NCBI RefSeq assembly: GCF_004015795.1
Contig: NZ_ML137218.1
Coordinates: forward strand, 2,081,368 to 2,145,367
Reading direction: 5' to 3'
DNA length: 64,000 nt
From: Falsirhodobacter deserti
GTDB lineage: Bacteria; Pseudomonadota; Alphaproteobacteria; Rhodobacterales; Rhodobacteraceae
The notes beneath the pieces were generated by a model that was given only the letters and a program-made list of their open reading frames with translations, did not search any database and was not told the origin of the DNA. The translations under genes were made by a program, and so were the position numbers. Shown piece by piece: positions 1 to 64,000 of the stretch; the first letter of the stretch is position 1, and each line of letters starts with the position of its first letter.

Positions 1-1333
1 GGGAGTGTCTGAAACTCTGTGTATCTGACGGGGCCCATACGGTTTTCAGATACAGTCAGGCGTCGAAGCGCCCGGCGAACATTATGGCCAGCTGATTGCG
101 GGCCGCAACCCATTCACGAACCGCACGACCGCCCTTCTCGAAGTTGCGGATGGCCAGGTAGATCAGCTTGGTCGCGGCCTCCTCGGTGGGGAATGAGCCC
201 TTGGTCTTCAGCGTCTTCCGCAGCACCCGGTTCAGCGACTCCACGGCGTTGGTGGTGTAGATGATCTTCCGGATCGCTGCGCTGAAGGCAAAGAACGGGA
301 TCACCTCGGCCCAGGCCCGGCGCCAGGCCGGGGCAATGGAGGGGTATTTCCCGGCCCATTTCTCCTCGAACCCGTCCAACTGTCGGGCGGCCTCCTCCGC
401 CGTCGGGGCCTGGTAGATCGGGCGCAGATCGGCGGCCACGGCCTTGCGGTCCTTCCAGCTGCAGAAGTTCATCGAATGCCGGATCAGGTGAACGATGCAG
501 GTCTGAACTGTGGTATCCGGGAAGGCCGCTGTGATGGCTTGCGGGAAGCCCTTCAGGCCGTCCACGACCGCGATCAGGATGTCCTGAACCCCCCGGTTGC
601 GCAGTTCGTTCATCACCGACAGCCAGAACTTGGCGCCCTCGTTGTCGGCGATCCAGAGTCCGAGGACCTCGCGCTCCCCATCCCTGGTGACACCCAGGGC
701 GATGTAGACCGCCTTGTTCTTGACCATCCGACTGTCGGCATCGCGGATCTTGACCCTGAGCGCGTCGAAAATGACGATCGGATACATCCGGTCCAGCGCC
801 CGGTGCTGCCACTCGCGCACCTCGTCCAGAACTGCATCGGTCACGCGGCTGATCAGGTCGGGCGAGACCCGCAGGCCATACAGATCCTCAAGATGGGACT
901 GGATGTCGCGCACCGACAAACCGGCGGCATAGAGCCCGATGATCTTGTCATCCACCCCGTCGATCCGGGTCTGACCCTTCTTCACCAGCTCAGGCTCAAA
1001 GCTGCCATCCCGGTCGCGCGGAACCGACAGCGGCACCTCGCCATCCGAACCCTTGACCCGCTTGGTTGAAATCCCGTTGCGGCGGTTGGATTGTTCCGGC
1101 GGGGCCTCGGCACCGGCCTCATAGCCCAGATGCGCGGTCAGTTCGGCCCCGAGCATCCGTTCCATCAGACGGATCTTCAGCTCCTTCATCAGCCCGGCCT
1201 CGCCAAGCAGATCGTCAGGCCGCTTGCAGCCCTTCAGCAGCTCGTCCAGCAATTCGTTCGAAATCGTCATCAGCCTTGCTCCTCTCAGGAAGCATGGACC
1301 ACATCACGAATACACAGAAGCTCGGACACTCTC
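1..1333 (-). mobile_element. IS256-family insertion sequence, copy 1
   Basis: A complete 1333-bp element whose first base is the first base of the window. The left end reads GGGAGTGTCTGAAACTCTGT and the complement of the right end reads GAGAGTGTCCGAGCTTCTGT, giving imperfect terminal inverted repeats. The bases and length match copy 2 at 10010-11342. The right flanking octamer is CAACTCAA (1334-1341); the left flank lies outside the window, so the target duplication cannot be checked. The element interrupts the membrane-protein gene at 1334-1582. Confidence 0.93.
56..1270 (-). CDS. IS256-family transposase (copy 1, apparently intact)
   Basis: A 404-residue DDE transposase of the mutator/IS256 family, which moves its element by copy-paste through a circular intermediate. 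The three catalytic residues can be placed as Asp169 (in VIFDALR), Asp237 (in VVDGLKG) and Glu344 (in NAVESLNR), so this copy looks catalytically competent. Length is normal for the family and the gene fills the element. Compared with copy 2 it differs at more than a dozen residues, for example near residues 6-36 and at 237, so the two copies are not a recent duplication. An antisense open frame across it is a shadow. Confidence 0.95.
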   Translation of the reverse strand: MTISNELLDELLKGCKRPDDLLGEAGLMKELKIRLMERMLGAELTAHLGYEAGAEAPPEQSNRRNGISTKRVKGSDGEVPLSVPRDRDGSFEPELVKKGQTRIDGVDDKIIGLYAAGLSVRDIQSHLEDLYGLRVSPDLISRVTDAVLDEVREWQHRALDRMYPIVIFDALRVKIRDADSRMVKNKAVYIALGVTRDGEREVLGLWIADNEGAKFWLSVMNELRNRGVQDILIAVVDGLKGFPQAITAAFPDTTVQTCIVHLIRHSMNFCSWKDRKAVAADLRPIYQAPTAEEAARQLDGFEEKWAGKYPSIAPAWRRAWAEVIPFFAFSAAIRKIIYTTNAVESLNRVLRKTLKTKGSFPTEEAATKLIYLAIRNFEKGGRAVREWVAARNQLAIMFAGRFDA

Positions 1334-1582
1334 CAACTCAAACCTCGGCTAATTTGTCCTCGGGAAGTCACTGCCAACACCGTGAAAGTGACGAGCGAAA
1401 CCGCGCTGAGCGTCACGCAAACCTGAAACGGCCGATATGTCGCGATGTAAAGACTGAGGTTTAGATCGGAAAGAGCAGTAGGTTCCACGCCCTCCCCGTC
1501 CAATGCAGCACTTAGATAAAGCTGTAGGGACAGCACGAGAGCGCACGCTATTCCACACCCCCCCCAAGAACAACTTGACCAT
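1334..1582 (-). pseudogene. Small membrane-protein gene, frameshifted at an 8-C tract and cut by IS256 copy 1
   Basis: Reading leftward from ATG at 1582, the frame begins MVKLFLGG and then runs into eight G (C at 1558-1565 on the plus strand). With eight the frame leaves the good reading; with seven it continues as a convincing membrane protein with two hydrophobic segments (around ACALVLSLQLYLSAAL and CVTLSAVSLVTFTVLAV) until the IS boundary at 1333. The 3' part lies beyond the IS, outside the window. A weak purine-rich site (AAGGG) precedes the ATG. The family is not recognised. The tract could be a real mutation, a slippage-prone contingency tract, or a sequencing error. Other start choices are possible. 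Confidence 0.45.
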
Positions 1583-1722
1583 AAACAACCCTTCGAGTGC
1601 GAACTGGTATATCTCTTTTGTTGAACATCCTCTGTCACGGCCTCTAACGCAATGACAGCTTCGTCCCATCCTCGACGTGCAGAGCCCATTGCAGACGGTC
1701 GGAACGGCACTATGCTGAAACG

Positions 1723-2616
1723 ATGACGCTAGGCAGACGCATCTTTTCCTGCATTCTTCCTCCTCTCAGCGCCGAGGTGGCAGACTATGATACTGCCCTG
1801 CTCTTGCCCTACTGGAGCTTCACCAAAACGGTCATCGCGATCAGCGCCCTGAAACTGGCAGAGAACGGCAAGATAAGTCTGGATGAGCCCCAAAGGGAAA
1901 AGCCCTTCACCCTGCGCCAGCTCCTTAACCACACGGCTGGTCTACCGGACTATGGCACGCTTCGCGCCTATCATAAGGCTGTTCAAAACGATGAGGAGCC
2001 TTGGTCACGCGACGATCTTTTGCAGGCAGCCATGGCTCAGGGAATGCGCTTTGCGCCGGGCTGCGGCTGGTCCTACTCGAATGTAGGCTACATGCTGGCG
2101 CGCGAGCTGGTGGAAGAAGCCGCAGGCCAATCTTTTGACGAGCTGGTCAGGGACATGATCGGCGTCCCGCTTGGACTTGAAAGTGTGGAGCTTGCGGTTG
2201 ACCGAGAGCAGTTCTCACGCGTGTATTGGGGGGCCGCAAAGCGGTATCATCCGGGGTGGGTTTACCACGGGTGCCTGATCGGGACCCCCAGTGATGCCGC
2301 GCGGCTGCTGCATGCGTTGCTTGCAGGGCAGCTGATGAAAACGACGTCGCTCCAACAGATGCTGACCTCCGTTCCAGTTGGTGGCGCGATTGACGGACGC
2401 CCGTGGACTGAATGCGGCTATGGCCTTGGCCTCATGATCGGCAGGATGGGAGTCGCTGGAAGAGCGATCGGGCATTCGGGAGGAGGACCGTTCAGCGTAA
2501 ACGCAGTGTATCACTTTCCGGACCGGTCGACGCCCCTCACTGTGGCGAGCTTCACCCATGGCCGCGATGAGGGGCTGGCGGAATTTGCGGCGGCCAAGGG
2601 CAGTGCCGCCCAGTGA
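1723..2616 (+). CDS. Serine hydrolase, class C beta-lactamase/penicillin-binding-like family
   Basis: A 297-residue protein with the three marks of the serine beta-lactamase fold: Ser32-x-x-Lys35 (SFTK), the Tyr118-Ser-Asn120 triad (YSN), and HSGGG at 251-255 in place of the KTG box. The HxGG form is usual for EstB/AmpH-like esterases and D-aminopeptidase-like members rather than true beta-lactamases, so the substrate is unknown. No clear signal peptide is visible from this start, and only 31 residues precede the nucleophile, which is short for the family. Transcribed away from the broken membrane gene. It sits in the accessory region with no obvious operon partner. Confidence 0.8.
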   Translation: MTLGRRIFSCILPPLSAEVADYDTALLLPYWSFTKTVIAISALKLAENGKISLDEPQREKPFTLRQLLNHTAGLPDYGTLRAYHKAVQNDEEPWSRDDLLQAAMAQGMRFAPGCGWSYSNVGYMLARELVEEAAGQSFDELVRDMIGVPLGLESVELAVDREQFSRVYWGAAKRYHPGWVYHGCLIGTPSDAARLLHALLAGQLMKTTSLQQMLTSVPVGGAIDGRPWTECGYGLGLMIGRMGVAGRAIGHSGGGPFSVNAVYHFPDRSTPLTVASFTHGRDEGLAEFAAAKGSAAQ

Positions 2617-2770
2617 CGGCTTTGTCCCGCATAGCGGACCAACACCCTTCATAGACACCCCCTAATAAAATGTAGATATCGGCGTCACTGCTGCGGCTTA
2701 ATTCGGAGGCCGTTGCCGCGTGACGATGAACACGGCGATAAGGGCATCAAGAACCCACTTCAGGATGTCC

Positions 2771-3286
2771 CTACCGGATGATGAGTTGTGTTACGTGCCA
2801 CGCGGAGCGCGAATAATAGGTCTGCGTCTGGTATCCGTGCCAGCTGTCATAGGGATAGACGACGAAGATCGGGCCCTTGTACCGCACGGCCATGTCCTGA
2901 CCGTTCAGCTTCATCGCCAGAATGACACCTGCCTCCCAAGCGTCGGAGAGAGGAATGTCGGCCTGATAATTGTTCAAGGTGACGGCCGTGATCGTCTCTC
3001 CCTCCGCTCCCACCTCGCGGAGCAAAGCTTCCATTGGAACGCCCGAGAAGGTCATCTTTCCGGCATGCCACGGCGTAGTGGTGGTCACGTCGACAAAACC
3101 AAGAGCTTCAAGCATCTCCCGGTCAAACTGGACCGTGTCGCCCACATTCGTGTTCTCGATGCGTCCCGAGACGGTCAGGATCACGTCGCCCGTCGGGACA
3201 GAAAGGTCGCCGGCACCGGCGACGGTGCAGGCACTGGCAAGCAAGAGCGGGGCCGCAATCAGGGGCAACCATTGAAGGATCGGCAT
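2771..3286 (-). CDS. Exported protein with oxidoreductase molybdopterin-binding-like domain
   Basis: A 171-residue protein that starts with a hydrophobic export signal (about residues 5-20) ending near LLASAC, which could be an imperfect lipobox or a plain signal-peptidase site. The rest resembles short periplasmic proteins of the molybdopterin-binding-like domain found in Proteobacteria (segments such as TFSGVPMEALLREVG and YNVEI-type strands ending in a DSWHGYQ region). In related genomes such proteins usually neighbour a membrane sensor or diguanylate cyclase gene. Here, just past the stop, an open stretch (2698-2770, ending in RQRPPN and TAA) has no start codon in frame, so it may be a decayed remnant of such a partner. 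Function in vivo unknown. Confidence 0.65.
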   Translation of the reverse strand: MPILQWLPLIAAPLLLASACTVAGAGDLSVPTGDVILTVSGRIENTNVGDTVQFDREMLEALGFVDVTTTTPWHAGKMTFSGVPMEALLREVGAEGETITAVTLNNYQADIPLSDAWEAGVILAMKLNGQDMAVRYKGPIFVVYPYDSWHGYQTQTYYSRSAWHVTQLIIR

Positions 3287-3313
3287 CTGGACGCACTCAC
3301 CTCTTGGAGATTA

Positions 3314-3338
3314 GGGCCCCGCTGCGGGTGCGGGGCCC
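3314..3338. terminator. Perfect GC-rich stem-loop between the LuxR-type gene and the molybdopterin-domain gene
   Basis: GGGCCCCGC (3314-3322) pairs perfectly with GCGGGGCCC (3330-3338) around a 7-base loop. It is followed on the plus strand by CTCTCTTTA, which is only a weak U tract. Both neighbouring genes read leftward, so it more likely separates the regulator from the downstream gene. Apart from this hairpin, I see no gene in 3287-3526. Confidence 0.5.
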
Positions 3339-3526
3339 CTCTCTTTACGCTAACACTCGTTAAGAAAGACAATCACTCACATTCGGGCACAGGGGAACAA
3401 ACTCGCACCGACACAAATGAGATGTAGCCGGAGGAGATCGGCAGCGTTTAGAGCGCTTTTTCGAACGGGGCATACCCCATGAGGGTTAGAAAAGATGGGT
3501 AGCCGTCAGACCGACGGAACGGCGAT

Positions 3527-4600
3527 CTACCGCGGGCGAACAAGGCGGATGAGGTCCGCTTGGCTGTGGGCTCCGGTTTTGGCGTAAAGGCTGCGGATCT
3601 GCACCCGGATGGTTTCTCGGGACAACCCCGCCTCCATGGCGATGTCCGCTGGCGACTTGCCGGCCATCAGACCATCAACCGCGCGCATTTCGGCGGCGCT
3701 CAGTCCATAGGTCTGGGCGATCAGTCTGCGATCATAACGCGGCGGCCTGCAGGTGATCCCTGTGATCAGGATGATGAGCGAAGCGCCGTTGAACAGCGCC
3801 TCCACGCTGTCCTGTTCGGGTCGCAGCAAGGAGAGTTTCAGTCCAGGCGCGTAGTAGTCGACTGCCTTCGCTCCGGCCTCGTTCACTTTCATCATCCGGG
3901 ACACCAGATCCTTCAGGTCCTTGTCCCGGACGTGCAACCGGCTGTTGTTGAAGCCCAGCACCGTAGACTGGCCTTCGAGCAGGTCGCGCGCAGCATCATT
4001 GATGAACCCGACATGGCCATCGCTTTTGAGCAGCAGCATGCCGGTGCCAAACTGATCCAGCAGATTGCGATCCACAACGCCCAGCTGAGCGGCCTGCGCA
4101 CGGCGTTTGTAGAAGTCGCTGGCGCGTTGCAGGTGCGGCGCCAGGCTGTTCAGCGCGCGGGTCATCTCACTGCGGCAGGCGGCATCCGCCTGACCACTGA
4201 GCAGCACCAGAGACACGGCACGACTTCCCGATGCCTGGATCTTCAGCCCCGCGGACGCCTTCACCTCATTGGGCATGAGCCATTCATTGAAGAAGCTGTC
4301 CTTTGTGCGCCTGTCTTCGGCAACCAGGGCATCGTCGGCAAACGCCCGCCCCGCTGGCTTGGTGGCAAGGGACTGCTGAAGCAGGTTCAGTCCGGCATAG
4401 TGGGCGCTGTAAGCGGCCAGCGCAGCGCTTTCGAAGCCGGTCTGTGACGCAACAAAGCTGTGTTCCGGGTGCTGGCAATCGTACATCTGCAGCGTTGCCT
4501 TGCCCCCCGGAACATCCCGCACGAGCCGTTGCAGAAACTCCGTCCAAGGCCGTTCACCCAGCAGGGCTGCATAAAGATGGTCGATCTCGTTCTTGAACAT
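3527..4600 (-). CDS. LuxR-family transcriptional regulator with HTH at the C terminus
   Basis: A 357-residue protein whose last ~65 residues form a LuxR/GerE-type helix-turn-helix (YGLSAAEMRAVDGLMAGKS then ETIRVQIRSLYAKTG). The N-terminal ~290 residues look like a PAS-like sensory region (LLKSDGHVGFINDAA) without a receiver domain, so it is not a classical phosphorylated response regulator. I chose ATG at 4600 because GGTGGG lies 5 bases upstream; a longer frame from 4636 has no ribosome-binding site. It reads toward the molybdopterin-domain gene. Ligand and targets are unknown. The 218 bases upstream to the next remnant carry nothing else that I can support. Confidence 0.8.
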   Translation of the reverse strand: MFKNEIDHLYAALLGERPWTEFLQRLVRDVPGGKATLQMYDCQHPEHSFVASQTGFESAALAAYSAHYAGLNLLQQSLATKPAGRAFADDALVAEDRRTKDSFFNEWLMPNEVKASAGLKIQASGSRAVSLVLLSGQADAACRSEMTRALNSLAPHLQRASDFYKRRAQAAQLGVVDRNLLDQFGTGMLLLKSDGHVGFINDAARDLLEGQSTVLGFNNSRLHVRDKDLKDLVSRMMKVNEAGAKAVDYYAPGLKLSLLRPEQDSVEALFNGASLIILITGITCRPPRYDRRLIAQTYGLSAAEMRAVDGLMAGKSPADIAMEAGLSRETIRVQIRSLYAKTGAHSQADLIRLVRPR

Positions 4601-5037
4601 GTTTCCCACCCGAGAGGCGGCATCATACGCAATCACAAGCGGGATGCGAAGCGTGTGCGTCGCAGACGAATGGGCGGCTTCGTTGGTACGAACCTACTTT
4701 GTGTATATCGAAAGCAATTGTAGACCGCCATTTAGGCGGCACAAACAGCCCGCGCCCCCGCGGTGCCCGCTGATTTTCGATCAGACAGGCCGAGGATAGA
4801 GGTGGTGCAGCATGTTTGATTACATTCCTGGTATTTCAACCGGTTTCTGGCAGCAGTGATGCTGCCAACCCGAGACGTCGGCCGAATACCAACCAGCATG
4901 GCCCAGGCGAAACGATACGACGCGATCTACAACGTTGGCAGGCCAGATCTGCAGCGTTTCGCCGGATCGTTGACAGGTGAAGGCGCAAGCAAAGGGGTCT
5001 TCGTCACGACATCGGACTTCTCGCGCTAAGCGGTAAA

Positions 5038-5275
5038 TCACGTACGTTCCCATCGCTTGAGAGCCGACAGGATTTTCGCTGGAATACGGTGAGCCTCGCG
5101 CCGCTTGCTGGTCCGAACTTCAACTGCGCCTTTTCTCATCCATAGTTTGGGATTCATATCCACCCACGGCCCATCGTTACGGGTGACCCGAGTTGTGTTC
5201 GTCACTGTTTTGGCGCGGCTTCCTGTGTAGAGAAGCAACCAAAAGAGGCGCGCTGCATGCCGTGTGGTGTACGAC
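5038..5275 (-). pseudogene. Decayed tyrosine-recombinase (integrase) fragment
   Basis: The minus strand encodes a stretch containing LLLYTGSRAKTV, then GPWVDMNPKLWMRKG, then TSKRREAHRIPAKILSALKRW. This matches the catalytic-domain region of the integrases common in Rhizobiales and Rhodobacterales, where LYTGTR holds the first catalytic arginine, PWVDL follows, and a KKRRPPVPIP-LLAHLRRW segment comes next. It has no N-terminal domain, stops soon after KRWERT, and lacks the HxxR and Tyr motifs. A different frame (4820-5053) may hold further decayed sequence. In the pre-transposon order it would have begun about 85-120 bp beyond tRNA-Arg(CCU), which suggests an older island at this tRNA. Identification is from motif memory only. 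Confidence 0.6.
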
Positions 5276-5342
5276 TCCGATGGCGAAGGATTTCGTTACA
5301 GGTTTCGTGACAACCCTGACGTCATTCCGTCCCACCGGCCAG

Positions 5343-5347
5343 TCCCC
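5343..5347. repeat. 5-bp target duplication TCCCC, left copy
   Basis: TCCCC directly abuts the left terminal repeat of the transposon and is repeated at 13780-13784 directly outside the right terminal repeat. A 5-bp duplication is the rule for Tn7 and Tn5053-type transposition. Confidence 0.85.
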
Positions 5348-5372
5348 TGCTGAAAAGGCATATGAGCGCGCA
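5348..5372 (+). repeat. Left terminal inverted repeat of the Tn7-like transposon
   Basis: TGCTGAAAAGGCATATGAGC and the next five bases align with the complement of 13755-13779, with mismatches only at positions 7, 16 and 18. Inside it, reading inward, are CGTAAGCTTGCGCA (5455-5468) and GGCATAAACATGCGCGC (5474-5490), which look like further transposase-binding repeats. Confidence 0.88.
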
Positions 5373-5521
5373 CCTTTCAAATCGAAAGCGATTCGACGTC
5401 ATATTTCCTCATTTGATTACGGCCACTTATCAACATGACGGATAGACGCGAAGCCGTAAGCTTGCGCAGTCACGGCATAAACATGCGCGCTTAAACTTCC
5501 GTTGCCCGCCGCCAGAAACGC

Positions 5522-5543
5522 AAAAAGCCCGCACGAGGCGGGC
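5522..5543 (-). terminator. Rho-independent terminator after tniB
   Basis: On the minus strand GCCCGC, a 5-base loop and GCGGGC are followed by TTTTTGCGTTT. It lies 27 bases past the tniB stop codon, inside the transposon end, and should stop the leftward tniA-tniB transcript. Confidence 0.75.
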
Positions 5544-5569
5544 GTTCGACGAAGATCCGGGGACAGCGG

Positions 5570-6562
5570 TCAGTCGGCGTGATCGAGCAGACTCAGCAAG
5601 TTCTCGGGGTCGAAGCTCTCCAGATAATCGTCAACGGTGAAGGGCGAATATCCGGACGGGATACCATGGATTCTGGAAAAGGCTTCCGAGAAATGGTCAA
5701 CCGAGATCTTGGTCTCGCCAGCCGCCCGGCAGATGGTGAACGCTTCGATCATCATCTCGATCACCAGCCCCCATCGGTAAGCGCCAGCATGGCTGAGCCG
5801 CTCGAAGAAGTCGACGTTCGACAGCGGGTCGAAGTCGATGCCCGCCTTGTCCGCGTATGTGTATGCGAGCGTGTTCAACTCTTCGATGTCCTCCTGGACC
5901 TTCGGCCGGATCAACTCGAAGTGCACCGGCGTCAGGAGGAACCTCAGCTGCTTGCGTTCTTCGGAAGCATGATCCGTCTCGATGTGGGTCTTCAGGGACG
6001 GCACGCCGGAGAGGATGAGGATCAGGGGCCAGTCCGCTTCCTTCATCACTGCCTTGAAGGAGTCGAGCACCACCCTGTTGGCCGCGTTCCCGGTGTCCGA
6101 GAACATGTGCTGGGCTTCGTCATAGTGGATGCCGATGACCCCCTGCCGCTTTGCCTGATCACGAACCATCTGCCAGATTGCATTCGTGGTCCGACGGCCC
6201 TCCCCCGGATATCCGAGCGCCATGAGGGTTTTCAGGCCCAGCTCCTTCCAGTTCAAGCGGGCCGGAAGTGAGCAATTCACGATCCGCGCGGGCAAGCCGG
6301 ACGGCATCATGATCTGCGCATCATTGATCTTCTGGATCAGGTGCATCAGTTCCCTAGTCTTGCCGGCGCGCGATTTGCCAGTGACGAGAACACCGCGGGC
6401 TTCAAATTTGGTGCCTACGCTCGCCTTGGCGTAATAATCGGTCAAGCAAGCCTTTACCGCGGCCCTCAGGGTCTCTGCCCGGCCGAAGGGGTAGTAGACG
6501 GCCTTCAGCGGGGCCGCAACGCGCACGGCGGCCATGTCGACCATGTCGATCATGTCATTCAT
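5570..6562 (-). CDS. tniB: TniB/TnsC-like AAA+ ATPase, transposition regulator
   Basis: A 330-residue AAA+ ATPase that, in Tn7 and Tn5053 relatives, forms filaments on target DNA, joins the target selector (TniQ/TnsD) and activates the transposase. Walker A is GKSRAGKT at residues 62-69 and Walker B ends in YDEA with Asp148-Glu149. Length and order fit TniB. Its ATG overlaps the stop codon of the tniA remnant by 4 bases (ATGA), the usual translational coupling of tniA-tniB. It appears intact, and a terminator follows it. The start is fixed by this overlap, although several in-frame ATGs follow (MNDMIDMVDM). Confidence 0.9.
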   Translation of the reverse strand: MNDMIDMVDMAAVRVAAPLKAVYYPFGRAETLRAAVKACLTDYYAKASVGTKFEARGVLVTGKSRAGKTRELMHLIQKINDAQIMMPSGLPARIVNCSLPARLNWKELGLKTLMALGYPGEGRRTTNAIWQMVRDQAKRQGVIGIHYDEAQHMFSDTGNAANRVVLDSFKAVMKEADWPLILILSGVPSLKTHIETDHASEERKQLRFLLTPVHFELIRPKVQEDIEELNTLAYTYADKAGIDFDPLSNVDFFERLSHAGAYRWGLVIEMMIEAFTICRAAGETKISVDHFSEAFSRIHGIPSGYSPFTVDDYLESFDPENLLSLLDHAD

Positions 6563-7285
6563 TCGAAATCCTTGAGCTTTGTGGGCCGACCGAGGGCGAT
6601 CGGTTTCTGTTGAGCGGTTTTGGGCTTCCGGGGAGACCGACGCTTGGGCTGCGGCGCGATCACTGCGTCATCTTCGGCAGCGTTGGAATCGGTGGTCGGG
6701 ACGGCATCATCGTCCGTGTCGTCCGCGCCCCAGGGATCGATCGCTACAGCCGATTCGCATTCGCCTTCGATCACCATGTCGTCCCCGAAGCGGAAAACGT
6801 TCACGTCGGACGACATGTCGGTGATCTGACCCGCAGCAACTGTGCCTTCGATGGCGCTGGCACGAAGAATACGGGTGCCGGCGAACAGCACCCTGGCCTT
6901 CTTGGTGCACTCGTCGAGGGTGCTGTAGCTTCGCTTGAGGTTCTTCTCGACGCCAATGGCACGAAGGCTATCGTAGCGTTCACGGCGGATCCGGGCCAGA
7001 CGATCCTCATATACGTCGATCAGACGGGGATCTTCGCTTCGCCCGATCTGCACGATCTCGAGCACCTCCGGAAGGGTCAAGTCCGCGAAGGCCGTAATCT
7101 GAAGGGTTACGGTAATCGGTTTCTGGACCCCAAGCATGAGGACTGTGGCGAGAGTGACGTCGTCGGGATCGATGAAGACCGACACCTTTCCCTGATGGCC
7201 CTCGCGACATGCCTGCAGTTCATCGGAGTTGAACCAGAGTCCCGAGAACACCTTCACGCCCTCGTCGGTTGGAGTCGCCTTCACT
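6559..7285 (-). pseudogene. tniA: tniA remnant: C-terminal part of a Mu/Tn7-type DDE transposase
   Basis: About 240 residues remain, beginning VKATPTDEGVKVFSGLWF and ending in a basic, proline-rich tail (PKRRSPRKPKTAQQKP). They match the beta-barrel-like C-terminal domain of Mu-family transposases (segments GKVSVFIDPDDVTLATVLM) and the tail that contacts the TniB ATPase. The catalytic DDE core and the DNA-binding N terminus are absent: the frame runs straight into the IS21-family end at 7286. The missing part is not found on the far side of the IS (after 9756), so the insertion was accompanied by a deletion. The stop overlaps the tniB start by 4 bases. Confidence 0.88.
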
Positions 7286-7398
7286 TGTGAACCGGCATGC
7301 AAAAAGGACCCCGTATTGGGGTGATCGGCTTCCAAAAGGGACCCCCCTGATGCGGTGGTCCATCGTGCTTCCGAGGCAAATCGGGAGCGGCTTTTGGG

Positions 7399-8964
7399 AT
7401 GTTGGTTGTGGAGACGATCGCGAAGATCCGGCGTTGGCATTTTCAGGATGGCAAGCCAATCAAGGAGATCTGCCGCGAGTTGGGCGTGTCGCGGAAGACG
7501 GTCCGGAAGGTAATCCGCTCCGGGGCCACCGAGTTCAGCTACGAGCGCACCGTGCAGCCCCAGCCGAAGATCGGGCCGTGGCGCGATGAACTTGACCGCC
7601 TGCTCGTCGAGAATGCCCGTCGTCCGAAGCGTGAGCGTCTGACCCGCATCCGGATCTTCGAGGAGCTCCGGGCCCTGGGCTACGAAGGCGGCTATGATGC
7701 TGTCCGGCGCTACGCCGCGAGCTGGTCGCAATCGGAGGCCGAGGCCTCCGCCGCAGCCTACGTGCCGCTCAGCTTCGATCCCGGGGAAGCCTTCCAGTTC
7801 GACTGGAGCCACGAGGTCGCGATCATCGACGGGGTGACCACCACGATCAAGGTGGCCCACGTCCGGCTGTGCCACAGCAGGATGGTCTTCGTCCGAGCCT
7901 ATCCCCGCGAGACCCGGGAGATGGTGTTCGACGCCCACGACAAGGCGTTCGCCTTCTTCGGCGGCACCTGCACACGGGGCATCTACGACAACATGAAGAC
8001 CGCGGTGGACACGATCTTCGTCGGTAAGAACCGGGCCTACAACCGCCGGTTCCAGCAGATGAGCGGGCACTACCTCTTCGAACCAGTCGCCTGCACCCCG
8101 GCCTCCGGCTGGGAGAAGGGCCAGGTCGAGAACCAGGTCGGGGTGATCCGGCGGCGGTTCTTCGTGCCCAGGCCGAAGTTCAGGAGCTATGCCGAACTCA
8201 ACGCCTGGCTTCAGGACCGCTGCATCGCCTGGGCAAAGGCCAATCCCCATACCGAGATCCGGGACAAGACTACCTGGGAGGTCTTCGAGGCCGAGCGTCC
8301 GCGCCTGGTGCCCTATGTCGGCCCTTTCGACGGCTTCCATGCCGTGCCCGCCTCGGTCTCCAAGACCTGCCTCGTGCGGTTCGACCGTAACCGCTACTCG
8401 GTGGACGCCCGCGCCGTCGGGCGCCCGGTCGAGATCCGCGCCTACGCTGATCGGGTCGAGTTCTGGCAGGATGGTCAGGTGGTCGGCAGACATGCCCGCG
8501 CCTTCGGACGGGATCATGCCGTCTACGACCCGCTGCACTACCTCCCTGTGCTTGCGCGCAAGCCCGGCGCACTACGGAACGGGGCACCGTTCAAGGACTG
8601 GGATTTGCCGCCCGCCATGCGCCGTGTCCGGCGGAAACTGGAACGGATCCCGGGCGGGGATCGCCAGATGGTCGAGATTCTCGCCGCCTTGCTGAGCGAC
8701 GGTACGGACGCCGTCGAAGCTGCCTGCACCGAAGCGCTCGGCGAAGGTGTCCATTCCGCCGATGTCATTCTCAACATCCTCGCCCGCCGCCGCGAACCCA
8801 AGCCGCCCGCACCGATCGCCACCCCGGAAGCGCTGAAGCTGGCCCACGAACCCGTCGCCGACTGCGCCCGATACGATACCCTCAGGAGCACCGACCATGC
8901 AAAGATCGCAGATCCTCGACACGATGGGCCAACTCAAGCTCTACGGCATGAAGGCTGCCTATGA
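7399..8964 (+). CDS. istA: IS21-family transposase IstA
   Basis: A 521-residue transposase with an N-terminal helix-turn-helix ([19 protein letters not shown], about residues 20-40) and an rve/DDE core. The catalytic residues are visible in [10 protein letters not shown] (first Asp), [10 protein letters not shown] (second Asp) and [12 protein letters not shown] (Glu). A C-terminal Mu-type domain follows. It overlaps istB by 68 bases, as is common in the family. The frame is complete, so the element may still be active. The antisense frame that joins the tniA remnant to this gene is an artefact. Confidence 0.95.
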
Positions 8965-9625
8965 CGAGATCCTCACCACTGCGGTGAAGCGCCAGCACGA
9001 ACCCCAACGGGTGATCGGTGACCTGCTCCAGGCCGAGATCAGCGAGAAGCGGGCCCGCTCAATCAGGTATCAGATGACGGTGGCGAAGCTGCCGCTGGCC
9101 AAGGAGATTGACGAGTTCCAGTTCGAGGGCACGCCGGTCAACGAGACCTTGGTCCGGGACCTCACCTCAGGCGACTTCCTCGAGCAGCAGCGCAACGTGG
9201 TGCTGATCGGCGGCACCGGAACCGGCAAGACCCATCTCGCCGTCAGCATCGTCCGCGCCTGTATCCGCAACGGCGCCCGTGGCCGCTTCTTCAATGTCGT
9301 CGACCTCGTCAACAAGCTCGATGCCGAGGCCCGCGATGATCGACAAGGCCACACCGCCGACATCCTCGGTCGGCTCGACTTCCTCGTCCTCGATGAACTC
9401 GGCTACCTTCCTTTTGCCCAGACCGGCGGCCAGCTCCTGTTCCACCTCGTCAGTCGCCTCTACGAGCGAACCTCGATCATCGTGACCACCAATCTCGCCT
9501 TCGGGGAATGGCCCGCCGTCTTCGGCGACGCAAAGATGACAACCGCACTGCTCGATCGTATCACCCACCATTGCGACATCGTCGAGACCGGCAACGAAAG
9601 CTGGCGCTTCAAGACCCGTGCGTGA
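8897..9625 (+). CDS. istB: IS21-family helper ATPase IstB
   Basis: A 242-residue AAA+ ATPase related to DnaC/DnaA that assembles on DNA and directs IstA to the target. Walker A is GGTGTGKTH (about residues 98-106) and Walker B is [11 protein letters not shown]. Start ATG at 8897 lies inside the end of istA. Length is typical and no defect is seen. Confidence 0.95.
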
Positions 9626-9776
9626 CACCCGGTGACCCGCTGGCCCGACACGGCTGCGCGATATGGAAGCTACGCCGCATCGGGCCAGCTACCACACCCC
9701 AATGGGGTCCCTTTTGCACGCCGATAGGGGGTTCCTTTTGGAGGCCGATTGACACATCGTAGCGTGGAATGCGCTG

Positions 9777-10009
9777 ATGGGCCATGTGGGGGCATTCGTA
9801 GGCCCTCTTTTTGGGTTGCCGGACCTCCCCCCGGAGATCGTCAACGCGCTGATAATTGGAAGCGCAATCGGGCCTGCTTGGGCATTCAGTATCCTGAAAA
9901 GCGAATGGGGCACGCACAAGGGGTTCGGGCAGAACACCGCGTTTTGGGTCCGCGCCATCAGCGCATTCGTGGAGCCCTACTTCTTTGCCCTCATCGCCGT
10001 GGCGTCGAT
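9777..10009 (+). pseudogene. 5' part of a small membrane-protein gene split by IS256 copy 2
   Basis: Joined to 11351-11591 after removing the IS and one copy of its 8-bp duplication, this gives one uninterrupted frame of 157 residues with three or four hydrophobic segments (for example IVNALIIGSAIGPAWAF and the junction segment FFALIAVASIPFTLIFW). The frame is also open for the seven codons between the ATG at 9777 and the IS21 boundary (ending AWNAL), so the true start may have been lost with the IS21-linked deletion. The family is not recognised. It lies between tniA and tniQ inside the transposon and could be cargo or a piece of older flanking DNA. Confidence 0.6.
10002..10009. repeat. 8-bp target duplication GCGTCGAT of IS256 copy 2, left
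   Basis: GCGTCGAT here and at 11343-11350 directly flank the element. Eight bases is the standard duplication length of IS256. Confidence 0.93.
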
Positions 10010-11342
10010 GGGAGTGTCTGAAACTCTGTGTATCTGACGGGGCCCATACGGTTTTCAGATCCAGTCAGGCGTCGAAGCGTCCGGCGAACATTATGGCTAG
10101 CTGATTGCGGGCCGCCACCCATTCACGAACCGCACGCCCGCCCTTCTCGAAGTTGCGGATGGCCAGGTAGATCCGCTTGGTCGCGGCCTCCTCGGTGGGG
10201 AATGAGCCCTTGGTCTTTCGCGTCTTCCGCAGCACCCGGTTCAGCGACTCCACGGCGTTGGTGGTGTAGATGATCTTCCGGATCGCTGCGCTGAAGGCAA
10301 AGAACGGGATCACCTCGGCCCAGGCCCGGCGCCAGGCCGGGGCAATGGAGGGGGATTTCCCGGCCCATTTCTCCTCGAACCCGTCCAACTGTCGGGCGGC
10401 CTCCTCCGCCGCCGGGGCCTGGTAGATCGGGCGCAGATCGGCGGCCACGGCCCTGCGGGCCTTCCAGCTGCAGAAGTTCATCGAATGCCGGATCAGGTGA
10501 ACGATGCAGGTCTGAACTGTGGTATCCGGGAAGGCCGCTGTGATGGCTTGCGGGAAGCCCTTCAGGCCCTCCACGACCGCGATCAGGATGTCCTGAACCC
10601 CCCGGTTGCGCAGTTCGTTCATCACCGGCAGCCAGAACTTGGCGCCCTCGTTGTCGGCGATCCAGAGTCCGAGGTCCTCGCGCTCCCCATCCCTGGTGAC
10701 ACCCAGGGCGATGTAGACCGCCTCGTTCTTGACCATCCGACTGACGGCATCGCGGATCTTGACCCTGAGCGCGTCGAATATGACGATCGGATACATCCGG
10801 TCCAGCGCCCGGTGCTGCCACTCGCGCACCTCGTCCAGAACTGCATCGGTCACGCGGCTGATCAGGTCGGGCGAGACCCGCAGGCCATACAGATCCTCAA
10901 GATGGGACTGGATGTCGCGCACCGACAAACCGGCGGCATAGAGCCCGATGATCTTGTCATCCGCCCCGTCGATCCGGGTCTGACCCTTCTTCACCAGCTC
11001 AGGCTCAAAGCTGCCGTCCCGGTCGCGCGGAACCGACAGCGGCACCTCGCCATCCGAACCCTTGACCCGCTTGGTTGAAATCCCGTTGCGGCGGTTGGAT
11101 TGTTCCGGCGGGGCCTCGGCACCGGCCTCATAGCCCAGATGCGCGGTCAGTTCGGCCCCGAGTATCCGTTCCATCAGACGGATCTTCAGCTCCTTCCTCA
11201 GCCCGGCCTCGCCAAGCAGACCGTCAGGCCGCTTGCAGCCCGTCAGCAGCTCGTCCAGCCATTCGTTCGAAATCGTCATCAGCCTTGCTCCTCTCAGGAA
11301 GCCTGGACCACATCACGAATATACAGAAGCTCGGACACTCTC
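10010..11342 (-). mobile_element. IS256-family insertion sequence, copy 2
   Basis: A 1333-bp element of the same length and ends as copy 1, in the same orientation. It has a perfect 8-bp duplication (GCGTCGAT) on both sides, so it inserted here as a single IS. Numerous base differences from copy 1, including near the right end (ATATACAG against ATACACAG), show that the copies diverged before or independently of insertion here. Confidence 0.95.
10065..11279 (-). CDS. IS256-family transposase (copy 2), second catalytic Asp replaced by Glu
   Basis: A 404-residue transposase aligned end to end with copy 1. The first catalytic residue (Asp169 in the FDALR segment) and the last (Glu344 in NAVESLNR) are kept, but the second, Asp237, has become Glu: VVEGLKG, codon GAG at 10569-10571 on the minus strand, where copy 1 has GAC. 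In DDE transposases an Asp-to-Glu change at this position usually abolishes activity, so this copy is probably dead or needs a partner in trans. The frame is otherwise open and full length. Confidence 0.93.
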   Translation of the reverse strand: MTISNEWLDELLTGCKRPDGLLGEAGLRKELKIRLMERILGAELTAHLGYEAGAEAPPEQSNRRNGISTKRVKGSDGEVPLSVPRDRDGSFEPELVKKGQTRIDGADDKIIGLYAAGLSVRDIQSHLEDLYGLRVSPDLISRVTDAVLDEVREWQHRALDRMYPIVIFDALRVKIRDAVSRMVKNEAVYIALGVTRDGEREDLGLWIADNEGAKFWLPVMNELRNRGVQDILIAVVEGLKGFPQAITAAFPDTTVQTCIVHLIRHSMNFCSWKARRAVAADLRPIYQAPAAEEAARQLDGFEEKWAGKSPSIAPAWRRAWAEVIPFFAFSAAIRKIIYTTNAVESLNRVLRKTRKTKGSFPTEEAATKRIYLAIRNFEKGGRAVREWVAARNQLAIMFAGRFDA

Positions 11343-11350
11343 GCGTCGAT
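11343..11350. repeat. 8-bp target duplication GCGTCGAT of IS256 copy 2, right
   Basis: Matches 10002-10009 exactly and immediately follows the right inverted repeat. Confidence 0.93.
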
Positions 11351-11591
11351 CCCTTTCACTCTAATTTTCTGGATAGCCATATTTGGGATCGTTGTTCCAA
11401 CGCTAACAGCACTCCGGAGACTGCCGACATATCGATCAGGGTTCATATGGACGCTTGGATTTCTGACCCTTCTGGAAGGCGCCTATCTCCTCGGCACAAG
11501 GGAATTCAAAGCTACTGTAGCTGGCTTTGTATGCCAGTATGAAACCGTCGGGGCACCGATGTGCGGGCCGGTTCCTGTCACCGCGCCATAG
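11351..11591 (+). pseudogene. 3' part of the membrane-protein gene split by IS256 copy 2
   Basis: It continues the frame of 9777-10009 (the codons GCG TCG are in the duplicated octamer) with PFTLIFWIAIFGIVVPTL, a second hydrophobic segment around WTLGFLTLLEGAYLLG, and a short tail ending VPVTAP before TAG. The 168 bases from here to tniQ hold no gene I can support. Confidence 0.6.
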
Positions 11592-11759
11592 CAGACCCCG
11601 CGCCGGTTGCAGGCCCGTGCCCATTCAGAACGGCAGGTTTATCCCACAATCTACAGCACGACCGTTATGGCTTCGAAGCTCAGAGGTCGCTTGTGCCGGG
11701 CATGTCATCCGGGACCTTGATGTCGCATAAAGCTGGGAGAACAAGGAGACTTCCCGCTC

Positions 11760-13622
11760 ATGCTGCCCGTCCACCGAGAAACCCTGCCGTCCTTCCTCTC
11801 CCGCCTGGCAGCGTCGAAAGGGGTCGCGACACCGGAGTTCGCACAGGATCTGGCAGGCTCCTTCAAGAGGCTCGTCCAATGCGATCCCGAGGCGGTCGCG
11901 GCGCTCACCGCTTGGACGAAGCTGTCCGATGAAGCTCTCGACGACCTGCTGTCCTGGACCGGCGTGGCCGAGCGCGGGGTCCGCACCAGGTTCCGTGGCG
12001 AACTCGTTATCTCCCGCGCACTTCGCAATCCGGTCGTCGAGGGTTGCCCGGTATGCCTTCGCGAGGATGGCCTCGCCAACCCGTCTGCCCCCCTTGCGGC
12101 AATGGCATTGCGTGGGCAATGGCAGCTGCGAGAGGTGACGGTCTGCTTGCGTCATCGCAAAAGCCTGGTGCCGCTCTGGGACGAGGGCAAGCCTCTGGAA
12201 CGCTTCGACATCCAGCGCCATCTCGGCCGTCTCCTCGAGCGTATTCTGGACGGGACGTTGGACGGTCCGATGGTCGACGTCTCGGACTTCGACCTATGGC
12301 TGGACGCTCGCCTCGATGGACATCCGGATCCGAGCTGGCTGGCGCCGATCGGCACCTCGGCCGTCGCGCGGTTTTGCAGCGCCTATGGCGAGGGGCTGAC
12401 CCGGACCGAACCCTCTCCGAGCGATGCGATCCGGCGGCGACATCAAGCGTGCGCCGCCGGCTTCGAGATCGTTCGCCACGGTCCGGAGATGATCGCGGAT
12501 CGGCTCAAGACCCTCCCCTTCGATGGAGATGGGTGGGGGGACACGATCAAGAAGAGATTCGGACGATTTCTGTTCGCCCTCGACACCCATATGCGTGCCG
12601 ATCCGGAGATGGACATCTTTCGCGACATCCTGCGGGAGGCGGTGCTGGACGTCTGGCCCGTCGAGGCGGGAGAACTGGTGTTCGGGGTGCCCGTCACCGA
12701 GCGTCGACTGCATTCGGTGGCCTCGGCGGCCGCCGGGATCGGGGTAGATGGCGTCCGTCTCCGCCCGCTCCTCGTAGAAGCCGGGGCGTTGGAAGCAGAC
12801 GATCCGAGACCGGACGCGCGGGCGACCTTCGACGCCCGACGTTTCGCGCCACTGCTGGACGACATCACGCGGAGGGTGGATCAGGCGGCCATGCGACGGG
12901 CGCTCGGTGCCTCGCCGGCGGAACTGGGCGCTCTGGAGAAGGACGGCATCCTCCGCCCCCGGACCGCCCTTCCGAATGCGCGGCTAAGGTGGCACCTGTC
13001 GGACGCCGTGGATCTCCTTGGTGCGATCCAGGGCAAGGTGACGTCGTCCGCGGCCCGGGCCGACGACATCTGGCTGCCGATCCATCGTGCTCATACGCGC
13101 ACGGGAACGCCAGTCGGCAGGATCGTATCCGCCGTGTGCGTGGGTGAGATCGCAGTCCGTCAGGCCGCCGGGGAGAGCGGATATGGAAGCTTCTGCGTCG
13201 CACTGGCCGAGGTTCGATCGCTTCTCGACGTGATGGACGAAGAGGCTGGAGAGGGGGCCACCCTTCTGGCCGGGAACTCCCTCGCAGAGTTCGGTCGCGA
13301 GATCGGCATCCGAGACATGCCCCGGCTCGTCGGTCTGGTCGAGGCGAAGGTCATGCCGGCGCGCATCATGCTCAACCCGCGCACCCGTCGCACCCAATGG
13401 CGGCTTTCAAGGGAGGCCATGGCTGGGTTCCGGCAGCGTTACCTGACGCTCGGCATGATCCTTGCGGAGTTCGGTGTGGACAGCAACACGTCCCGCGCGT
13501 GGCTGACGGCGGGCGGTGCCGCGCCGATCACCGTCGGCGGGCAGGTCTTCGCGGGCATCTACCCGCGGGCGCAGATCGAGGACATCCTGCGCAAGCATGG
13601 TGCCGTGCGGCGCCCGGAGTAG
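11760..13622 (+). CDS. tniQ: Long TniQ/TnsD-family target-selection protein
   Basis: A 620-residue protein opening with the TniQ signature (LPVHRETLPSFLSRLA). A zinc-binding set of Cys96-x2-Cys99 (GCPVCLRED) and Cys129-x2-His132 (VCLRHRKSL) follows. In Tn7 relatives this family binds the target site and recruits the TniB/TnsC ATPase. The protein is longer than the ~400-residue TniQ of Tn5053 and nearer to or longer than TnsD, with a large C-terminal half that could read DNA sequence. The gene is at the tRNA-proximal end, opposite in direction to tniA-tniB, an unusual layout. AAGGAG lies 11 bases before the ATG. Inferred target: tRNA-Arg(CCU). The frame is intact. Confidence 0.88.
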   Translation: MLPVHRETLPSFLSRLAASKGVATPEFAQDLAGSFKRLVQCDPEAVAALTAWTKLSDEALDDLLSWTGVAERGVRTRFRGELVISRALRNPVVEGCPVCLREDGLANPSAPLAAMALRGQWQLREVTVCLRHRKSLVPLWDEGKPLERFDIQRHLGRLLERILDGTLDGPMVDVSDFDLWLDARLDGHPDPSWLAPIGTSAVARFCSAYGEGLTRTEPSPSDAIRRRHQACAAGFEIVRHGPEMIADRLKTLPFDGDGWGDTIKKRFGRFLFALDTHMRADPEMDIFRDILREAVLDVWPVEAGELVFGVPVTERRLHSVASAAAGIGVDGVRLRPLLVEAGALEADDPRPDARATFDARRFAPLLDDITRRVDQAAMRRALGASPAELGALEKDGILRPRTALPNARLRWHLSDAVDLLGAIQGKVTSSAARADDIWLPIHRAHTRTGTPVGRIVSAVCVGEIAVRQAAGESGYGSFCVALAEVRSLLDVMDEEAGEGATLLAGNSLAEFGREIGIRDMPRLVGLVEAKVMPARIMLNPRTRRTQWRLSREAMAGFRQRYLTLGMILAEFGVDSNTSRAWLTAGGAAPITVGGQVFAGIYPRAQIEDILRKHGAVRRPE

Positions 13623-13754
13623 GAAAGCCAAGATCCTGACAGGTCGCGCTCGTTGCAGCCATTTGAATAGTTATTCTTATCAATTTCATAAGCTACTCTT
13701 GGCAGTCGCTCGGATAATTTCACTTGACGAGGGTGCGCAAGCTTATGGGTGTTT

Positions 13755-13779
13755 TGCGCGCACTTATGCCTTATCAGCA
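13755..13779 (-). repeat. Right terminal inverted repeat of the Tn7-like transposon
   Basis: Its complement starts TGCTGATAAGGCATAAGTGC and matches the left end at 22 of 25 positions. Reading inward, a second motif CATAAGCTTGCGCA (complement of 13734-13747) mirrors CGTAAGCTTGCGCA at the left end. These repeats are the probable transposase-binding sites. Confidence 0.88.
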
Positions 13780-13784
13780 TCCCC
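13780..13784. repeat. 5-bp target duplication TCCCC, right copy
   Basis: Directly outside the right terminal repeat and identical to 5343-5347. It lies 10 bp beyond the encoded CCA of tRNA-Arg(CCU). Confidence 0.85.
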
Positions 13785-13794
13785 CTGATTTCAT

Positions 13795-13871
13795 TGGTGA
13801 CCCCGACAGGACTTGAACCTGTAACCTGCCCCTTAGGAGGGGGCTGCTCTATCCAGTTGAGCCACGGGGCC
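13795..13871 (-). tRNA. tRNA-Arg(CCU)
   Basis: The minus strand folds as a cloverleaf: acceptor GGCCCCG pairs with CGGGGTC (one G-U), the anticodon arm is GCCCC-CTCCTAA-GGGGC giving anticodon CCU, the T arm contains GGTTCAAGTCC, and the CCA end is encoded (TGG at 13795-13797 on the plus strand). It reads the rare AGG arginine codon. Its 3' end faces the transposon. The tRNA sequence itself is intact, as expected when insertion takes place downstream of the recognised gene. Confidence 0.96.
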
Positions 13872-13972
13872 AGCACTCATCCTTTTGTGACGAAAACGCC
13901 TGCGCCGCAACCCCTGCTTGGACAAGCTTGCTGCTTGCCTGTAACAAGATGAAAAGTCCGGGGAGAAAAGAA

Positions 13973-14986
13973 ATGGCAGACATCCGCAGACCGTTGACCT
14001 TGCGCGACGTGTCCGAAGCTTCGGGCGTCAGCGAGATGACGGTAAGCCGCGTGCTGCGCAACCGCGGCGATGTTTCCCCGGCAACGCGGGAAAAGGTGCT
14101 GGAGGCTGCAAAAGCCCTTGGCTATGTCCCCAACAAGATCGCGGGGGCGCTTGCCAGCCAGCGGGTGAACCTTGTGGGCGTGATCATCCCCTCTTTGTCG
14201 AACATGGTCTTCCCCGAGGTTCTGAGCTCGATTTCGAAGGTGCTGGAGGATACGGGGCTGCAGCCCGTCTTCGGCGCGACCGGCTATCGCCCCGAGAAGG
14301 AAGAAACCGTCATCTATGAAATGCTGTCCTGGCGCCCGTCCGGCCTGATCGTGGCGGGGCTGGAGCATTCGGCAACCTCGCGCGTGATGCTGGAAAATGC
14401 GGGCGTTCCGGTGGTGGAGATCATGGATGTGGACGGGCCGGTGATCGATACCGCCGTTGGCATCTCCCACGCGCGGGCGGGTCGCATGATGGCCGAAGCG
14501 ATTCTTGCCGCAGGCTACCGCCGTATCGGTTTTCTGGGCACTCGGATGGAAGGGGATCATCGCGCGCGCAAGCGGCTGGAGGGGTTCGAGGCGGCGCTGG
14601 CGGAAGCAGGCGTCAAACTTGCCGCCCGCGAATATTACGAGGGCGGGTCAGCGCTTGCAAAGGGGCGCGAGATGACCGCGGCGATCCTTGCACGCGTCCC
14701 CGATCTAGATTTCCTGTACTACTCCAACGACCTGATCGGGGCCGGCGGCCTGCTATGGTGCATGGAACAGGGGATCGACATTCCTGGGCGGATCGGCCTT
14801 GCCGGCTTCAACAATGTCGACCTGCTGGACGGGTTGCCCATGCGCCTTGCCACGATGGATGCCTGCCGGTCCGAAATCGGCCAGCAGGCGGCCGAGATCG
14901 TGGCAGGCAAGCACCGCGACGGCATCATCGGCGGAGAGATCATCGCCCTCACGCCAAAACTGGCGCGCGGCGACACGATCCGCTGA
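13973..14986 (+). CDS. LacI-family transcriptional repressor (GntR-like)
   Basis: A 337-residue repressor with the LacI helix-turn-helix (TLRDVSEASGVSEMTVSRVLR, from about residue 8) and the hinge segment RALASQ-like NKIAGALASQ. A periplasmic-binding-protein-type ligand domain follows. It resembles regulators of gluconate or sugar-acid use, but no catabolic genes sit beside it, so the ligand is uncertain. ATG at 13973 is preferred because GGGGAG lies about 8 bases upstream; an upstream in-frame ATG at 13928 has no such site. It is transcribed away from the tRNA-Arg gene and ends 3 bases before the convergent mtaB stop. Confidence 0.88.
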   Translation: MADIRRPLTLRDVSEASGVSEMTVSRVLRNRGDVSPATREKVLEAAKALGYVPNKIAGALASQRVNLVGVIIPSLSNMVFPEVLSSISKVLEDTGLQPVFGATGYRPEKEETVIYEMLSWRPSGLIVAGLEHSATSRVMLENAGVPVVEIMDVDGPVIDTAVGISHARAGRMMAEAILAAGYRRIGFLGTRMEGDHRARKRLEGFEAALAEAGVKLAAREYYEGGSALAKGREMTAAILARVPDLDFLYYSNDLIGAGGLLWCMEQGIDIPGRIGLAGFNNVDLLDGLPMRLATMDACRSEIGQQAAEIVAGKHRDGIIGGEIIALTPKLARGDTIR

Positions 14987-14989
14987 GCC

Positions 14990-16243
14990 TCAGGCCACCA
15001 GCTTCTGATCCGTCCGCCCGGTAATCCGGGCAGTCACTATCTGGCCTTCGGGCTGATCGGCGGAAAATTCCACTTCCGTGAACTGCTCGGTCCGGCCAAG
15101 GCGCGCGCCTTCCATCAGGATGCGGTGCGTCCGGCCCTGCTGCGCCTCCAGATGTGCGGCCACCTGCGCGGCACCGGCGCTGCGCAGACGCGCGGCGCGG
15201 TCACGGATGGCCGGGCCTTTCACCTGCGGCATCCGTGCGGCAGGGGTGCCCTTGCGGGGGCTGAAGGGAAAGACGTGCAGGAAGGTCAGGCCGCAATCCT
15301 CCACCAGCTTCAGCGAGTTCTCGAACATCGCCTCCGTCTCGGTCGGGAAGCCCGCGATGATGTCGGCGCCGAAGATCATGTCGGGGCGCAGCTTGCGCGC
15401 ATCCTCGCAGAAACGGATGGCGTCGTCGCGCAGGTGGCGGCGCTTCATGCGCTTCAGGATCATGTCATCGCCTGCCTGAAGGCTCAGGTGCAGGTGCGGC
15501 ATCAGGCGCGGTTCGGTCGCGATGGCCTGCATCAGGTTCTCGTCCGCCTCGATCGAATCGATCGAGGAGATGCGAAGGCGCTGAAGATCGGGCACCAGCT
15601 TCAGGATGCGCATGACCAGATCGCCAAGACGCGGCGTTGCGGGCAGATCCGCCCCCCACGAGGTCAGATCGACACCCGTCAGCACCACCTCGTTGAAGCC
15701 CTTGCCGACAAGGCGCTTGATCTGCTCCACCACCACCCCGGCAGGAACGGAGCGGGAGTTACCGCGGCCGAACGGGATGATGCAGAAGGTGCAGCGATGA
15801 TCGCAGCCGTTCTGCACCTGAACATAGGCACGGTGGCGGCCGAACCCGTCGATCAGATGGCCCGCCGTTTCCTTCACCGACATAATATCGTCGACCATGA
15901 CCTTCTCGGTCTCTCCGATCAGGTCGAGGGCGCGCAGGGACTGCCAGGTTTCGGCCTGCATCTTTTCGTGGTTGCCGATGACGCGCGTCACCTCGGCCAT
16001 GGCGGCGAAGGTTTCGGGTTCGGTCTGCGCGGCGCAGCCGGTCACGAGGATGGGCGCGCCGGGATTTTCCCGCGACAGCCGGCGGATTTCCTGCTTGGCT
16101 TTTCGCACCGCCTCGGCCGTCACGGCGCAGGTGTTGACCACGACCGCATTGGACAGGCCGGCCCCTGCGGCCAGTTCCTTCATCGCTTCCGTTTCATACG
16201 CGTTCAAACGGCAGCCGAGGGTCGAGAATACGGGCGCGCTCAT
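14990..16243 (-). CDS. mtaB: tRNA threonylcarbamoyladenosine methylthiotransferase MtaB
   Basis: A 417-residue radical-SAM enzyme that adds a methylthio group to t6A37 of ANN-reading tRNAs. The N-terminal domain carries a cluster motif near TLGCRLN with further Cys at VVNTCAV and TGCAAQ. The radical-SAM domain has Cx3Cx2C in [12 protein letters not shown], and a short TRAM domain ends the protein. Its ATG overlaps the dapF stop by 4 bases (ATGA), which fixes the start; a longer frame from 16258 is less likely. dapF-mtaB is a common alphaproteobacterial pair. Confidence 0.95.
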
Positions 16244-17058
16244 ACCGCCTCCAGCCATTCAGGGGAAAGGGTGCCATCGAAAACACGTGCCACGGGGCCG
16301 GTCATCCAGACGCCATCGTCCAGCCAATCGATCTGCAGCCGCCCGCCATCCACGTCCACCATGACGCTGCGGCCTGTCAGGCCGCGCAGATGGGCAGCCA
16401 CCGCCGTGGCGCAGGTGCCCGATCCGCAGGCAAGCGTTACCCCTGCCCCGCGTTCCCACACGCGCATCCGCAGATGGTCCGGGGCAACAAGGCTGGCGAA
16501 TTCCACATTCGTACGCTGCGGAAACATCGGGTGGTGTTCGATCTGCGGGCCAAGCCCCGTCAGATCCACCGCCTCGGCATCCGGCACGAAGAAGATGCAA
16601 TGCGGATTGCCCATGCCCACGGCTGCCGGATCGCCTTCGATCGGCAGATGTGCTGTGTCGGCAGGCTGCGCCAGTGGCACCTGGTCCCAATCCAGCTGCG
16701 GATGACCCATGTTGACGCGAATCAGATCACCCGCCCGTTCGGCATGAAGCACGCCGCGTTCGGTGGTGAAGGTGACCTTCTCACGCCCCTCCAGCATCAG
16801 CGAGGCGACGCAGCGGCTGGCATTGCCGCAGGCACCGGCGCGGCTGCCATCGGTGTTCCAGAATTCCAACCCATAGTCGGCACTCTCGGAATCGCGGATT
16901 TCAGCCAGCTGATCGAAACCGACGCCGCGATTGCGGTCGCCAAGTGCCCGCGCGATGGCCGGTGTCGTCACAGGCGAACGCCCACGCGAGTCGATCACGA
17001 CAAAATCGTTGCCAAGGCCGTGCATCTTGATGAAAGTGATTGGGTGCATGGGCAGCAT
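16240..17058 (-). CDS. dapF: Diaminopimelate epimerase
   Basis: A 272-residue cofactor-independent epimerase that turns LL- into meso-diaminopimelate for lysine and peptidoglycan. Both catalytic cysteines are visible, in GACGNASRC and LACGSGTCA. The N terminus [13 protein letters not shown] is diagnostic. Start ATG at 17058 (MLPMHPITF) has AAAGG 5 bases upstream; 17049 is the alternative. It is translationally coupled to mtaB downstream and diverges from tRNA-Lys. Confidence 0.95.
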
Positions 17059-17147
17059 ATACGCCTTTGGCAAAGTTTTTGCCAGAGGTGGTGTTTTTTG
17101 TCCTTGACGGTATCTGCAGGTATCTCTAAACACCGCTCCTGTGATGT

Positions 17148-17223
17148 GGGCCTATAGCTCAGTTGGTAGAGCAACTGACTTTTAATCAGTGGGTCGCAGG
17201 TTCGAATCCTGCTGGGCTCACCA
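17148..17223 (+). tRNA. tRNA-Lys(UUU)
   Basis: GGGCCTA pairs with the 3' acceptor strand TGGGCTC, the D arm is GCTCAGTTGGTAGAGC, the anticodon arm is ACTGA-CTTTTAA-TCAGT giving UUU, the T arm contains GGTTCGAATCC, and CCA is encoded. The 166 bases from here to regA hold no feature I can support. Confidence 0.97.
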
Positions 17224-17389
17224 CACACTCCTCCTTCTTGACACTGATTCGCTGCCGAAAAATTGCCTTCAAGGTCGGAAGGCTGCTGCTAAATCGCCGC
17301 CCCTGCAGACGGCAGTTGCGCAGGACGTTCAGCACCCTGCCGACATGAAGCTTCGCAAATCTGAAAAACCTGCCGAAAAAGCCTTGCCC

Positions 17390-17920
17390 TCAGCGGACCT
17401 GCCACTTCTCCAGTTTCCGGGCCAGCGTGCGGCGATGCATTCCCAGCCGCCGCGCCGTTTCCGAGATGTTGAAATCCGTGGCCACCAGCGTTTCGTGGAT
17501 GCGCTCCCACTCCAACGTCTTGATGGTTGTGGGCTGGGTTGAGGCGGCAACGCCCGTATCCCCGGCCCCGCGCTGGAAAGCATCAAGGATGTCGTCGGTA
17601 TTGGACGGCTTGGTCAGGTAATGGCAGGCGCCCAGCTTGATCGCCTCCACTGCCGTGGCGATGCTTGCAAACCCAGTCAGCACGACGATCAGCATCTCCG
17701 GATCGTGCCGGTGCAGCTGATCCACGCACACGAGGCCGGAGCCGCCCGCCAGCTTCAGATCCACCACCGCATGGGTCGGGCGATGCTGGGCCAGCACGTC
17801 CGGCAGCGCCTCCGGCCCCGAGGCGGTGATGACCTGATACCCCCTTTTTTCCAACGAGCGTTTCAGCGTGGCGGCGAAATCGGCGTCATCTTCCACCAGC
17901 AGGATCAGACCTTCAGACAT
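17390..17920 (-). CDS. regA: RegA/PrrA/ActR-type global redox response regulator
   Basis: A 176-residue regulator: receiver domain with acidic pair Asp11-Asp12 and phosphorylated Asp54 (VVDLKLAGG), a proline-rich linker, and a Fis-type helix-turn-helix at the C terminus (ISETARRLGMHRRTLARKL), which is nearly invariant in this family. It controls respiration, photosynthesis, carbon and nitrogen fixation genes in Rhodobacterales. An AGGAGG inside the end of regB serves its ATG at 17918-17920, and the genes overlap by 8 bases. Being last in the cyo operon ties its expression to the quinol oxidase. Confidence 0.95.
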   Translation of the reverse strand: MSEGLILLVEDDADFAATLKRSLEKRGYQVITASGPEALPDVLAQHRPTHAVVDLKLAGGSGLVCVDQLHRHDPEMLIVVLTGFASIATAVEAIKLGACHYLTKPSNTDDILDAFQRGAGDTGVAASTQPTTIKTLEWERIHETLVATDFNISETARRLGMHRRTLARKLEKWQVR

Positions 17921-19154
17921 CGTTCCTCCTTAAGGCAAGGGATTCCAGCGGCAGGCGTAATGTCACTTCCGCGCCCCGCGCCCCATTGGCAACCGCTACA
18001 TCGCCCCCAAGTTTCCTGACGGCGCTGACCGTCAGGAAAAGACCAAGCCCCCGGCCGGGTCGTCCCTTGGTGGACCGATAGGGCCGCCCCACATCGGCCA
18101 GCATTTCCGGCGCGAAACCGGGACCGCGATCGTCCACGATCAGGATCAGGTCATCCCCGTCCCGCCGCACCGTCAGCCCGACCCAGTCGGGGGAAACCTC
18201 ATGTGCGTTGTCCAGAACATTCATCAGCATCTGGGTCAGCGTTTCGTCCAGCACGATCTGCATGTCGTCGCCGAACTCGTTGCGGACCTGCAGGCCGGTG
18301 AAGTCACGCAGATCGCTCCAATCCTCGGCCAGTTCGCGGACGAAGCGGTGCACGGTCGTCGGATGGGGCGCTTCGCCCCGAGCCTCGCCCGAGGTCATCA
18401 GGATGCCGGTCACGATCGCCTTGCAACGGTCGATCGCCTTCTGCATCGCCGCAATCTCCTCGCGCTGTTCGGGATCGGTGACGGAATGGCGCCAGTCGCC
18501 CAGGATGACCGATATGGAGGCGAGCGGGGTGCCAAGTTCATGTGCCGCGCCCGAAGCGAAAAGCCCCATCCGCACGATCTGGTCTTCCTCCAGCGCGCGC
18601 TGGTGCAGCTTGGCCAGCCGTTCCGTCCGGTCGCGCAGGTTGACCATCATCCGCGTCATGAAGGCGGCAATCAGCACGCCGTCGACCACCAGCCCGAAGA
18701 ACATGCCAAGGATATAAAGCGGGAAATGTTCCACCCCTTCGGGCAGCGTCAGGGTATAGTGGAAGGGGATAAGAAGGCTGAACATCACCACGACCAAGCC
18801 CACCAGCCCCCATGTCACCGACTGGGGCAGCAGAACGGCCGAAAGCGTGATCTGCAGCAGGTAAAGGATGGTGAAGGGATTGCTGGCCCCGCCGGACAAC
18901 GCAAGCTGCGTCGTCAGCGCCAGCACATCGACAACCATTTCCGATGCCGTCGCCCATCGCCAGTTACGAAAGCGCGTCCGGCTGAGCAGGTTCATCGTAA
19001 TCAGAACCGCCAGTACCGCATACATCGGCACCAGCGGCAGATCGATTCCCATCACAAGATGGACGAAGCTGATGGTGGCAATCTGCCCGCCCACCGCCAG
19101 CCAGCGCAACTGCACCAGCAGGCTGAGGTTGCGGCCGTCTGTCGCCCGATCCAT
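17913..19154 (-). CDS. regB: RegB/PrrB/ActS-type redox sensor histidine kinase
   Basis: A 413-residue membrane kinase with about six transmembrane helices in the first 170 residues. The quinone-sensing box GGASNPF is at residues 88-94. The phosphorylated His205 lies in GAAHELGTPLAS, and a cysteine at residue 244 (IDRCKAIV) sits where the redox-active cysteine of RegB is found. An HATPase domain with DDRGPGF and GRGLGL ends the protein. ATG at 19154 overlaps the SURF1 stop by one base (TGATG), supporting this start over a longer frame from 19175. The partner is RegA directly downstream. Confidence 0.94.
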   Translation of the reverse strand: MDRATDGRNLSLLVQLRWLAVGGQIATISFVHLVMGIDLPLVPMYAVLAVLITMNLLSRTRFRNWRWATASEMVVDVLALTTQLALSGGASNPFTILYLLQITLSAVLLPQSVTWGLVGLVVVMFSLLIPFHYTLTLPEGVEHFPLYILGMFFGLVVDGVLIAAFMTRMMVNLRDRTERLAKLHQRALEEDQIVRMGLFASGAAHELGTPLASISVILGDWRHSVTDPEQREEIAAMQKAIDRCKAIVTGILMTSGEARGEAPHPTTVHRFVRELAEDWSDLRDFTGLQVRNEFGDDMQIVLDETLTQMLMNVLDNAHEVSPDWVGLTVRRDGDDLILIVDDRGPGFAPEMLADVGRPYRSTKGRPGRGLGLFLTVSAVRKLGGDVAVANGARGAEVTLRLPLESLALRRNDV

Positions 19155-19882
19155 CAGCCCCGACGGAGACGCCATTCATGCCACCCCACATAGGCTGCCG
19201 CTGCGGCAAGACCGAGCGCCAGTGCAAGCCACGTCAGCGCATAGCTGAGGTGATTGTTGTTGAAGCTGATCACGGTCAGCCCGCCGACAGGCGCACCCCC
19301 ATCGCTGCGTTCGGTATCGATGAAGAAGGGCGCGACATTCTCCAGCCCCTGCTGGGCGGCGATGGCTGCAACGTCCCGTGAATACCAGCGCCCTTCGGCG
19401 GGATCGTTGCTGCGCAGGAAGCCGCCACCCGGTTCGGTGATGCGCAAAAGGCCCGTAACCGTCTGCTCCCCCTCGGGGCGGGAATAGCTGTCACGTTCTT
19501 CAGGCAGCACGAAACCCCGATTGATCAGGTAGGTGCCGTTCGCGGTTTCCAGCGGCGTCATCACCCAGAACCCGCCGCCAAGGTCGCTGACGGCCTGTGT
19601 CAGAACCGTGTGGTCGTTCAGGAAGCGCCCGGTCACGGTCACGCGGCGATATTCGTCATTCTGCCGCGTCACCTTGGCCCATTGGGCGGGTTGCGGCGCG
19701 GGCACGGCCTCGGCCGTCACCCGGGACTCGACCCGTTCGATCAGATCCGTCTTCCAGGCCAGCCGTTGCACCTGCCAAATAGCCAAAGACAGCAGCAGGG
19801 CGATCCCTGCTGCTGCCAGTATGGCCATGACGGTAAGCGTCAGGGCAGACCGGGGCCGGCGTTCCGTCCCCGACCCTGTCAC
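19154..19882 (-). CDS. SURF1-family oxidase assembly protein
   Basis: A 242-residue protein with two transmembrane segments (about 15-37 and 215-233) bracketing a periplasmic domain with the WQVQRL.WK and GGFWVMTPL-type SURF1 motifs and VNRG-like INRGFVLP. SURF1 proteins help insert or deliver heme during oxidase assembly. Placement after cyoD is typical for alphaproteobacterial bo3-type operons, and it probably serves this oxidase. It overlaps cyoD by 4 bases and regB by 1 base. Confidence 0.92.
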   Translation of the reverse strand: MTGSGTERRPRSALTLTVMAILAAAGIALLLSLAIWQVQRLAWKTDLIERVESRVTAEAVPAPQPAQWAKVTRQNDEYRRVTVTGRFLNDHTVLTQAVSDLGGGFWVMTPLETANGTYLINRGFVLPEERDSYSRPEGEQTVTGLLRITEPGGGFLRSNDPAEGRWYSRDVAAIAAQQGLENVAPFFIDTERSDGGAPVGGLTVISFNNNHLSYALTWLALALGLAAAAAYVGWHEWRLRRG

Positions 19883-20295
19883 TGCGGCGATTCCGGATCG
19901 CCGCTGCCCATGCCTTCCGGCGCTTCGGCGCCGGTGACAGTCATGTCATGCGCGGGCATCATGTTGGCGTTCATGTTGAACATGACCCAGACGGACCCTG
20001 CCACCATGATAAACACCACCACCAGCGTGAACACGGTAGAGGTCAGCGTCCAGCCTTCCTCGGCCGAGGGCGTGACGTGCAGGAAGTAGATCACGTGAAC
20101 GATGATCTGCGCGACGGCAAAGCCCGTCACGATTAGGATCGTCGCCGTCGGGTTTTCCAGCACCTCTTCCATCACCAGCCAGAACGGGATCACCGTCAGG
20201 ATGACCGACAGGATGAAGCCGGTCATGTAGGATTTGAACGAGCCGTGCGAATGGTCGTCGCCGTGGTGTGCGTCGTTATGTGCGTGATGAGCCAT
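19879..20295 (-). CDS. cyoD: Cytochrome bo3 ubiquinol oxidase subunit IV
   Basis: A 138-residue membrane subunit with a His-rich N terminus (HHAHNDAHHGDDHSHGS) and three transmembrane segments, as in CyoD. It stabilises the oxidase during assembly. The C-terminal tail (AEAPEGMGSGDPESPQ) is longer than in E. coli. It overlaps cyoC by one base. Confidence 0.95.
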   Translation of the reverse strand: MAHHAHNDAHHGDDHSHGSFKSYMTGFILSVILTVIPFWLVMEEVLENPTATILIVTGFAVAQIIVHVIYFLHVTPSAEEGWTLTSTVFTLVVVFIMVAGSVWVMFNMNANMMPAHDMTVTGAEAPEGMGSGDPESPQ

Positions 20296-20912
20296 CAGAC
20301 CATCCTCACGAGATAGACGAAGGTGAAGACGCCGATCCAGATGACGTCAAGGAAGTGCCAGAACAGGCTCAGGCAGCCCAGACGGCGCTGCATCGCCGAT
20401 GTCAGGCCGAACTTGCGGACCTGGAACACCAGCGTGAACAGCCAGATCATCCCGAAGGTCACGTGCAGACCGTGCGTGCCGACCAGCAGGAAGAAGGCCG
20501 AAAGGAAGGCCGAACGCTGCGGACCTGCGCCGATGTGGATCAGGTGGTGGAATTCGTAAAGCTCGATGCAAAGGAAGGCTGCACCGAACACCGCCGTCAC
20601 CAGCAGCCAGCCAATCACCTGTTTGCTGTTGTGACGCTGCATCGCCAGCATCGCAAAACCATAGGTGATGGAGGAGAACAGCAGCATGGCCGTGTTCACC
20701 GCGATCAGGTCAAGCTCGAACAGCTCTTTCGGGCCGGGCCCGGCGGCATAGGAGCCGCCGAGAACCGCATAGGTCGCAAAAAGGACCGCAAAGATGAGGC
20801 AGTCGCTCATCAGGTAGATGTAGAACCCCAGCATGGTGCTGGCGCCCTCGGGGTGATGCGGCTCTTCCGGCAGGTGGAACGCGCCGTCTTTCGGCAAGGT
20901 TACATGGCTCAT
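20295..20912 (-). CDS. cyoC: Cytochrome bo3 ubiquinol oxidase subunit III
   Basis: A 205-residue subunit with five transmembrane helices, typical of CyoC (E. coli has 204 residues). Recognisable motifs are GFYIYLMSDCLIFAVLFATY and GTHGLHVTFG, and it ends in WIGVFTFVYLVRMV. It starts 3 bases after the cyoB stop. Confidence 0.96.
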   Translation of the reverse strand: MSHVTLPKDGAFHLPEEPHHPEGASTMLGFYIYLMSDCLIFAVLFATYAVLGGSYAAGPGPKELFELDLIAVNTAMLLFSSITYGFAMLAMQRHNSKQVIGWLLVTAVFGAAFLCIELYEFHHLIHIGAGPQRSAFLSAFFLLVGTHGLHVTFGMIWLFTLVFQVRKFGLTSAMQRRLGCLSLFWHFLDVIWIGVFTFVYLVRMV

Positions 20913-20915
20913 GTC

Positions 20916-22907
20916 TCAGACCTGCGTTGCAAGCAGCTTGGTGCGGGCGGCTTCCGTTTCTGCCACCTGCTCTGCCGTGATGTAGTAGTCGCGATCGCGG
21001 TTGAACGTGTGGTAGATCGCATAGCCGGCCATGGCCACGAAGGACAGGGCAGCAAGCCACCAGATGTACCAGACCAGCGCAAAGCCGCAGACCGTGGACA
21101 GGGCGGCAAGGATGATACCCGCTTCCGTGCTTTTGGGCATGTGGATCGGCTGGTAACCGTTCAGCGGACGCTGGTAGTTACGTTGCTTCATGTCGTGCCA
21201 GGCATCAACGTCGTAGGCCACAGGCGTGAACGCGAAGTTGTAGCTGGGCGGCGGCGAAGACGTTGCCCATTCCAGCGTACGGCCACCCCACGGATCGCCC
21301 GTCACATCGCGCAGCTTGTCGCGCTGCATGATCGACACGGCGATCTGGATGATGAAGGCAAAGATACCCACGGCGATGGTTGCCACACCGATGCCGGCGA
21401 TGACGAACCAGATCTGAAGGCTCGGATCATCGAACACCCGCAACCGGCGCGTCACGCCCATCAGGCCCAGAACATAAACCGGGGTGAAAGCCAGCCAGAA
21501 GCCGATGACCCAGCCCCAGAAGGACACCAGTCCCCAGAACTTGTTCAGGCGGAAGCCGAAGGCTTTCGGGAACCAGTAGTTGATGCCGGCGAACACACCG
21601 AACACCACGCCGCCGATGATGACGTTATGGAAGTGCGCGACCAGGAACAGCGAGTTGTGCAGCACGAAGTCTGCCGGAGGCACGGCCAGCAGAACGCCGG
21701 TCATCCCGCCGATCACGAAGGTGATCATGAAGGCCACGACCCAGTACATCGGCACCTCGAAACGGATGCGGCCTTTGTACATGGTGAACAGCCAGTTGAA
21801 GATCTTCGCACCCGTCGGGATGGAGATGATCATCGTCGTGATCCCGAAGAACGAGTTCACGGACGCGCCCGACCCCATCGTGAAGAAGTGGTGCAGCCAC
21901 ACGAGGTAGGACAGGATCGTGATCACGATGGTTGCATAGACCATCGAGGTATAGCCGAAGAGACGCTTGCCCGAGAATGTCGAGGTGACTTCCGAGAAGA
22001 CGCCGAACAGCGGCAGGATAAGGATATAGACTTCCGGGTGGCCCCAGATCCAGATGAGGTTGACATACATCATCGGGTTGCCGCCCAGGTCGGCGGTGAA
22101 GAAGTTCGTCCCGATATAGCGGTCAAGCGTCAGAAGAACCAGAACAGCCGTCAGCACCGGGAAGGAGGCGATGATCAGGATGTTCGTGCAAAGCGCGGTC
22201 CAGCAGAAGATCGGCATCTTCATCATGGTCATGCCGGGGGCACGCATCTTGATGATGGTCACCAGCAGGTTGATGCCCGAAAGCGTGGTACCCACGCCGG
22301 CCACCTGAAGACCCCAGATGTAATAATCCACGCCCGTCGATGGCGATGCCCCTATCCCCGACAGTGGCGGGAAGGCCAGCCAGCCGGTTTGCGCATATTC
22401 ACCGATGAACAGCGACAGCATCGTCAGCACCGCGCCGCCCACCGTCATCCAGAACGAGAAGTTGTTCAGGAAGGGGAAGGCCACGTCGCGCGCGCCGATC
22501 TGCAGCGGCATCACGAAGTTCATCAGGCCCGTAACGAACGGCATCGCCACGAAGAAGATCATGATGACGCCATGCGCCGTGAAGATCTGGTCGTAGTGGT
22601 GCGAGTTCAGATAGCCTTCGGACCCGTTGAAGGCGATCGCCTGCTGGATCCGCATCATGATCGCATCGGCAAAGCCGCGCATCAGCATGATGAGGCCAAG
22701 GATCATGTACATGATCCCGATCTTCTTGTGGTCGATGCTTACGATCCAGTTATGCCACAGCGGCCCCCAGAGCCGGTAGCGGAACATGACGGCCATCAAG
22801 GCCAGACCGATCACCACCACGCCTGCGAAAGTCGCGACGAGGATCGGTTCGTGATATGGGATGGCCTCCAGGGTCAGGCGGCCAAAAATGAATTCGGTAA
22901 GTGACAT
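20916..22907 (-). CDS. cyoB: Cytochrome bo3 ubiquinol oxidase subunit I
   Basis: A 663-residue heme-copper oxidase core that reduces oxygen to water with ubiquinol and pumps protons. Ligand motifs are all present: [11 protein letters not shown] (low-spin heme), [12 protein letters not shown] (CuB His cross-linked to Tyr), WLHHFFTMG (CuB) and [11 protein letters not shown] (both hemes). Fifteen membrane segments and length match E. coli CyoB. Gap to cyoA is 12 bases. Confidence 0.97.
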
Positions 22908-22919
22908 GTCGCCTATCCG

Positions 22920-24083
22920 TCAAAGGGCCTGTGCGCGCGACGGCGCAGTAAGAAGGGTGTATGCCGGCGTAAGGGACGTTCCCGGACGATCCAGCGCGTG
23001 GCTGCGCAGGGGGCTCGTGTCCTTGGCCGTGACGATCAGCTGCTCCTCGCCGTACACACGCTCGGAGTCGAGCACGGTGCAGAAGGCATCAACCACGACG
23101 GGGGCCGCGCCGAACGGCGTCTTGCCGCGCGTGAAGACCTTCGTCGTCAGTTCCGTCACGTTCATGGTGCCTGCATTGCCGAAGCCGCCAAGCTCGTCCA
23201 CGGCCATCATCCCGTCCACGCACATGCGGTTCGCCTCGACGCAACGGTTGACGAGCGCGTGCCAAAGGCCGGGCGCGACGGTGCCGAAATAGGTGACGGG
23301 CTCGTTTTCCGAAGGCTGCTCAAGCTCGGCATAGGTTTCGCGGGTCAGGTCGGTGCCTTCCTCGCGGACTTTCTGCACCCAACCCTCGAAGTCGGCCGTC
23401 TGCATGGCATGCGCTTGGAAGCGCATGTGAGAGAAGCCGTGACCCGAGTAGTGGGAGGAGAAGCCGTCATAGCTGCCTTGGTGGTTCAGCACGCCGTTCA
23501 GCTTCGTTTCCATCGCGGGCATGGCATAGATCATGCCGGCCATCGCGGGAATATAGAAGGCGTTCATCACCGATGTCGCCGTGATCGAGAATTCTACCGG
23601 ACGGTCGACCGGCGTCGCGAATTCGTTGATCGTCGCGATGTTGTATTCGGGATAGATGAACATCCACTTCCAGTCCATCGCCACGACCTCGACCCGAAGG
23701 GGAGTGTAATCCTCCTCGATGGGCTTGCCCTCGGCGATCCGGTCAAGCGGACGATAGGGATCAAGCAGATGCGTGCCGACCCAGGTCAGCGCACCCAGTG
23801 CGATGATGATCAGAAGCGGCGCGGCCCAGATCACCAGTTCCAGCCGGGTGGAGTGGTGGAATTCCGGATCGTATTCCGCATCCCGATTCGAGGCGCGGTA
23901 CTTCCACGCGAAGAGACAGATCAGCACGATCACCGGAACGATGATCAGCAGCATCAGCAGGGTGGAAATCACAAGCACGTCGCGCTGCTGGATTGCGATG
24001 TCGCCGGCGGGAGCCAGAACAACGGGTTTACAGGCAGCTATGAGTGCAAGAGGCGCCAAAGCGGCGATACGAAAGCTTTTCAC
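22920..24083 (-). CDS. cyoA: Cytochrome bo3 ubiquinol oxidase subunit II (lipoprotein)
   Basis: A 387-residue subunit with a lipoprotein signal (VKSFRIAALAPLALIAAC, Cys18), two transmembrane helices and a cupredoxin domain lacking the CuA ligands, as expected for quinol oxidases. I chose GTG at 24083 because it gives a normal lipoprotein signal. A longer frame from 24191 adds unlikely sequence. The C-terminal ~100 residues, after the COX_ARM region, are longer than in E. coli. First gene of cyoABCD-surf1-regBA; its promoter should be in 24084-24246. Confidence 0.95.
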   Translation of the reverse strand: MKSFRIAALAPLALIAACKPVVLAPAGDIAIQQRDVLVISTLLMLLIIVPVIVLICLFAWKYRASNRDAEYDPEFHHSTRLELVIWAAPLLIIIALGALTWVGTHLLDPYRPLDRIAEGKPIEEDYTPLRVEVVAMDWKWMFIYPEYNIATINEFATPVDRPVEFSITATSVMNAFYIPAMAGMIYAMPAMETKLNGVLNHQGSYDGFSSHYSGHGFSHMRFQAHAMQTADFEGWVQKVREEGTDLTRETYAELEQPSENEPVTYFGTVAPGLWHALVNRCVEANRMCVDGMMAVDELGGFGNAGTMNVTELTTKVFTRGKTPFGAAPVVVDAFCTVLDSERVYGEEQLIVTAKDTSPLRSHALDRPGTSLTPAYTLLTAPSRAQAL

Positions 24084-24168
24084 GGCGAATCCATTCGTAA
24101 AGGTCGGACCTGCGGCCGAGGTGGCGTGAATGTGAGGCCTCCGATAAACCCGAAGCCCGTGCAGCAAC

Positions 24169-24187
24169 ATTGGACAATTTGCCCAAT
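24169..24187. promoter_or_regulatory. Candidate operator: 19-bp dyad in the cyoA/MFS divergent region
   Basis: ATTGGACAA and TTGCCCAAT are inverted repeats (one mismatched pair) around a single T. The dyad lies 86 bases before the cyoA start and 60 before the MFS start. It has the size of a dimer-binding site, but the regulator is not known to me. Confidence 0.4.
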
Positions 24188-24246
24188 CCAAAGTCTACTC
24201 TAATACCGGCAGAGAACAAATCGACCAATCGAATGGAGTTGAGCAC

Positions 24247-25578
24247 GTGAGCACCCCTGCATCAACCACGGCGGAGCGGGACGCGCGCCGTCTGCATTCC
24301 GACACACATCACGCCCATGAGGCCGATCCGGGCGAAATGTCGATCGGCGTGATCATCGGGCGGGCGGCGGAGTTCTTCGACTTCTTCGTCTTCGCAATCG
24401 CCTGCGTGCTTGTCTTTCCGGCACGCCTTTTTCCCTTTGTCGACCCGCTGACGGGAACGCTGTATTCCTTCGCGATCCTCGCGCTTGGTTTTCTTGCGCG
24501 CCCCTTCGGCTCGGTCTTCTTCCACTGGGTCGACCGCAACAAGGGCCGCGGCGCCAAGCTGACCTTCGCGATGATGCTGCTGGGCACGTCCACCGTGGCG
24601 ATGGGCCTGATCCCCACCTATGAAACGCTGGGCGCCTGGGCCCTCATCCTCCTTTGCATCTTCCGCGCCGCTCAGGGCTTTGCGCTCGGCGGCACGTGGG
24701 ACGGTCTCGCCTCCCTTCTGGCGCTCAGCGCGCCCGAGAACAAGCGCGGCTGGTATGCAATGGTCCCGCAGCTTGGCACACCGATCGCGCTGATCGTGGC
24801 GACCGCGCTTTTCGTCTATCTGGTGATGAGCATGTCTGCCACCGACTTCCTTGACTGGGGCTGGCGCTATCCGTTCTTCGTTGCCTTCGCCATCAACGTT
24901 GTCGCGCTGTTCGCACGCGTCCGCCTGGTCGCAAGCCCCGATTACGACCACATGTTCAAGTCCAGCGACCTGACCCCCACGGGCATGGGCGAAACGTTGC
25001 GCGCCGAAAGCCGCGGCATCCTTCTGGGCGCCTTCACCCCGCTGGCCAGCTTTGCGATGCTGCACATGCTGACGGTTTTCCCGCTGGCCTATGTGTTCCT
25101 TTACACCGAAAACAGCCCTGCCGGCTTCCTGACGACGCTTCTCATCGGCTCGTTCGTCGGCCTTGCCGCCACGGCAGCTTCGGGCGTGCTCTCCGACCGG
25201 ATCGGCCGTCGTAAGCTGCTGATCGGCAGCGCGGTGGGCATTGCGATCTTCGCGATCGTCGGGCCGATCCTGCTCAGCTTCGGTGGCGCAGGCCAGACGC
25301 TTTACGTGATGGTGGGCTTCATCCTTGTCGGCCTCAGCTTCGGTCAGGCTTCGGGTGCGGTGGCAGCCAGCTTCAACAAGGGCAACCGTTACACCGCTTC
25401 GGCCATCACGTCGGACCTGTCCTGGATCATCGGTGCGGGCCTTGCCCCCTTCGTGGCGCTGTTCCTGACGGCCAGCTTCGGGATCTGGGCGGCAGGCGCC
25501 TACCTGCTGTCGGGCGCGATCTGCACGCTGATCGCCCTGCGGATCAACAAGCTCGTATCCAACATGGGCCGCAACTAA
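24247..25578 (+). CDS. MFS transporter of the metabolite:proton symporter (MHS) type
   Basis: A 443-residue carrier with about 12 transmembrane segments. Motifs are of the MHS/ShiA-ProP group: RAAEFFDFFVF in helix 1, ARPFGSVFFHWVDRNKGRG in loop 2-3, and SGVLSDRIGRRKLL in loop 8-9. Substrates in this group are organic acids, betaines or shikimate; none can be chosen here. GTG start at 24247, with GGAG 8 bases upstream. The gene diverges from cyoA and is closed by a strong terminator. The His-rich N-terminal tail (HSDTHHAHEAD) is unusual for the group. Confidence 0.88.
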   Translation: MSTPASTTAERDARRLHSDTHHAHEADPGEMSIGVIIGRAAEFFDFFVFAIACVLVFPARLFPFVDPLTGTLYSFAILALGFLARPFGSVFFHWVDRNKGRGAKLTFAMMLLGTSTVAMGLIPTYETLGAWALILLCIFRAAQGFALGGTWDGLASLLALSAPENKRGWYAMVPQLGTPIALIVATALFVYLVMSMSATDFLDWGWRYPFFVAFAINVVALFARVRLVASPDYDHMFKSSDLTPTGMGETLRAESRGILLGAFTPLASFAMLHMLTVFPLAYVFLYTENSPAGFLTTLLIGSFVGLAATAASGVLSDRIGRRKLLIGSAVGIAIFAIVGPILLSFGGAGQTLYVMVGFILVGLSFGQASGAVAASFNKGNRYTASAITSDLSWIIGAGLAPFVALFLTASFGIWAAGAYLLSGAICTLIALRINKLVSNMGRN

Positions 25579-25627
25579 GCGGATGGTGGTCCCGCTTCGG
25601 CGGGCCCCTGCCCTTACAAAGAAGAAA

Positions 25628-25656
25628 GGCGGCGCAGATCCTGCGCCGCCCTTTTT
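25628..25656. terminator. Strong (bidirectional) terminator between the MFS gene and cysNC
   Basis: GGCGGCGCAG (25628-25637) and CTGCGCCGCC (25641-25650) form a perfect 10-bp stem with loop ATC, followed by CTTTTT. On the minus strand the stem is followed by TTTCTTC. A smaller CCCGC-TTCG-GCGGG hairpin precedes it at 25591-25604. It serves two convergent genes. Confidence 0.9.
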
Positions 25657-25677
25657 CATGTCCGCATCTGCGGGATC

Positions 25678-27588
25678 TTAATCCCGCAGCAGATAATCCA
25701 CGATCATCTCGGCGGCGTCTTCCGCTGTCATCGCGGCCGTGTTCACCGTAAGCTCCGGCGCCTGAGGCTCCTCGTAAGGGCTGTCGATACCCGTGAAGTT
25801 CTTCAGCTGGCCGGCACGGGCCTTCTTGTACAGGCCCTTCACATCGCGGCTTTCCGCAACATCCAGCGGCGTGTTCACGAACACTTCCACGAATTCCCCC
25901 TCGGCCATGAGGTCGCGGACCATCTGGCGCTCGGCGCGGAAGGGGCTGATGAAGGCCGTCAGCACGATCAGGCCGGCATCCGTCATCAGGCGGGCAACCT
26001 CGCCCACGCGGCGGATGTTTTCCACCCGGTCGGCATCGGTGAAGCCCAGATCACGGTTCAGCCCGTGGCGCACGTTGTCCCCGTCCAGCAGGAACGAGTG
26101 GCGGCCAAGCGAGTGCAGCTTCTTTTCCACCAGGTTCGCGATGGTGGACTTGCCCGACCCCGAAAGGCCGGTAAACCACACAACCCGCGCCTTCTGCCCC
26201 TTCTGCGCGGCATGGGCCGTGCGGTCGATGTCCACCGCCTGCCAGTGGATGTTCTGCGAACGGCGCAGCGCGAAGTGAACCAGACCCGCCGCCACGGTGG
26301 CATTGGTCATTCGGTCGATCAGGATGAAGCCGCCCATCGTGCGGTCATCCTCGTACCCTTCAAACACCAGCGGCCGGTCGGTAGAGATGTTGCACACCCC
26401 GATCGCGTTCAGCTTCAGCGTCCGAGAGGGCAGATGTTCGGCCGTGTTGACGTTCACCTCGTATTTCGGCTCGGTGATCGTGGCGGTCACGGATTGCGTG
26501 CCAAGCTGCAGGATATAGGGACGGCCCGGAAGCATCTCGGCCTCGTCCATCCAGATCAGCGTGGTTTCGAACTGGTCGGCAACCTCGGGGGGTGCATCGG
26601 CAGCGGCGATGACCGACCCGCGAGAGCAGTCGATCTCGTCGTTGAAGGTGATCGTGACCGCTTGCCCCGCAACCGCCGCATCCAGATCGCCGTCATAGGT
26701 GACGATGGACTTCACGGTCGAGGTTTTGCCCGATGGCACAACACGCACCGCATCCCCCGGACGCACCGCACCCGACGAGATGGTGCCCGAAAAGCCGCGG
26801 AAATCGAGGTTGGGGCGGTTCACCCACTGCACCGGCATGCGGAACGGGCGTTCCACCGCGCTGCGGTCAGACAGCGGCACCTCTTCCAGATGCGCCATCA
26901 GGGTGGGGCCGTAATACCAGTCCATGCCGGTGGAACGGTCCACGATGTTGTCGCCCTTCAGGCCCGAGATCGGGATCGCGGTAAACTCCTTGATGCCGAT
27001 GGATTTGGCGAAGGCGCGGTATTCTGCCACGATCTCGTCGAAACGGTCCTGGGAATAGCCGACAAGATCCATCTTGTTGACCGCCAGAACCACGTTCGGA
27101 ATGCCCAGCAGGTTCACGATATAGCTGTGGCGCCGCGTTTGCGTCAGAACGCCCTGACGCGCATCGATCAGGATCACGGCCAGATCGGCGGTGGACGCGC
27201 CGGTGACCATGTTGCGCGTGTATTGTTCATGGCCCGGTGTGTCGGCCACGATGAACTTGCGCTTGTCGGTGGCAAAGAAGCGATACGCCACGTCGATAGT
27301 GATTCCCTGCTCCCGCTCGGCGGCAAGCCCGTCCACCAGAAGGGCGAAGTCGATATCCTGCCCCTGCGTGCCGATGCTTTTCGATTCCTTCGAAAGCGTG
27401 GCAAGCTGGTCTTCGAAGATCATCTTGCTGTCGTACAGCAGGCGGCCGATCAGCGTTGATTTTCCGTCATCCACCGAACCGCAGGTGATGAAGCGCAGCA
27501 TCGTCTTGTGCTGGTGCTTGGACAGGTAGGCGTCGATATCTTCCGCGATCAGCGCGTCGACCTTGTACTCGTGCGTCTGCTCGGTCAT
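25678..27588 (-). CDS. cysN: Bifunctional sulfate adenylyltransferase GTPase subunit / APS kinase (CysN-CysC fusion)
   Basis: A 636-residue fusion. Residues ~25-240 are the elongation-factor-like GTPase ([29 protein letters not shown]) that powers APS formation by CysD. Beta-barrel domains follow, and from about residue 455 the APS kinase begins (Walker [20 protein letters not shown]). The product is PAPS, for sulfate reduction or sulfotransferases. It overlaps cysD by 1 base in the operon cysD-cysNC. The fusion (NodQ-like) is common in alphaproteobacteria. Confidence 0.96.
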
Positions 27589-28499
27589 CAGAAGTAGCCT
27601 TCCTGCTTTTTCTTTTCCATCGAGGCGGCGCTGTCATGGTCGATCGCGCGGCCCTGCCGTTCGGAGGTGGTGGTCAGCAGCATTTCCTGAATCACCTCGG
27701 ACAGCGTTGCCGCCGTCGATTCGACCGCGCCCGTCAGGGGATAGCAGCCCAGCGTGCGGAACCGGATGGAACGCATCTGCGGCTCCTCTCCTTCACGCAG
27801 CGGGAAACGGTCGTCATCGACCATGATCAGCAGACCGTCGCGTTCCACCACGGGGCGCGGAGCCGAGAAATACAGCGGGACGATCTCGATCCCTTCCAGC
27901 TGGATGTATTGCCAGATGTCCAGTTCCGTCCAGTTCGACAGCGGGAAGACGCGGATCGACTCGCCCTTGGCCTTGCGCGCGTTGTACTGGCTCCACAATT
28001 CGGGGCGCTGGTTCTTGGGATCCCAGCGATGGTTGGCGCTGCGGAACGAAAAGACACGTTCCTTCGCGCGCGACTTTTCCTCGTCGCGGCGCGCGCCGCC
28101 GAAGGCCGCATCGAAACCGTAAAGGCTCAGCGCCTGCTTCAGACCGTCGGTCTTCCACATGTCCGTATGAAGCGAGCCGTGATCGAAGGGGTTGATGCCC
28201 TTTTCCTGCGCCTCGGGGTTGTGATGCACCAAAAGCTGCATTCCCGCATCTGCGGCCGCCTTGTCGCGCAGCTTGTACATCTCGCGGAACTTCCAGGTGG
28301 TGTCCACGTGCAGCAGCGGGAAAGGCGGGGGCGAGGGGTAGAATGCCTTCTTGGCCAGATGCAGCATGCAAGCCGAATCCTTGCCGACCGAATACAGCAT
28401 CACCGGATTGGACGCGGTCGAGACGACCTCGCGCATGATCTGGATGCTCTCGGCCTCAAGCCGCTGAAGGTGTGTCAGTTGCCGGTCATCGAGTGCCAT
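27588..28499 (-). CDS. cysD: Sulfate adenylyltransferase subunit 2
   Basis: A 303-residue PP-loop enzyme ([13 protein letters not shown] near residue 38) that adenylates sulfate together with CysN. Conserved segments [20 protein letters not shown] and [11 protein letters not shown] match CysD. It is first in the cysD-cysNC operon. The 164 bases upstream (28500-28663) separate it from the recQ stop and contain no gene. Confidence 0.97.
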
Positions 28500-28663
28500 G
28501 GTCGCCTTCTGCTACGTTGGATGCCCCGTTGGGGGTATCCTTGTCATGCCGTGCGCTCAAGGCAACCGAAAGATGGTCCGGCGGAAAAAATCACTGATCT
28601 TTTACGGCTATGCGCCGAAGAACGCTTATGCATGATGTGCATGATCCGGCGGAACGGCGTTCC

Positions 28664-30700
28664 TCAGCCTTCGGCGATGGCCGCAAGAAAGGCGGGGCCG
28701 AAACGTTCCAGCTTGGCCGCGCCAAGGTTTCCAGCGCGATCCAGATCGGACAGGCTGGCCGGACGCGCCTCTGCAATCCGGCGCAGGGCGGTGGTGGACA
28801 GGCTCATCGGCTTGCCCGTGCCCCCCTCCCCCCGCATCAGGCGCAGGTGGATTTCCGACAACCGATCGTAAAGCGCCCCGGCATCCCGCCCCGCCAGCCG
28901 ACGGCGCTGCGGATGCATCGGCTCCACCGCGCCGTTGATCACCTGAAGGAACGCATCGCCATAGCTTTCCAGCTTGCGGGAACCGACGCCGCCGATGCGC
29001 GCCATTTCGTCAAGGCTGGATGGGCGCGTTTCCGCCATCTCGGCCAGCGTCCGGTCGGTGAAGATAACATAGGCGGGCACGTTCTGCGCCTCGGCCAGTG
29101 CACGGCGCTTGGCCTTCAACGCCGACATCAGGGGCGCAGCCTCGTCGCTGACCAGCGTCTTGGCCACGGTTCGGGTCACGGCCTTGTCCACGGTATCGCG
29201 GCGCAAGGTTATGGGCTGTTCGCCCTTCAGGATGGGCAGCGCATCATCGGTCATCCGCAAGGCGCCGTGGCGTTCTGGATCGGGGCGTACCAGATCGCGC
29301 CCCATCATCTGGCGGAACACCGCTCCCCATGCAGGCTTCGACAGATCGCGCCCGACGGCAAAGGTGGGCAGATCGTCATGCCCGCGCTGACGAACCTTGT
29401 CCGTGCGATTCCCGGTCAGGATATCGATCAGGTGGCCGGTTCCGAACCATTCGCCCGTGCGCAGGATGGCCGAAAGCGCCTTTCGCACGGCCTCGGTCGC
29501 ATCGAACAGTTCCGCCGGACGGTCGCAAAGATCGCAATTGCCGCACGGCTCCGACTCCTCGCCGAAATAGTGCAGCAGCACCTGTCTGCGGCAGCCAACC
29601 GATTCGGCAAGGCCAAGCAGCGCGTTCAGCCGCGCATGATCGGCCGTGCGACGCTCGGGCGGGGCGGCACTTTCGTCGATCTGGCTGCGGCGCAGGCGGA
29701 TGTCGTCGGGCCCGTAAAGCGTCAGGGTTTCGGCAGGGGCGCCATCACGGCCGGCGCGGCCGATTTCCTGGTAATACCCCTCGATCGTCTTGGGCAGATC
29801 GGCATGGGCAACCCAGCGGATGTCCGGCTTGTCGATCCCCATGCCGAAAGCCACGGTTGCCACGACGATCAGCCCGTCCTCCCTCTGGAAACGGGTTTCG
29901 ACCATCCGCCGTTCGTCGGGATCCATGCCGCCATGGTAGTGGCAGGTCGGGTGCCCCGCCTCGGCCAAGGCGCGGGCCAGCGTCTCCGTCTTGGCGCGGG
30001 TGGCGGCATAGACAATGCCGGACAGGCCCTTGCGACGGCTGGCCCAGTCAAGGATCTGCTTGCGCGGGCTGTCCTTGACGGCAAAGGCCAGGTGAATGTT
30101 CGGGCGATCAAAGCCCCGCAGGAACGTCGCGGGTTGTTCGCCGCCGAACAGCCGCTCCACGATCTCGGCCTGCGTTTCGGCATCGGCGGTTGCCGTGAAG
30201 GCGGCCAGCGGCACGTCCAGAGCCCGCCGCAACCCGCCGATGCGCAGGTAATCGGGGCGGAAGTCGTGCCCCCACTGGCTGACGCAATGCGCCTCGTCCA
30301 CCGCGATCAGGCCGACGCCGATGCGCCGCAGCATCGATTCCGCAACGGCCAGACGTTCGGGTGCCATGTAAAGCAGCTTCAGCTGTCCCTGATCCAGCTT
30401 GGTGAAGACTTCCTCATTCTCCGCCTCGGTATTGGCCGAGGTAAGCGCACCCGCTTCCACCCCCACCTCGCGCAGGGATCGCACCTGATCGCGCATCAAC
30501 GCAATCAAAGGAGAGATGACGACCGTCACCCCGTCGCGGCACAGCGCCGGAAGCTGATAGCACAGCGATTTGCCCCCGCCCGTCGGCATGATCGCAAGCG
30601 TGTTGCGGCCTGCGGTCACGGCCTCCACGATCTCGGCCTGGCCAAGACGGAAGTCGTCAAAGCCGAAAACCTCGCGCAGAAGGGTCTGGGGCGCCTGCAT
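28664..30700 (-). CDS. recQ: ATP-dependent DNA helicase RecQ
   Basis: A 678-residue 3'-5' helicase. Motif I is MPTGGGKSLCYQLPA (about residues 38-52), motif II is DEAHCVSQWGHDFRP, and the RQC zinc region has C..CGNCDLC. Two HRDC domains follow at the C terminus (one near LAEMAETRPSSLDEMARI, one near LRRIAEARPASLSDLD), a feature seen in several proteobacteria. ATG at 30700 overlaps the stop of the upstream YggT gene by one base. A longer frame to 31030 is an artefact of the overlapping gene. Confidence 0.96.
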   Translation of the reverse strand: MQAPQTLLREVFGFDDFRLGQAEIVEAVTAGRNTLAIMPTGGGKSLCYQLPALCRDGVTVVISPLIALMRDQVRSLREVGVEAGALTSANTEAENEEVFTKLDQGQLKLLYMAPERLAVAESMLRRIGVGLIAVDEAHCVSQWGHDFRPDYLRIGGLRRALDVPLAAFTATADAETQAEIVERLFGGEQPATFLRGFDRPNIHLAFAVKDSPRKQILDWASRRKGLSGIVYAATRAKTETLARALAEAGHPTCHYHGGMDPDERRMVETRFQREDGLIVVATVAFGMGIDKPDIRWVAHADLPKTIEGYYQEIGRAGRDGAPAETLTLYGPDDIRLRRSQIDESAAPPERRTADHARLNALLGLAESVGCRRQVLLHYFGEESEPCGNCDLCDRPAELFDATEAVRKALSAILRTGEWFGTGHLIDILTGNRTDKVRQRGHDDLPTFAVGRDLSKPAWGAVFRQMMGRDLVRPDPERHGALRMTDDALPILKGEQPITLRRDTVDKAVTRTVAKTLVSDEAAPLMSALKAKRRALAEAQNVPAYVIFTDRTLAEMAETRPSSLDEMARIGGVGSRKLESYGDAFLQVINGAVEPMHPQRRRLAGRDAGALYDRLSEIHLRLMRGEGGTGKPMSLSTTALRRIAEARPASLSDLDRAGNLGAAKLERFGPAFLAAIAEG

Positions 30701-30987
30701 CAGTAGAAGGAAGCCGCGTTGTTCAAGATCACGATCCGCAGCGCGTAAACGGCCAGCAGCGCGACCAGCGGCGCAAGATCCAGCCCGCCCATCTGCGGCA
30801 GGATGCGGCGAATGCGGCCATAGACAGGTTCCAGCAGGCGGTTCAGGCCTTCCCAGATCTGGTAAACGACCGGCTGGCGCAGGTTCAGAACACCAAAGTT
30901 GATCAGCCAGCTCATGATGACATGGGCAAGGATCACGAACTGCACGACGTTGAGGATCAGAAGAATGATCTGAAGCAGGGAAACCAT
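30700..30987 (-). CDS. YggT-family membrane protein
   Basis: A 95-residue protein with two hydrophobic segments (about 4-25 and 70-88) and the YggT motif LNRLLEPVYGRIRRILPQMGGLDLAPLV-type core (LEPVYGRIRRILP, then GGLDLAPL). Members are linked to osmotic tolerance and, in other phyla, to heme-protein assembly or cell division. I chose ATG at 30987 (MVSLLQI); MERT at 30999 is possible. It overlaps recQ by one base. Confidence 0.85.
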   Translation of the reverse strand: MVSLLQIILLILNVVQFVILAHVIMSWLINFGVLNLRQPVVYQIWEGLNRLLEPVYGRIRRILPQMGGLDLAPLVALLAVYALRIVILNNAASFY

Positions 30988-31112
30988 GGTTCGTTCCATC
31001 AAGGAGAATTGCCGGCTCAGACCTAAGCAATCATGCGCCCCGGCACAACTGCCGACCGCCCTTGCCACGCTGCGTCCTTTCGCGCTTCATGCCGCCAAAC
31101 CGGGGACCCATC

Positions 31113-32429
31113 ATGCGCAGAACCATTCGCGGCTGGTATTTCTTCGACTGGGCCAGCCAGCCCTATGCGACATTGCTGACCACCTTCATCTTCGCACCCT
31201 ATATGGCGCGGATCATGGGCGATGGCACCGCGGCGCAAACCGTCTGGGGCTATGGGCTGGCGGTGACGGGGGTGCTGATCGCCATCGGCGCGCCGCTGGC
31301 CGGTGCCGTGGCGGACCGCGCCGGCGGACACATGCGGTTCATCATCCTCTTTTCGGGAATGTATGTTGCGGGGGCCTGGGGCCTTTGGTGGGCCGAGCCG
31401 GACGAGCCGCGCGTTCTTTGGACCATCTTCTGCTTCGGACTGGGGCTTGTGGGCATGGAATATGCCACCACCTTCACGAACGCGCTGATGCCGCAGCTTG
31501 CCCCGCGGGCAGAACTGGGGCGCATCTCGGGCTCGGGCTGGGCGTTCGGATATGTCGGCGGGGTGCTGGCGTTGGTCCTGATGCTGCTGTTCTTTCAGGA
31601 AGGAACGGAAGGCACGACGCTGATCGGCCTGCCCCCCGCCTTCGGTCTTGATCCCGCGCAGGCAGAAGGCACGCGCGCCGTCGGTCCATTCACCGCGATC
31701 TGGTATCTGCTGTTCATGATCCCGTTCTTCGCCTTTGTCCGCCTTCCGGCAGGGCGCGGGCAGCCGATCCGCAGCGCCCTGCGCCACGCGGTGCCCGACC
31801 TGATGGCCAGCCTGCGCCGCCTGATGCGCGACAGGCCGCTTGGTGGGTTCCTCGCGGCCTCCATGCTGTATCGCGACGCGCTGAACGGAATCTATGCCTT
31901 TGGAGGCATCTATGCTGCCGGGGTGCTGGGCTGGCAGGTTCAGGATGTGGGGCTGTTCGGCATTCTTGCCGCCATAACGGGGGCCGCCGGCGCATGGATC
32001 GGCGGGCGTGCGGACAGGCGCTTCGGCCCGCGTCCCGTGATCATCCTTTGCCTGATCACGCTGACGCTGGCGGCGCTGACAGTTGCAGGCATTGCGCCCG
32101 ATGCGATCTTCGGCCTTCGGGTGGCACCCTCCCTGCCCCATATTGCGTTCTATGCAACCGGTGCCTTGATCGGGGCCGCGGGCGGCGCGCTTCAGGCGGC
32201 CAGCCGGACGCTTCTGATCCATCGCGCCGAACCTTCACGCATCACCGAGGCGTTCGGCCTTTACGCACTGTCGGGCAAGGCCACCGCCTTTCTTGCCCCG
32301 CTGCTGATCGGCATCGCCACCCAGATCAGCGGATCGCAGCGCATCGGGGTGCTGCCTGTCATCGCGCTGTTCCTTGTCGGGCTGGCAGTGCTATGTTGGG
32401 CACGACCGAAAGACGGAAGCGCTTCATGA
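31113..32429 (+). CDS. UMF1-family MFS transporter (Atg22-like)
   Basis: A 438-residue membrane protein of about 11-12 helices beginning RGWYFFDWASQPYATLLTTFIFAPY, the signature of the UMF1 family of MFS carriers related to vacuolar amino-acid exporters. The substrate is unknown in bacteria. Start ATG at 31113 places this motif at residue 6. Its stop overlaps the mepA start by 4 bases (ATGA), so the two genes are cotranscribed. Confidence 0.87.
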   Translation: MRRTIRGWYFFDWASQPYATLLTTFIFAPYMARIMGDGTAAQTVWGYGLAVTGVLIAIGAPLAGAVADRAGGHMRFIILFSGMYVAGAWGLWWAEPDEPRVLWTIFCFGLGLVGMEYATTFTNALMPQLAPRAELGRISGSGWAFGYVGGVLALVLMLLFFQEGTEGTTLIGLPPAFGLDPAQAEGTRAVGPFTAIWYLLFMIPFFAFVRLPAGRGQPIRSALRHAVPDLMASLRRLMRDRPLGGFLAASMLYRDALNGIYAFGGIYAAGVLGWQVQDVGLFGILAAITGAAGAWIGGRADRRFGPRPVIILCLITLTLAALTVAGIAPDAIFGLRVAPSLPHIAFYATGALIGAAGGALQAASRTLLIHRAEPSRITEAFGLYALSGKATAFLAPLLIGIATQISGSQRIGVLPVIALFLVGLAVLCWARPKDGSAS

Positions 32430-33283
32430 TCCGACCTGCCCTTGCGGCGCTTTGCGTTGCCCTTGCGCTGCCGGCGCAGGCCCAGATGCCTGCCGCGCAG
32501 CAGTTCGGCGCGGTCGGCACCCCCACCTCCGGCAGGGCCGAGGCGATCGGATTCTACAGCCGCGGCTGCGCCACGGGCATGGTGCGCCTGCCCGAAAGCG
32601 GACCCACATGGCAGGCGATGCGCCTTTCGCGCAACCGCAACTGGGGCCATCCCGAAACAGTGAAGTTCCTGCAACAGCTTTCGGCAGCGGCCACGCAGGT
32701 CGGCTGGCGCGGGCTTTATATCGGCGATATCGCCCAGCCGCGCGGCGGGCCGACCCCTTCGGGCCATGCCAGCCACCAGACAGGGCTTGATGCCGATATC
32801 TGGCTGATGCCGCCCCCCAGCCTTTCGCTGAACGCAACGGAAAGAGAGCGGCTGGATTTCGCCCCCGTGACCACGGGCACCCGCGTGAACTCCCGCTGGA
32901 CGCCGGCGCATCATGCGCTTTTGCGCGCAGCCGCATCCGATCCGCGCGTGGACCGCATCTTCGTCGCCGCGCCCATCAAGATCGCGATGTGCCGCGGCGC
33001 CACCGCGACCGACACGCCGTGGCTGCAAAAGATCCGTCCGGCGGCAGGGCATGACGCACACGCCCATATCCGCCTGAAATGCCCTGCCGGATCGCGGTTC
33101 TGCACGCCGCAGGAACCGACAGTGGCCCAGCTTTCAAAAGGCGGCAGCGGCTGCGATGCCACGCTGCAAAGCTGGATCGAACCGCAAGACCCCGCGCCCG
33201 CCGCACCCGCCCGGACGCATCCCCGCCAGTACATGCTTGCCGACCTTCCTGCCCAATGCTCCGACGTCTTGCGCGCGCGCTGA
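32426..33283 (+). CDS. mepA: Penicillin-insensitive murein endopeptidase MepA
   Basis: A 285-residue periplasmic LAS-type metallopeptidase that cuts D-Ala-mDAP crosslinks. A signal peptide ends at AQAQ (about residue 20). Zinc-ligand motifs SGHASHQTGLDADIWL and HDAHAHIRLKCP are visible. Length is near E. coli MepA (274). The next gene begins inside its 3' end (28-base overlap). Confidence 0.95.
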   Translation: MIRPALAALCVALALPAQAQMPAAQQFGAVGTPTSGRAEAIGFYSRGCATGMVRLPESGPTWQAMRLSRNRNWGHPETVKFLQQLSAAATQVGWRGLYIGDIAQPRGGPTPSGHASHQTGLDADIWLMPPPSLSLNATERERLDFAPVTTGTRVNSRWTPAHHALLRAAASDPRVDRIFVAAPIKIAMCRGATATDTPWLQKIRPAAGHDAHAHIRLKCPAGSRFCTPQEPTVAQLSKGGSGCDATLQSWIEPQDPAPAAPARTHPRQYMLADLPAQCSDVLRAR

Positions 33284-34119
33284 CCGCGGCTCCCCTGGCG
33301 CTGGTGCTGGCCGCCCTTGCCTCGTGGCAGCTTCCGGCTGGCGGGCATCATGCCGCAACCTTCCAATGGCGCGATGACGATCCGCGGTTCGGCGGGTTTT
33401 CCGGCCTTCGGCTGTCAGAGGACGGGCGCAGCTTCACCGCCATAACCGACAAGGGCAACTGGCTGACAGGCACGATCCGGCGTGACGGGCCGCACATCAC
33501 CGATATCACGGCCACACCCCTATCCCCCCTGCGCAATCAGAAGGGCCAGCCGGTGGCGGTGGACGAATCCGACAGCGAGGGGCTGGAACTGGCACCGGAC
33601 GGCACCGCCTTTGTCAGCTTCGAACAGCATATCGGGATCCGCCGCTATGCCGATCTGGACGGCCCGGCCGTGCAGATGCCGAACAAGCCCTTCGCCCGCA
33701 TCGCCTTCAATGCAGGGCTGGAGGCGGTGGCGCTGGATGGGGCGGACCTGATCACCATCCCCGAAACGCCGCGCGACGGCGCATTCAACGTCTGGCGCCT
33801 GACGGATGACTGGCGCCGCGATTTCCAGATCCCTGCACGCGGTATTTTCCGCGTTGCCGATGCCGATGTTTTCGAAGGCCACCTTTATATCCTAGAGCGG
33901 GCCTTCCTTGGCATCGCCTTTTCCAGTCGCGTACGCCGCTTCGACATGCAAGGCGGGAACGAGGTGACGCTTCTGACCTCCCGCCCCGGAAAGTTCGACA
34001 ATCTGGAAGGGCTTTCCGTCTGGCGCGACGGGGGCGACACGGTGCTGACCATGATTTCGGACGACAACTTCATGCCGTTCGAACGGACAGAGATCGTGGA
34101 ATACCGCTTCCCCGACTGA
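33256..34119 (+). CDS. Exported protein of the phytase-like esterase family
   Basis: A 287-residue protein with a signal peptide (about 1-29) and a beta-propeller-like body of the 'esterase-like activity of phytase' family (GFSGLRLSEDGRSFTAITDKGNW, ESDSEGLELAPDGTAFVSFE, NLEGLSVWRDGGDTVLTMISDDN). True activity in this group is poorly known. ATG at 33256 lies within mepA, and the signal peptide supports this start over the longer frame from 33079. Confidence 0.8.
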   Translation: MLRRLARALTAAPLALVLAALASWQLPAGGHHAATFQWRDDDPRFGGFSGLRLSEDGRSFTAITDKGNWLTGTIRRDGPHITDITATPLSPLRNQKGQPVAVDESDSEGLELAPDGTAFVSFEQHIGIRRYADLDGPAVQMPNKPFARIAFNAGLEAVALDGADLITIPETPRDGAFNVWRLTDDWRRDFQIPARGIFRVADADVFEGHLYILERAFLGIAFSSRVRRFDMQGGNEVTLLTSRPGKFDNLEGLSVWRDGGDTVLTMISDDNFMPFERTEIVEYRFPD

Positions 34120-34181
34120 TCCTTTTGCGCTATACGCGCTGCCCTCAGGTTCCTCCGCCACCCTGCCAAAACGGATCATCC

Positions 34182-34805
34182 ATGACGCGCGCACATCTTC
34201 CCTTCATCCTTGCGATGGCCGCAACGGTCGTCGCTTCGAACATCCTCGTGCAGGTCCGCTTCGGCGACTGGCTGACATGGGGAGCCTTCACCTATCCGCT
34301 GGCCTTTCTTGCCAATGACATCACCAACCGCATCTATGGCGCTCGTGCCGCGCGGCAGGTCGTGATCGCGGGCTTCGTCACCGGCCTTGCCTGCTCGCTC
34401 GTCGGAACGCAGATCCCGGGGGAGTTTGGCCCCCTTGTCACCTTCCGCGTGGCGCTTGCCTCTGCCGCGGCGTTTCTTGTGTCGCAGCTTCTGGACGTGT
34501 TCGTGTTCGACCGGCTGCGCGGTGCTGCATGGTGGCGCGCGCCTGCCGCCTCCACCCTGCTGGGCGCTTCGCTGGATACGGCCCTGTTCTTCAGTATCGC
34601 CTTTTCGGGCTGGCTGGTCTTCCTGAACCCGGCCGAAGATGTGGCATGGGCGAATGAAGGCGTGCCGCTGCTTGGAAGCGGGCCTGTGATGGCGCTTTGG
34701 ATCTCGCTCGCCGCAGCCGACTGGTGCGTAAAAATCGGGCTGGCAATCGTTGCCCTTCTGCCATTCCGCCTGATCGTCAGGCGGATGACAGCATCTGTTG
34801 CGTGA
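34182..34805 (+). CDS. yhhQ: Queuosine precursor transporter of the YhhQ/VUT family
   Basis: A 207-residue inner-membrane protein with about six hydrophobic segments and the VUT-family motif TYPLAFLANDITNRIYG. YhhQ imports 7-cyano-7-deazaguanine for queuosine in tRNA. ATG at 34182 starts the normal N terminus (MTRAHLPF). I looked for a preQ1 riboswitch in the 62 bases upstream and could not support one. Confidence 0.88.
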   Translation: MTRAHLPFILAMAATVVASNILVQVRFGDWLTWGAFTYPLAFLANDITNRIYGARAARQVVIAGFVTGLACSLVGTQIPGEFGPLVTFRVALASAAAFLVSQLLDVFVFDRLRGAAWWRAPAASTLLGASLDTALFFSIAFSGWLVFLNPAEDVAWANEGVPLLGSGPVMALWISLAAADWCVKIGLAIVALLPFRLIVRRMTASVA

Positions 34806-34861
34806 TGGGCGTTGACATCCACCACATCCGTGCCAACCTCCACTGTATCGGCAACACATTT

Positions 34862-34878
34862 GAAAGGAGGTGATCCAG
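34862..34878 (+). promoter_or_regulatory. Extended Shine-Dalgarno: 17 bases complementary to the 16S rRNA 3' end
   Basis: GAAAGGAGGTGATCCAG is the exact complement of the usual alphaproteobacterial 16S 3' end (CTGGATCACCTCCTTTC). Ordinary sites match 4-7 bases. GGAGG is 7 bases before the GTG of a short open frame (34878-34934). Confidence 0.6.
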
Positions 34879-34934
34879 TGTCTAGAGTGATATTGGAGAG
34901 AGGTGTCGGGACAGTCGGGAGGATCGACGGCTAA
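34878..34934 (+). CDS. Putative 18-codon leader ORF upstream of arfB
   Basis: GTG TCT AGA ... GAC GGC TAA encodes 18 residues, VSRVILERGVGTVGRIDG. It is preceded by the 17-base 16S-complementary site. Its stop codon is inside an 8-bp hairpin: GCTAAGGG (34930-34937) with CCCTTGGC (34942-34949), loop CAGC, one G-U pair. A second, longer hairpin follows before arfB. The arrangement resembles a translational or transcriptional attenuator. I do not recognise the peptide. That it is translated is inferred only from the strong site. Confidence 0.45.
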   Translation: MSRVILERGVGTVGRIDG

Positions 34935-35003
34935 GGGCAGCCCCTTGGCGGAAGACCAACTGATTGGGATGATTCCTAACTGGCTCATCTCCTTGGATCT
35001 CGG

Positions 35004-35031
35004 AAAGGGTCGTCGGCCGTGGCGGCCCTTT
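35004..35031 (+). promoter_or_regulatory. Terminator-like hairpin in the arfB leader
   Basis: AAAGGGTCGTC (35004-35014) pairs along 11 positions with GGCGGCCCTTT (35021-35031), including two G-U pairs, around a 6-base loop. It is followed by CTCTATG rather than a full U tract. It ends 12 bases before the arfB ATG, occupying the place where a ribosome-binding site would be. Confidence 0.55.
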
Positions 35032-35043
35032 CTCTATGAAATC

Positions 35044-35466
35044 ATGCTGAACATAAACGAAACCATCACCATCGCCGACTGGGAACTGACGGAAAGCTTC
35101 ATCCGCGCCTCCGGCCCCGGCGGGCAGAATGTCAACAAGGTCGCCACCGCGGTGGAGCTTCGCTTCGAGGCAGAGCGTTCGCCCAATCTCGCAGGGCCGG
35201 TGAAGACGCGGCTGAAGCGACTTGCGGGCCGCCGCTGGACGCAGGACGGCGCGCTGATTCTTCAGGTCGATGAAACCCGCAGCCAAGCGCGCAACCGCGA
35301 AATCGCGCGGGAGCGGCTGGCCGAACTGATCCGCAAGGCACTTGTCGCGCCCAAACGTCGCATCCCCACAAAGCCCACTCTTGGCAGCCAGCGCCGCCGC
35401 CTTGCCGCCAAGGCCAACCGGTCGCAGATCAAGGCCGGACGCGGCACGATCACCGATACCGACTGA
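35044..35466 (+). CDS. arfB: Alternative ribosome-rescue factor ArfB (YaeJ)
   Basis: A 140-residue peptidyl-tRNA hydrolase that frees ribosomes stalled at mRNA ends. The catalytic GGQ is at residues 26-28 (SGPGGQNVNKVATAVELRF), and the basic tail that enters the mRNA channel is present (PKRRIPTKPTLGSQRRRLAAKANRSQIKAGRG). No normal ribosome-binding site precedes ATG 35044. Instead there is a hairpin and a short leader ORF, so initiation may be coupled or regulated. The frame is open further upstream (to 34903) but lacks family-like sequence there. Confidence 0.93.
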   Translation: MLNINETITIADWELTESFIRASGPGGQNVNKVATAVELRFEAERSPNLAGPVKTRLKRLAGRRWTQDGALILQVDETRSQARNREIARERLAELIRKALVAPKRRIPTKPTLGSQRRRLAAKANRSQIKAGRGTITDTD

Positions 35467-35531
35467 CGCCGGCATCGCAGCCGAAGGGCTGCGCGGGCAC
35501 CCCCGCGGGATAGGGGGGCGCCCGCCCTTCC

Positions 35532-36875
35532 TCAGTTGCCGGCCATCGCCGACAGACCGCGCAGGATGTCCACGGCATAGGCCAGCTGGTAATCATCCTG
35601 GCGCAGCTTTGCCGTTTCCTCCACCAGTGCGCGGTCGGCTTCCAGCTGCTCGCGCTCCTCATCCGTCATCGAATCGTTCGACAGGATGCCCCGCAGGCTG
35701 GATTCCGAACGCGGATTCACGGCCGAGCCCTTTTCGGCATCCTCGGGCGTGGTGTCGGGATCGCGCTGCGGCTGGTCCACGACAACGTCGGGGGAAACAC
35801 CAAGGGCCTGGATCGACCGCCCCGAGGGCGTGTAGTAACGCGCCGTCGTCAGGCGCATCGCCCCTTCCCCGCGCACGGGAACAACCGTCTGGACCGACCC
35901 CTTGCCGAAGCTTTTCGTGCCGACGACGATGGCGCGCTTGTGATCCTGCAACGCCCCCGCCACGATTTCCGAAGCGGAAGCGGAGCCTGCATTGATCAGC
36001 ACCACGATCGGTTTCCCGTCCGCCAGATCCCCCGGCGTCGCGTTATAGCGTTCGTTGTCCTGCGCGTTCCGCCCGCGGGTGGAAACGATCTCGCCTTCGT
36101 TCAGGAACGCATCCGATACCTTGATGGCCTGCGTCAGAAGGCCGCCGGGGTTGTTGCGCAGATCCAGCACGATGCCGTTCACGTTCTCCATGCCGCCCAG
36201 TTCCTCGACCCGCTTCTTCATCTCGGCCTCCACCCCCGGATAGGTCTGGTCGTTGAAGGTCGAAACCCGCAGCACCAGCGTATGCCCGCCCACCGTGCTG
36301 GACCGAACGGCCGTCAGCTTGATCGTGTCGCGCACCATGGAAACATCGAACGGTTCGGCGCGGCCTTCCCGCACCACCGTCACCACGATCTCCGAGCCGA
36401 CCGGCCCACGCATCTTGTCCACCGCCTCGTCCAGCGGCAGGCCTTGCAACGATTCGCCATCCACGGCCGTGATGAAATCGCCCGGCTGCAGCCCCGCCGC
36501 AGCCGCAGGCGTGTCATCCATGGGCGTGACGACCTTCACGAAGCCGTCTTCCTGCGTGACCTCCAGCCCCAGCCCGCCGAATTCTCCGCGCGTCTGCACC
36601 TGCATGTCGCTGAAGGCATCGGGCGGCATATAGCTGGAATGCGGGTCCAGCGATGTCAGCATCCCGCTGATCGCGGAATCGATCAATTCCTTGGAATCGA
36701 CCTCTTCGACATACTGGTTGCGGATACGCTCGAACACGTCGCCGAACAGATCAAGCTGTTCATAGATCGAGGATTCATGCTTCTGTTCCTGCGCGATCAG
36801 CGGCGCGGCCAGCTGCGTGGTGGCCAGAACACCTGCCACGGTGCCGCCAAGCGCGGCCAGAACATATTTCCTCAT
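35532..36875 (-). CDS. ctpA: Carboxy-terminal processing protease (S41 family)
   Basis: A 447-residue periplasmic protease. An N-terminal signal/anchor segment (about 5-28) is followed by a PDZ domain (GLGLEVTQEDGFVKVV, GLQPGDFITAVDG) and the S41 core. The nucleophile is in NAGSASASEIVAGAL and the lysine in GTKSFGKGSVQTV. In alphaproteobacteria it sits after a gene for an EnvC-like protein, as here (8-base gap), and probably degrades cell-wall enzymes. Confidence 0.95.
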   Translation of the reverse strand: MRKYVLAALGGTVAGVLATTQLAAPLIAQEQKHESSIYEQLDLFGDVFERIRNQYVEEVDSKELIDSAISGMLTSLDPHSSYMPPDAFSDMQVQTRGEFGGLGLEVTQEDGFVKVVTPMDDTPAAAAGLQPGDFITAVDGESLQGLPLDEAVDKMRGPVGSEIVVTVVREGRAEPFDVSMVRDTIKLTAVRSSTVGGHTLVLRVSTFNDQTYPGVEAEMKKRVEELGGMENVNGIVLDLRNNPGGLLTQAIKVSDAFLNEGEIVSTRGRNAQDNERYNATPGDLADGKPIVVLINAGSASASEIVAGALQDHKRAIVVGTKSFGKGSVQTVVPVRGEGAMRLTTARYYTPSGRSIQALGVSPDVVVDQPQRDPDTTPEDAEKGSAVNPRSESSLRGILSNDSMTDEEREQLEADRALVEETAKLRQDDYQLAYAVDILRGLSAMAGN

Positions 36876-36883
36876 CTCTCGTC

Positions 36884-37993
36884 CTATCTTCCCCGAAGCC
36901 CTGTGAACCAGTCGGCGGGATCAACCGGCCCCGTTCCCTGCCGCATTTCCAGATACAGCGTCTCCGTCACGATCGGGGTCTGCGCATCTGCCGCCTTGTC
37001 CAGAAACTCCACCAGACCCTGATCGCTGCCGGGCATCAACCCCAAAGCGGCCCCCGCAGGCACCACCTCGCCCACTTCGCCATACACGGTTTCCATGCCC
37101 GCGATCACCATCAGATACCCGTCGCCCGGTTCAAGGATCATCACGTTTCCGTAGTCGGTCAACGGCCCGCGATAGCGGATGGTGGCGGCGGCAGGCGCCG
37201 TAACCAGCGCGCCAGAGGCAGCGGCAAGAATGATACCGGGCCGCCGGACGCCCGCGGCATCCGCCTCGTTCGCCCTGCGGATCAGCGTTCCGTGGACCGG
37301 CAGGGGCAACTTGCCCTTAGACTGGGCGAAACCGGGTGGCATGCCAGCAGGATCCAGCCCCGCCGCGAAGGCATCCAGCGTGTCGGAGCTTTCAAGAAGC
37401 GCACGCAGCACGGCCGGATCATCGACGAACCGGCGCGGCAGATCGGTCCGGTCCGAGATTGCCTGCCCCAGCGCCACCCGTGCCTGTTGCGCGGTCCCAA
37501 GGCCCTCGGCCAGCGTTTCCACCGCCGCGTGCCGCACGGCGCGCAGGTTCTGCAACTCGGTCAGTTCCGCGCGCAAGGCATCCGCTTCGGCCTGAAGTGC
37601 GGGGGCGATATCGGCCATGATCATGCCGGTGCGCACCGTATCCAGCGGCCCACCGGGGTGCAGAAGCAACATCGGCCCCGGTTCCCCCTGCATGCGCGCC
37701 AGCGCCCCAAGCAACTGCGAGACCTGGCTCTGTTTCGCTTCCTGCTCGGCCTTCAGCGCGGTTTCGCGTGCCACAACCCCCCGCAGGCTTTCCCGAAGGG
37801 CGGCCAGCCCGTCTTCATAGGCCCCGATGGTACGGGTCAGGGCGGCGACACGGTCGCGTCCCGTCCGGGCGGCTTCCATGTCTCCCACGGCCCGGCGCAG
37901 GTCCGCCGCAGCCTGTTGCGCCTGTCCGGCCACATCCGCAGCCCAGACCGGCTGCGCCAGAAGGCACAGGATCAGGGCAGCGCGGCGTATCAT
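36884..37993 (-). CDS. EnvC-like murein hydrolase activator (degenerate LytM/M23)
   Basis: A 369-residue exported protein: signal peptide (1-18, ending VWAAD), a coiled-coil region (about 20-190, rich in Ala/Glu/Arg heptads) and a C-terminal M23/LytM domain (IRYRGPLTDYGNVMILEPGDGYLMVIAGM). Zinc-ligand histidines of active LytM enzymes are not seen at the usual HxH site, which fits EnvC-type activators of amidases. It overlaps gpmI by 4 bases and precedes ctpA. Confidence 0.88.
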   Translation of the reverse strand: MIRRAALILCLLAQPVWAADVAGQAQQAAADLRRAVGDMEAARTGRDRVAALTRTIGAYEDGLAALRESLRGVVARETALKAEQEAKQSQVSQLLGALARMQGEPGPMLLLHPGGPLDTVRTGMIMADIAPALQAEADALRAELTELQNLRAVRHAAVETLAEGLGTAQQARVALGQAISDRTDLPRRFVDDPAVLRALLESSDTLDAFAAGLDPAGMPPGFAQSKGKLPLPVHGTLIRRANEADAAGVRRPGIILAAASGALVTAPAAATIRYRGPLTDYGNVMILEPGDGYLMVIAGMETVYGEVGEVVPAGAALGLMPGSDQGLVEFLDKAADAQTPIVTETLYLEMRQGTGPVDPADWFTGLRGR

Positions 37994-39498
37994 GCGATCA
38001 GGCTCTTTCCCGTCATCTCGGCCGGTTGCGGCAGGCCCATCAACTGCAGCAGCGTCGGAGCCACATCGGCAAGGCGGCCATCGCGCAGCGTGGCACCTTC
38101 GGGCCCGCCGAACAGGATCGCCGGAACAAGGTTCGTGGTATGCGCCGTATGCGGCCCGCCGGTAACGGGATCCACCATCGTTTCGCAGTTGCCGTGATCG
38201 GCAATGACCAGCATCGCCCCGCCTGCCGCCTCAAGCGCCTGCAGCGCCTGACCAAGGCCGGTATCCACCGCCTCGCAGGCCGCCATCGCGGCTTCCAGCA
38301 CGCCGGTATGGCCCACCATGTCGGGATTGGCAAAGTTGACCACGATCAGGTCATAGCCGTGGCGGATCGCGCCAACCAACTGCTCGGCCACCTCGGGCTC
38401 CGACATCTCGGGCTGAAGATCATAGGTCGCGACCTTGGGCGATTTTGGCATGAAGCGGTCTTCGGCCTGAAATGCCTGTTCGCGCCCGCCATTCAGGAAG
38501 AAAGTGACATGAGGGTACTTTTCCGTCTCGGCCAGCCGGAACTGCGTCTTGCCCTGCGCGGCCACCCATTCGCCCAGCGTGTTGACGATGGTCTGCTTGG
38601 GAAAGACGGTGGTCATGAAGGCATCATGCGCCTTGGAATAATCCACCATGCCCAGAACGGCAGCCCAGCGCACATCGCGGCGCGGGGCCGCATCAAAGGC
38701 CGGATCGGCCAGCGCGGACAGGATTTCCCGCGCACGGTCGGCGCGGAAGTTCAGGCAGAAGAAGCCGTCGCCATCCTTCACGCCCGCATAGCCACCGATC
38801 GCGGTGGGGGCGATGAACTCATCCGTTTCGCCGCGGGCATAGGCCAGATCCACCGCCTCGGCAGCGCCGGGTGCGGTTTCGCCCTGTGCCTCCACGATCG
38901 CCGACCATGCGCGCATCACCCGTTCCCACCGGTTATCGCGGTCCATCGCATAATATCGCCCCGACACGGTGCCCACGCGCACATCCTGCGGCAGCCCTTC
39001 CAGCAATTGCGCCATGAACCCGCGCGCCGACGAGGGCGCAACGTCGCGCCCGTCGGTCACGGCATGCAGCACCACCGGCACGCCCCGCGCCGCCACGGCC
39101 CGCGCTGCCGCCAGAACATGCACGATATGCCCATGCACCCCACCGTCCGAGATGACGCCCATCAGGTGCGCCGTCCCGCCGGTGGCCTTCAACCTGTCGG
39201 CAAACGCCACCAGTGCGGGGTTCTGCGCGAAGGAACCATCTTCGATCGCAAGATCGATCTGGCCCAGATCCATCGCCACGACGCGCCCTGCCCCGATATT
39301 GGTGTGGCCAACCTCGGAATTGCCCATCTGGCCCTTGGGCAGGCCCACATCGGGGCCAAACGTCACCAGCGTGGAATGCGGGCAGGTGGCCATCAGGCGG
39401 TCCATGTTGGGCGTGTGGGCCAGCGCGGGGGCGTTCGCCTCACGCTCGTCCCTCAGGCCCCAGCCATCCAGAATGCACAGAACGACGGGTTTGGTCAT
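37990..39498 (-). CDS. gpmI: 2,3-bisphosphoglycerate-independent phosphoglycerate mutase
   Basis: A 502-residue metal-dependent glycolytic mutase. It begins KPVVLCILDGWGLR, has the phosphorylated serine in QMGNSEVGHTNIGAGR (about residue 60), and metal-site motifs VVNFANPDMVGHTG and VIADHGNCE. Start ATG at 39498 is chosen because the family N terminus starts there; a longer frame from 39552 adds unlikely residues. It leads the gpmI-envC-ctpA operon. Confidence 0.96.
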   Translation of the reverse strand: MTKPVVLCILDGWGLRDEREANAPALAHTPNMDRLMATCPHSTLVTFGPDVGLPKGQMGNSEVGHTNIGAGRVVAMDLGQIDLAIEDGSFAQNPALVAFADRLKATGGTAHLMGVISDGGVHGHIVHVLAAARAVAARGVPVVLHAVTDGRDVAPSSARGFMAQLLEGLPQDVRVGTVSGRYYAMDRDNRWERVMRAWSAIVEAQGETAPGAAEAVDLAYARGETDEFIAPTAIGGYAGVKDGDGFFCLNFRADRAREILSALADPAFDAAPRRDVRWAAVLGMVDYSKAHDAFMTTVFPKQTIVNTLGEWVAAQGKTQFRLAETEKYPHVTFFLNGGREQAFQAEDRFMPKSPKVATYDLQPEMSEPEVAEQLVGAIRHGYDLIVVNFANPDMVGHTGVLEAAMAACEAVDTGLGQALQALEAAGGAMLVIADHGNCETMVDPVTGGPHTAHTTNLVPAILFGGPEGATLRDGRLADVAPTLLQLMGLPQPAEMTGKSLIA

Positions 39499-39555
39499 GG
39501 GCGGCCCTCCTTGCTCCGGCATGGTTGTAAGGTGCAAGGCCGGAGGCGGCAACCG

Positions 39556-40422
39556 TCAGCCGCGCTGGCGTTGCCGCATCCGGAAACGGGCGCGGTCATC
39601 ATCGGAATATTCGCCGATGCAGCGGGGGCACGCGACGCCTTCTTCGTAATCGCGGTGCGCCCTGGCCTGCGCATCCACGGGCCGGCCGCAGGCGTGGCAC
39701 ATGCCATAGCTGCCCTGCCCCAGCCCGTGCGTAACTGATACCCGCTTGTCGAAGACATAGCATTCGCCGTTCCACAGGCTGTCTTCCTGCGGCACCTCTT
39801 CAAGATACTTCAGGATGCCGCCCTTCAGGTGGAACACATCCTCCACCCCCTGCCCCAGCAGGAAGTTGGTGGATTTTTCGCAGCGGATGCCACCGGTGCA
39901 AAACATCGCGACGCGCTTGTTGTGGAAGCGGGCCTTGTTTTCTTCCCACCATTGCGGGAATTCGCCGAAGGATCTGGTATGCGGATCGATCGCGCCTTCG
40001 AATGTGCCGATCTCCACCTCGTAATCGTTGCGGGTGTCGATCACCACGACGTCTGGCTGGCGGATCAGATCGTTCCAGTCTGCCGCCTGAACATAATGGC
40101 CAACGCGGGCACGGGGATCCACGTCCGGCTGGCCCATGGTCACGATCTCGCGCTTCAGACGAACCTTCAGCCGGTCGAACGGCATTTCCTGCGCAGTGCT
40201 TTCCTTCCATTCCAGATCCGCACAGCCGGGAAGCGCCCGGATGGCGTCCAGAACAGCGTCGATGCCGGCACGAGGGCCGGCGATGGTGCCATTGATCCCC
40301 TCGCCCGCGATCAGAAGCGATCCGCGCACGCCCCCGCCATCCGCCACGGCGCGCAGCGGCGCGATCAGGGCGGCAGGATCGGCAAAGCGGGTGAAGTGGT
40401 AAAGCGCGGCAACGGTGAACAT
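39556..40422 (-). CDS. trhO: tRNA uridine 5-hydroxylase TrhO (rhodanese-like)
   Basis: A 288-residue protein of the YceA/TrhO family, which hydroxylates U34 of certain tRNAs in an oxygen-dependent way. The rhodanese domain has VIDTRNDYEVEIGTF and the catalytic Cys in FCTGGIRCEKST. A C-terminal Cys-rich zinc-like tail contains MCHACGRP and ACPRCIG. Length and order are normal. The gene diverges from pncA. Confidence 0.92.
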   Translation of the reverse strand: MFTVAALYHFTRFADPAALIAPLRAVADGGGVRGSLLIAGEGINGTIAGPRAGIDAVLDAIRALPGCADLEWKESTAQEMPFDRLKVRLKREIVTMGQPDVDPRARVGHYVQAADWNDLIRQPDVVVIDTRNDYEVEIGTFEGAIDPHTRSFGEFPQWWEENKARFHNKRVAMFCTGGIRCEKSTNFLLGQGVEDVFHLKGGILKYLEEVPQEDSLWNGECYVFDKRVSVTHGLGQGSYGMCHACGRPVDAQARAHRDYEEGVACPRCIGEYSDDDRARFRMRQRQRG

Positions 40423-40526
40423 GCCGCGCAGATGCGCCCAACGCCGGCGAAAATCAAGCCCGCCATTGACGACCGGCGGCAGGCCCCCTACCCATCATTG
40501 GCCTTCAAAGGGGGAAGGGGAAGCCG

Positions 40527-41120
40527 ATGGACGCGTTGATCGTCATCGACGTGCAGAACGATTTCTGTCCCGGCGGCGCACTGGCCGTGGCCGAGGGCGA
40601 CGCCATCATCCCGCGGATCAACGCGATGATGGCGGATCATCCCGTGCGCGTGCTGACGCAGGACTGGCATCCCGAGGGCCATTCCAGCTTTGCCGCCAAT
40701 CACGGGGCCGAACCGTTTTCGATGACGCAGATGCCTTACGGGCCGCAGGTCCTGTGGCCCACGCATTGCGTGCAGGGCACGGACGGCGCGGCATTTCATC
40801 CCGATCTGCAAACGGCACCTGCGGATCTTATCCTGCGCAAGGGCTTCCGCAGCGCCATCGACAGCTATTCCGCCTTTTACGAAAATGACCGGACCACGCC
40901 GACGGGGCTGGACGGGTATCTGCGCGCGCGGGGCGTGACGGCGGTGACGCTGGCCGGCCTTGCGACAGATTTCTGCGTTGCCTTTTCGGCGCTGGATGCC
41001 GCGCGGCTGGGCTTTGACGTCCGCGTGGCGCTTGGCGCCAGCCGCGCAATCGACCTGAACGGATCGCTGGAGGAGGCGCGCGGGAGGATGCGCGCCGCCG
41101 GCGTGATACTGGAGGACTGA
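40527..41120 (+). CDS. pncA: Nicotinamidase
   Basis: A 197-residue amidohydrolase of NAD salvage. The catalytic set is visible: Asp in VIDVQNDFCPGG, Lys in LRKGF, Cys in GLATDFCVAFSAL. Metal-binding region is DWHPEGHSSFAANH. A strong site (GGGGAAGGGG) precedes the ATG. The next gene, pncB, is 1 base downstream, giving a nicotinamide-to-nicotinate mononucleotide operon. Confidence 0.96.
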   Translation: MDALIVIDVQNDFCPGGALAVAEGDAIIPRINAMMADHPVRVLTQDWHPEGHSSFAANHGAEPFSMTQMPYGPQVLWPTHCVQGTDGAAFHPDLQTAPADLILRKGFRSAIDSYSAFYENDRTTPTGLDGYLRARGVTAVTLAGLATDFCVAFSALDAARLGFDVRVALGASRAIDLNGSLEEARGRMRAAGVILED

Positions 41121-41121
41121 G

Positions 41122-42414
41122 ATGGTCGATATCGCGACCCGCGTGCACAATCACAAATGGAAGATCGATCCAATCGTCCGGTCCCTGATCGACACGGATT
41201 TCTATAAACTGCTGATGTGCCAGTCGATCCTGCGCAACCGCCCGCAGACGGTCGTGAAGTTCAGCCTGATCAACCGCAGCACTTCGATCCGGCTGGCAGA
41301 CCTGATCGACGAGGGGGAGTTGCGCCAGCAGCTTGATCACGTGCGCAGCCTGCGCCTGACGCGGGGCGAATCGACATGGCTGCGCGGCAACACCTTTTAC
41401 GGCAAGCGCCAGATGTTCAGCTCTGAATTCATGGAGTGGTTCGAGAATCTGCAGCTGCCCCCCTATCACCTTGAAAAGAAGGACGGCCAGTACGAGCTGA
41501 CATTCGAAGGCAAATGGCCCGAGGTGATGCTGTGGGAAATTCCCGCGCTGGCGATCCTGGTGGAGCTTCGCTCGCGCGCGGTGCTGGAACGCATGGGCCG
41601 GTTCGAGATCCAGGTGCTGTATGCCCGCGCCATGTCGAAGCTGTGGGAAAAGATCGAACGCCTGAAAAAGATCGACGGTCTGCTGATTGCCGATTTCGGC
41701 ACCCGCCGCCGCCATTCCTTCCTGTGGCAGGACTGGTGCGTGCAGGCGATGATGGAAGGCTTGGGCGACCGGTTCACCGGCACCTCCAACTGCCTGATCG
41801 CCATGCGCCGCGAGGTGGAGGCGATCGGCACCAACGCGCACGAGTTGCCGATGGTCACGGCAGCACTGGCCGAAACCGATGCCGAACTGGCGCAGTCACC
41901 CTACAAGGTCATGGCCGACTGGCACGAGGAGCATGAGGGCAACCTGCGCGTCATGCTGCCCGATACCTTCGGCAGCGATGGCTTCCTGTCCCGCGCCCCC
42001 GACTGGCTGACGAAATGGACCGGCATCCGGCTTGATTCCGGCGACCCCGCCGAAGGTGCGGAACGCGCGATCCGCTGGTGGCAGGACCGGGGCGAGGATC
42101 CGCGCGACAAGCTGATCATCTTTTCGGACGGGCTGGACGTGGAAAAGATCGAGGAACTGCACGCGCAGTTCACCGGACGCGTGCGCGTGTCCTTCGGCTG
42201 GGGCACAATGCTGACCAACGATTTCCGCGGCCTTGTGCCCGACGGCGCACTTGATCCGTTCAGCCTTGTCTGCAAGGCCGTTTCCGCCGATGGCCGCCCC
42301 ACGGTGAAGCTGTCGGACAATCCCAGCAAGGCCCTTGGCCCCGCCGATCAGGTCGCCCGCTACAAGCGCGTCTTCGGCGTGGGCGAACAGGTGGCATACG
42401 ACGTGAAGGTGTAA
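41122..42414 (+). CDS. pncB: Nicotinate phosphoribosyltransferase
   Basis: A 430-residue enzyme that makes nicotinate mononucleotide from nicotinate and PRPP. Recognisable segments are [13 protein letters not shown] (N terminus), FGTRRRHSF (with the phosphorylated His region nearby), TSNCLIAM and [15 protein letters not shown]. It lies between pncA and rppH with 1-base gaps, in one operon. Confidence 0.96.
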
Positions 42415-42415
42415 G

Positions 42416-42886
42416 ATGACCGACCTGCCCTATCGCCCCTGCGTGGGCGTTATGCTGATCAACGGTGACGGGCTGATATTCGCAGGCCGCCGCATCGACA
42501 GCACGGCTCCTGCATGGCAGATGCCGCAAGGCGGGATCGACCAGGGCGAAGAGCCCGAGGCCGCCGCCCTGCGCGAGCTGTGGGAGGAAACCGGCGTCAC
42601 CGCCGATCTGGTGGACCAGATCGGCCAGACCGATGACTGGGTCACCTATGATCTGCCGCCCGAACTTCTGGGAAAGGTCTGGGGCGGCAAGTATCGCGGC
42701 CAGCGCCAGAAGTGGTTCCTGTTCCGCTTCAAGGGCAGCGACGACCAAGTGCGCATCGACAGCGACCATCCGGAGTTTTCCGAATGGCGATGGATAGATG
42801 CGGATGCGATGATCGCCGCGATCGTGCCGTTCAAGCGTGACGTTTATGAACAGGTCGTGGCGGCATTCCGCACCCACCTTGCCTGA
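42416..42886 (+). CDS. rppH: RNA pyrophosphohydrolase (Nudix)
   Basis: A 156-residue Nudix hydrolase that removes pyrophosphate from 5' ends of RNA and so starts decay. The Nudix box is [20 protein letters not shown] (starting near residue 38), with the RppH N terminus [11 protein letters not shown]. It is the third gene of the pncA-pncB-rppH run. Its closeness to NAD genes is suggestive, because RppH relatives can act on NAD-capped RNA, but that is not shown here. Confidence 0.94.
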
Positions 42887-43037
42887 CGGCATTCTGGTCT
42901 TGCACAAGGCGCCCGTTCAGGGCGCTTTTCCTGCGGAGGGGCGATGTGGCGGGGCGGGCGGTCTTTTTTCGGCGGGGGGTGGTGCATCGGGCCGCCCGCC
43001 GCGTTACCTTCCCCGCAGGTTCAGCAACGGAGCTTCC

Positions 43038-43691
43038 ATGTCCATCCGCATCAACGACATCGCGCCCGATTTCACCGCCGAGTCCACCGCCGGCACGATC
43101 CGCTTTCACGAATGGCTGGGCGACAGCTATGGCATCGTCTTCAGCCACCCGCGTGATTTTACCCCCGTTTGCACAACCGAATTCAGCGCCGTGGCGCAGC
43201 TTGCGAACGAATTTGCCAAGCGCAATACCAAGGTGATCGGCGTGTCCGTCGATACGGTGGACGAACACCAGAAGTGGAAGCGCGACATCGAGGCTGTTGC
43301 CGGAAATCCCGCCGACTTTCCGATCATCGACGACACCTCGCTGACCGTGTCGAAAGCCTATGACATGCTGCCGGCCGAGTTCTATGCGCCAACGGAAGGG
43401 CGCACCCCCGCCCATACCGCCACCGTGCGCACGGTCTACCTGATCGGGCCGGACAAGAAGGTGCGGCTGACCATTTCCTATCCGATGTCGGTGGGCCGCA
43501 ACTTCGCCGAAATCCTGCGCGCACTGGATGCGGTGCAGGCCACCGACGGCGTTCCGATCGCAACGCCCGCCAACTGGCAGCCCGGCCAGGACGTCATCGT
43601 GGCGCTGAGCCTGAACGACGATCAGGCAAAGGAACGCTTCGGCGATCTGGACATCAAGCTGCCCTACCTGCGGTTTGCCAAGCAGCCTTGA
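43038..43691 (+). CDS. 1-Cys peroxiredoxin (Prx6-like)
   Basis: A 217-residue peroxiredoxin with the peroxidatic cysteine in SHPRDFTPVCTTE (residue ~46). The long C-terminal domain, ending DIKLPYLRFAKQP, and length fit the Prx6/AhpC-TSA group. It reduces hydrogen and lipid peroxides in the cytoplasm. ATG at 43038 follows GGAG-like bases (acGGAGctt). An upstream in-frame extension is not supported. The 150 bases before it contain only the rppH end region. Confidence 0.93.
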   Translation: MSIRINDIAPDFTAESTAGTIRFHEWLGDSYGIVFSHPRDFTPVCTTEFSAVAQLANEFAKRNTKVIGVSVDTVDEHQKWKRDIEAVAGNPADFPIIDDTSLTVSKAYDMLPAEFYAPTEGRTPAHTATVRTVYLIGPDKKVRLTISYPMSVGRNFAEILRALDAVQATDGVPIATPANWQPGQDVIVALSLNDDQAKERFGDLDIKLPYLRFAKQP

Positions 43692-43712
43692 AACCGTCGC
43701 GTCACTGACGCA

Positions 43713-43738
43713 GGCTCCTCCGCGTCCACGGAGGAGCC
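43713..43738 (+). promoter_or_regulatory. Perfect 10-bp hairpin that encloses the ribosome-binding site of the FAH-family gene
   Basis: GGCTCCTCCG (43713-43722) pairs perfectly with CGGAGGAGCC (43729-43738) around a 6-base loop. GGAGGAG within the 3' strand is the only ribosome-binding site for the ATG at 43742. No U tract follows, so it is more likely to control translation than to terminate the peroxiredoxin transcript. Confidence 0.65.
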
Positions 43739-43741
43739 GAC

Positions 43742-44419
43742 ATGACCCTGTTTCCAGCGAAATCCTATCCGACCCTGCCTGTGAAGGGTGAAACGGACAC
43801 CTATCCGGTGCACCGCATCTTCTGCGTCGGCCAGAACTATGCCGACCACGCGAAAGAGGTCGGATCGTCGGTCGATCCCGAAGCCCCGTTCTTCTTCATG
43901 AAGGATGCCCAAGCCCTTGTCCCCACGGGCGAGACGATCCCCCTCGCCCCCGGCACGGACAATCTGCATTACGAAATGGAGCTGGTGATCGCCCTTGGCG
44001 CGCCCCTTTTCAACGCGACCGAGGATCAGGCGCGCGCCGCGATCTTTGGTTATGCCTGCGGGCTGGACATGACACGCCGCGACCTTCAGGCCGCCGCCAA
44101 GGCCAAGGGCCGTCCGTGGGATTTCGCCAAGAACTTTGAACAGTCCGCCATTCTGGCCTCGATCAGCCGCGACTTCACCCCTGCAAACCAGCGCATCTGG
44201 CTGACCCTTGACGGCCAGTTGCGCCAGGACGGCACCATCGCAGACATGGTTCGCGGCCCGGTGGAAGTGCTGACCTATCTTTCGCGCTTCTATCATCTGG
44301 ATGCGGGCGATCTGGTGTTCACCGGAACGCCCGCCGGAATCGGTGCGGTGACAGCAGGCAGCCGCGTCGAGGGCGGGATCGAGGGGCTGGAGCCGGTCGC
44401 CGTCACCTACGCCGCGTAA
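43742..44419 (+). CDS. Fumarylacetoacetate hydrolase-family protein
   Basis: A 225-residue enzyme of the FAH fold (RIFCVGQNYADHAKEV, metal-site glutamates around HYEMELVIALG, VDMTRRDLQ-like LDMTRRDLQ, GDLVFTGTPAGIGAV). The short size fits fumarylpyruvate hydrolase or acylpyruvase members (NagK/YcgM-like) that cleave C-C bonds. The substrate is not fixed by the sequence. It overlaps the convergent metallophosphoesterase gene by 13 bases at the 3' end. Its ribosome-binding site is buried in a hairpin. Confidence 0.9.
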   Translation: MTLFPAKSYPTLPVKGETDTYPVHRIFCVGQNYADHAKEVGSSVDPEAPFFFMKDAQALVPTGETIPLAPGTDNLHYEMELVIALGAPLFNATEDQARAAIFGYACGLDMTRRDLQAAAKAKGRPWDFAKNFEQSAILASISRDFTPANQRIWLTLDGQLRQDGTIADMVRGPVEVLTYLSRFYHLDAGDLVFTGTPAGIGAVTAGSRVEGGIEGLEPVAVTYAA

Positions 44420-45837
44420 TCGCGCGCAAAGGCGGTCAGGCGGCGCGTCAGCCCGTCCAGCGGGTTGGCCGCCAGACGGGCATAGATGCGAAGGCGCTCC
44501 GGCGGGATCGGAGCCCCCTTGCGCAGGTGATACCAGTCATCCGCTGCAACACGGGCGGGCATGTCCGCCACGGGCCCCGCTTCGGGGATCAGCTGCGCCA
44601 GCGGCACCTCGTCCAGGCGCGACAGCGCGGCTTTCGGCCATTCGCTGGCGTAATAGCGCCAAGGCAGCTGCGCTTCGTAATGGGCTTTCAGGAAGGCGCC
44701 GTAATCATCCAGCGGCAGCGCCCCGTCATAAGGATCGCCTTCGGAATACTGCGAGGGCCGCACCGGATGCGTCACCAGCCCGTCCGGCCCCAAGGTCCGG
44801 TAAGCGCCCGGCCATGTCACGGTGGAGGGAACGGCGTGGTTGGCCAGCACGCGCCCATCCGCCCCGCCCAGCCACAGATCTGCATCAAGGTGGTAATGGG
44901 CCGTCATGACATGCCCGATGCCTGTCTGCCGCAACGCCTCGGCCACGCCCGCACGGGCCGGATCGGGCTGGCCATCGCGAAGCGGCAGATCAAGCGCAAG
45001 GGCGCGGTCGGCCGGTTCGATCATCGGATAATGCGAGATGGTGATCAGCCTTTTGCCACCATCGCGTGCGCGGCGCGCCACATCGGCCATCCATGCGGCC
45101 AGATAAGGACGATCCCGCAGGACCGGCCCCCAGCCTTGGGAATTAGGGTCCGCCACCGGATCCAGCGCGCCCGCCGCAGGCTGCGCCACCGGGGGGAAAT
45201 GGTTGGCATCAACGGACAGGATCCAAAGATCCTCCGCCGGTTCCACAAGATAGGAGGCGTCGATTTGCCGGTGCGTGATCCCCCCGGCCGTCAGGTCATA
45301 AGCCCGCGCTGCCCAGTCTGCCGTGCCGAAAGGCGTTTCCCAGTGCAGATCGCGCGGATCGGGGGTGAAGCCAAGGCCGGGCAGCAGGGCCAGCGCCTCG
45401 GGATAGCCGAGGCTGCGCATGCCCGGATCCAGCACATCCGCCCCCGGGGCGCTGCACCGGCGCTGCACGCCGCCCTGCGCCAGATAGCTTTGCATCAGGT
45501 GGCGGCCCCGCATCCCGAACATGTCATGGTTGCCGGGCACCATCAGGAACCGCATGCCCCGCGCCTCATGCTCGGCCAGAATGGCGCGTGCCGTGCGCAG
45601 ATCCGTTTCCTGCCCGTCATCGGTCAGATCGCCAAGGATCAGGACAAGGCCGATCCCCTGCGCCTCCATCCCCTCCAGCGCGGCGCGGAAAGCGGGAACG
45701 CTTTCGTTATATACGCGCGACGAGGCCATCGTGTCGGCCAGCGGGCGAAGGGCCGGCCCCTCGATGCCGGGGATGCGCGTTGCATGGACATGCGGATCGG
45801 CAAGAAGGCCGATGCGGTGGCTGTAGGGGTCGGTCAT
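44407..45837 (-). CDS. Metallophosphoesterase (calcineurin-like)
   Basis: A 476-residue phosphoesterase with the metal-binding series LLADPHVH (D-x-H), LVLILGDLTDDG (GD), VPGNHDMFG (GNHD), ISHYPMI and TAHYHLDADL (H-x-H). The C-terminal ~150 residues are an extra domain. The group includes phosphodiesterases and phosphatases; substrate unknown. ATG at 45837 starts the family-like N terminus (MTDPYSHRIG), against a longer frame from 45873. Confidence 0.85.
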   Translation of the reverse strand: MTDPYSHRIGLLADPHVHATRIPGIEGPALRPLADTMASSRVYNESVPAFRAALEGMEAQGIGLVLILGDLTDDGQETDLRTARAILAEHEARGMRFLMVPGNHDMFGMRGRHLMQSYLAQGGVQRRCSAPGADVLDPGMRSLGYPEALALLPGLGFTPDPRDLHWETPFGTADWAARAYDLTAGGITHRQIDASYLVEPAEDLWILSVDANHFPPVAQPAAGALDPVADPNSQGWGPVLRDRPYLAAWMADVARRARDGGKRLITISHYPMIEPADRALALDLPLRDGQPDPARAGVAEALRQTGIGHVMTAHYHLDADLWLGGADGRVLANHAVPSTVTWPGAYRTLGPDGLVTHPVRPSQYSEGDPYDGALPLDDYGAFLKAHYEAQLPWRYYASEWPKAALSRLDEVPLAQLIPEAGPVADMPARVAADDWYHLRKGAPIPPERLRIYARLAANPLDGLTRRLTAFARDYAA

Positions 45838-45963
45838 GGCAGGCTCCGTCAGGACGGGGCGGCAATACGACATCCCTGTGACAACCCCGTGACGGCAGCC
45901 ATTCCTTGCGGTCGCGGCCCAAAGCGCATAGCTGAAAGAAGATCATCCGCATCCGGAACGGCC

Positions 45964-46578
45964 ATGACACTCCACCTGCACAAAAGCGACCTGCCCGACG
46001 GCCTGACCCTCGGCCCCGTGGTCGCGATTGACACCGAAACCATGGGACTGGACCCGCGCCGCGACCGGCTGTGCGTCGTGCAGCTGTCGGCGGGTGACGG
46101 GGATGCGCATCTTGTGCAGATCGCGCGCGGGCAAACGCGGGCGCCGAACCTTGAACGCCTGCTGGCCGATCCGGACGTCGTGAAGCTGTTCCACTATGGC
46201 CGCTTCGATATTGCCGCGCTTCAGAACGCCTTCGGGGTCACGGCCGCGCCGGTCTGGTGCACCAAGATCGCCTCCAAGCTGATCCGCACCTTCACCGACC
46301 GGCACGGGCTGAAATACCTGCTGTCCGAACTGGTGGGGGTGGACGTGTCCAAGCAGCAGCAAACCTCGGACTGGGGCGCGGAGGAGCTGACGCAGGCCCA
46401 GATGGATTACGCCGCCTCGGACGTGCTGCACCTGCACGCGCTGAAGGCTGAACTGGAAAAACGCCTCGCACGCGAGGGGCGGACGGAACTGGCCCAGCGC
46501 TGCTTCGATTTCCTGCCCACGCGCGCACAGCTGGACCTGATGGGATGGGACGAGCCGAATGACATCTTCCGCCACTGA
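45964..46578 (+). CDS. rnd: Ribonuclease D-like 3'-5' exonuclease
   Basis: A 204-residue DEDDy exonuclease: Exo I VAIDTETMGLD, Exo II HYGRFDIAAL, Exo III with Tyr in MDYAASDVLHL. It is much shorter than E. coli RNase D (375) because HRDC domains are missing, as is usual for the short alphaproteobacterial form. It acts in tRNA 3' trimming or RNA quality control. Overlaps kdsD by 20 bases. Confidence 0.92.
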   Translation: MTLHLHKSDLPDGLTLGPVVAIDTETMGLDPRRDRLCVVQLSAGDGDAHLVQIARGQTRAPNLERLLADPDVVKLFHYGRFDIAALQNAFGVTAAPVWCTKIASKLIRTFTDRHGLKYLLSELVGVDVSKQQQTSDWGAEELTQAQMDYAASDVLHLHALKAELEKRLAREGRTELAQRCFDFLPTRAQLDLMGWDEPNDIFRH

Positions 46579-47512
46579 CTACCTTGCCGCCGCCCGCCGC
46601 GTGATCGAGATCGAGGCGCAGGCCCTGACCGCGCTGGGCGTGGCGCTGGATGAAACCTTCGCCGACGCGGTGGAGATGATCCTGCGTGCCCGTGGCCGCG
46701 TAATCGTTTCCGGCATGGGCAAGTCGGGGCATATCGCGCGCAAGATCGCGGCTACCCTTGCCTCTACCGGCACGCCGGCGCAATTCGTGCACCCAGCCGA
46801 GGCGAGCCATGGCGATCTGGGCATGGTCACCGCCGAGGATGTGGCGCTGGTCCTGTCCAATTCGGGCGAAACGCCGGAACTGGCGGATCTGGTGGCCCAT
46901 ACGCGGCGATTTTCGATCCCGCTGATCGGCATCGCCTCGCGCCCTGATTCGACGCTGCTGCGGCAGGCCGATGTGGCGCTGGTCCTGCCCGCCGCGGCCG
47001 AGGCATGCGGCACGGGCGTGGTGCCCACGACCTCCACCACCATGACGCTGGCGCTGGGCGATGCACTGGCCGTGGCGCTGATGGAACACCGGCAGTTCAC
47101 ACCCGAACATTTCCGCATCTTCCACCCGGGCGGCAAGCTGGGCGCAAGACTGGCCCGCGTGGCGGACCTGATGCACACCGACCTGCCGCTGGTGCCCTTC
47201 GACATGCCCATGACCGAGGCGCTTCTGGTGATGAGCGGCAAGGGCCTTGGCGTTCTGGGCGTGACCGAAGGGGACCGGCTGACCGGCATCATCACCGACG
47301 GCGACCTTCGCCGCCACATGGCGGGCCTTCTGGGCCATACCACCGGCGAAGTGATGACCCGCGGCCCCCGCACCAGCACCCCCGAGGCGCTGGCCGAAAA
47401 GGCCGTGGCCGTCATGCAGGACCGCAAGATCACCGCCCTGTTCGTGGTGGAAGGCGAACGCCCCGTCGGCCTGATCCAGATCCACGATTGCCTGCGCGCC
47501 GGGATCGTCTGA
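46559..47512 (+). CDS. kdsD: Arabinose-5-phosphate isomerase (KdsD/KpsF)
   Basis: A 317-residue enzyme making arabinose 5-phosphate from ribulose 5-phosphate, the first step to Kdo. SIS domain (VSGMGKSGHIARKIAATLAS, then SGETPELADLV and VPTTSTT) and two CBS domains (about 205-317). It is followed at 1 base by lptC, the standard LPS gene order. Confidence 0.95.
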   Translation: MTSSATDYLAAARRVIEIEAQALTALGVALDETFADAVEMILRARGRVIVSGMGKSGHIARKIAATLASTGTPAQFVHPAEASHGDLGMVTAEDVALVLSNSGETPELADLVAHTRRFSIPLIGIASRPDSTLLRQADVALVLPAAAEACGTGVVPTTSTTMTLALGDALAVALMEHRQFTPEHFRIFHPGGKLGARLARVADLMHTDLPLVPFDMPMTEALLVMSGKGLGVLGVTEGDRLTGIITDGDLRRHMAGLLGHTTGEVMTRGPRTSTPEALAEKAVAVMQDRKITALFVVEGERPVGLIQIHDCLRAGIV

Positions 47513-47513
47513 C

Positions 47514-48113
47514 ATGGCGAAGATCACGGACCGGCATACCCGTCTTGTGGCCTGGCTGAAGGTGATCCTTCCGCTGGCGGCGCTGGTGATGCTGTCCACG
47601 ATCTTTCTGGTTTCCCGCACGGTGAACCCCGAAGACGCGATCCCCTATGCCGAGGTGGACGTGACCGGACGCGCCATGGATCCGCGCCTGACGCAGCCCA
47701 CATGGTCCGGCCTGACGGGCGATGGCGCGCGGCTGAACATTGCCGCCGCCGAAGCCCGCCCACCTGCCGAAGGGCGCGCGGCCACCATCACCGCCCTGCG
47801 CGCCGACCTGACCACCCCCGACGGCGTGGAAACGCGGATGCAGGCCGGAAGCGGTACCTTCGACGGAGAGGCCGGCATCATCGAGATGTCGGGGCAGGTG
47901 CGGCTGCACAACACGCTTGGCTATGACATCCGCCTGCCCTCGCTGACTGCCCGCACCGATGCCACGCGGCTGGAAGGACAGGGCCCCGTGACGGCAACGG
48001 CCCCCATGGGCCAACTTACCGCGGGCGGAATGGTGCTGAAAACCGATGGTGAGACCGATTACCGGCTGGACTTCACGGACGGGGTCAAGCTGATATACAC
48101 CCCATCCAACTGA
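47514..48113 (+). CDS. lptC: LPS export protein LptC
   Basis: A 199-residue bitopic membrane protein: one N-terminal transmembrane segment (about 15-35, VILPLAALVMLSTIFLV) and a periplasmic beta-jellyroll of the LptC/YrbK family. It passes LPS from the LptBFG transporter to LptA. The sequence is weakly conserved, as usual; position between kdsD and lptA supports the call. Confidence 0.9.
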   Translation: MAKITDRHTRLVAWLKVILPLAALVMLSTIFLVSRTVNPEDAIPYAEVDVTGRAMDPRLTQPTWSGLTGDGARLNIAAAEARPPAEGRAATITALRADLTTPDGVETRMQAGSGTFDGEAGIIEMSGQVRLHNTLGYDIRLPSLTARTDATRLEGQGPVTATAPMGQLTAGGMVLKTDGETDYRLDFTDGVKLIYTPSN

Positions 48114-48132
48114 CCCAACCCCCGGTGCCCTG

Positions 48133-48618
48133 ATGCTGAAAGCGCTGATTCTGCTTGCCTGCCTGTCATCCCCCGCACTGGCTGTTGCCCAGACCGCACA
48201 GATCGAGATGGGCGGGATGCGTCAGGATACCTCGGCCCCCGTCAGCGTGGATGCCGATCAGCTTTCGGTGGATCAGGCCAGCGGTCAGGCGACCTTCACC
48301 GGCAATGTACGCGTCAGCCAAGGCGAATTGCGGCTGGCGGCAGATACCGTGCAGGTCGAATACGGCGCCGACGAGGGCGAGATCCGCGCCCTTCAGGCCA
48401 GCGGCAATGTGACGCTGGCCAATGAAAGCATCGCCGCCGAGGCGCAGGAGGCCAGCTATACCATCGCCTCGGGCCTGATCGAGATGACGGGCGACGTGTT
48501 GCTGACGCAGGGGCAAAGCACCATCGCGGGACAGCGGCTGGTGATCGACGCCGCCGCCGGCACCGGCCGGATGGAAGGCCGTGTGCGGACCACCTTCCGC
48601 CCCGGAGCGTCGCAATGA
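48133..48618 (+). CDS. lptA: LPS transport periplasmic protein LptA
   Basis: A 161-residue exported protein with a signal peptide ending ALAVAQ (about residue 20) and the OstA-like repeats (VSVDADQLSVDQASGQATFTG, LTQGQSTIAGQRLVID). It forms the periplasmic bridge for LPS. Its stop overlaps the lptB start by 4 bases. Confidence 0.93.
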   Translation: MLKALILLACLSSPALAVAQTAQIEMGGMRQDTSAPVSVDADQLSVDQASGQATFTGNVRVSQGELRLAADTVQVEYGADEGEIRALQASGNVTLANESIAAEAQEASYTIASGLIEMTGDVLLTQGQSTIAGQRLVIDAAAGTGRMEGRVRTTFRPGASQ

Positions 48619-49346
48619 CGGTGCAGGGCCTTGCCGTCCGCAACCTGCGCAAAAGCTACAAGCGCCGTCCGGTGATCCGCGATGTCTCGCTGGACTTGAA
48701 GCGGGGCGAGGTTGTGGCCCTGCTGGGCCCGAACGGGTCGGGCAAGACCACCTGCTTTTACGCGATCGCGGGGCTTGTCACGCCCGAAGGCGGCGAGGTG
48801 CTGATCGACGGGCGCGACGTGACTGCCCTTCCGATGTATCGCCGCGCGCGGCTGGGCATCGGCTATCTGCCGCAGGAGGTATCGATTTTCCGCGGCCTGT
48901 CGGTGGAGGACAACATCCTTGCCGTTCTGGAAATCCGCGAGCCGGACCCAAAGCGCCGGCGCGAACGGCTGGAGGAGCTGCTTTCGGATTTCTCCATCAC
49001 CCATATCCGCCGGGCCCCTGCCCTTGCGCTTTCGGGCGGGGAACGCCGCCGGGCCGAGATTGCGCGCTGCCTTGCCGCCGACCCCTCCTATGTCCTTCTG
49101 GATGAACCTTTCGCGGGCGTGGACCCGATCGCCGTGGCCGAGATCCGCCACCTGGTGCATGATCTGAAAGGCCGTGGCCTTGGCGTGCTGATCACCGACC
49201 ACAACGTTCGCGAAACGCTGGGAATCGTTGATCGTGCTTACATCCTGCATGATGGCACGATCCTGAAAAGCGGCTCCACCGAAGAGATCGTTGCCGATCC
49301 GATGGTGCGGCAGGTTTATCTTGGGGAAAGCTTCACGCTTGCCTGA
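48615..49346 (+). CDS. lptB: LPS export ABC transporter ATP-binding protein LptB
   Basis: A 243-residue ABC ATPase. Walker A is GPNGSGKTTC, Q-loop IGYLPQEVSIF, signature LSGGERRRAE, Walker B YVLLDEPFAGVDP. It powers LPS extraction with LptF and LptG, which are not in this window. In many alphaproteobacteria rpoN follows; here it does not. Confidence 0.96.
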   Translation: MTVQGLAVRNLRKSYKRRPVIRDVSLDLKRGEVVALLGPNGSGKTTCFYAIAGLVTPEGGEVLIDGRDVTALPMYRRARLGIGYLPQEVSIFRGLSVEDNILAVLEIREPDPKRRRERLEELLSDFSITHIRRAPALALSGGERRRAEIARCLAADPSYVLLDEPFAGVDPIAVAEIRHLVHDLKGRGLGVLITDHNVRETLGIVDRAYILHDGTILKSGSTEEIVADPMVRQVYLGESFTLA

Positions 49347-49455
49347 ACATGCCGATTGTGTCGGCCTTGTAAAAACGAACACTGGATTTCACGCGCCACA
49401 TCCCCATCATTGAAGTATGGGCCTTCAAGGTCCACTCTTCTGAAGGAGGATGACC

Positions 49456-50031
49456 ATGCGCTACCAGATCACCGGCAAACAGATCGACATCGGCGACGCG
49501 TTGCAAACCCATGTCCGGTCGGAACTGGGCGAACTTATTGAAAAATATGCGCAGCGCCCCACCGACGCCATGATCTTCTTTTCCCGAATAGCGCATGAAT
49601 ACACCTGCGAAGTCGTGATGCATCTGTCGACCGGGTTGAACATTTCGGCCAATGGCCGTGCAAGCGAAATCTATGCCGCGTTCGAAGCCGCGCGTGAACG
49701 GATGGACAAGCAGGTCCGCCGCTACAAACGCCGCCTGCGCGATCACCAGCGCGAACGGACGACCCCGGTTGAATTCGGTGGCGCATCCTCCTATATCCTC
49801 GCGCCATCGGAAGAGGCCGACGAGCCCGAAGATCATGTATGGCAGCCGATGATCGTTGCCGAGACGGAGGCCCGCGTGCCCTCCATCACGGTGGGCGAGG
49901 CGGTCATGCAGCTGGAACTTGGGGGGCAGCAGATGCTTGTCTTCCGCAATGAAGGACATGGGGGCGTGAATGTCGTATACCGTCGCGAAGACGGAAATAT
50001 CGGCTGGATCGACCCGCGCAACAGCCGATAG
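49456..50031 (+). CDS. hpf: Ribosome hibernation promoting factor, long form
   Basis: A 191-residue HPF: the S30AE-type N-terminal domain (about 1-100, RYQITGKQIDIGDALQTHV) and a C-terminal dimerisation domain (about 130-190) that lets one protein form 100S ribosome pairs. GGAGG is 7 bases before ATG 49456. An ATG at 49450 is too close to that site. Located between lptB and ptsN. Confidence 0.94.
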   Translation: MRYQITGKQIDIGDALQTHVRSELGELIEKYAQRPTDAMIFFSRIAHEYTCEVVMHLSTGLNISANGRASEIYAAFEAARERMDKQVRRYKRRLRDHQRERTTPVEFGGASSYILAPSEEADEPEDHVWQPMIVAETEARVPSITVGEAVMQLELGGQQMLVFRNEGHGGVNVVYRREDGNIGWIDPRNSR

Positions 50032-50055
50032 AGGCCGGAACCGGCCGGGGATGCC

Positions 50056-50520
50056 ATGGAACTGAGCAAGATTCTCGCGCCGGAAGCCGTGCGCGTGACA
50101 GGCCATTTGACGAGCAAGAAGCGCTTGTTCCAAGAGCTGGGCGATATTGCGGCCGCAGCCTATGGACTGACGGCTGCAAGCGCCACGGATGGCCTGCAGG
50201 AACGTGAAAGCCTTGGCCCCACGGGCGTGGGCCATGGCATCGCCCTGCCCCATGCCCGGCTGCACAACCTGCCGGGCATTCAGGGCGTGTTCATCCGGCT
50301 GGAAAAGCCGCTGGACTATGACAGCGTGGATCGCCAGCCTGTTGATCTGGTGTTTGCTCTGTTCGCCCCGAAGGATTCGGGCGTGGACCACCTGAAGGCG
50401 CTGGCGCTGGTGTCGCGCACGATGCGCGACGCTTCCATCTGCCAGAAGCTGCGCGCCAATGCCGATCCGGCCAAGCTTTACGCCATCCTGACGGAAACGC
50501 GCGGAACACAGGCGGCCTAA
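50056..50520 (+). CDS. ptsN: Nitrogen-regulatory PTS EIIA component
   Basis: A 154-residue EIIA-Ntr protein with the phosphorylated histidine in GVGHGIALPHARL (about residue 66). It links nitrogen/carbon state and potassium transport in Proteobacteria. hpf-ptsN is a conserved pair. It overlaps the convergent sulfotransferase gene by 4 bases. Confidence 0.95.
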   Translation: MELSKILAPEAVRVTGHLTSKKRLFQELGDIAAAAYGLTAASATDGLQERESLGPTGVGHGIALPHARLHNLPGIQGVFIRLEKPLDYDSVDRQPVDLVFALFAPKDSGVDHLKALALVSRTMRDASICQKLRANADPAKLYAILTETRGTQAA

Positions 50521-51914
50521 CCGCCGTCGCGCCAGTCGCCGAAGCCGAACGTCTCGTAATCGCGGTGATAGGCTTCGCGCGCTGCCGCTTCGATCTCGTC
50601 ATCCACGAGGGCTGCCAGTGGAACGGCTTCTGCCGCCGGGGCCGGCAAAGGCGGCGCAGGCATGTCGAACTGCGAGGCGAAGAAGGCCAGCCCTTCGGCC
50701 AACCTGTCCTCGCGCAGGATCAGGTCGGGGCTGCGGAACTGGCCGAAGCCGTCCAGCATCGCGACCTGAGAGGCGAAGCCCCCCTCGGCCCGCATGCCCG
50801 ACTGGCCCGCGACATGCAGTTTCAGAAACCGCAGGAATGCCAGAAACGCCGCGCGATGATCCTCCAGCCTCATCTGCTGCCCCGGTGCGGGAAGCGGCAG
50901 ATCATAGCGGCGGATCAACTGCTGGCGAAATCCCGGCAGCGCGTTTGACAGGATCTGGGTGCAAAAGGCCGTATGCGCCCGTGCCAGGGGATGCCGCAGC
51001 ACCGTGAAGCTGCGATAGGCGCCCAGCCGGCCGCGCCATTGCCGGAATGTGCGCCCATCCATCTTTTCCACCACTCCGCCCGCAAATGCGCCCAACCACG
51101 CGGCCACCTGATCGTCCGGCCCGTTGCGCATCGGCAGATACAGGGCCGGCACCTCTGCCCCCGCGATGAAGGTGGGCAGCGGGGCGCCGCGGCGCGGTTC
51201 GAAATTCGGGATGCGGGCAAAATGGAATCGGTCGATGCGGGCCAGGGCTTCTTCGACGGCATCCGGATTTTCGACCTTATCCGAAAGCGGTTCGGGGTTC
51301 TGCTTCTTCAGCTTGCCGTCCAGCGCCTCCAGCCGCCCTTCGACCCCAAGGAACGAGGCGAGGCCGTTCAGCACGTCGATGTCCTGCACATCCTCGTAAT
51401 CGATGTGGAACGCCGTTTGCCCGCTGACCTGAAGGCGGTGCAGGACATGCTGGTAGAACAGGCCCAGATCATCCACATGGCGTTCGAATTCTTCAGGATT
51501 GAAGCGGACGCGGGCGCTGCGGGCCTTGCCGGCATGTGTCAGCTTCCATTGCCCCGTTTCGCGCGCGATCAGCAACGAGACATAGGATTCCAGCGGATTG
51601 CGCGTCAGGATGATCTTGGCGCAGGAAGGGTCGGCCAGCACGGCCTCCGTCACGCGCGGATCATGGTCCTGAAACTGCCGGAAGCCGGCCAACCCGTCTG
51701 TTTGTGCGCGCATGGCGGACAGCACCGCCAGCGGGTCGGCATTGCGGGCGGCCATGTCCATTCCGAACATCTCGGTCTGGTTCAGCTTGCCCATGAAGCT
51801 TGGGTTGAACACCTCGCCATGGCAGGCGATGCCCGCAATGGCGTTGAGGTTGGCTTCCAGAAAGTTGGAGCCGGTCCGCATGGCGGCAAACATGACGAAG
51901 CTGGTGAAGGGCAT
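50517..51914 (-). CDS. Double-domain sulfotransferase
   Basis: A 465-residue protein with two sulfotransferase-like halves. The N-terminal half has a 5'-phosphosulfate loop (AMRTGSNFLEANLNAI, about residue 11) and a 3'-phosphate motif (IILTRNPLESYVSLLI, about residue 100), like NodH-type enzymes. The C-terminal half has a second set resembling sulfotransferase family 2 (SFTVLRHPLARAHTAF and the end AYHRDYETFGFGDW), though its first PAPS loop is not clear. It is last in the galU-GT-GT-branching transferase operon, so it likely sulfates a surface glycan with PAPS made by CysD/CysNC. Confidence 0.82.
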   Translation of the reverse strand: MPFTSFVMFAAMRTGSNFLEANLNAIAGIACHGEVFNPSFMGKLNQTEMFGMDMAARNADPLAVLSAMRAQTDGLAGFRQFQDHDPRVTEAVLADPSCAKIILTRNPLESYVSLLIARETGQWKLTHAGKARSARVRFNPEEFERHVDDLGLFYQHVLHRLQVSGQTAFHIDYEDVQDIDVLNGLASFLGVEGRLEALDGKLKKQNPEPLSDKVENPDAVEEALARIDRFHFARIPNFEPRRGAPLPTFIAGAEVPALYLPMRNGPDDQVAAWLGAFAGGVVEKMDGRTFRQWRGRLGAYRSFTVLRHPLARAHTAFCTQILSNALPGFRQQLIRRYDLPLPAPGQQMRLEDHRAAFLAFLRFLKLHVAGQSGMRAEGGFASQVAMLDGFGQFRSPDLILREDRLAEGLAFFASQFDMPAPPLPAPAAEAVPLAALVDDEIEAAAREAYHRDYETFGFGDWRDGG

Positions 51915-51915
51915 T

Positions 51916-53613
51916 TCAACTCACAAGATAAGGCCGGTTCTGCCGGTCATCGGTGTGGAACATATCGCTGGCGGGATAGTCGCCCATCACCATCGGCTGC
52001 ATGCCGTGGTTTCGCAGATCCTGAAGAAAGCGGCCGAACCCCGCCAGATCCACAACCTGCGGCGCCGATGTCAGGCGTGGGCGCAGGCGCGGGGCGGTTT
52101 CTTCCACGATGGTTTGAAGGGGTTCAAGCGGATGGTCCAGAAATTCGGCCAGCGACCAGATCCGCACATGCGCCTTGACCCAGTGCAGGTTCAGCAGCTC
52201 AAGAAGCTCCATCTCCACCCGCTGAAGCCGGGCCGCCTCGCGGCGGATATCGGCAAAGGGAAGGCCCGAGCGATAAAGCGGCACCGCCCATGCCCCCGTG
52301 ACAACGAAGATATGTGCGTTCGGATCGGCAGCCATGAAGCTGTTGATCTTCTGGTTGTCGGCCGGACCGAACATGAAGCATTGGTGTTCGGGCCGCGTGT
52401 TCCAGATCAGGCTGGCAAGGAAGCTTTTCGGGTTGTAATCGCGCAGCTTCGCGCTGTCGGACAGCCCGCCGTGGTAAACGGTTTCCCCGCCCGCAAATTC
52501 CACCCGTTCCGGGCCAAAGATATGGCCATGCACGCGGGTATCCGTGATCTGTGCCAGCCAGTTTTGAAAATCCGGGATCAACTCGGCGAACCCCTGAAAC
52601 AGCGAGTACCGGCCTGCGGTCTTGCCATTCTCGAAGTTGTCGACGGGAAAGCGGCTTTGCATGTAAAGCCCGGCCCGCCCCTTCAAGCGCCGTTCTTTCG
52701 CGGCAGAAAACAGCCGGTCGACCCGGCCGGGATTGGGTTCGGCGTTCGGCGGGCGAAGCTCTTTCGGGGCAAGGAAGGCCTCGTAAAGACGGTCGGCATG
52801 CGCCCAGGCCTTGCGTGCGACGAAATAATCTGACCGGCGCAGAAGCGACAGGTGATCGTCATAGAAGATGTGCGGCTTGCCTTGGAAATCGAACTTGAAC
52901 AGCGTCAGTGACCGACTTTCCACGTTGGAGGAATATCGCCGCACCAGCGTCTGGAAGTAGCTTTCGTCAGGAATCCAGACCCGCCGGAAATACCTGTCAT
53001 GATGTGCGCGGTCCGGACTTTCCAGAATGGCCGCCAGCGTTTGCCGCGTCAGGCACCACCACTGGCTGCCCAGATGCGGCACGAGCCCTGCCGGTATGCG
53101 CCGCCGCAACCCCATCCGCCGTTGCACCCGCACCGAAAGATCGAACAACCGGCGGTGCCGCCGCCACGAGAACGGGAAGAACAACCGGAACCGCTCGATG
53201 TTCAGCCCGCCGATCGTCCAGCCGACCTCTTCGGTCATGACAGATTCGATAAAATCGGTGTCGGGCCGTTCATCCAGATAAGCGGCCAGTTCAGAGACGG
53301 GGCGCAATGGCAGGCACGAACCCGAGGCGAGGAAGACGTGATTCACGTCCGCATACTCGCGCAGCATCAGGCTGGTAGCCTCTTGCGTGGCCGCGACGAT
53401 GTTCCACCCGCCCCATTGGCAGCGGTGGCGCGGGCTGAACCGGACCAGCTTGCGCAGGTCCGCCAGGCTGGACCGCATCTCGCGGAAGACGCGCTGGCGC
53501 ACGCGTGCATCGACATGGATGACCACCGGGCACCCCTGTTCGGCCCAGTGCCGGGCCACCTGCGCCGCACGATCCAGCGCGGTGTGGCACAGCATGACGA
53601 AGCCCACGGTCAT
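51916..53613 (-). CDS. Core-2/I-branching-type N-acetylglucosaminyltransferase (GT14-like) with extra domain
   Basis: A 565-residue glycosyltransferase. The first ~280 residues resemble the Core-2/I-branching family (GFVMLCHTALDRA, VIHVDARV, NHVFLASGSCLPLRP, GSQWWCLTR, PDESYFQTLV). The ~280 residues after it form a second domain typical of the long Rhodobacterales members. It has no membrane anchor. ATG at 53613 overlaps the upstream glycosyltransferase stop by 4 bases (ATGA), and a longer frame is not needed. Donor and acceptor are unknown. Confidence 0.85.
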   Translation of the reverse strand: MTVGFVMLCHTALDRAAQVARHWAEQGCPVVIHVDARVRQRVFREMRSSLADLRKLVRFSPRHRCQWGGWNIVAATQEATSLMLREYADVNHVFLASGSCLPLRPVSELAAYLDERPDTDFIESVMTEEVGWTIGGLNIERFRLFFPFSWRRHRRLFDLSVRVQRRMGLRRRIPAGLVPHLGSQWWCLTRQTLAAILESPDRAHHDRYFRRVWIPDESYFQTLVRRYSSNVESRSLTLFKFDFQGKPHIFYDDHLSLLRRSDYFVARKAWAHADRLYEAFLAPKELRPPNAEPNPGRVDRLFSAAKERRLKGRAGLYMQSRFPVDNFENGKTAGRYSLFQGFAELIPDFQNWLAQITDTRVHGHIFGPERVEFAGGETVYHGGLSDSAKLRDYNPKSFLASLIWNTRPEHQCFMFGPADNQKINSFMAADPNAHIFVVTGAWAVPLYRSGLPFADIRREAARLQRVEMELLELLNLHWVKAHVRIWSLAEFLDHPLEPLQTIVEETAPRLRPRLTSAPQVVDLAGFGRFLQDLRNHGMQPMVMGDYPASDMFHTDDRQNRPYLVS

Positions 53614-54623
53614 GCCCAGTTCCCCTTCGACATCAGGCCAAGAATCTCCAGCTGGCGCCAGTTCACGTATTGCTGGCTCCACCTTGTCCAAAGATCGGGG
53701 TGCTGGGCCACCTGTTCGCGATAGGCAATGTATTCGCGGCTTTGGGCATAGTGTTCGCCGCGGCGAACCTCTTCTTCCGCTTTCACCCCGAAGGTATCCA
53801 GGAACTTGGCATGCAACAGGCAGGCGGAAGGTTTTTCGCCGCCCCAGCGATCATAGGTGTTGTTGAGCCCGCGCGGCAGCATCATGTGGGTGGAGCTGAT
53901 ATAGGCATAGTTGCGATGCCAGCGTACCAGCGGGATCTTGTTCAGCGCAGGGGCAGACTGCGGTTGATCGGCGAAGAAGGCGCGGCTGCGCGGGCCGCCC
54001 TGTATCCACAGGTTGCCATAGCGCCCGTTGCGACTGATCTGGTAATTTCCGCTGTCGAACCAGCAGGCGATCTCGAACGGATCCTGTCCTTCACGGTATG
54101 GGCGCGCATCGATCGGCCCTTGCGGATACATATCCAGCAGCATCGCCGACAACGACCGGACCGATGAGCTTTCCAGCCAATCCGTCAGCGCGCGCAGCGG
54201 CCGTGTATCGCAGAAGGGATAGACAAGGAATTCATCCGGATCGACCGTCAGGCACCAATGCCCGTGGGCGAAACGGCGCTGCAGCCCGTTCAGCCAGTCC
54301 ACGCCGAAATAGGCCCGCTTGTAGCTTTGATGCGTGACCCAGACCGACGTGTCGGGCTGCCGCACAAGGTAATCGCGCGACCCGTCATCGCTGCCGTTAT
54401 CCACGAACAGGAAGTGGTTGACCCCAAGCCGACGATAATAATCCAGGAAATACGGCAGTCTGATCCGTTCGTTCCGCAGGGTGGAAAAAAGAAGAATATC
54501 GCCGCGCCTGATGCGTCCGGTCCGGTTGGCGACAGCAGTCAGGTCACGCTGACGCTGGCGGGCGCGCAGATGCCACATCTCACGGCTCAGGCGAAGCCGG
54601 AATGTCGACATCAAGCTCACCAC
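53610..54623 (-). CDS. Family-2-like glycosyltransferase (tandem paralog A)
   Basis: A 337-residue enzyme with the GT2-type/Glyco_tranf_2_4 pattern: STLRNERIRLPYFLDYYR, LFVDNGSDDGSRDYL, TVDPDEFLVYP (DxD-like) and NLWIQGGPRSRAFF. It is similar along the full length to the neighbour at 54687-55757, so the pair arose by tandem duplication. The GTG start follows GGGAGG by 4 bases. It may add sugars to the same glycan as paralog B. Confidence 0.87.
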   Translation of the reverse strand: MVSLMSTFRLRLSREMWHLRARQRQRDLTAVANRTGRIRRGDILLFSTLRNERIRLPYFLDYYRRLGVNHFLFVDNGSDDGSRDYLVRQPDTSVWVTHQSYKRAYFGVDWLNGLQRRFAHGHWCLTVDPDEFLVYPFCDTRPLRALTDWLESSSVRSLSAMLLDMYPQGPIDARPYREGQDPFEIACWFDSGNYQISRNGRYGNLWIQGGPRSRAFFADQPQSAPALNKIPLVRWHRNYAYISSTHMMLPRGLNNTYDRWGGEKPSACLLHAKFLDTFGVKAEEEVRRGEHYAQSREYIAYREQVAQHPDLWTRWSQQYVNWRQLEILGLMSKGNWA

Positions 54624-54686
54624 CGCACCTCCCTGAAAATTATTAGGAAATTTTTAGGGATTAACTGCAGCGCTGTAAACATGTGT

Positions 54687-55757
54687 TCATGCCCACCCCC
54701 CGCGGGACATCAGGCCAAGCGACTCAAGTTGCCGCCAACCGGTCAGGCGCTGGGCGTGACGATGCCAAAGATCCGGATTTGCTGCCACGGCGTCATAATA
54801 CCCTGCGTAAAGGTTTCCGTCGAAGAAATGCTCCCCCCTCGCTTTTTCGATGATGGCACGGGCGGGTGCAGAGTCGAGGAACTTCGTGTGCAAAAGTACA
54901 CCCGACGACATCTCTCCCCCGTCTTCGGCATAAACCCGGTTCAGGCGGCGAGGCAGGGCCGAGTGGGTGGAGTTGACGTAAGCATAGTGGCGCCGCCACC
55001 GGATCAGCGGCACCTTGTTCAGGGTTGGCCCGCGCCTCGGGTCATCAAGCAGCGCACGGCTGCGCGGGCCGCCCTGTATCCAAAGGTTGCGCATCCGCGG
55101 CTGCACGCGGACGGAATAGTTGCCGTGATCGAACCAGCACAGGTGGCGCAGTGGATCGTCGTCCTCGGGCTGCAGACCGACCGGGCCTTTCGGGAACAGA
55201 TCCAGCATCATCGCGGGAAACATCTGCTGGCCTGTCCGGTCCAGCCAGTTTGTCAGCGCATGCAGATCGCGGGTTTCCCAATGCGGGTATATCAGCAGTT
55301 CATCCGCATCCAGCGTCAGGCACCAATGACCGTCGCCGTGACGCATCAGAAGCCATGTCGTCCAGTCCAGCCCGAACCTTGCCGCCTTGTATCCGGCCTT
55401 GGTGGACCAGAGCGAGACGTCGGGCTGATCCCGCAGATATTCGCAGGATCCGTCATTGCTGTGATTGTCGACGATCAGGAAGTGCCGGACGCCAAGGCGG
55501 CGACAGTGATCAAGGAAAAACGGCAGGCGTGAACGTTCGTTCCGGATGGTTGCAAAGGACAGGATCGCGCCGGGCCTGATCGACGCCGTCCGGTCGCACA
55601 GCGCCTGCAGATCATGGCGGGCGCGGCGGGCGCGGCGCAGAAGGCGCTGGCGCTTCCACCACAGCCCATAAGCGATGCGCCATTCGCGGAGCGAATGGCG
55701 CAGGGGTGGCAGCTCCAGAATGGCTGCTGGCGGTGCGGTCGGGCTCCGCCAGAGCAC
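54687..55757 (-). CDS. Family-2-like glycosyltransferase (tandem paralog B)
   Basis: A 356-residue enzyme sharing the motifs of paralog A: ATIRNERSRLPFFLDHCR, LIVDNHSNDGSCEYL, TLDADELLIYP and NLWIQGGPRSRALL, and the same C-terminal LTGWRQLESLGLMSRGGWA-type ending. GTG start at 55757, 3 bases after galU, without a clear ribosome-binding site, so it probably relies on coupling to galU. The 63 bases to paralog A are AT-rich, unlike the surroundings. Confidence 0.86.
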   Translation of the reverse strand: MLWRSPTAPPAAILELPPLRHSLREWRIAYGLWWKRQRLLRRARRARHDLQALCDRTASIRPGAILSFATIRNERSRLPFFLDHCRRLGVRHFLIVDNHSNDGSCEYLRDQPDVSLWSTKAGYKAARFGLDWTTWLLMRHGDGHWCLTLDADELLIYPHWETRDLHALTNWLDRTGQQMFPAMMLDLFPKGPVGLQPEDDDPLRHLCWFDHGNYSVRVQPRMRNLWIQGGPRSRALLDDPRRGPTLNKVPLIRWRRHYAYVNSTHSALPRRLNRVYAEDGGEMSSGVLLHTKFLDSAPARAIIEKARGEHFFDGNLYAGYYDAVAANPDLWHRHAQRLTGWRQLESLGLMSRGGWA

Positions 55758-55760
55758 GAT

Positions 55761-56654
55761 TTACTGGGCCAGCTTTTGCGCAGCCACCACGTCGGTCAGG
55801 AAGTGGCTGAATTCGTCCCGCAGATCGTCGCGCGCCAGGCCAAAGGCCACGGTTGCCTGCAGGAAGCCTGCCTTGGAACCGCAGTCGTAACGCTGGCCCT
55901 TGAAGCGGAAGCCGTAGACGTTGTTCGACGTCTCTATCTCGCGCGCGATGGCGTCGGTCAGCTGGATTTCGCCGCCCGCGCCGGTTTCCTGACGGTCCAG
56001 CGTGTTCAGAACCTCGGGGGTGAGGATGTAGCGGCCGATCACGGCAAGGTTCGAAGGCGGGTTGCTTTTGGGCTTTTCCACCATCGCCTTCACGCGAACC
56101 ATGTCGCCCATGTCCTCGGCCACATCAAGGATGCCATAGGATTTCGTCCGTTCGGTCGGGACTTCCATCGCGGCCACGACATTGCCGCCGGTTTCTTCGT
56201 AAGCTTCGACCATCTGCTGCAGGCACGGCTTGTCAGCGGCGATCACGTCGTCGGGCAGCATGACCGCAAAGGGTTCGTCACCGATCAGCCGGCGCGCGCA
56301 CCACACGGCATGGCCCAGACCCAGCGCGCGATGCTGGCGGACATAGGCGATGCGCCCGTCATCCATGTTGGTCGTGCCAAGGATTTGCAGCAGTTCGTCC
56401 TTGCCCGAAGCCTTGAGCGAAGCTTCCAGCGTGGGCGAGACGTCGAAGTAATCCTCCAGCGCCGACTTCCCGCGCGAGGTCACGAAGATGAACTCCTCGA
56501 TGCCGGCGGCGCGGGCCTCGTCGATCGCATACTGGATCAGCGGACGGTCCACCAGGGACAGGATTTCCTTAGGGACGGACTTCGTGGCGGGCAGGAAGCG
56601 CGTTCCCATGCCGGCAACAGGAAATACGGCTTTAGTGACCTTTTTGGTGCTCAT
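55761..56654 (-). CDS. galU: UTP-glucose-1-phosphate uridylyltransferase
   Basis: A 297-residue nucleotidyltransferase that makes UDP-glucose. N-terminal VTKAVFPVAGMGTRFLPATK is diagnostic, with MLPDDVI and MVEKPKSNPPSNLAVIGRY later. ATG at 56654 (MSTKKVTK). First gene of the leftward glycan operon, supplying precursor for the glycosyltransferases downstream. Confidence 0.96.
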   Translation of the reverse strand: MSTKKVTKAVFPVAGMGTRFLPATKSVPKEILSLVDRPLIQYAIDEARAAGIEEFIFVTSRGKSALEDYFDVSPTLEASLKASGKDELLQILGTTNMDDGRIAYVRQHRALGLGHAVWCARRLIGDEPFAVMLPDDVIAADKPCLQQMVEAYEETGGNVVAAMEVPTERTKSYGILDVAEDMGDMVRVKAMVEKPKSNPPSNLAVIGRYILTPEVLNTLDRQETGAGGEIQLTDAIAREIETSNNVYGFRFKGQRYDCGSKAGFLQATVAFGLARDDLRDEFSHFLTDVVAAQKLAQ

Positions 56655-56763
56655 GACTCTCACTTATTCCCGACATCAGAATGACGTCAGTAAGGTTGAT
56701 TTGCCCGCGATTTACAAGCCATCGCCGGCGTACCGAGCGGAATTAGACCGCCATTCCTCGCTT

Positions 56764-57561
56764 TCAACGTGTGTTCATCGCGGCCAGCATCGCCTCGATC
56801 CGCGGAACGTCCTCGGGGTTGTTAAGCTCCCAGAACTGGCGGCCACGGGCCTCCACCTGAACACACAGGATGCGGCGGCCGTTTTCAAGAAAGCGAAGCT
56901 GCTCCAGCCCTTCCAGCGTTTCCAGCGGGCCGATATCCCAACTGGGATATGCGGCCAGTGCGTCGGGCCGGTAGGCGTAAACCCCCACATGATGGAACAC
57001 CGGCGTGGGTGCATCATCGGCAAAGGTCTGCCCGGTGTAGGGGATGACTTCCTTCGAGAAATATAGCGCCCGCCCGCCCGCACCGAACACGGCGGTGGTG
57101 CCGCCGACACGGCCGGCGCGGCGGTCCGCCAGCAGGCCGTTCAGCGCTTCTCCGTCGCACCGCAGAACGGGGGTGGCGATCTCGGCCTCCGGATCGGCGC
57201 GCAGGCCTGCGACCAGATCCTCGATGAACCAGGCAGGCGTCAGCGGCGCATCCCCCTGAAGGTTCACCACGATATCGTGGCCGGGAAGCTTTCGCGCCAC
57301 CTCGGCGCATCGTTCGGTGCCGTTGCGGCAGTCCACAGAGGTCATCACGACCTCTGCCCCGAAGGCTTCGGCATGATCGCGAATGCGGTCGTCATCCGTG
57401 GCGACAACCACGCGGTCCACCCCCTGAACGGCCATCGCCGCTTCCCAGCTGCGGCGAATCAGGGTCTTGCCCTCGCCGTCGGGGCCGCGCAGCGCGACCA
57501 GCGGCTTGCCGGGATAGCGGGTGGAGGCATAGCGGGCGGGAATCGCGATCAGGACCGACAT
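56764..57561 (-). CDS. kdsB: 3-deoxy-manno-octulosonate cytidylyltransferase
   Basis: A 265-residue CMP-Kdo synthetase: IAIPARYASTRYPGKPL at the start, VVVATDDDRI, VNLQGDAPLTP and HHVGVYAYR. It activates Kdo for LPS or capsule. Its ATG overlaps the cysQ stop by one base (TGATG). Together with kdsD it supplies the Kdo route. Confidence 0.95.
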   Translation of the reverse strand: MSVLIAIPARYASTRYPGKPLVALRGPDGEGKTLIRRSWEAAMAVQGVDRVVVATDDDRIRDHAEAFGAEVVMTSVDCRNGTERCAEVARKLPGHDIVVNLQGDAPLTPAWFIEDLVAGLRADPEAEIATPVLRCDGEALNGLLADRRAGRVGGTTAVFGAGGRALYFSKEVIPYTGQTFADDAPTPVFHHVGVYAYRPDALAAYPSWDIGPLETLEGLEQLRFLENGRRILCVQVEARGRQFWELNNPEDVPRIEAMLAAMNTR

Positions 57562-58352
57562 CACTTCAGCTCCACGCCCGGGGCGCAGGCGATGAAGAAC
57601 GGGTTCTCCCAGCCCGGCTTGCCATAGGCCAGCGGCGTGTGGTCATCAAAACGCACCACGCGCCCACCGGCGCCCCGCAGAACCGCGTCGCCCGCGGCCG
57701 TATCCCATTCCATCGTGCGGCCAAGGCGCGGATAAAGGTCCGCCTCTCCCGTGGCGACAAGGCAGAATTTCAGGCTGGACCCGGCGCTGGTCATGTCGCG
57801 CACGGCGTATTTCCCGATATAGTCATCCGTAGCCTGATCGCGGTGGGATTTGGACGCCACCACCATCAGCGCGGAATTGTCGGGCGAGGACACCTTGAGA
57901 GGGACCAGATCGCCAACAACCTCCTTGTGCAGGACGCCCGTTTCTTCCACCGCGGTGCCATCGGCCTGCGTATAGAACAGCCGGCCTTTGGCGGGAGCAT
58001 AAACGACGCCACGCACCGGTACGCCGTTTTCGACATAAGCGATGTTGACGGTAAAATCGCCGCGGCGCTGCACGAATTCCTTTGTGCCATCCAGCGGGTC
58101 GACGATCAGGAAGGTGCTGGCCGTCAGCGCATGGCTTTGGGCCTGTTCTTCGGTGATCAGGGGAATACCGGGGAAGATCGCGCGCAGACCTTCGGCGATC
58201 AGCGCATCGGCAGCCTCATCCGCGGCGGTGACGGGGCTGTCATCGGATTTGGCGCGCACGTCGAAATCAGGTGCCTCGTAGATTTCCATGATCCGGTCGC
58301 CCGCTTGCAGGGCAAGCCCGCGCAGCGTGGGAATGAGGGTGTCGAAGTCCAT
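57561..58352 (-). CDS. cysQ: 3'(2'),5'-bisphosphate nucleotidase CysQ
   Basis: A 263-residue inositol-monophosphatase-fold enzyme that removes phosphate from PAP, the by-product of PAPS use. Metal motifs: DSPVTAADEAAD, LITEEQ, VDPLDGTKEFV and EWDTAAGDAVL. ATG at 58352 has GGAG 6 bases upstream; ATG at 58364 is possible. A much longer frame to 59300 is a shadow of the divergent permease gene. Coupled to kdsB. Confidence 0.95.
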   Translation of the reverse strand: MDFDTLIPTLRGLALQAGDRIMEIYEAPDFDVRAKSDDSPVTAADEAADALIAEGLRAIFPGIPLITEEQAQSHALTASTFLIVDPLDGTKEFVQRRGDFTVNIAYVENGVPVRGVVYAPAKGRLFYTQADGTAVEETGVLHKEVVGDLVPLKVSSPDNSALMVVASKSHRDQATDDYIGKYAVRDMTSAGSSLKFCLVATGEADLYPRLGRTMEWDTAAGDAVLRGAGGRVVRFDDHTPLAYGKPGWENPFFIACAPGVELK

Positions 58353-58457
58353 CGTCGTCTCCATCTCTGCCAGGACGCGTTGATCGCGGCGCCGATGCCC
58401 TTTATCATCATCGTGCCGGCCTTCGGCAAGCATTCCACCGCAAGGGGAGGAGCGAGC

Positions 58458-59282
58458 ATGTTCCAGATCGAACTCAACCGCCGCTCTGCCTTCGCGGCGA
58501 TCATGCGGACGGGGGAAGTCATTTTCCATGCCACGGTCCGCCACATCCGCAAGGGGCACGGCAATGCGATCATCGGCCTTTTGATGAACATGCTGTCCAC
58601 CGTCATGCTCGTCACGGCCTATTACTTCATCATGAGCTTCGCGGGCCTGCGGGGGGCGGCGATCCGCGGCGACTTCGTCCTTTACGTGATGTCGGGGATC
58701 TTCCTGTTCCTGACGCATACCCGCACCATGGCCGACGTTGCCCGCGCCGAGGGGATGACGTCGCAGATGATGAAACACTCGCCGATGAACCCCGTTGTTG
58801 CGATCATGGCAGCGGCGCTGTCGGCGCTTTACGTGCAGCTTCTTTCGGCCGCGGTGGTTCTTTACATCTATCACGCGCTGGTCACGCCCATCACCATCGA
58901 CAACTGGCGGGGCATGATGGGAATGTTTCTGCTGGCATGGGGCAGCGGCGTGGCTGTCGGGATGATCGCCTATGCCTTCATGCCATGGGCGCCGACGGTG
59001 GTGAACCTGATCGTCACCCTGTATCAGCGGGTGAACATGATCGCATCGGGCAAGATGTTTCTTGCCAACTCCCTTCCCGCCATCATGTTGTCCATGTTCG
59101 ACTGGAACCCCCTGTTCCACATCATCGACCAGTGCCGCGGCTTCGTGTTTCTGAACTACAACCCCCACAACACCAACATGACCTATCCGGTGGCAGTGAC
59201 CGTAATTGCAGCCGTAATCGGGCTGATGGGCATCTTTTATACCCGCAGCTATGTCTCGGCCAGCTGGGATGCCCGACGCTGA
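58458..59282 (+). CDS. Polysaccharide-export ABC transporter permease (ABC-2 type)
   Basis: A 274-residue membrane protein with about six helices of the KpsM/RkpT-like ABC-2 export group ([20 protein letters not shown], ending [19 protein letters not shown]). Such permeases move capsule or O-polysaccharide chains with an ATPase partner. No ATPase or periplasmic adaptor gene lies beside it here, so it is an orphan in this window. AGGGGAGGAG lies just upstream of ATG 58458. Confidence 0.85.
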
Positions 59283-59284
59283 CC

Positions 59285-59313
59285 TTGCACCGGCGCACAA
59301 GCTGCGCTATATA
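59285..59313 (+). promoter_or_regulatory. Sigma-70-type promoter for rimP-nusA-ylxR-infB
   Basis: -35 TTGCAC (59285-59290), 17-base spacer, -10 TATATA (59308-59313). Five of six -35 bases match TTGACA allowing for the swap CA, and the -10 is near consensus. Start would be near 59320, giving a leader of about 85 bases. Confidence 0.7.
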
Positions 59314-59367
59314 ACGTTCAATAGCGGCGTATCGGGGTCCAAACCTGATGCTCCACCGGATGAACAT

Positions 59368-59391
59368 GCGGGCCGCTTGGCCCGCTTTTTT
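59368..59391 (+). terminator. Intrinsic terminator inside the rimP leader (candidate attenuator)
   Basis: GCGGGCC, loop GCTT, GGCCCGC, then six T (59386-59391). The stem is perfect. It ends 15 bases before the rimP ATG, downstream of the likely promoter, so transcription of rimP-nusA-infB must pass through it. Confidence 0.85.
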
Positions 59392-59406
59392 GTTTCTGGA
59401 ACCCTG

Positions 59407-60027
59407 ATGACCGACCTCATTGCCAAGACCGCCATCGACCGGCGACTCGCCGAGATCGTGACCCCGACCATCGAAGGGCTGGGGTTCGAACTTGTCCGCA
59501 TCCGCCTGATGGGCGGCCGGACACGTGTGCTTCAGATCATGGCCGACCGCCCAGAGGGCGGGATCGAGGTCGATGACTGCGGCCTCATCTCCACCGCCGT
59601 TTCGGCCGTGCTGGACGTGGAAGACCCGATCGAGGACAACTACGTCCTTGAAGTCTCCTCCCCCGGCATCGACCGGCCGCTGACGCGGCTGAAGGATTTC
59701 GACATGTGGGTGGATTACGAAGCCCGTGTCGAAACGACCGAACTGATCGACGGACGCCGCCGCTTCAAGGGCTTCCTGCGTGGTACCGAAGGCTCCGAAA
59801 TCCTGATCGAGATCGAGGAGGGCGGCGAGATCGTCACCATCGGCCTTGAATTCGACTGGCTGTCGGACGCCAAGCTGATCCTGACCGACGACCTGATCGC
59901 CGAGATGCTGCGCCAGAAAAAAGCCAGCGGTGCCTTCAACGAGGCCGATTTCGACGAAGTCCAGACCACCGATTCCGACGACGGCGACGAGGATGACACC
60001 CTCGACGCCCCCGTAACCAAGCACTGA
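59407..60027 (+). CDS. rimP: Ribosome maturation factor RimP
   Basis: A 206-residue protein needed for 30S maturation (N-terminal domain with [24 protein letters not shown], then [12 protein letters not shown]). The C-terminal tail is acidic ([11 protein letters not shown]). It begins the conserved operon rimP-nusA-ylxR-infB. The ATG at 59407 lies 15 bases after an intrinsic terminator and has GGA-type bases only (TCTGGAACCCTG). Confidence 0.94.
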
Positions 60028-60048
60028 CCTTCCGAAAGGCCTAGCGAC

Positions 60049-61653
60049 ATGGCGATCACCTCTGCCAACCAGCTTGAACTTCTGCAAACCGCCGAGGCGG
60101 TGGCGCGGGAAAAGATGATCGACCCGGATCTGGTGATCCAGGCGATGGAGGACAGCCTCGCACGTGCCGCGAAGTCGCGCTACGGCGCGGAACTGGACAT
60201 CCGCGTGAAGATCGACCGCAAGACCGGTCGCGCCACCTTCGCCCGCGTGCGCACCGTCGTTGCCGATGAGGAGTTCGAGAATCACCACGCGCAGCTGACG
60301 GTGAAGCAGGCCAAATCCTACCTTGCCGATCCGCAGGTGGGCGACGAGGTGACGGACGAGGTTCCGCCCGTCGATCTGGGCCGCATCGCCGCGCAATCGG
60401 CCAAGCAGGTGATCCTGCAAAAGGTTCGCGAAGCCGAGCGTGACCGTCAGTATGACGAGTTCAAGGACCGCAAGGGCACGATCATCAACGGCCTCGTCAA
60501 GCGCGAGGAATACGGCAACCTCATCGTCGATATCGGCCGGGGCGAAGCCATCCTGCGCCGGAACGAGAAGATCGGCCGCGAATCCTATCGCCCGAACGAC
60601 CGCATCCGCTGCTACATCAAGGATGTCCGGCGGGAGCCGCGTGGCCCGCAGGTCTTCCTGTCGCGCACCGATCCGCAGTTCATGGCCGAACTGTTCAAGA
60701 TGGAAGTGCCGGAAATCTACGACAACATCATCGAGATCAAGGCAGTGGCCCGTGATCCGGGATCGCGCGCGAAGATCGCCGTCATCTCCTATGACAACTC
60801 CATCGATCCCGTGGGCGCTTGTGTCGGTATGCGCGGCAGCCGCGTTCAGGCTGTCGTGAACGAGCTTCAGGGCGAGAAGATCGACATCATCCCGTGGAAC
60901 GAGGATCAGGCGACGTTCCTGGTGAACGCGCTGCAACCGGCCGAGGTATCGAAGGTCGTCATCGACGACGATGCCGGCAAGATCGAGGTTGTGGTTCCGG
61001 ACGAACAGCTTTCGCTGGCTATCGGCCGCCGGGGGCAGAACGTGCGCCTTGCCAGCCAGCTGACGGCGCTTGATATCGACATCATGACGGAAAGCGACGA
61101 GAGCGCGCGCCGTCAGGCCGAGTTCAACGAGCGGACGAATCTCTTCATCGAGACCCTTGATATCGACGAGATGATGGCCCAACTCCTTGTCTCGGAAGGG
61201 TTCACGAACCTTGAAGAAGTCGCCTATGTCGAATCGGACGAACTTCTGTCCATCGATGGCTTTGACGCGGATACGGCTGCCGAACTGCAGGCCCGTGCCC
61301 GCGACCATCTTGAAGCTGCCAGTGCCAAGGCACTGGAAAATGCCCGCGCCCTTGGTGCCGAGGAAAGCCTGATCGAGTTTGAAGGCCTTACCCCGCAGAT
61401 GGTCGAGGCGCTGGCCAAGGACGGCATCAAGACGCTGGAAGATTTCGCGACCTGCGCGGACTGGGAACTGGCCGGTGGCTGGACCAACCAGGATGGCAAG
61501 CGAGTGAAGGATGACGGCGTGCTGGAGCCCTTCGACATCAGCCTTGAAGAGGCGCAGACGATGGTGATGACGGCCCGCGTCATGCTTGGCTGGGTCGATC
61601 CGACCGAGCTGGAGACCTCGGAAGAGGTCGAAGAGGAAGACGAAGAGGCGTAA
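60049..61653 (+). CDS. nusA: Transcription elongation factor NusA
   Basis: A 534-residue factor with the N-terminal RNAP-binding domain, S1 domain (about 130-200, VKREEYGNLIVDIGRGEAIL), two KH domains (CVGMRGSRVQAVVNELQGEKI; AIGRRGQNVRLASQL) and two acidic C-terminal repeats with helix-hairpin-helix features. It controls pausing, termination and antitermination. Ends in a very acidic tail (EEVEEEDEEA). Confidence 0.96.
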   Translation: MAITSANQLELLQTAEAVAREKMIDPDLVIQAMEDSLARAAKSRYGAELDIRVKIDRKTGRATFARVRTVVADEEFENHHAQLTVKQAKSYLADPQVGDEVTDEVPPVDLGRIAAQSAKQVILQKVREAERDRQYDEFKDRKGTIINGLVKREEYGNLIVDIGRGEAILRRNEKIGRESYRPNDRIRCYIKDVRREPRGPQVFLSRTDPQFMAELFKMEVPEIYDNIIEIKAVARDPGSRAKIAVISYDNSIDPVGACVGMRGSRVQAVVNELQGEKIDIIPWNEDQATFLVNALQPAEVSKVVIDDDAGKIEVVVPDEQLSLAIGRRGQNVRLASQLTALDIDIMTESDESARRQAEFNERTNLFIETLDIDEMMAQLLVSEGFTNLEEVAYVESDELLSIDGFDADTAAELQARARDHLEAASAKALENARALGAEESLIEFEGLTPQMVEALAKDGIKTLEDFATCADWELAGGWTNQDGKRVKDDGVLEPFDISLEEAQTMVMTARVMLGWVDPTELETSEEVEEEDEEA

Positions 61654-62282
61654 ATGACGCGCGGCGGCCGGGACGACAATCGGGACGACCCCGAACGGAA
61701 ATGCATCGTGACGGGCACAAGCGGCTCGAAGGCGGGGCTTATCCGTTTCGGTCTTGGCCCTGACGCGCAGGTGGTGCCCGACGTGCTCGGGCGCCTGCCG
61801 GGGCGCGGCTTCTATGTCTCGGCCGACCGCAAGGCGATCGAGAAGGCGGCGGCAAAGGGTTTGTTCGCCCGCGCCGCCCGTCAGCCCGTCAAGGTGCCCG
61901 AAGGTCTGGCCGATCTGGTCGAGGCACAGGTGGCGCGGCGGGTCGTTGACCTGATCAGCCTGGCCCGCAAGGCGGGCGATGCCGTGACGGGATACGAGAA
62001 GGTGAAGGACTGGCTGGTGAAGGACAAGGCGCAAATCCTTGTTCAGGCCAGCGACGGCTCGGAGCGCGGCAAGTCGAAGCTGCACCCCCCGGGCGGACCA
62101 AAGACGTTCATAGGGTGTCTGACCTCTCAGGAATTGGGTTTGGCATTCGGACGTGAACATGCGATACACGGCGCGCTTGCTGCTGGTGGACTCACGACAC
62201 GTGTTGTAGAGGAAGCGGCAAGACTCGCCGGACTTCGCGCTTATATCGGCGGAAGGCCCGCCGGAAGGGATACGAAAGACGC

Positions 62283-62286
<4 letters not shown>
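61654..62286 (+). CDS. YlxR RNA-binding domain fused to an L7Ae-like domain
   Basis: A 210-residue fusion. Residues ~15-85 are the YlxR/DUF448 fold ([36 protein letters not shown]). Residues ~95-200 look like the L7Ae/YlxQ ribosomal-protein-like fold ([37 protein letters not shown]). In Firmicutes these are separate genes at this site. Directly follows nusA with no gap and overlaps infB by 4 bases. Confidence 0.88.

Positions 62287-64000
<1,714 letters not shown>

Follow-up and report, generated by a model that had tools for sequence, protein, structure and literature searches.

The window analysed here, a 64,000-nt stretch of Falsirhodobacter deserti DNA, contains just upstream of arfB what looks like a stand-alone RNA of about 175–185 nt with its own -35 box and terminator, in which an extended Shine-Dalgarno (SD) sequence complementary to the 3' end of 16S rRNA precedes an 18-codon open reading frame (ORF). 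Our preferred reading, with a probability of slightly more than one half (about 0.52), has two parts that are taken jointly. The RNA would be a divergent relative, namely the Rhodobacteraceae version, of the alphaproteobacterial CC2171 RNA (RF01867), which Rfam lists as a Caulobacter small RNA (sRNA), and its role would be that of a ribosome-gated mini-mRNA/sRNA, opened by pairing with the 30S subunit, which senses or captures free 30S subunits. Sequence comparison supports conservation of the RNA, of the start, stop and length of its ORF, of a long-range helix, P1 (three clades), and of an internal 16S mimic (several clades), as well as a compensatory change (one clade). The features of the region are as follows.

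34125..34805, plus strand: upstream gene of a Vut_1-type transporter (Pfam PF02592, 1.7e-28)
34812..34817, plus strand: -35-like box TTGACA, 50 nt 5' of the anti-16S element
34854..35037, plus strand: candidate small RNA (5' end approximate, 3' end at the terminator tail; from cmscan and the architecture kept in relatives)
34862..34878, plus strand: anti-16S element, or extended Shine-Dalgarno, GAAAGGAGGTGATCCAG (pairing with the 16S tail predicted at -32.2 kcal/mol)
34878..34934, plus strand: 18-codon ORF VSRVILERGVGTVGRIDG (GTG 34878–34880, TAA 34932–34934)
34895..34911, plus strand: P1 5' strand (ORF codons 6–12), predicted to pair with 34974–34992 in the tail-open fold
34928..34951, plus strand: stop-codon hairpin, present in both predicted folds (minimum-energy and tail-open)
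34974..35001, plus strand: putative exchange strand, i.e., the P1 3' strand including the 16S mimic (from predicted folds and shuffles)
34985..34994, plus strand: 16S mimic TCATCTCCTT, predicted alternative partner of anti-16S bases 34864–34873
35002..35037, plus strand: predicted intrinsic terminator, a 14-bp stem (35002–35033) with a T-rich tail (from the fold and the terminator score)
35044..35466, plus strand: arfB, RF-1 domain (Pfam PF00472, 9.3e-21)

The predicted fold of the window RNA was more stable than all of 200 dinucleotide shuffles (z -4.8). A preliminary description of this region had noted a GTG-started 18-codon ORF with its stop codon inside a hairpin, and this was borne out, the TAA lying within the predicted hairpin. 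It had also placed a second hairpin where arfB should have its ribosome-binding site. That hairpin is present; its T-rich tail, however, points to an intrinsic terminator and not to a device masking the ribosome-binding site.

The 17-base match to the 16S 3' end reported in the same description was confirmed, GAAAGGAGGTGATCCAG being complementary to CTGGATCACCTCCTTTC. The 16S end was taken from named plasmid records of Alphaproteobacteria and not from the own genome; a 53-nt query ending in GGCTGGATCACCTCCTTTCT showed 53/53 identity among the matches listed (25 of 535 records), which include Rhodobacter, Paracoccus, Rhizobium, Azospirillum and Sphingomonas. The own 16S 3' end was not found in the window's assembly. 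The 16S 3'-end pattern was present in one of 31 assemblies (the own and 30 relatives), where rRNA genes appear to be absent or masked.

According to the predicted pairing energies, a normal AAGGAGG yields about -10 kcal/mol versus -32 kcal/mol for the extended element, which could base-pair with practically all of the single-stranded 16S 3' tail. The 15-mer core of the element has a single site in the own assembly at ≤1 mismatch. Among the covariance-model loci, 45 of 46 were located; the perfect 15-mer is found in 34 of these and is absent from 11, and AAAGGAGGTG occurs in all 45, the locating script having required GGAGG or GGAAG plus few mismatches. Two loci of the window's own family (L014 and L213) retain just 11 bases, GAAAGGAGGTG, followed by an altered spacer. 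The 17-base complementarity and its conservation in relatives support the unusually strong ribosome-binding site, and also the alternative, raised earlier, of an anti-16S RNA. In this alternative, the RNA is an antisense or decoy RNA to 16S rRNA that serves as a ribosome sponge, a hibernation aid or a guide for 16S 3'-end maturation, and its translation is incidental. The pairing energy and the single genomic site agree with this, as does the reach of the complementarity, which stops one base before the final T of the 53-nt query (the opposite base is A in 8% only). Such a role is nevertheless quite unlikely, as it leaves unexplained the conserved start and stop codons, the ORF length and the GGAGG-to-start spacing, which is an ordinary 7 nt.

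Prolonged SD pairing has a precedent in S. aureus, in which, according to the available part of a cryo-EM report, the 70S initiation complex accommodates pairing that continues in the direction of the start codon and, on the 16S tail, upstream of CCUCC (PMC13009471). Such pairing is sterically possible in S. aureus at least. The case described there concerns two extra pairs in an ordinary mRNA, whereas the window element offers 15–17 continuous predicted pairs in a stand-alone RNA.

The cmscan analysis with RF01867 gave 28.9 bits for the window over the full model length (E 2e-4), far under the gathering cut-off of 75 bits, which was exceeded in one of 31 relatives and in 8 of 241 class genomes. 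The window RNA shares with CC2171 the identical 5' tail GAAAGGAGGUGAUCCAGUGUCU, a terminator-like terminal hairpin and a similar length. It may also share the long-range helix, but the columns of the RF01867 5' helix are deleted in the alignment of the window. At E ≤ 0.1, the model matched 25 of 31 relatives but also five of the 14 well-known control genomes, of which four were not Caulobacter; at E ≤ 0.001, it matched 55 of 241 class genomes, with Caulobacter alone among the controls. Accounts of CC2171, in their available portions, present it as an sRNA only and do not describe 16S complementarity, a mini-ORF or an internal mimic. A search of the open-access literature found no reported function of CC2171 or RF01867, and in the open-access literature on anti-16S sRNAs and extended SDs nothing was recognised as describing the window RNA. 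In the available part of a Mesorhizobium study, the relative MH_s33 is tabled with a transcribed region, MH_s6 being alone in the set without RNA-seq products (PMC5596092).

The pattern GAAAGGAGGTGATCCNRTG was detected at ≤1 mismatch in 98 of 387 class genomes. In a sample of the phylum, the core pattern occurred in 66 of 113 Alphaproteobacteria versus none of 186 other Pseudomonadota, and the backward control gave one hit in 299. Named genomes contained at least 119 stretches with the pattern; 77 of the 80 titled ones are alphaproteobacterial by name and three are labelled 'Proteobacteria bacterium'. By name, the matches listed belong to Sphingomonadales, Rhizobiales, Rhodobacterales, Caulobacterales and Rhodospirillales-type orders. 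From 217 sequences, 214 loci were located and 196 remained after the removal of exact duplicates and loci cut by contig ends; locus L021, which is the window itself again, was dropped before the counts. An accidental strong SD beside two hairpins, or an annotation artefact, would be in keeping with the number of three-mismatch look-alikes of the 15-mer within the window, which is close to chance (4 vs. 1.93 expected). This explanation is hardly credible and already refuted by the comparative data, given the recurrence throughout the class, the absence from the 186 other genomes and the conserved -35 box, terminator, ORF length and P1.

All 35 loci analysed from the window's own family, chosen without regard to ORF length, have an ORF of exactly 18 codons; the 'rhodo' group was defined partly by an 18-codon ORF, and therefore the length claim rests on these 35 loci. 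L014 and L213 were missed by the main script and restored to this count by a looser one. The start codons are GTG in 32, ATG in two and TTG in one, the locating script itself having required ATG, GTG or TTG near the start, and the stop codons are TAG in 16, TGA in 11 and TAA in 8. TGG was never seen at the stop position, versus about five cases expected under free variation (P about 0.004, relatedness ignored; 35 loci). All 45 located covariance-model loci start with GTG (25) or ATG (20), where the script had demanded TG at the start place; loci L048–L166 had been selected with a pattern that includes the start codon, and the evidence for start conservation therefore comes from the covariance-model and family loci. 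Across 189 unique RNAs, the ORF lengths were 14–39 codons, with 188 within 14–36, a range reached by 32% of shuffles and by 35–41% of shifted frames. This length test left out L119, L172, L173 and L176 (56–59 codons) and three loci in which fewer than 330 nt of sequence remained.

The pN/pS ratio of the whole ORF was 0.85 in Rhodobacteraceae (codons 2–18), 1.24 in Sphingomonadales and 1.16 in Rhizobiaceae. In the first two clades, shifted frames gave 0.63–0.77, i.e., the true frame was no lower, and on these ratios the ORF does not resemble a peptide or residue sensor. There may be weak peptide constraint in Rhodobacteraceae, because the lowest sub-range in this family, codons 4–12, had a pN/pS of 0.68. 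Of the properties expected of a dual-function sRNA, a kept start, stop and length were found, and purifying selection on amino acids was not detected over the whole ORF in the three clades. The comparison suggests selection on the start, stop and length of the ORF, and not clearly on the peptide, which would fit an ORF that serves as a ribosome track and not as a message. The mini-ORF of the preliminary description is thus conserved as regards its start, stop and length, but its peptide is without clear conservation.

A small mRNA for a functional micropeptide, in which the extreme Shine-Dalgarno means high translation only, could account for the kept start, length and stop, for the Rhizobiaceae ORF length differing by one whole codon, for a recognisable consensus within clades (e.g., MSRVILERGVGT) and for the lower ratio at codons 4–12. 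We regard it as unlikely in view of the whole-ORF ratios of 0.85–1.24 in three clades, which speak against a functional peptide as the main driver; in addition, the conserved codons fall in the P1 strand and the peptides are unalike between clades (by eye). In the available part of a 2014 Caulobacter study, the intergenic regions yielding most non-coding RNAs were untranslated, and two previously predicted non-coding RNAs were translated (PMC4117421). The window RNA resembles rnTrpL/peTrpL of Sinorhizobium meliloti, a short alphaproteobacterial RNA with a 14-codon ORF that arises from transcription attenuation, as described in the portions available (PMC10117765, PMC7298713). However, trpL is leaderless and precedes trpE (PMC10117765), whereas the window RNA has a maximal SD, no conserved downstream gene and no clear peptide constraint.

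In the predicted minimum-energy fold of the window RNA (-83.5 kcal/mol), bases 34864–34873 pair with 34985–34994 and the GTG lies in a hairpin. With the tail held open, at a predicted cost of 15.2 kcal/mol, the same 3' strand forms P1 with the ORF codons. P1 is a long-range helix between the ORF codons (from about codon 2–4) and the strand just before the terminator; it was analysed in RNAs with a scripted terminator at 120–230 nt. When the partners were permuted, pairing as good was obtained in 14 of 5000 permutations in Rhodobacteraceae and in none of 5000 in two other clades; in Sphingomonadales, where the helix hardly varies, the number was 2072 of 5000. In 48 CC2171-like sequences, 80.1% of the P1 cells were paired versus 73.9% after shuffling, the covariation score exceeded that of 500 of 500 shuffles, and changes on both sides numbered 46 versus 22.0. 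Pairs showing a change on both sides numbered 10 versus 7.7 (23 of 500 shuffles were as high), and slid versions of P1 paired in 30–55% of cells only. The short basal P1 of Rhodobacteraceae showed no covariation in within-clade swaps, 1309 of 2000 permutations doing equally well; a probable reason is that tracts of purines and pyrimidines can pair in most arrangements.

The internal mimic and the opening cost were assessed in RNAs with a scripted terminator at 130–225 nt. Complementarity between body and tail reached the top 5% of the shuffle distribution in 28 of 46 Rhodobacteraceae-type RNAs, compared with 1 of 46 for the reversed tail used as a control, and in 11 of 31 Mesorhizobium-like and other RNAs (control, 2). 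The signal was weaker in CC2171-like RNAs (17 of 48; control, 7 of 48) and not clear in Bradyrhizobium (2 of 7; control, 0), and none was seen in Sphingomonadales (0 of 24; control, 4 of 24). These predictions suggest that an internal mimic can hide the tail in several clades, although not class-wide. In all 156 RNAs, nested folds, pseudoknots being ignored, gave a tail-opening cost lower than the energy of pairing with 16S. The median cost was 11.4 kcal/mol in Rhodobacteraceae (17.2 with the first 15 nt after the start) and 12.3 in Bradyrhizobium, and in other clades it was 4.8–7.1, affordable for a normal Shine-Dalgarno, or 10.9–13.3 when these first 15 nt were included; on modelled energies, the argument is strong only in Rhodobacteraceae and Bradyrhizobium. 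The mimic strand of the window RNA bears a CUCC(U) anti-SD-like signature, as do SisA-D of Caulobacter, whose shared 10-mer with this signature is thought, according to the available part of the source, to pair with mRNA targets (PMC12559287). The window mimic differs in being complementary to its own tail, and any release onto targets is speculative.

The strongest individual evidence for a hidden tail comes from Rhizobiaceae (a label inferred from likeness to named Mesorhizobium loci), where an insertion in the tail is matched by the mimic, which on sequence comparison is a compensatory change. The sequence GAAAGGAAGGTGATCC followed by a start codon, or a one-mismatch variant of it, was found in 18 of 121 Rhizobiaceae genomes, the 18 representing 16 genera. 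Its tail is the standard one plus one base and would form a bulge against the standard 16S end. A doubled-T element lies 1–6 nt after the stop codon in 18 of 18 of these RNAs (CCTTCC in 16, TCTTCC in two), and in 18 of 19 RNAs, the nineteenth being L222, it favours the own tail over the standard tail (means -15.0 vs. -10.9). The exception is L243, in which T replaces the inserted A with no matching change of the mimic. A listed Rhizobium record, not known to carry the variant RNA, keeps the standard 16S end, so that the mimic seems to follow the tail and not the ribosome. The compensated insertion may go back to a single event whose outcome was inherited by the 16 genera.

A TTGACA box (≤1 mismatch) precedes the anti-16S element by 47–50 nt in 37 of 47 Rhodobacteraceae-type loci and by 40–72 nt in 41 of 47, the random expectation over the latter range being about 0.15 per sequence; in other clades the box was present at 40–72 nt in 4 of 32, 13 of 51, 9 of 33 and 3 of 7. 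A hairpin with a T-rich tail was detected by a lax script in 169 of 170 RNAs; the clade medians for its end lie 156–191 nt past the element, and the terminator score exceeded that of the shuffle in 78 of 80 loci sampled from four clades.

In the window, the arfB ATG (35044) lies 5 nt past the scripted terminator tail. The preliminary description had read the RNA as an attenuator-like leader that could couple rescue demand to arfB expression. As a cis leader or attenuator, it would let ribosome occupancy of the mini-ORF alter read-through of the terminator and so couple the ribosome state to the supply of the rescue factor. A tblastn search with the window's proteins placed arfB no more than 450 nt downstream, on the same strand, in 33 of 47 Rhodobacteraceae-type loci; in 8 of these 33, including the window, it starts 3–9 nt after the terminator tail, a gap that leaves scant space for a second promoter. 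The RNA nevertheless persists in the remaining 14 loci, with arfB at 740–1135 nt in four, not found within reach in nine and the contig cut in one. Downstream arfB is absent from all 149 remaining unique loci, in one of which it lies upstream on the opposite strand; the RNA is kept in all of them, contrary to the expectation of conservation only where arfB follows. Genes downstream of the RNA in these clades are often on the opposite strand: in the 131 of the 149 loci covered by crude ORF calling, the next gene was on the opposite strand in 66, on the same strand in 51 and not found within 600 nt in 14. The mini-ORF and the structure noted earlier are conserved, but their existence as an arfB leader is not supported. 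On the neighbour counts across clades, attenuation of arfB is rejected as the main function, and we consider a cis leader very unlikely. On the sequence evidence, arfB is a lineage-specific neighbour, possibly reached by terminator read-through; a local effect of this kind is possible because of the 3–9-nt gap in 8 of the 33 loci.

By eye, no close Shine-Dalgarno precedes arfB in the window (35030–35050), and few relatives show a candidate; in several genera, the arfB start codon comes directly after the terminator of the small RNA. The Vut_1 transporter gene lies upstream in 43 of 47 Rhodobacteraceae-type loci, including some in which arfB was not found. We take Vut_1 to be a putative vitamin uptake protein (Pfam), presumably for transport of a queuosine precursor.

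From these data we infer transcription from the -35-box promoter, 30S binding, translation of the ORF and switching between folds. For the ribosome-gated RNA that we prefer, the closed state would be one in which the internal 16S mimic pairs with the tail, and in the window the start codon would also be within a hairpin. A free 30S subunit would invade the tail by extended pairing with its 16S rRNA and so open the RNA. The predicted opening cost of about 15 kcal/mol exceeds what a normal SD provides (about -10) yet is less than the extended pairing (-32), so that, at least in Rhodobacteraceae, invasion by a 30S subunit could succeed with the extended element but not with an ordinary SD. In the opened RNA, the short ORF would be translated and the long P1 helix broken or remade; every passage of a ribosome would unwind P1 and end at a fixed place. 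Candidate outputs are ribosome trapping, a released anti-Shine-Dalgarno-like strand and RNA stability, and in Rhodobacteraceae perhaps also read-through into arfB. A more specific and doubtful version, which we put forward tentatively, is a 'ribosome riboswitch': the ligand would be the free 30S subunit, recognised through hybridisation with its entire 16S 3' tail, the ORF would serve as an occupancy timer that yields no useful peptide, and the freed anti-SD-like strand or the stabilised RNA would, at times of plentiful idle ribosomes, retune the translation of other mRNAs.

To our knowledge, the means by which bacteria sense idle ribosomes is an open question. An RNA that is kept across many alphaproteobacterial families and could pair with nearly the whole 16S tail, and whose ORF appears to be selected for its start and stop but not clearly for its content, hints at direct RNA sensing of ribosome availability and would provide a testable candidate in the easily cultured model strains of Caulobacter, Rhodobacter and Sinorhizobium. 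The proposed role would assign a function to RF01867, with a range wider than the cut-off reports. It would also provide an example of an extreme SD in a class whose model organism Caulobacter largely dispenses with SDs, only 24.6% of coding sequences there being preceded by one according to the available part of the 2014 study (PMC4117421).

No match to the window RNA was obtained in plasmids or phages. The 21-base pattern was present in six viral contigs, and five of these (L247–L250 and L252, from IMG/VR) resemble copies of the RNA by eye. In L248, L250 and L252 the copy lies near one end of the viral sequence examined; viral copies so placed are possibly host sequence at prophage borders, or mark an integration site by the RNA gene. 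In the sixth contig (L251:10075–10095), a perfect 15-mer and an ATG precede an ORF of about 70 codons unlike the window RNA, which may represent phage use of a maximal Shine-Dalgarno. In the Azospirillum-type loci L119, L172, L173 and L176, the same or nearly the same anti-16S element stands directly before the 56–59-codon ORF, the start of which (e.g., MSHGASPVVAALFGLAALLTAGIANA) resembles a signal peptide; this appears to be a different small gene, perhaps one that has captured the element.
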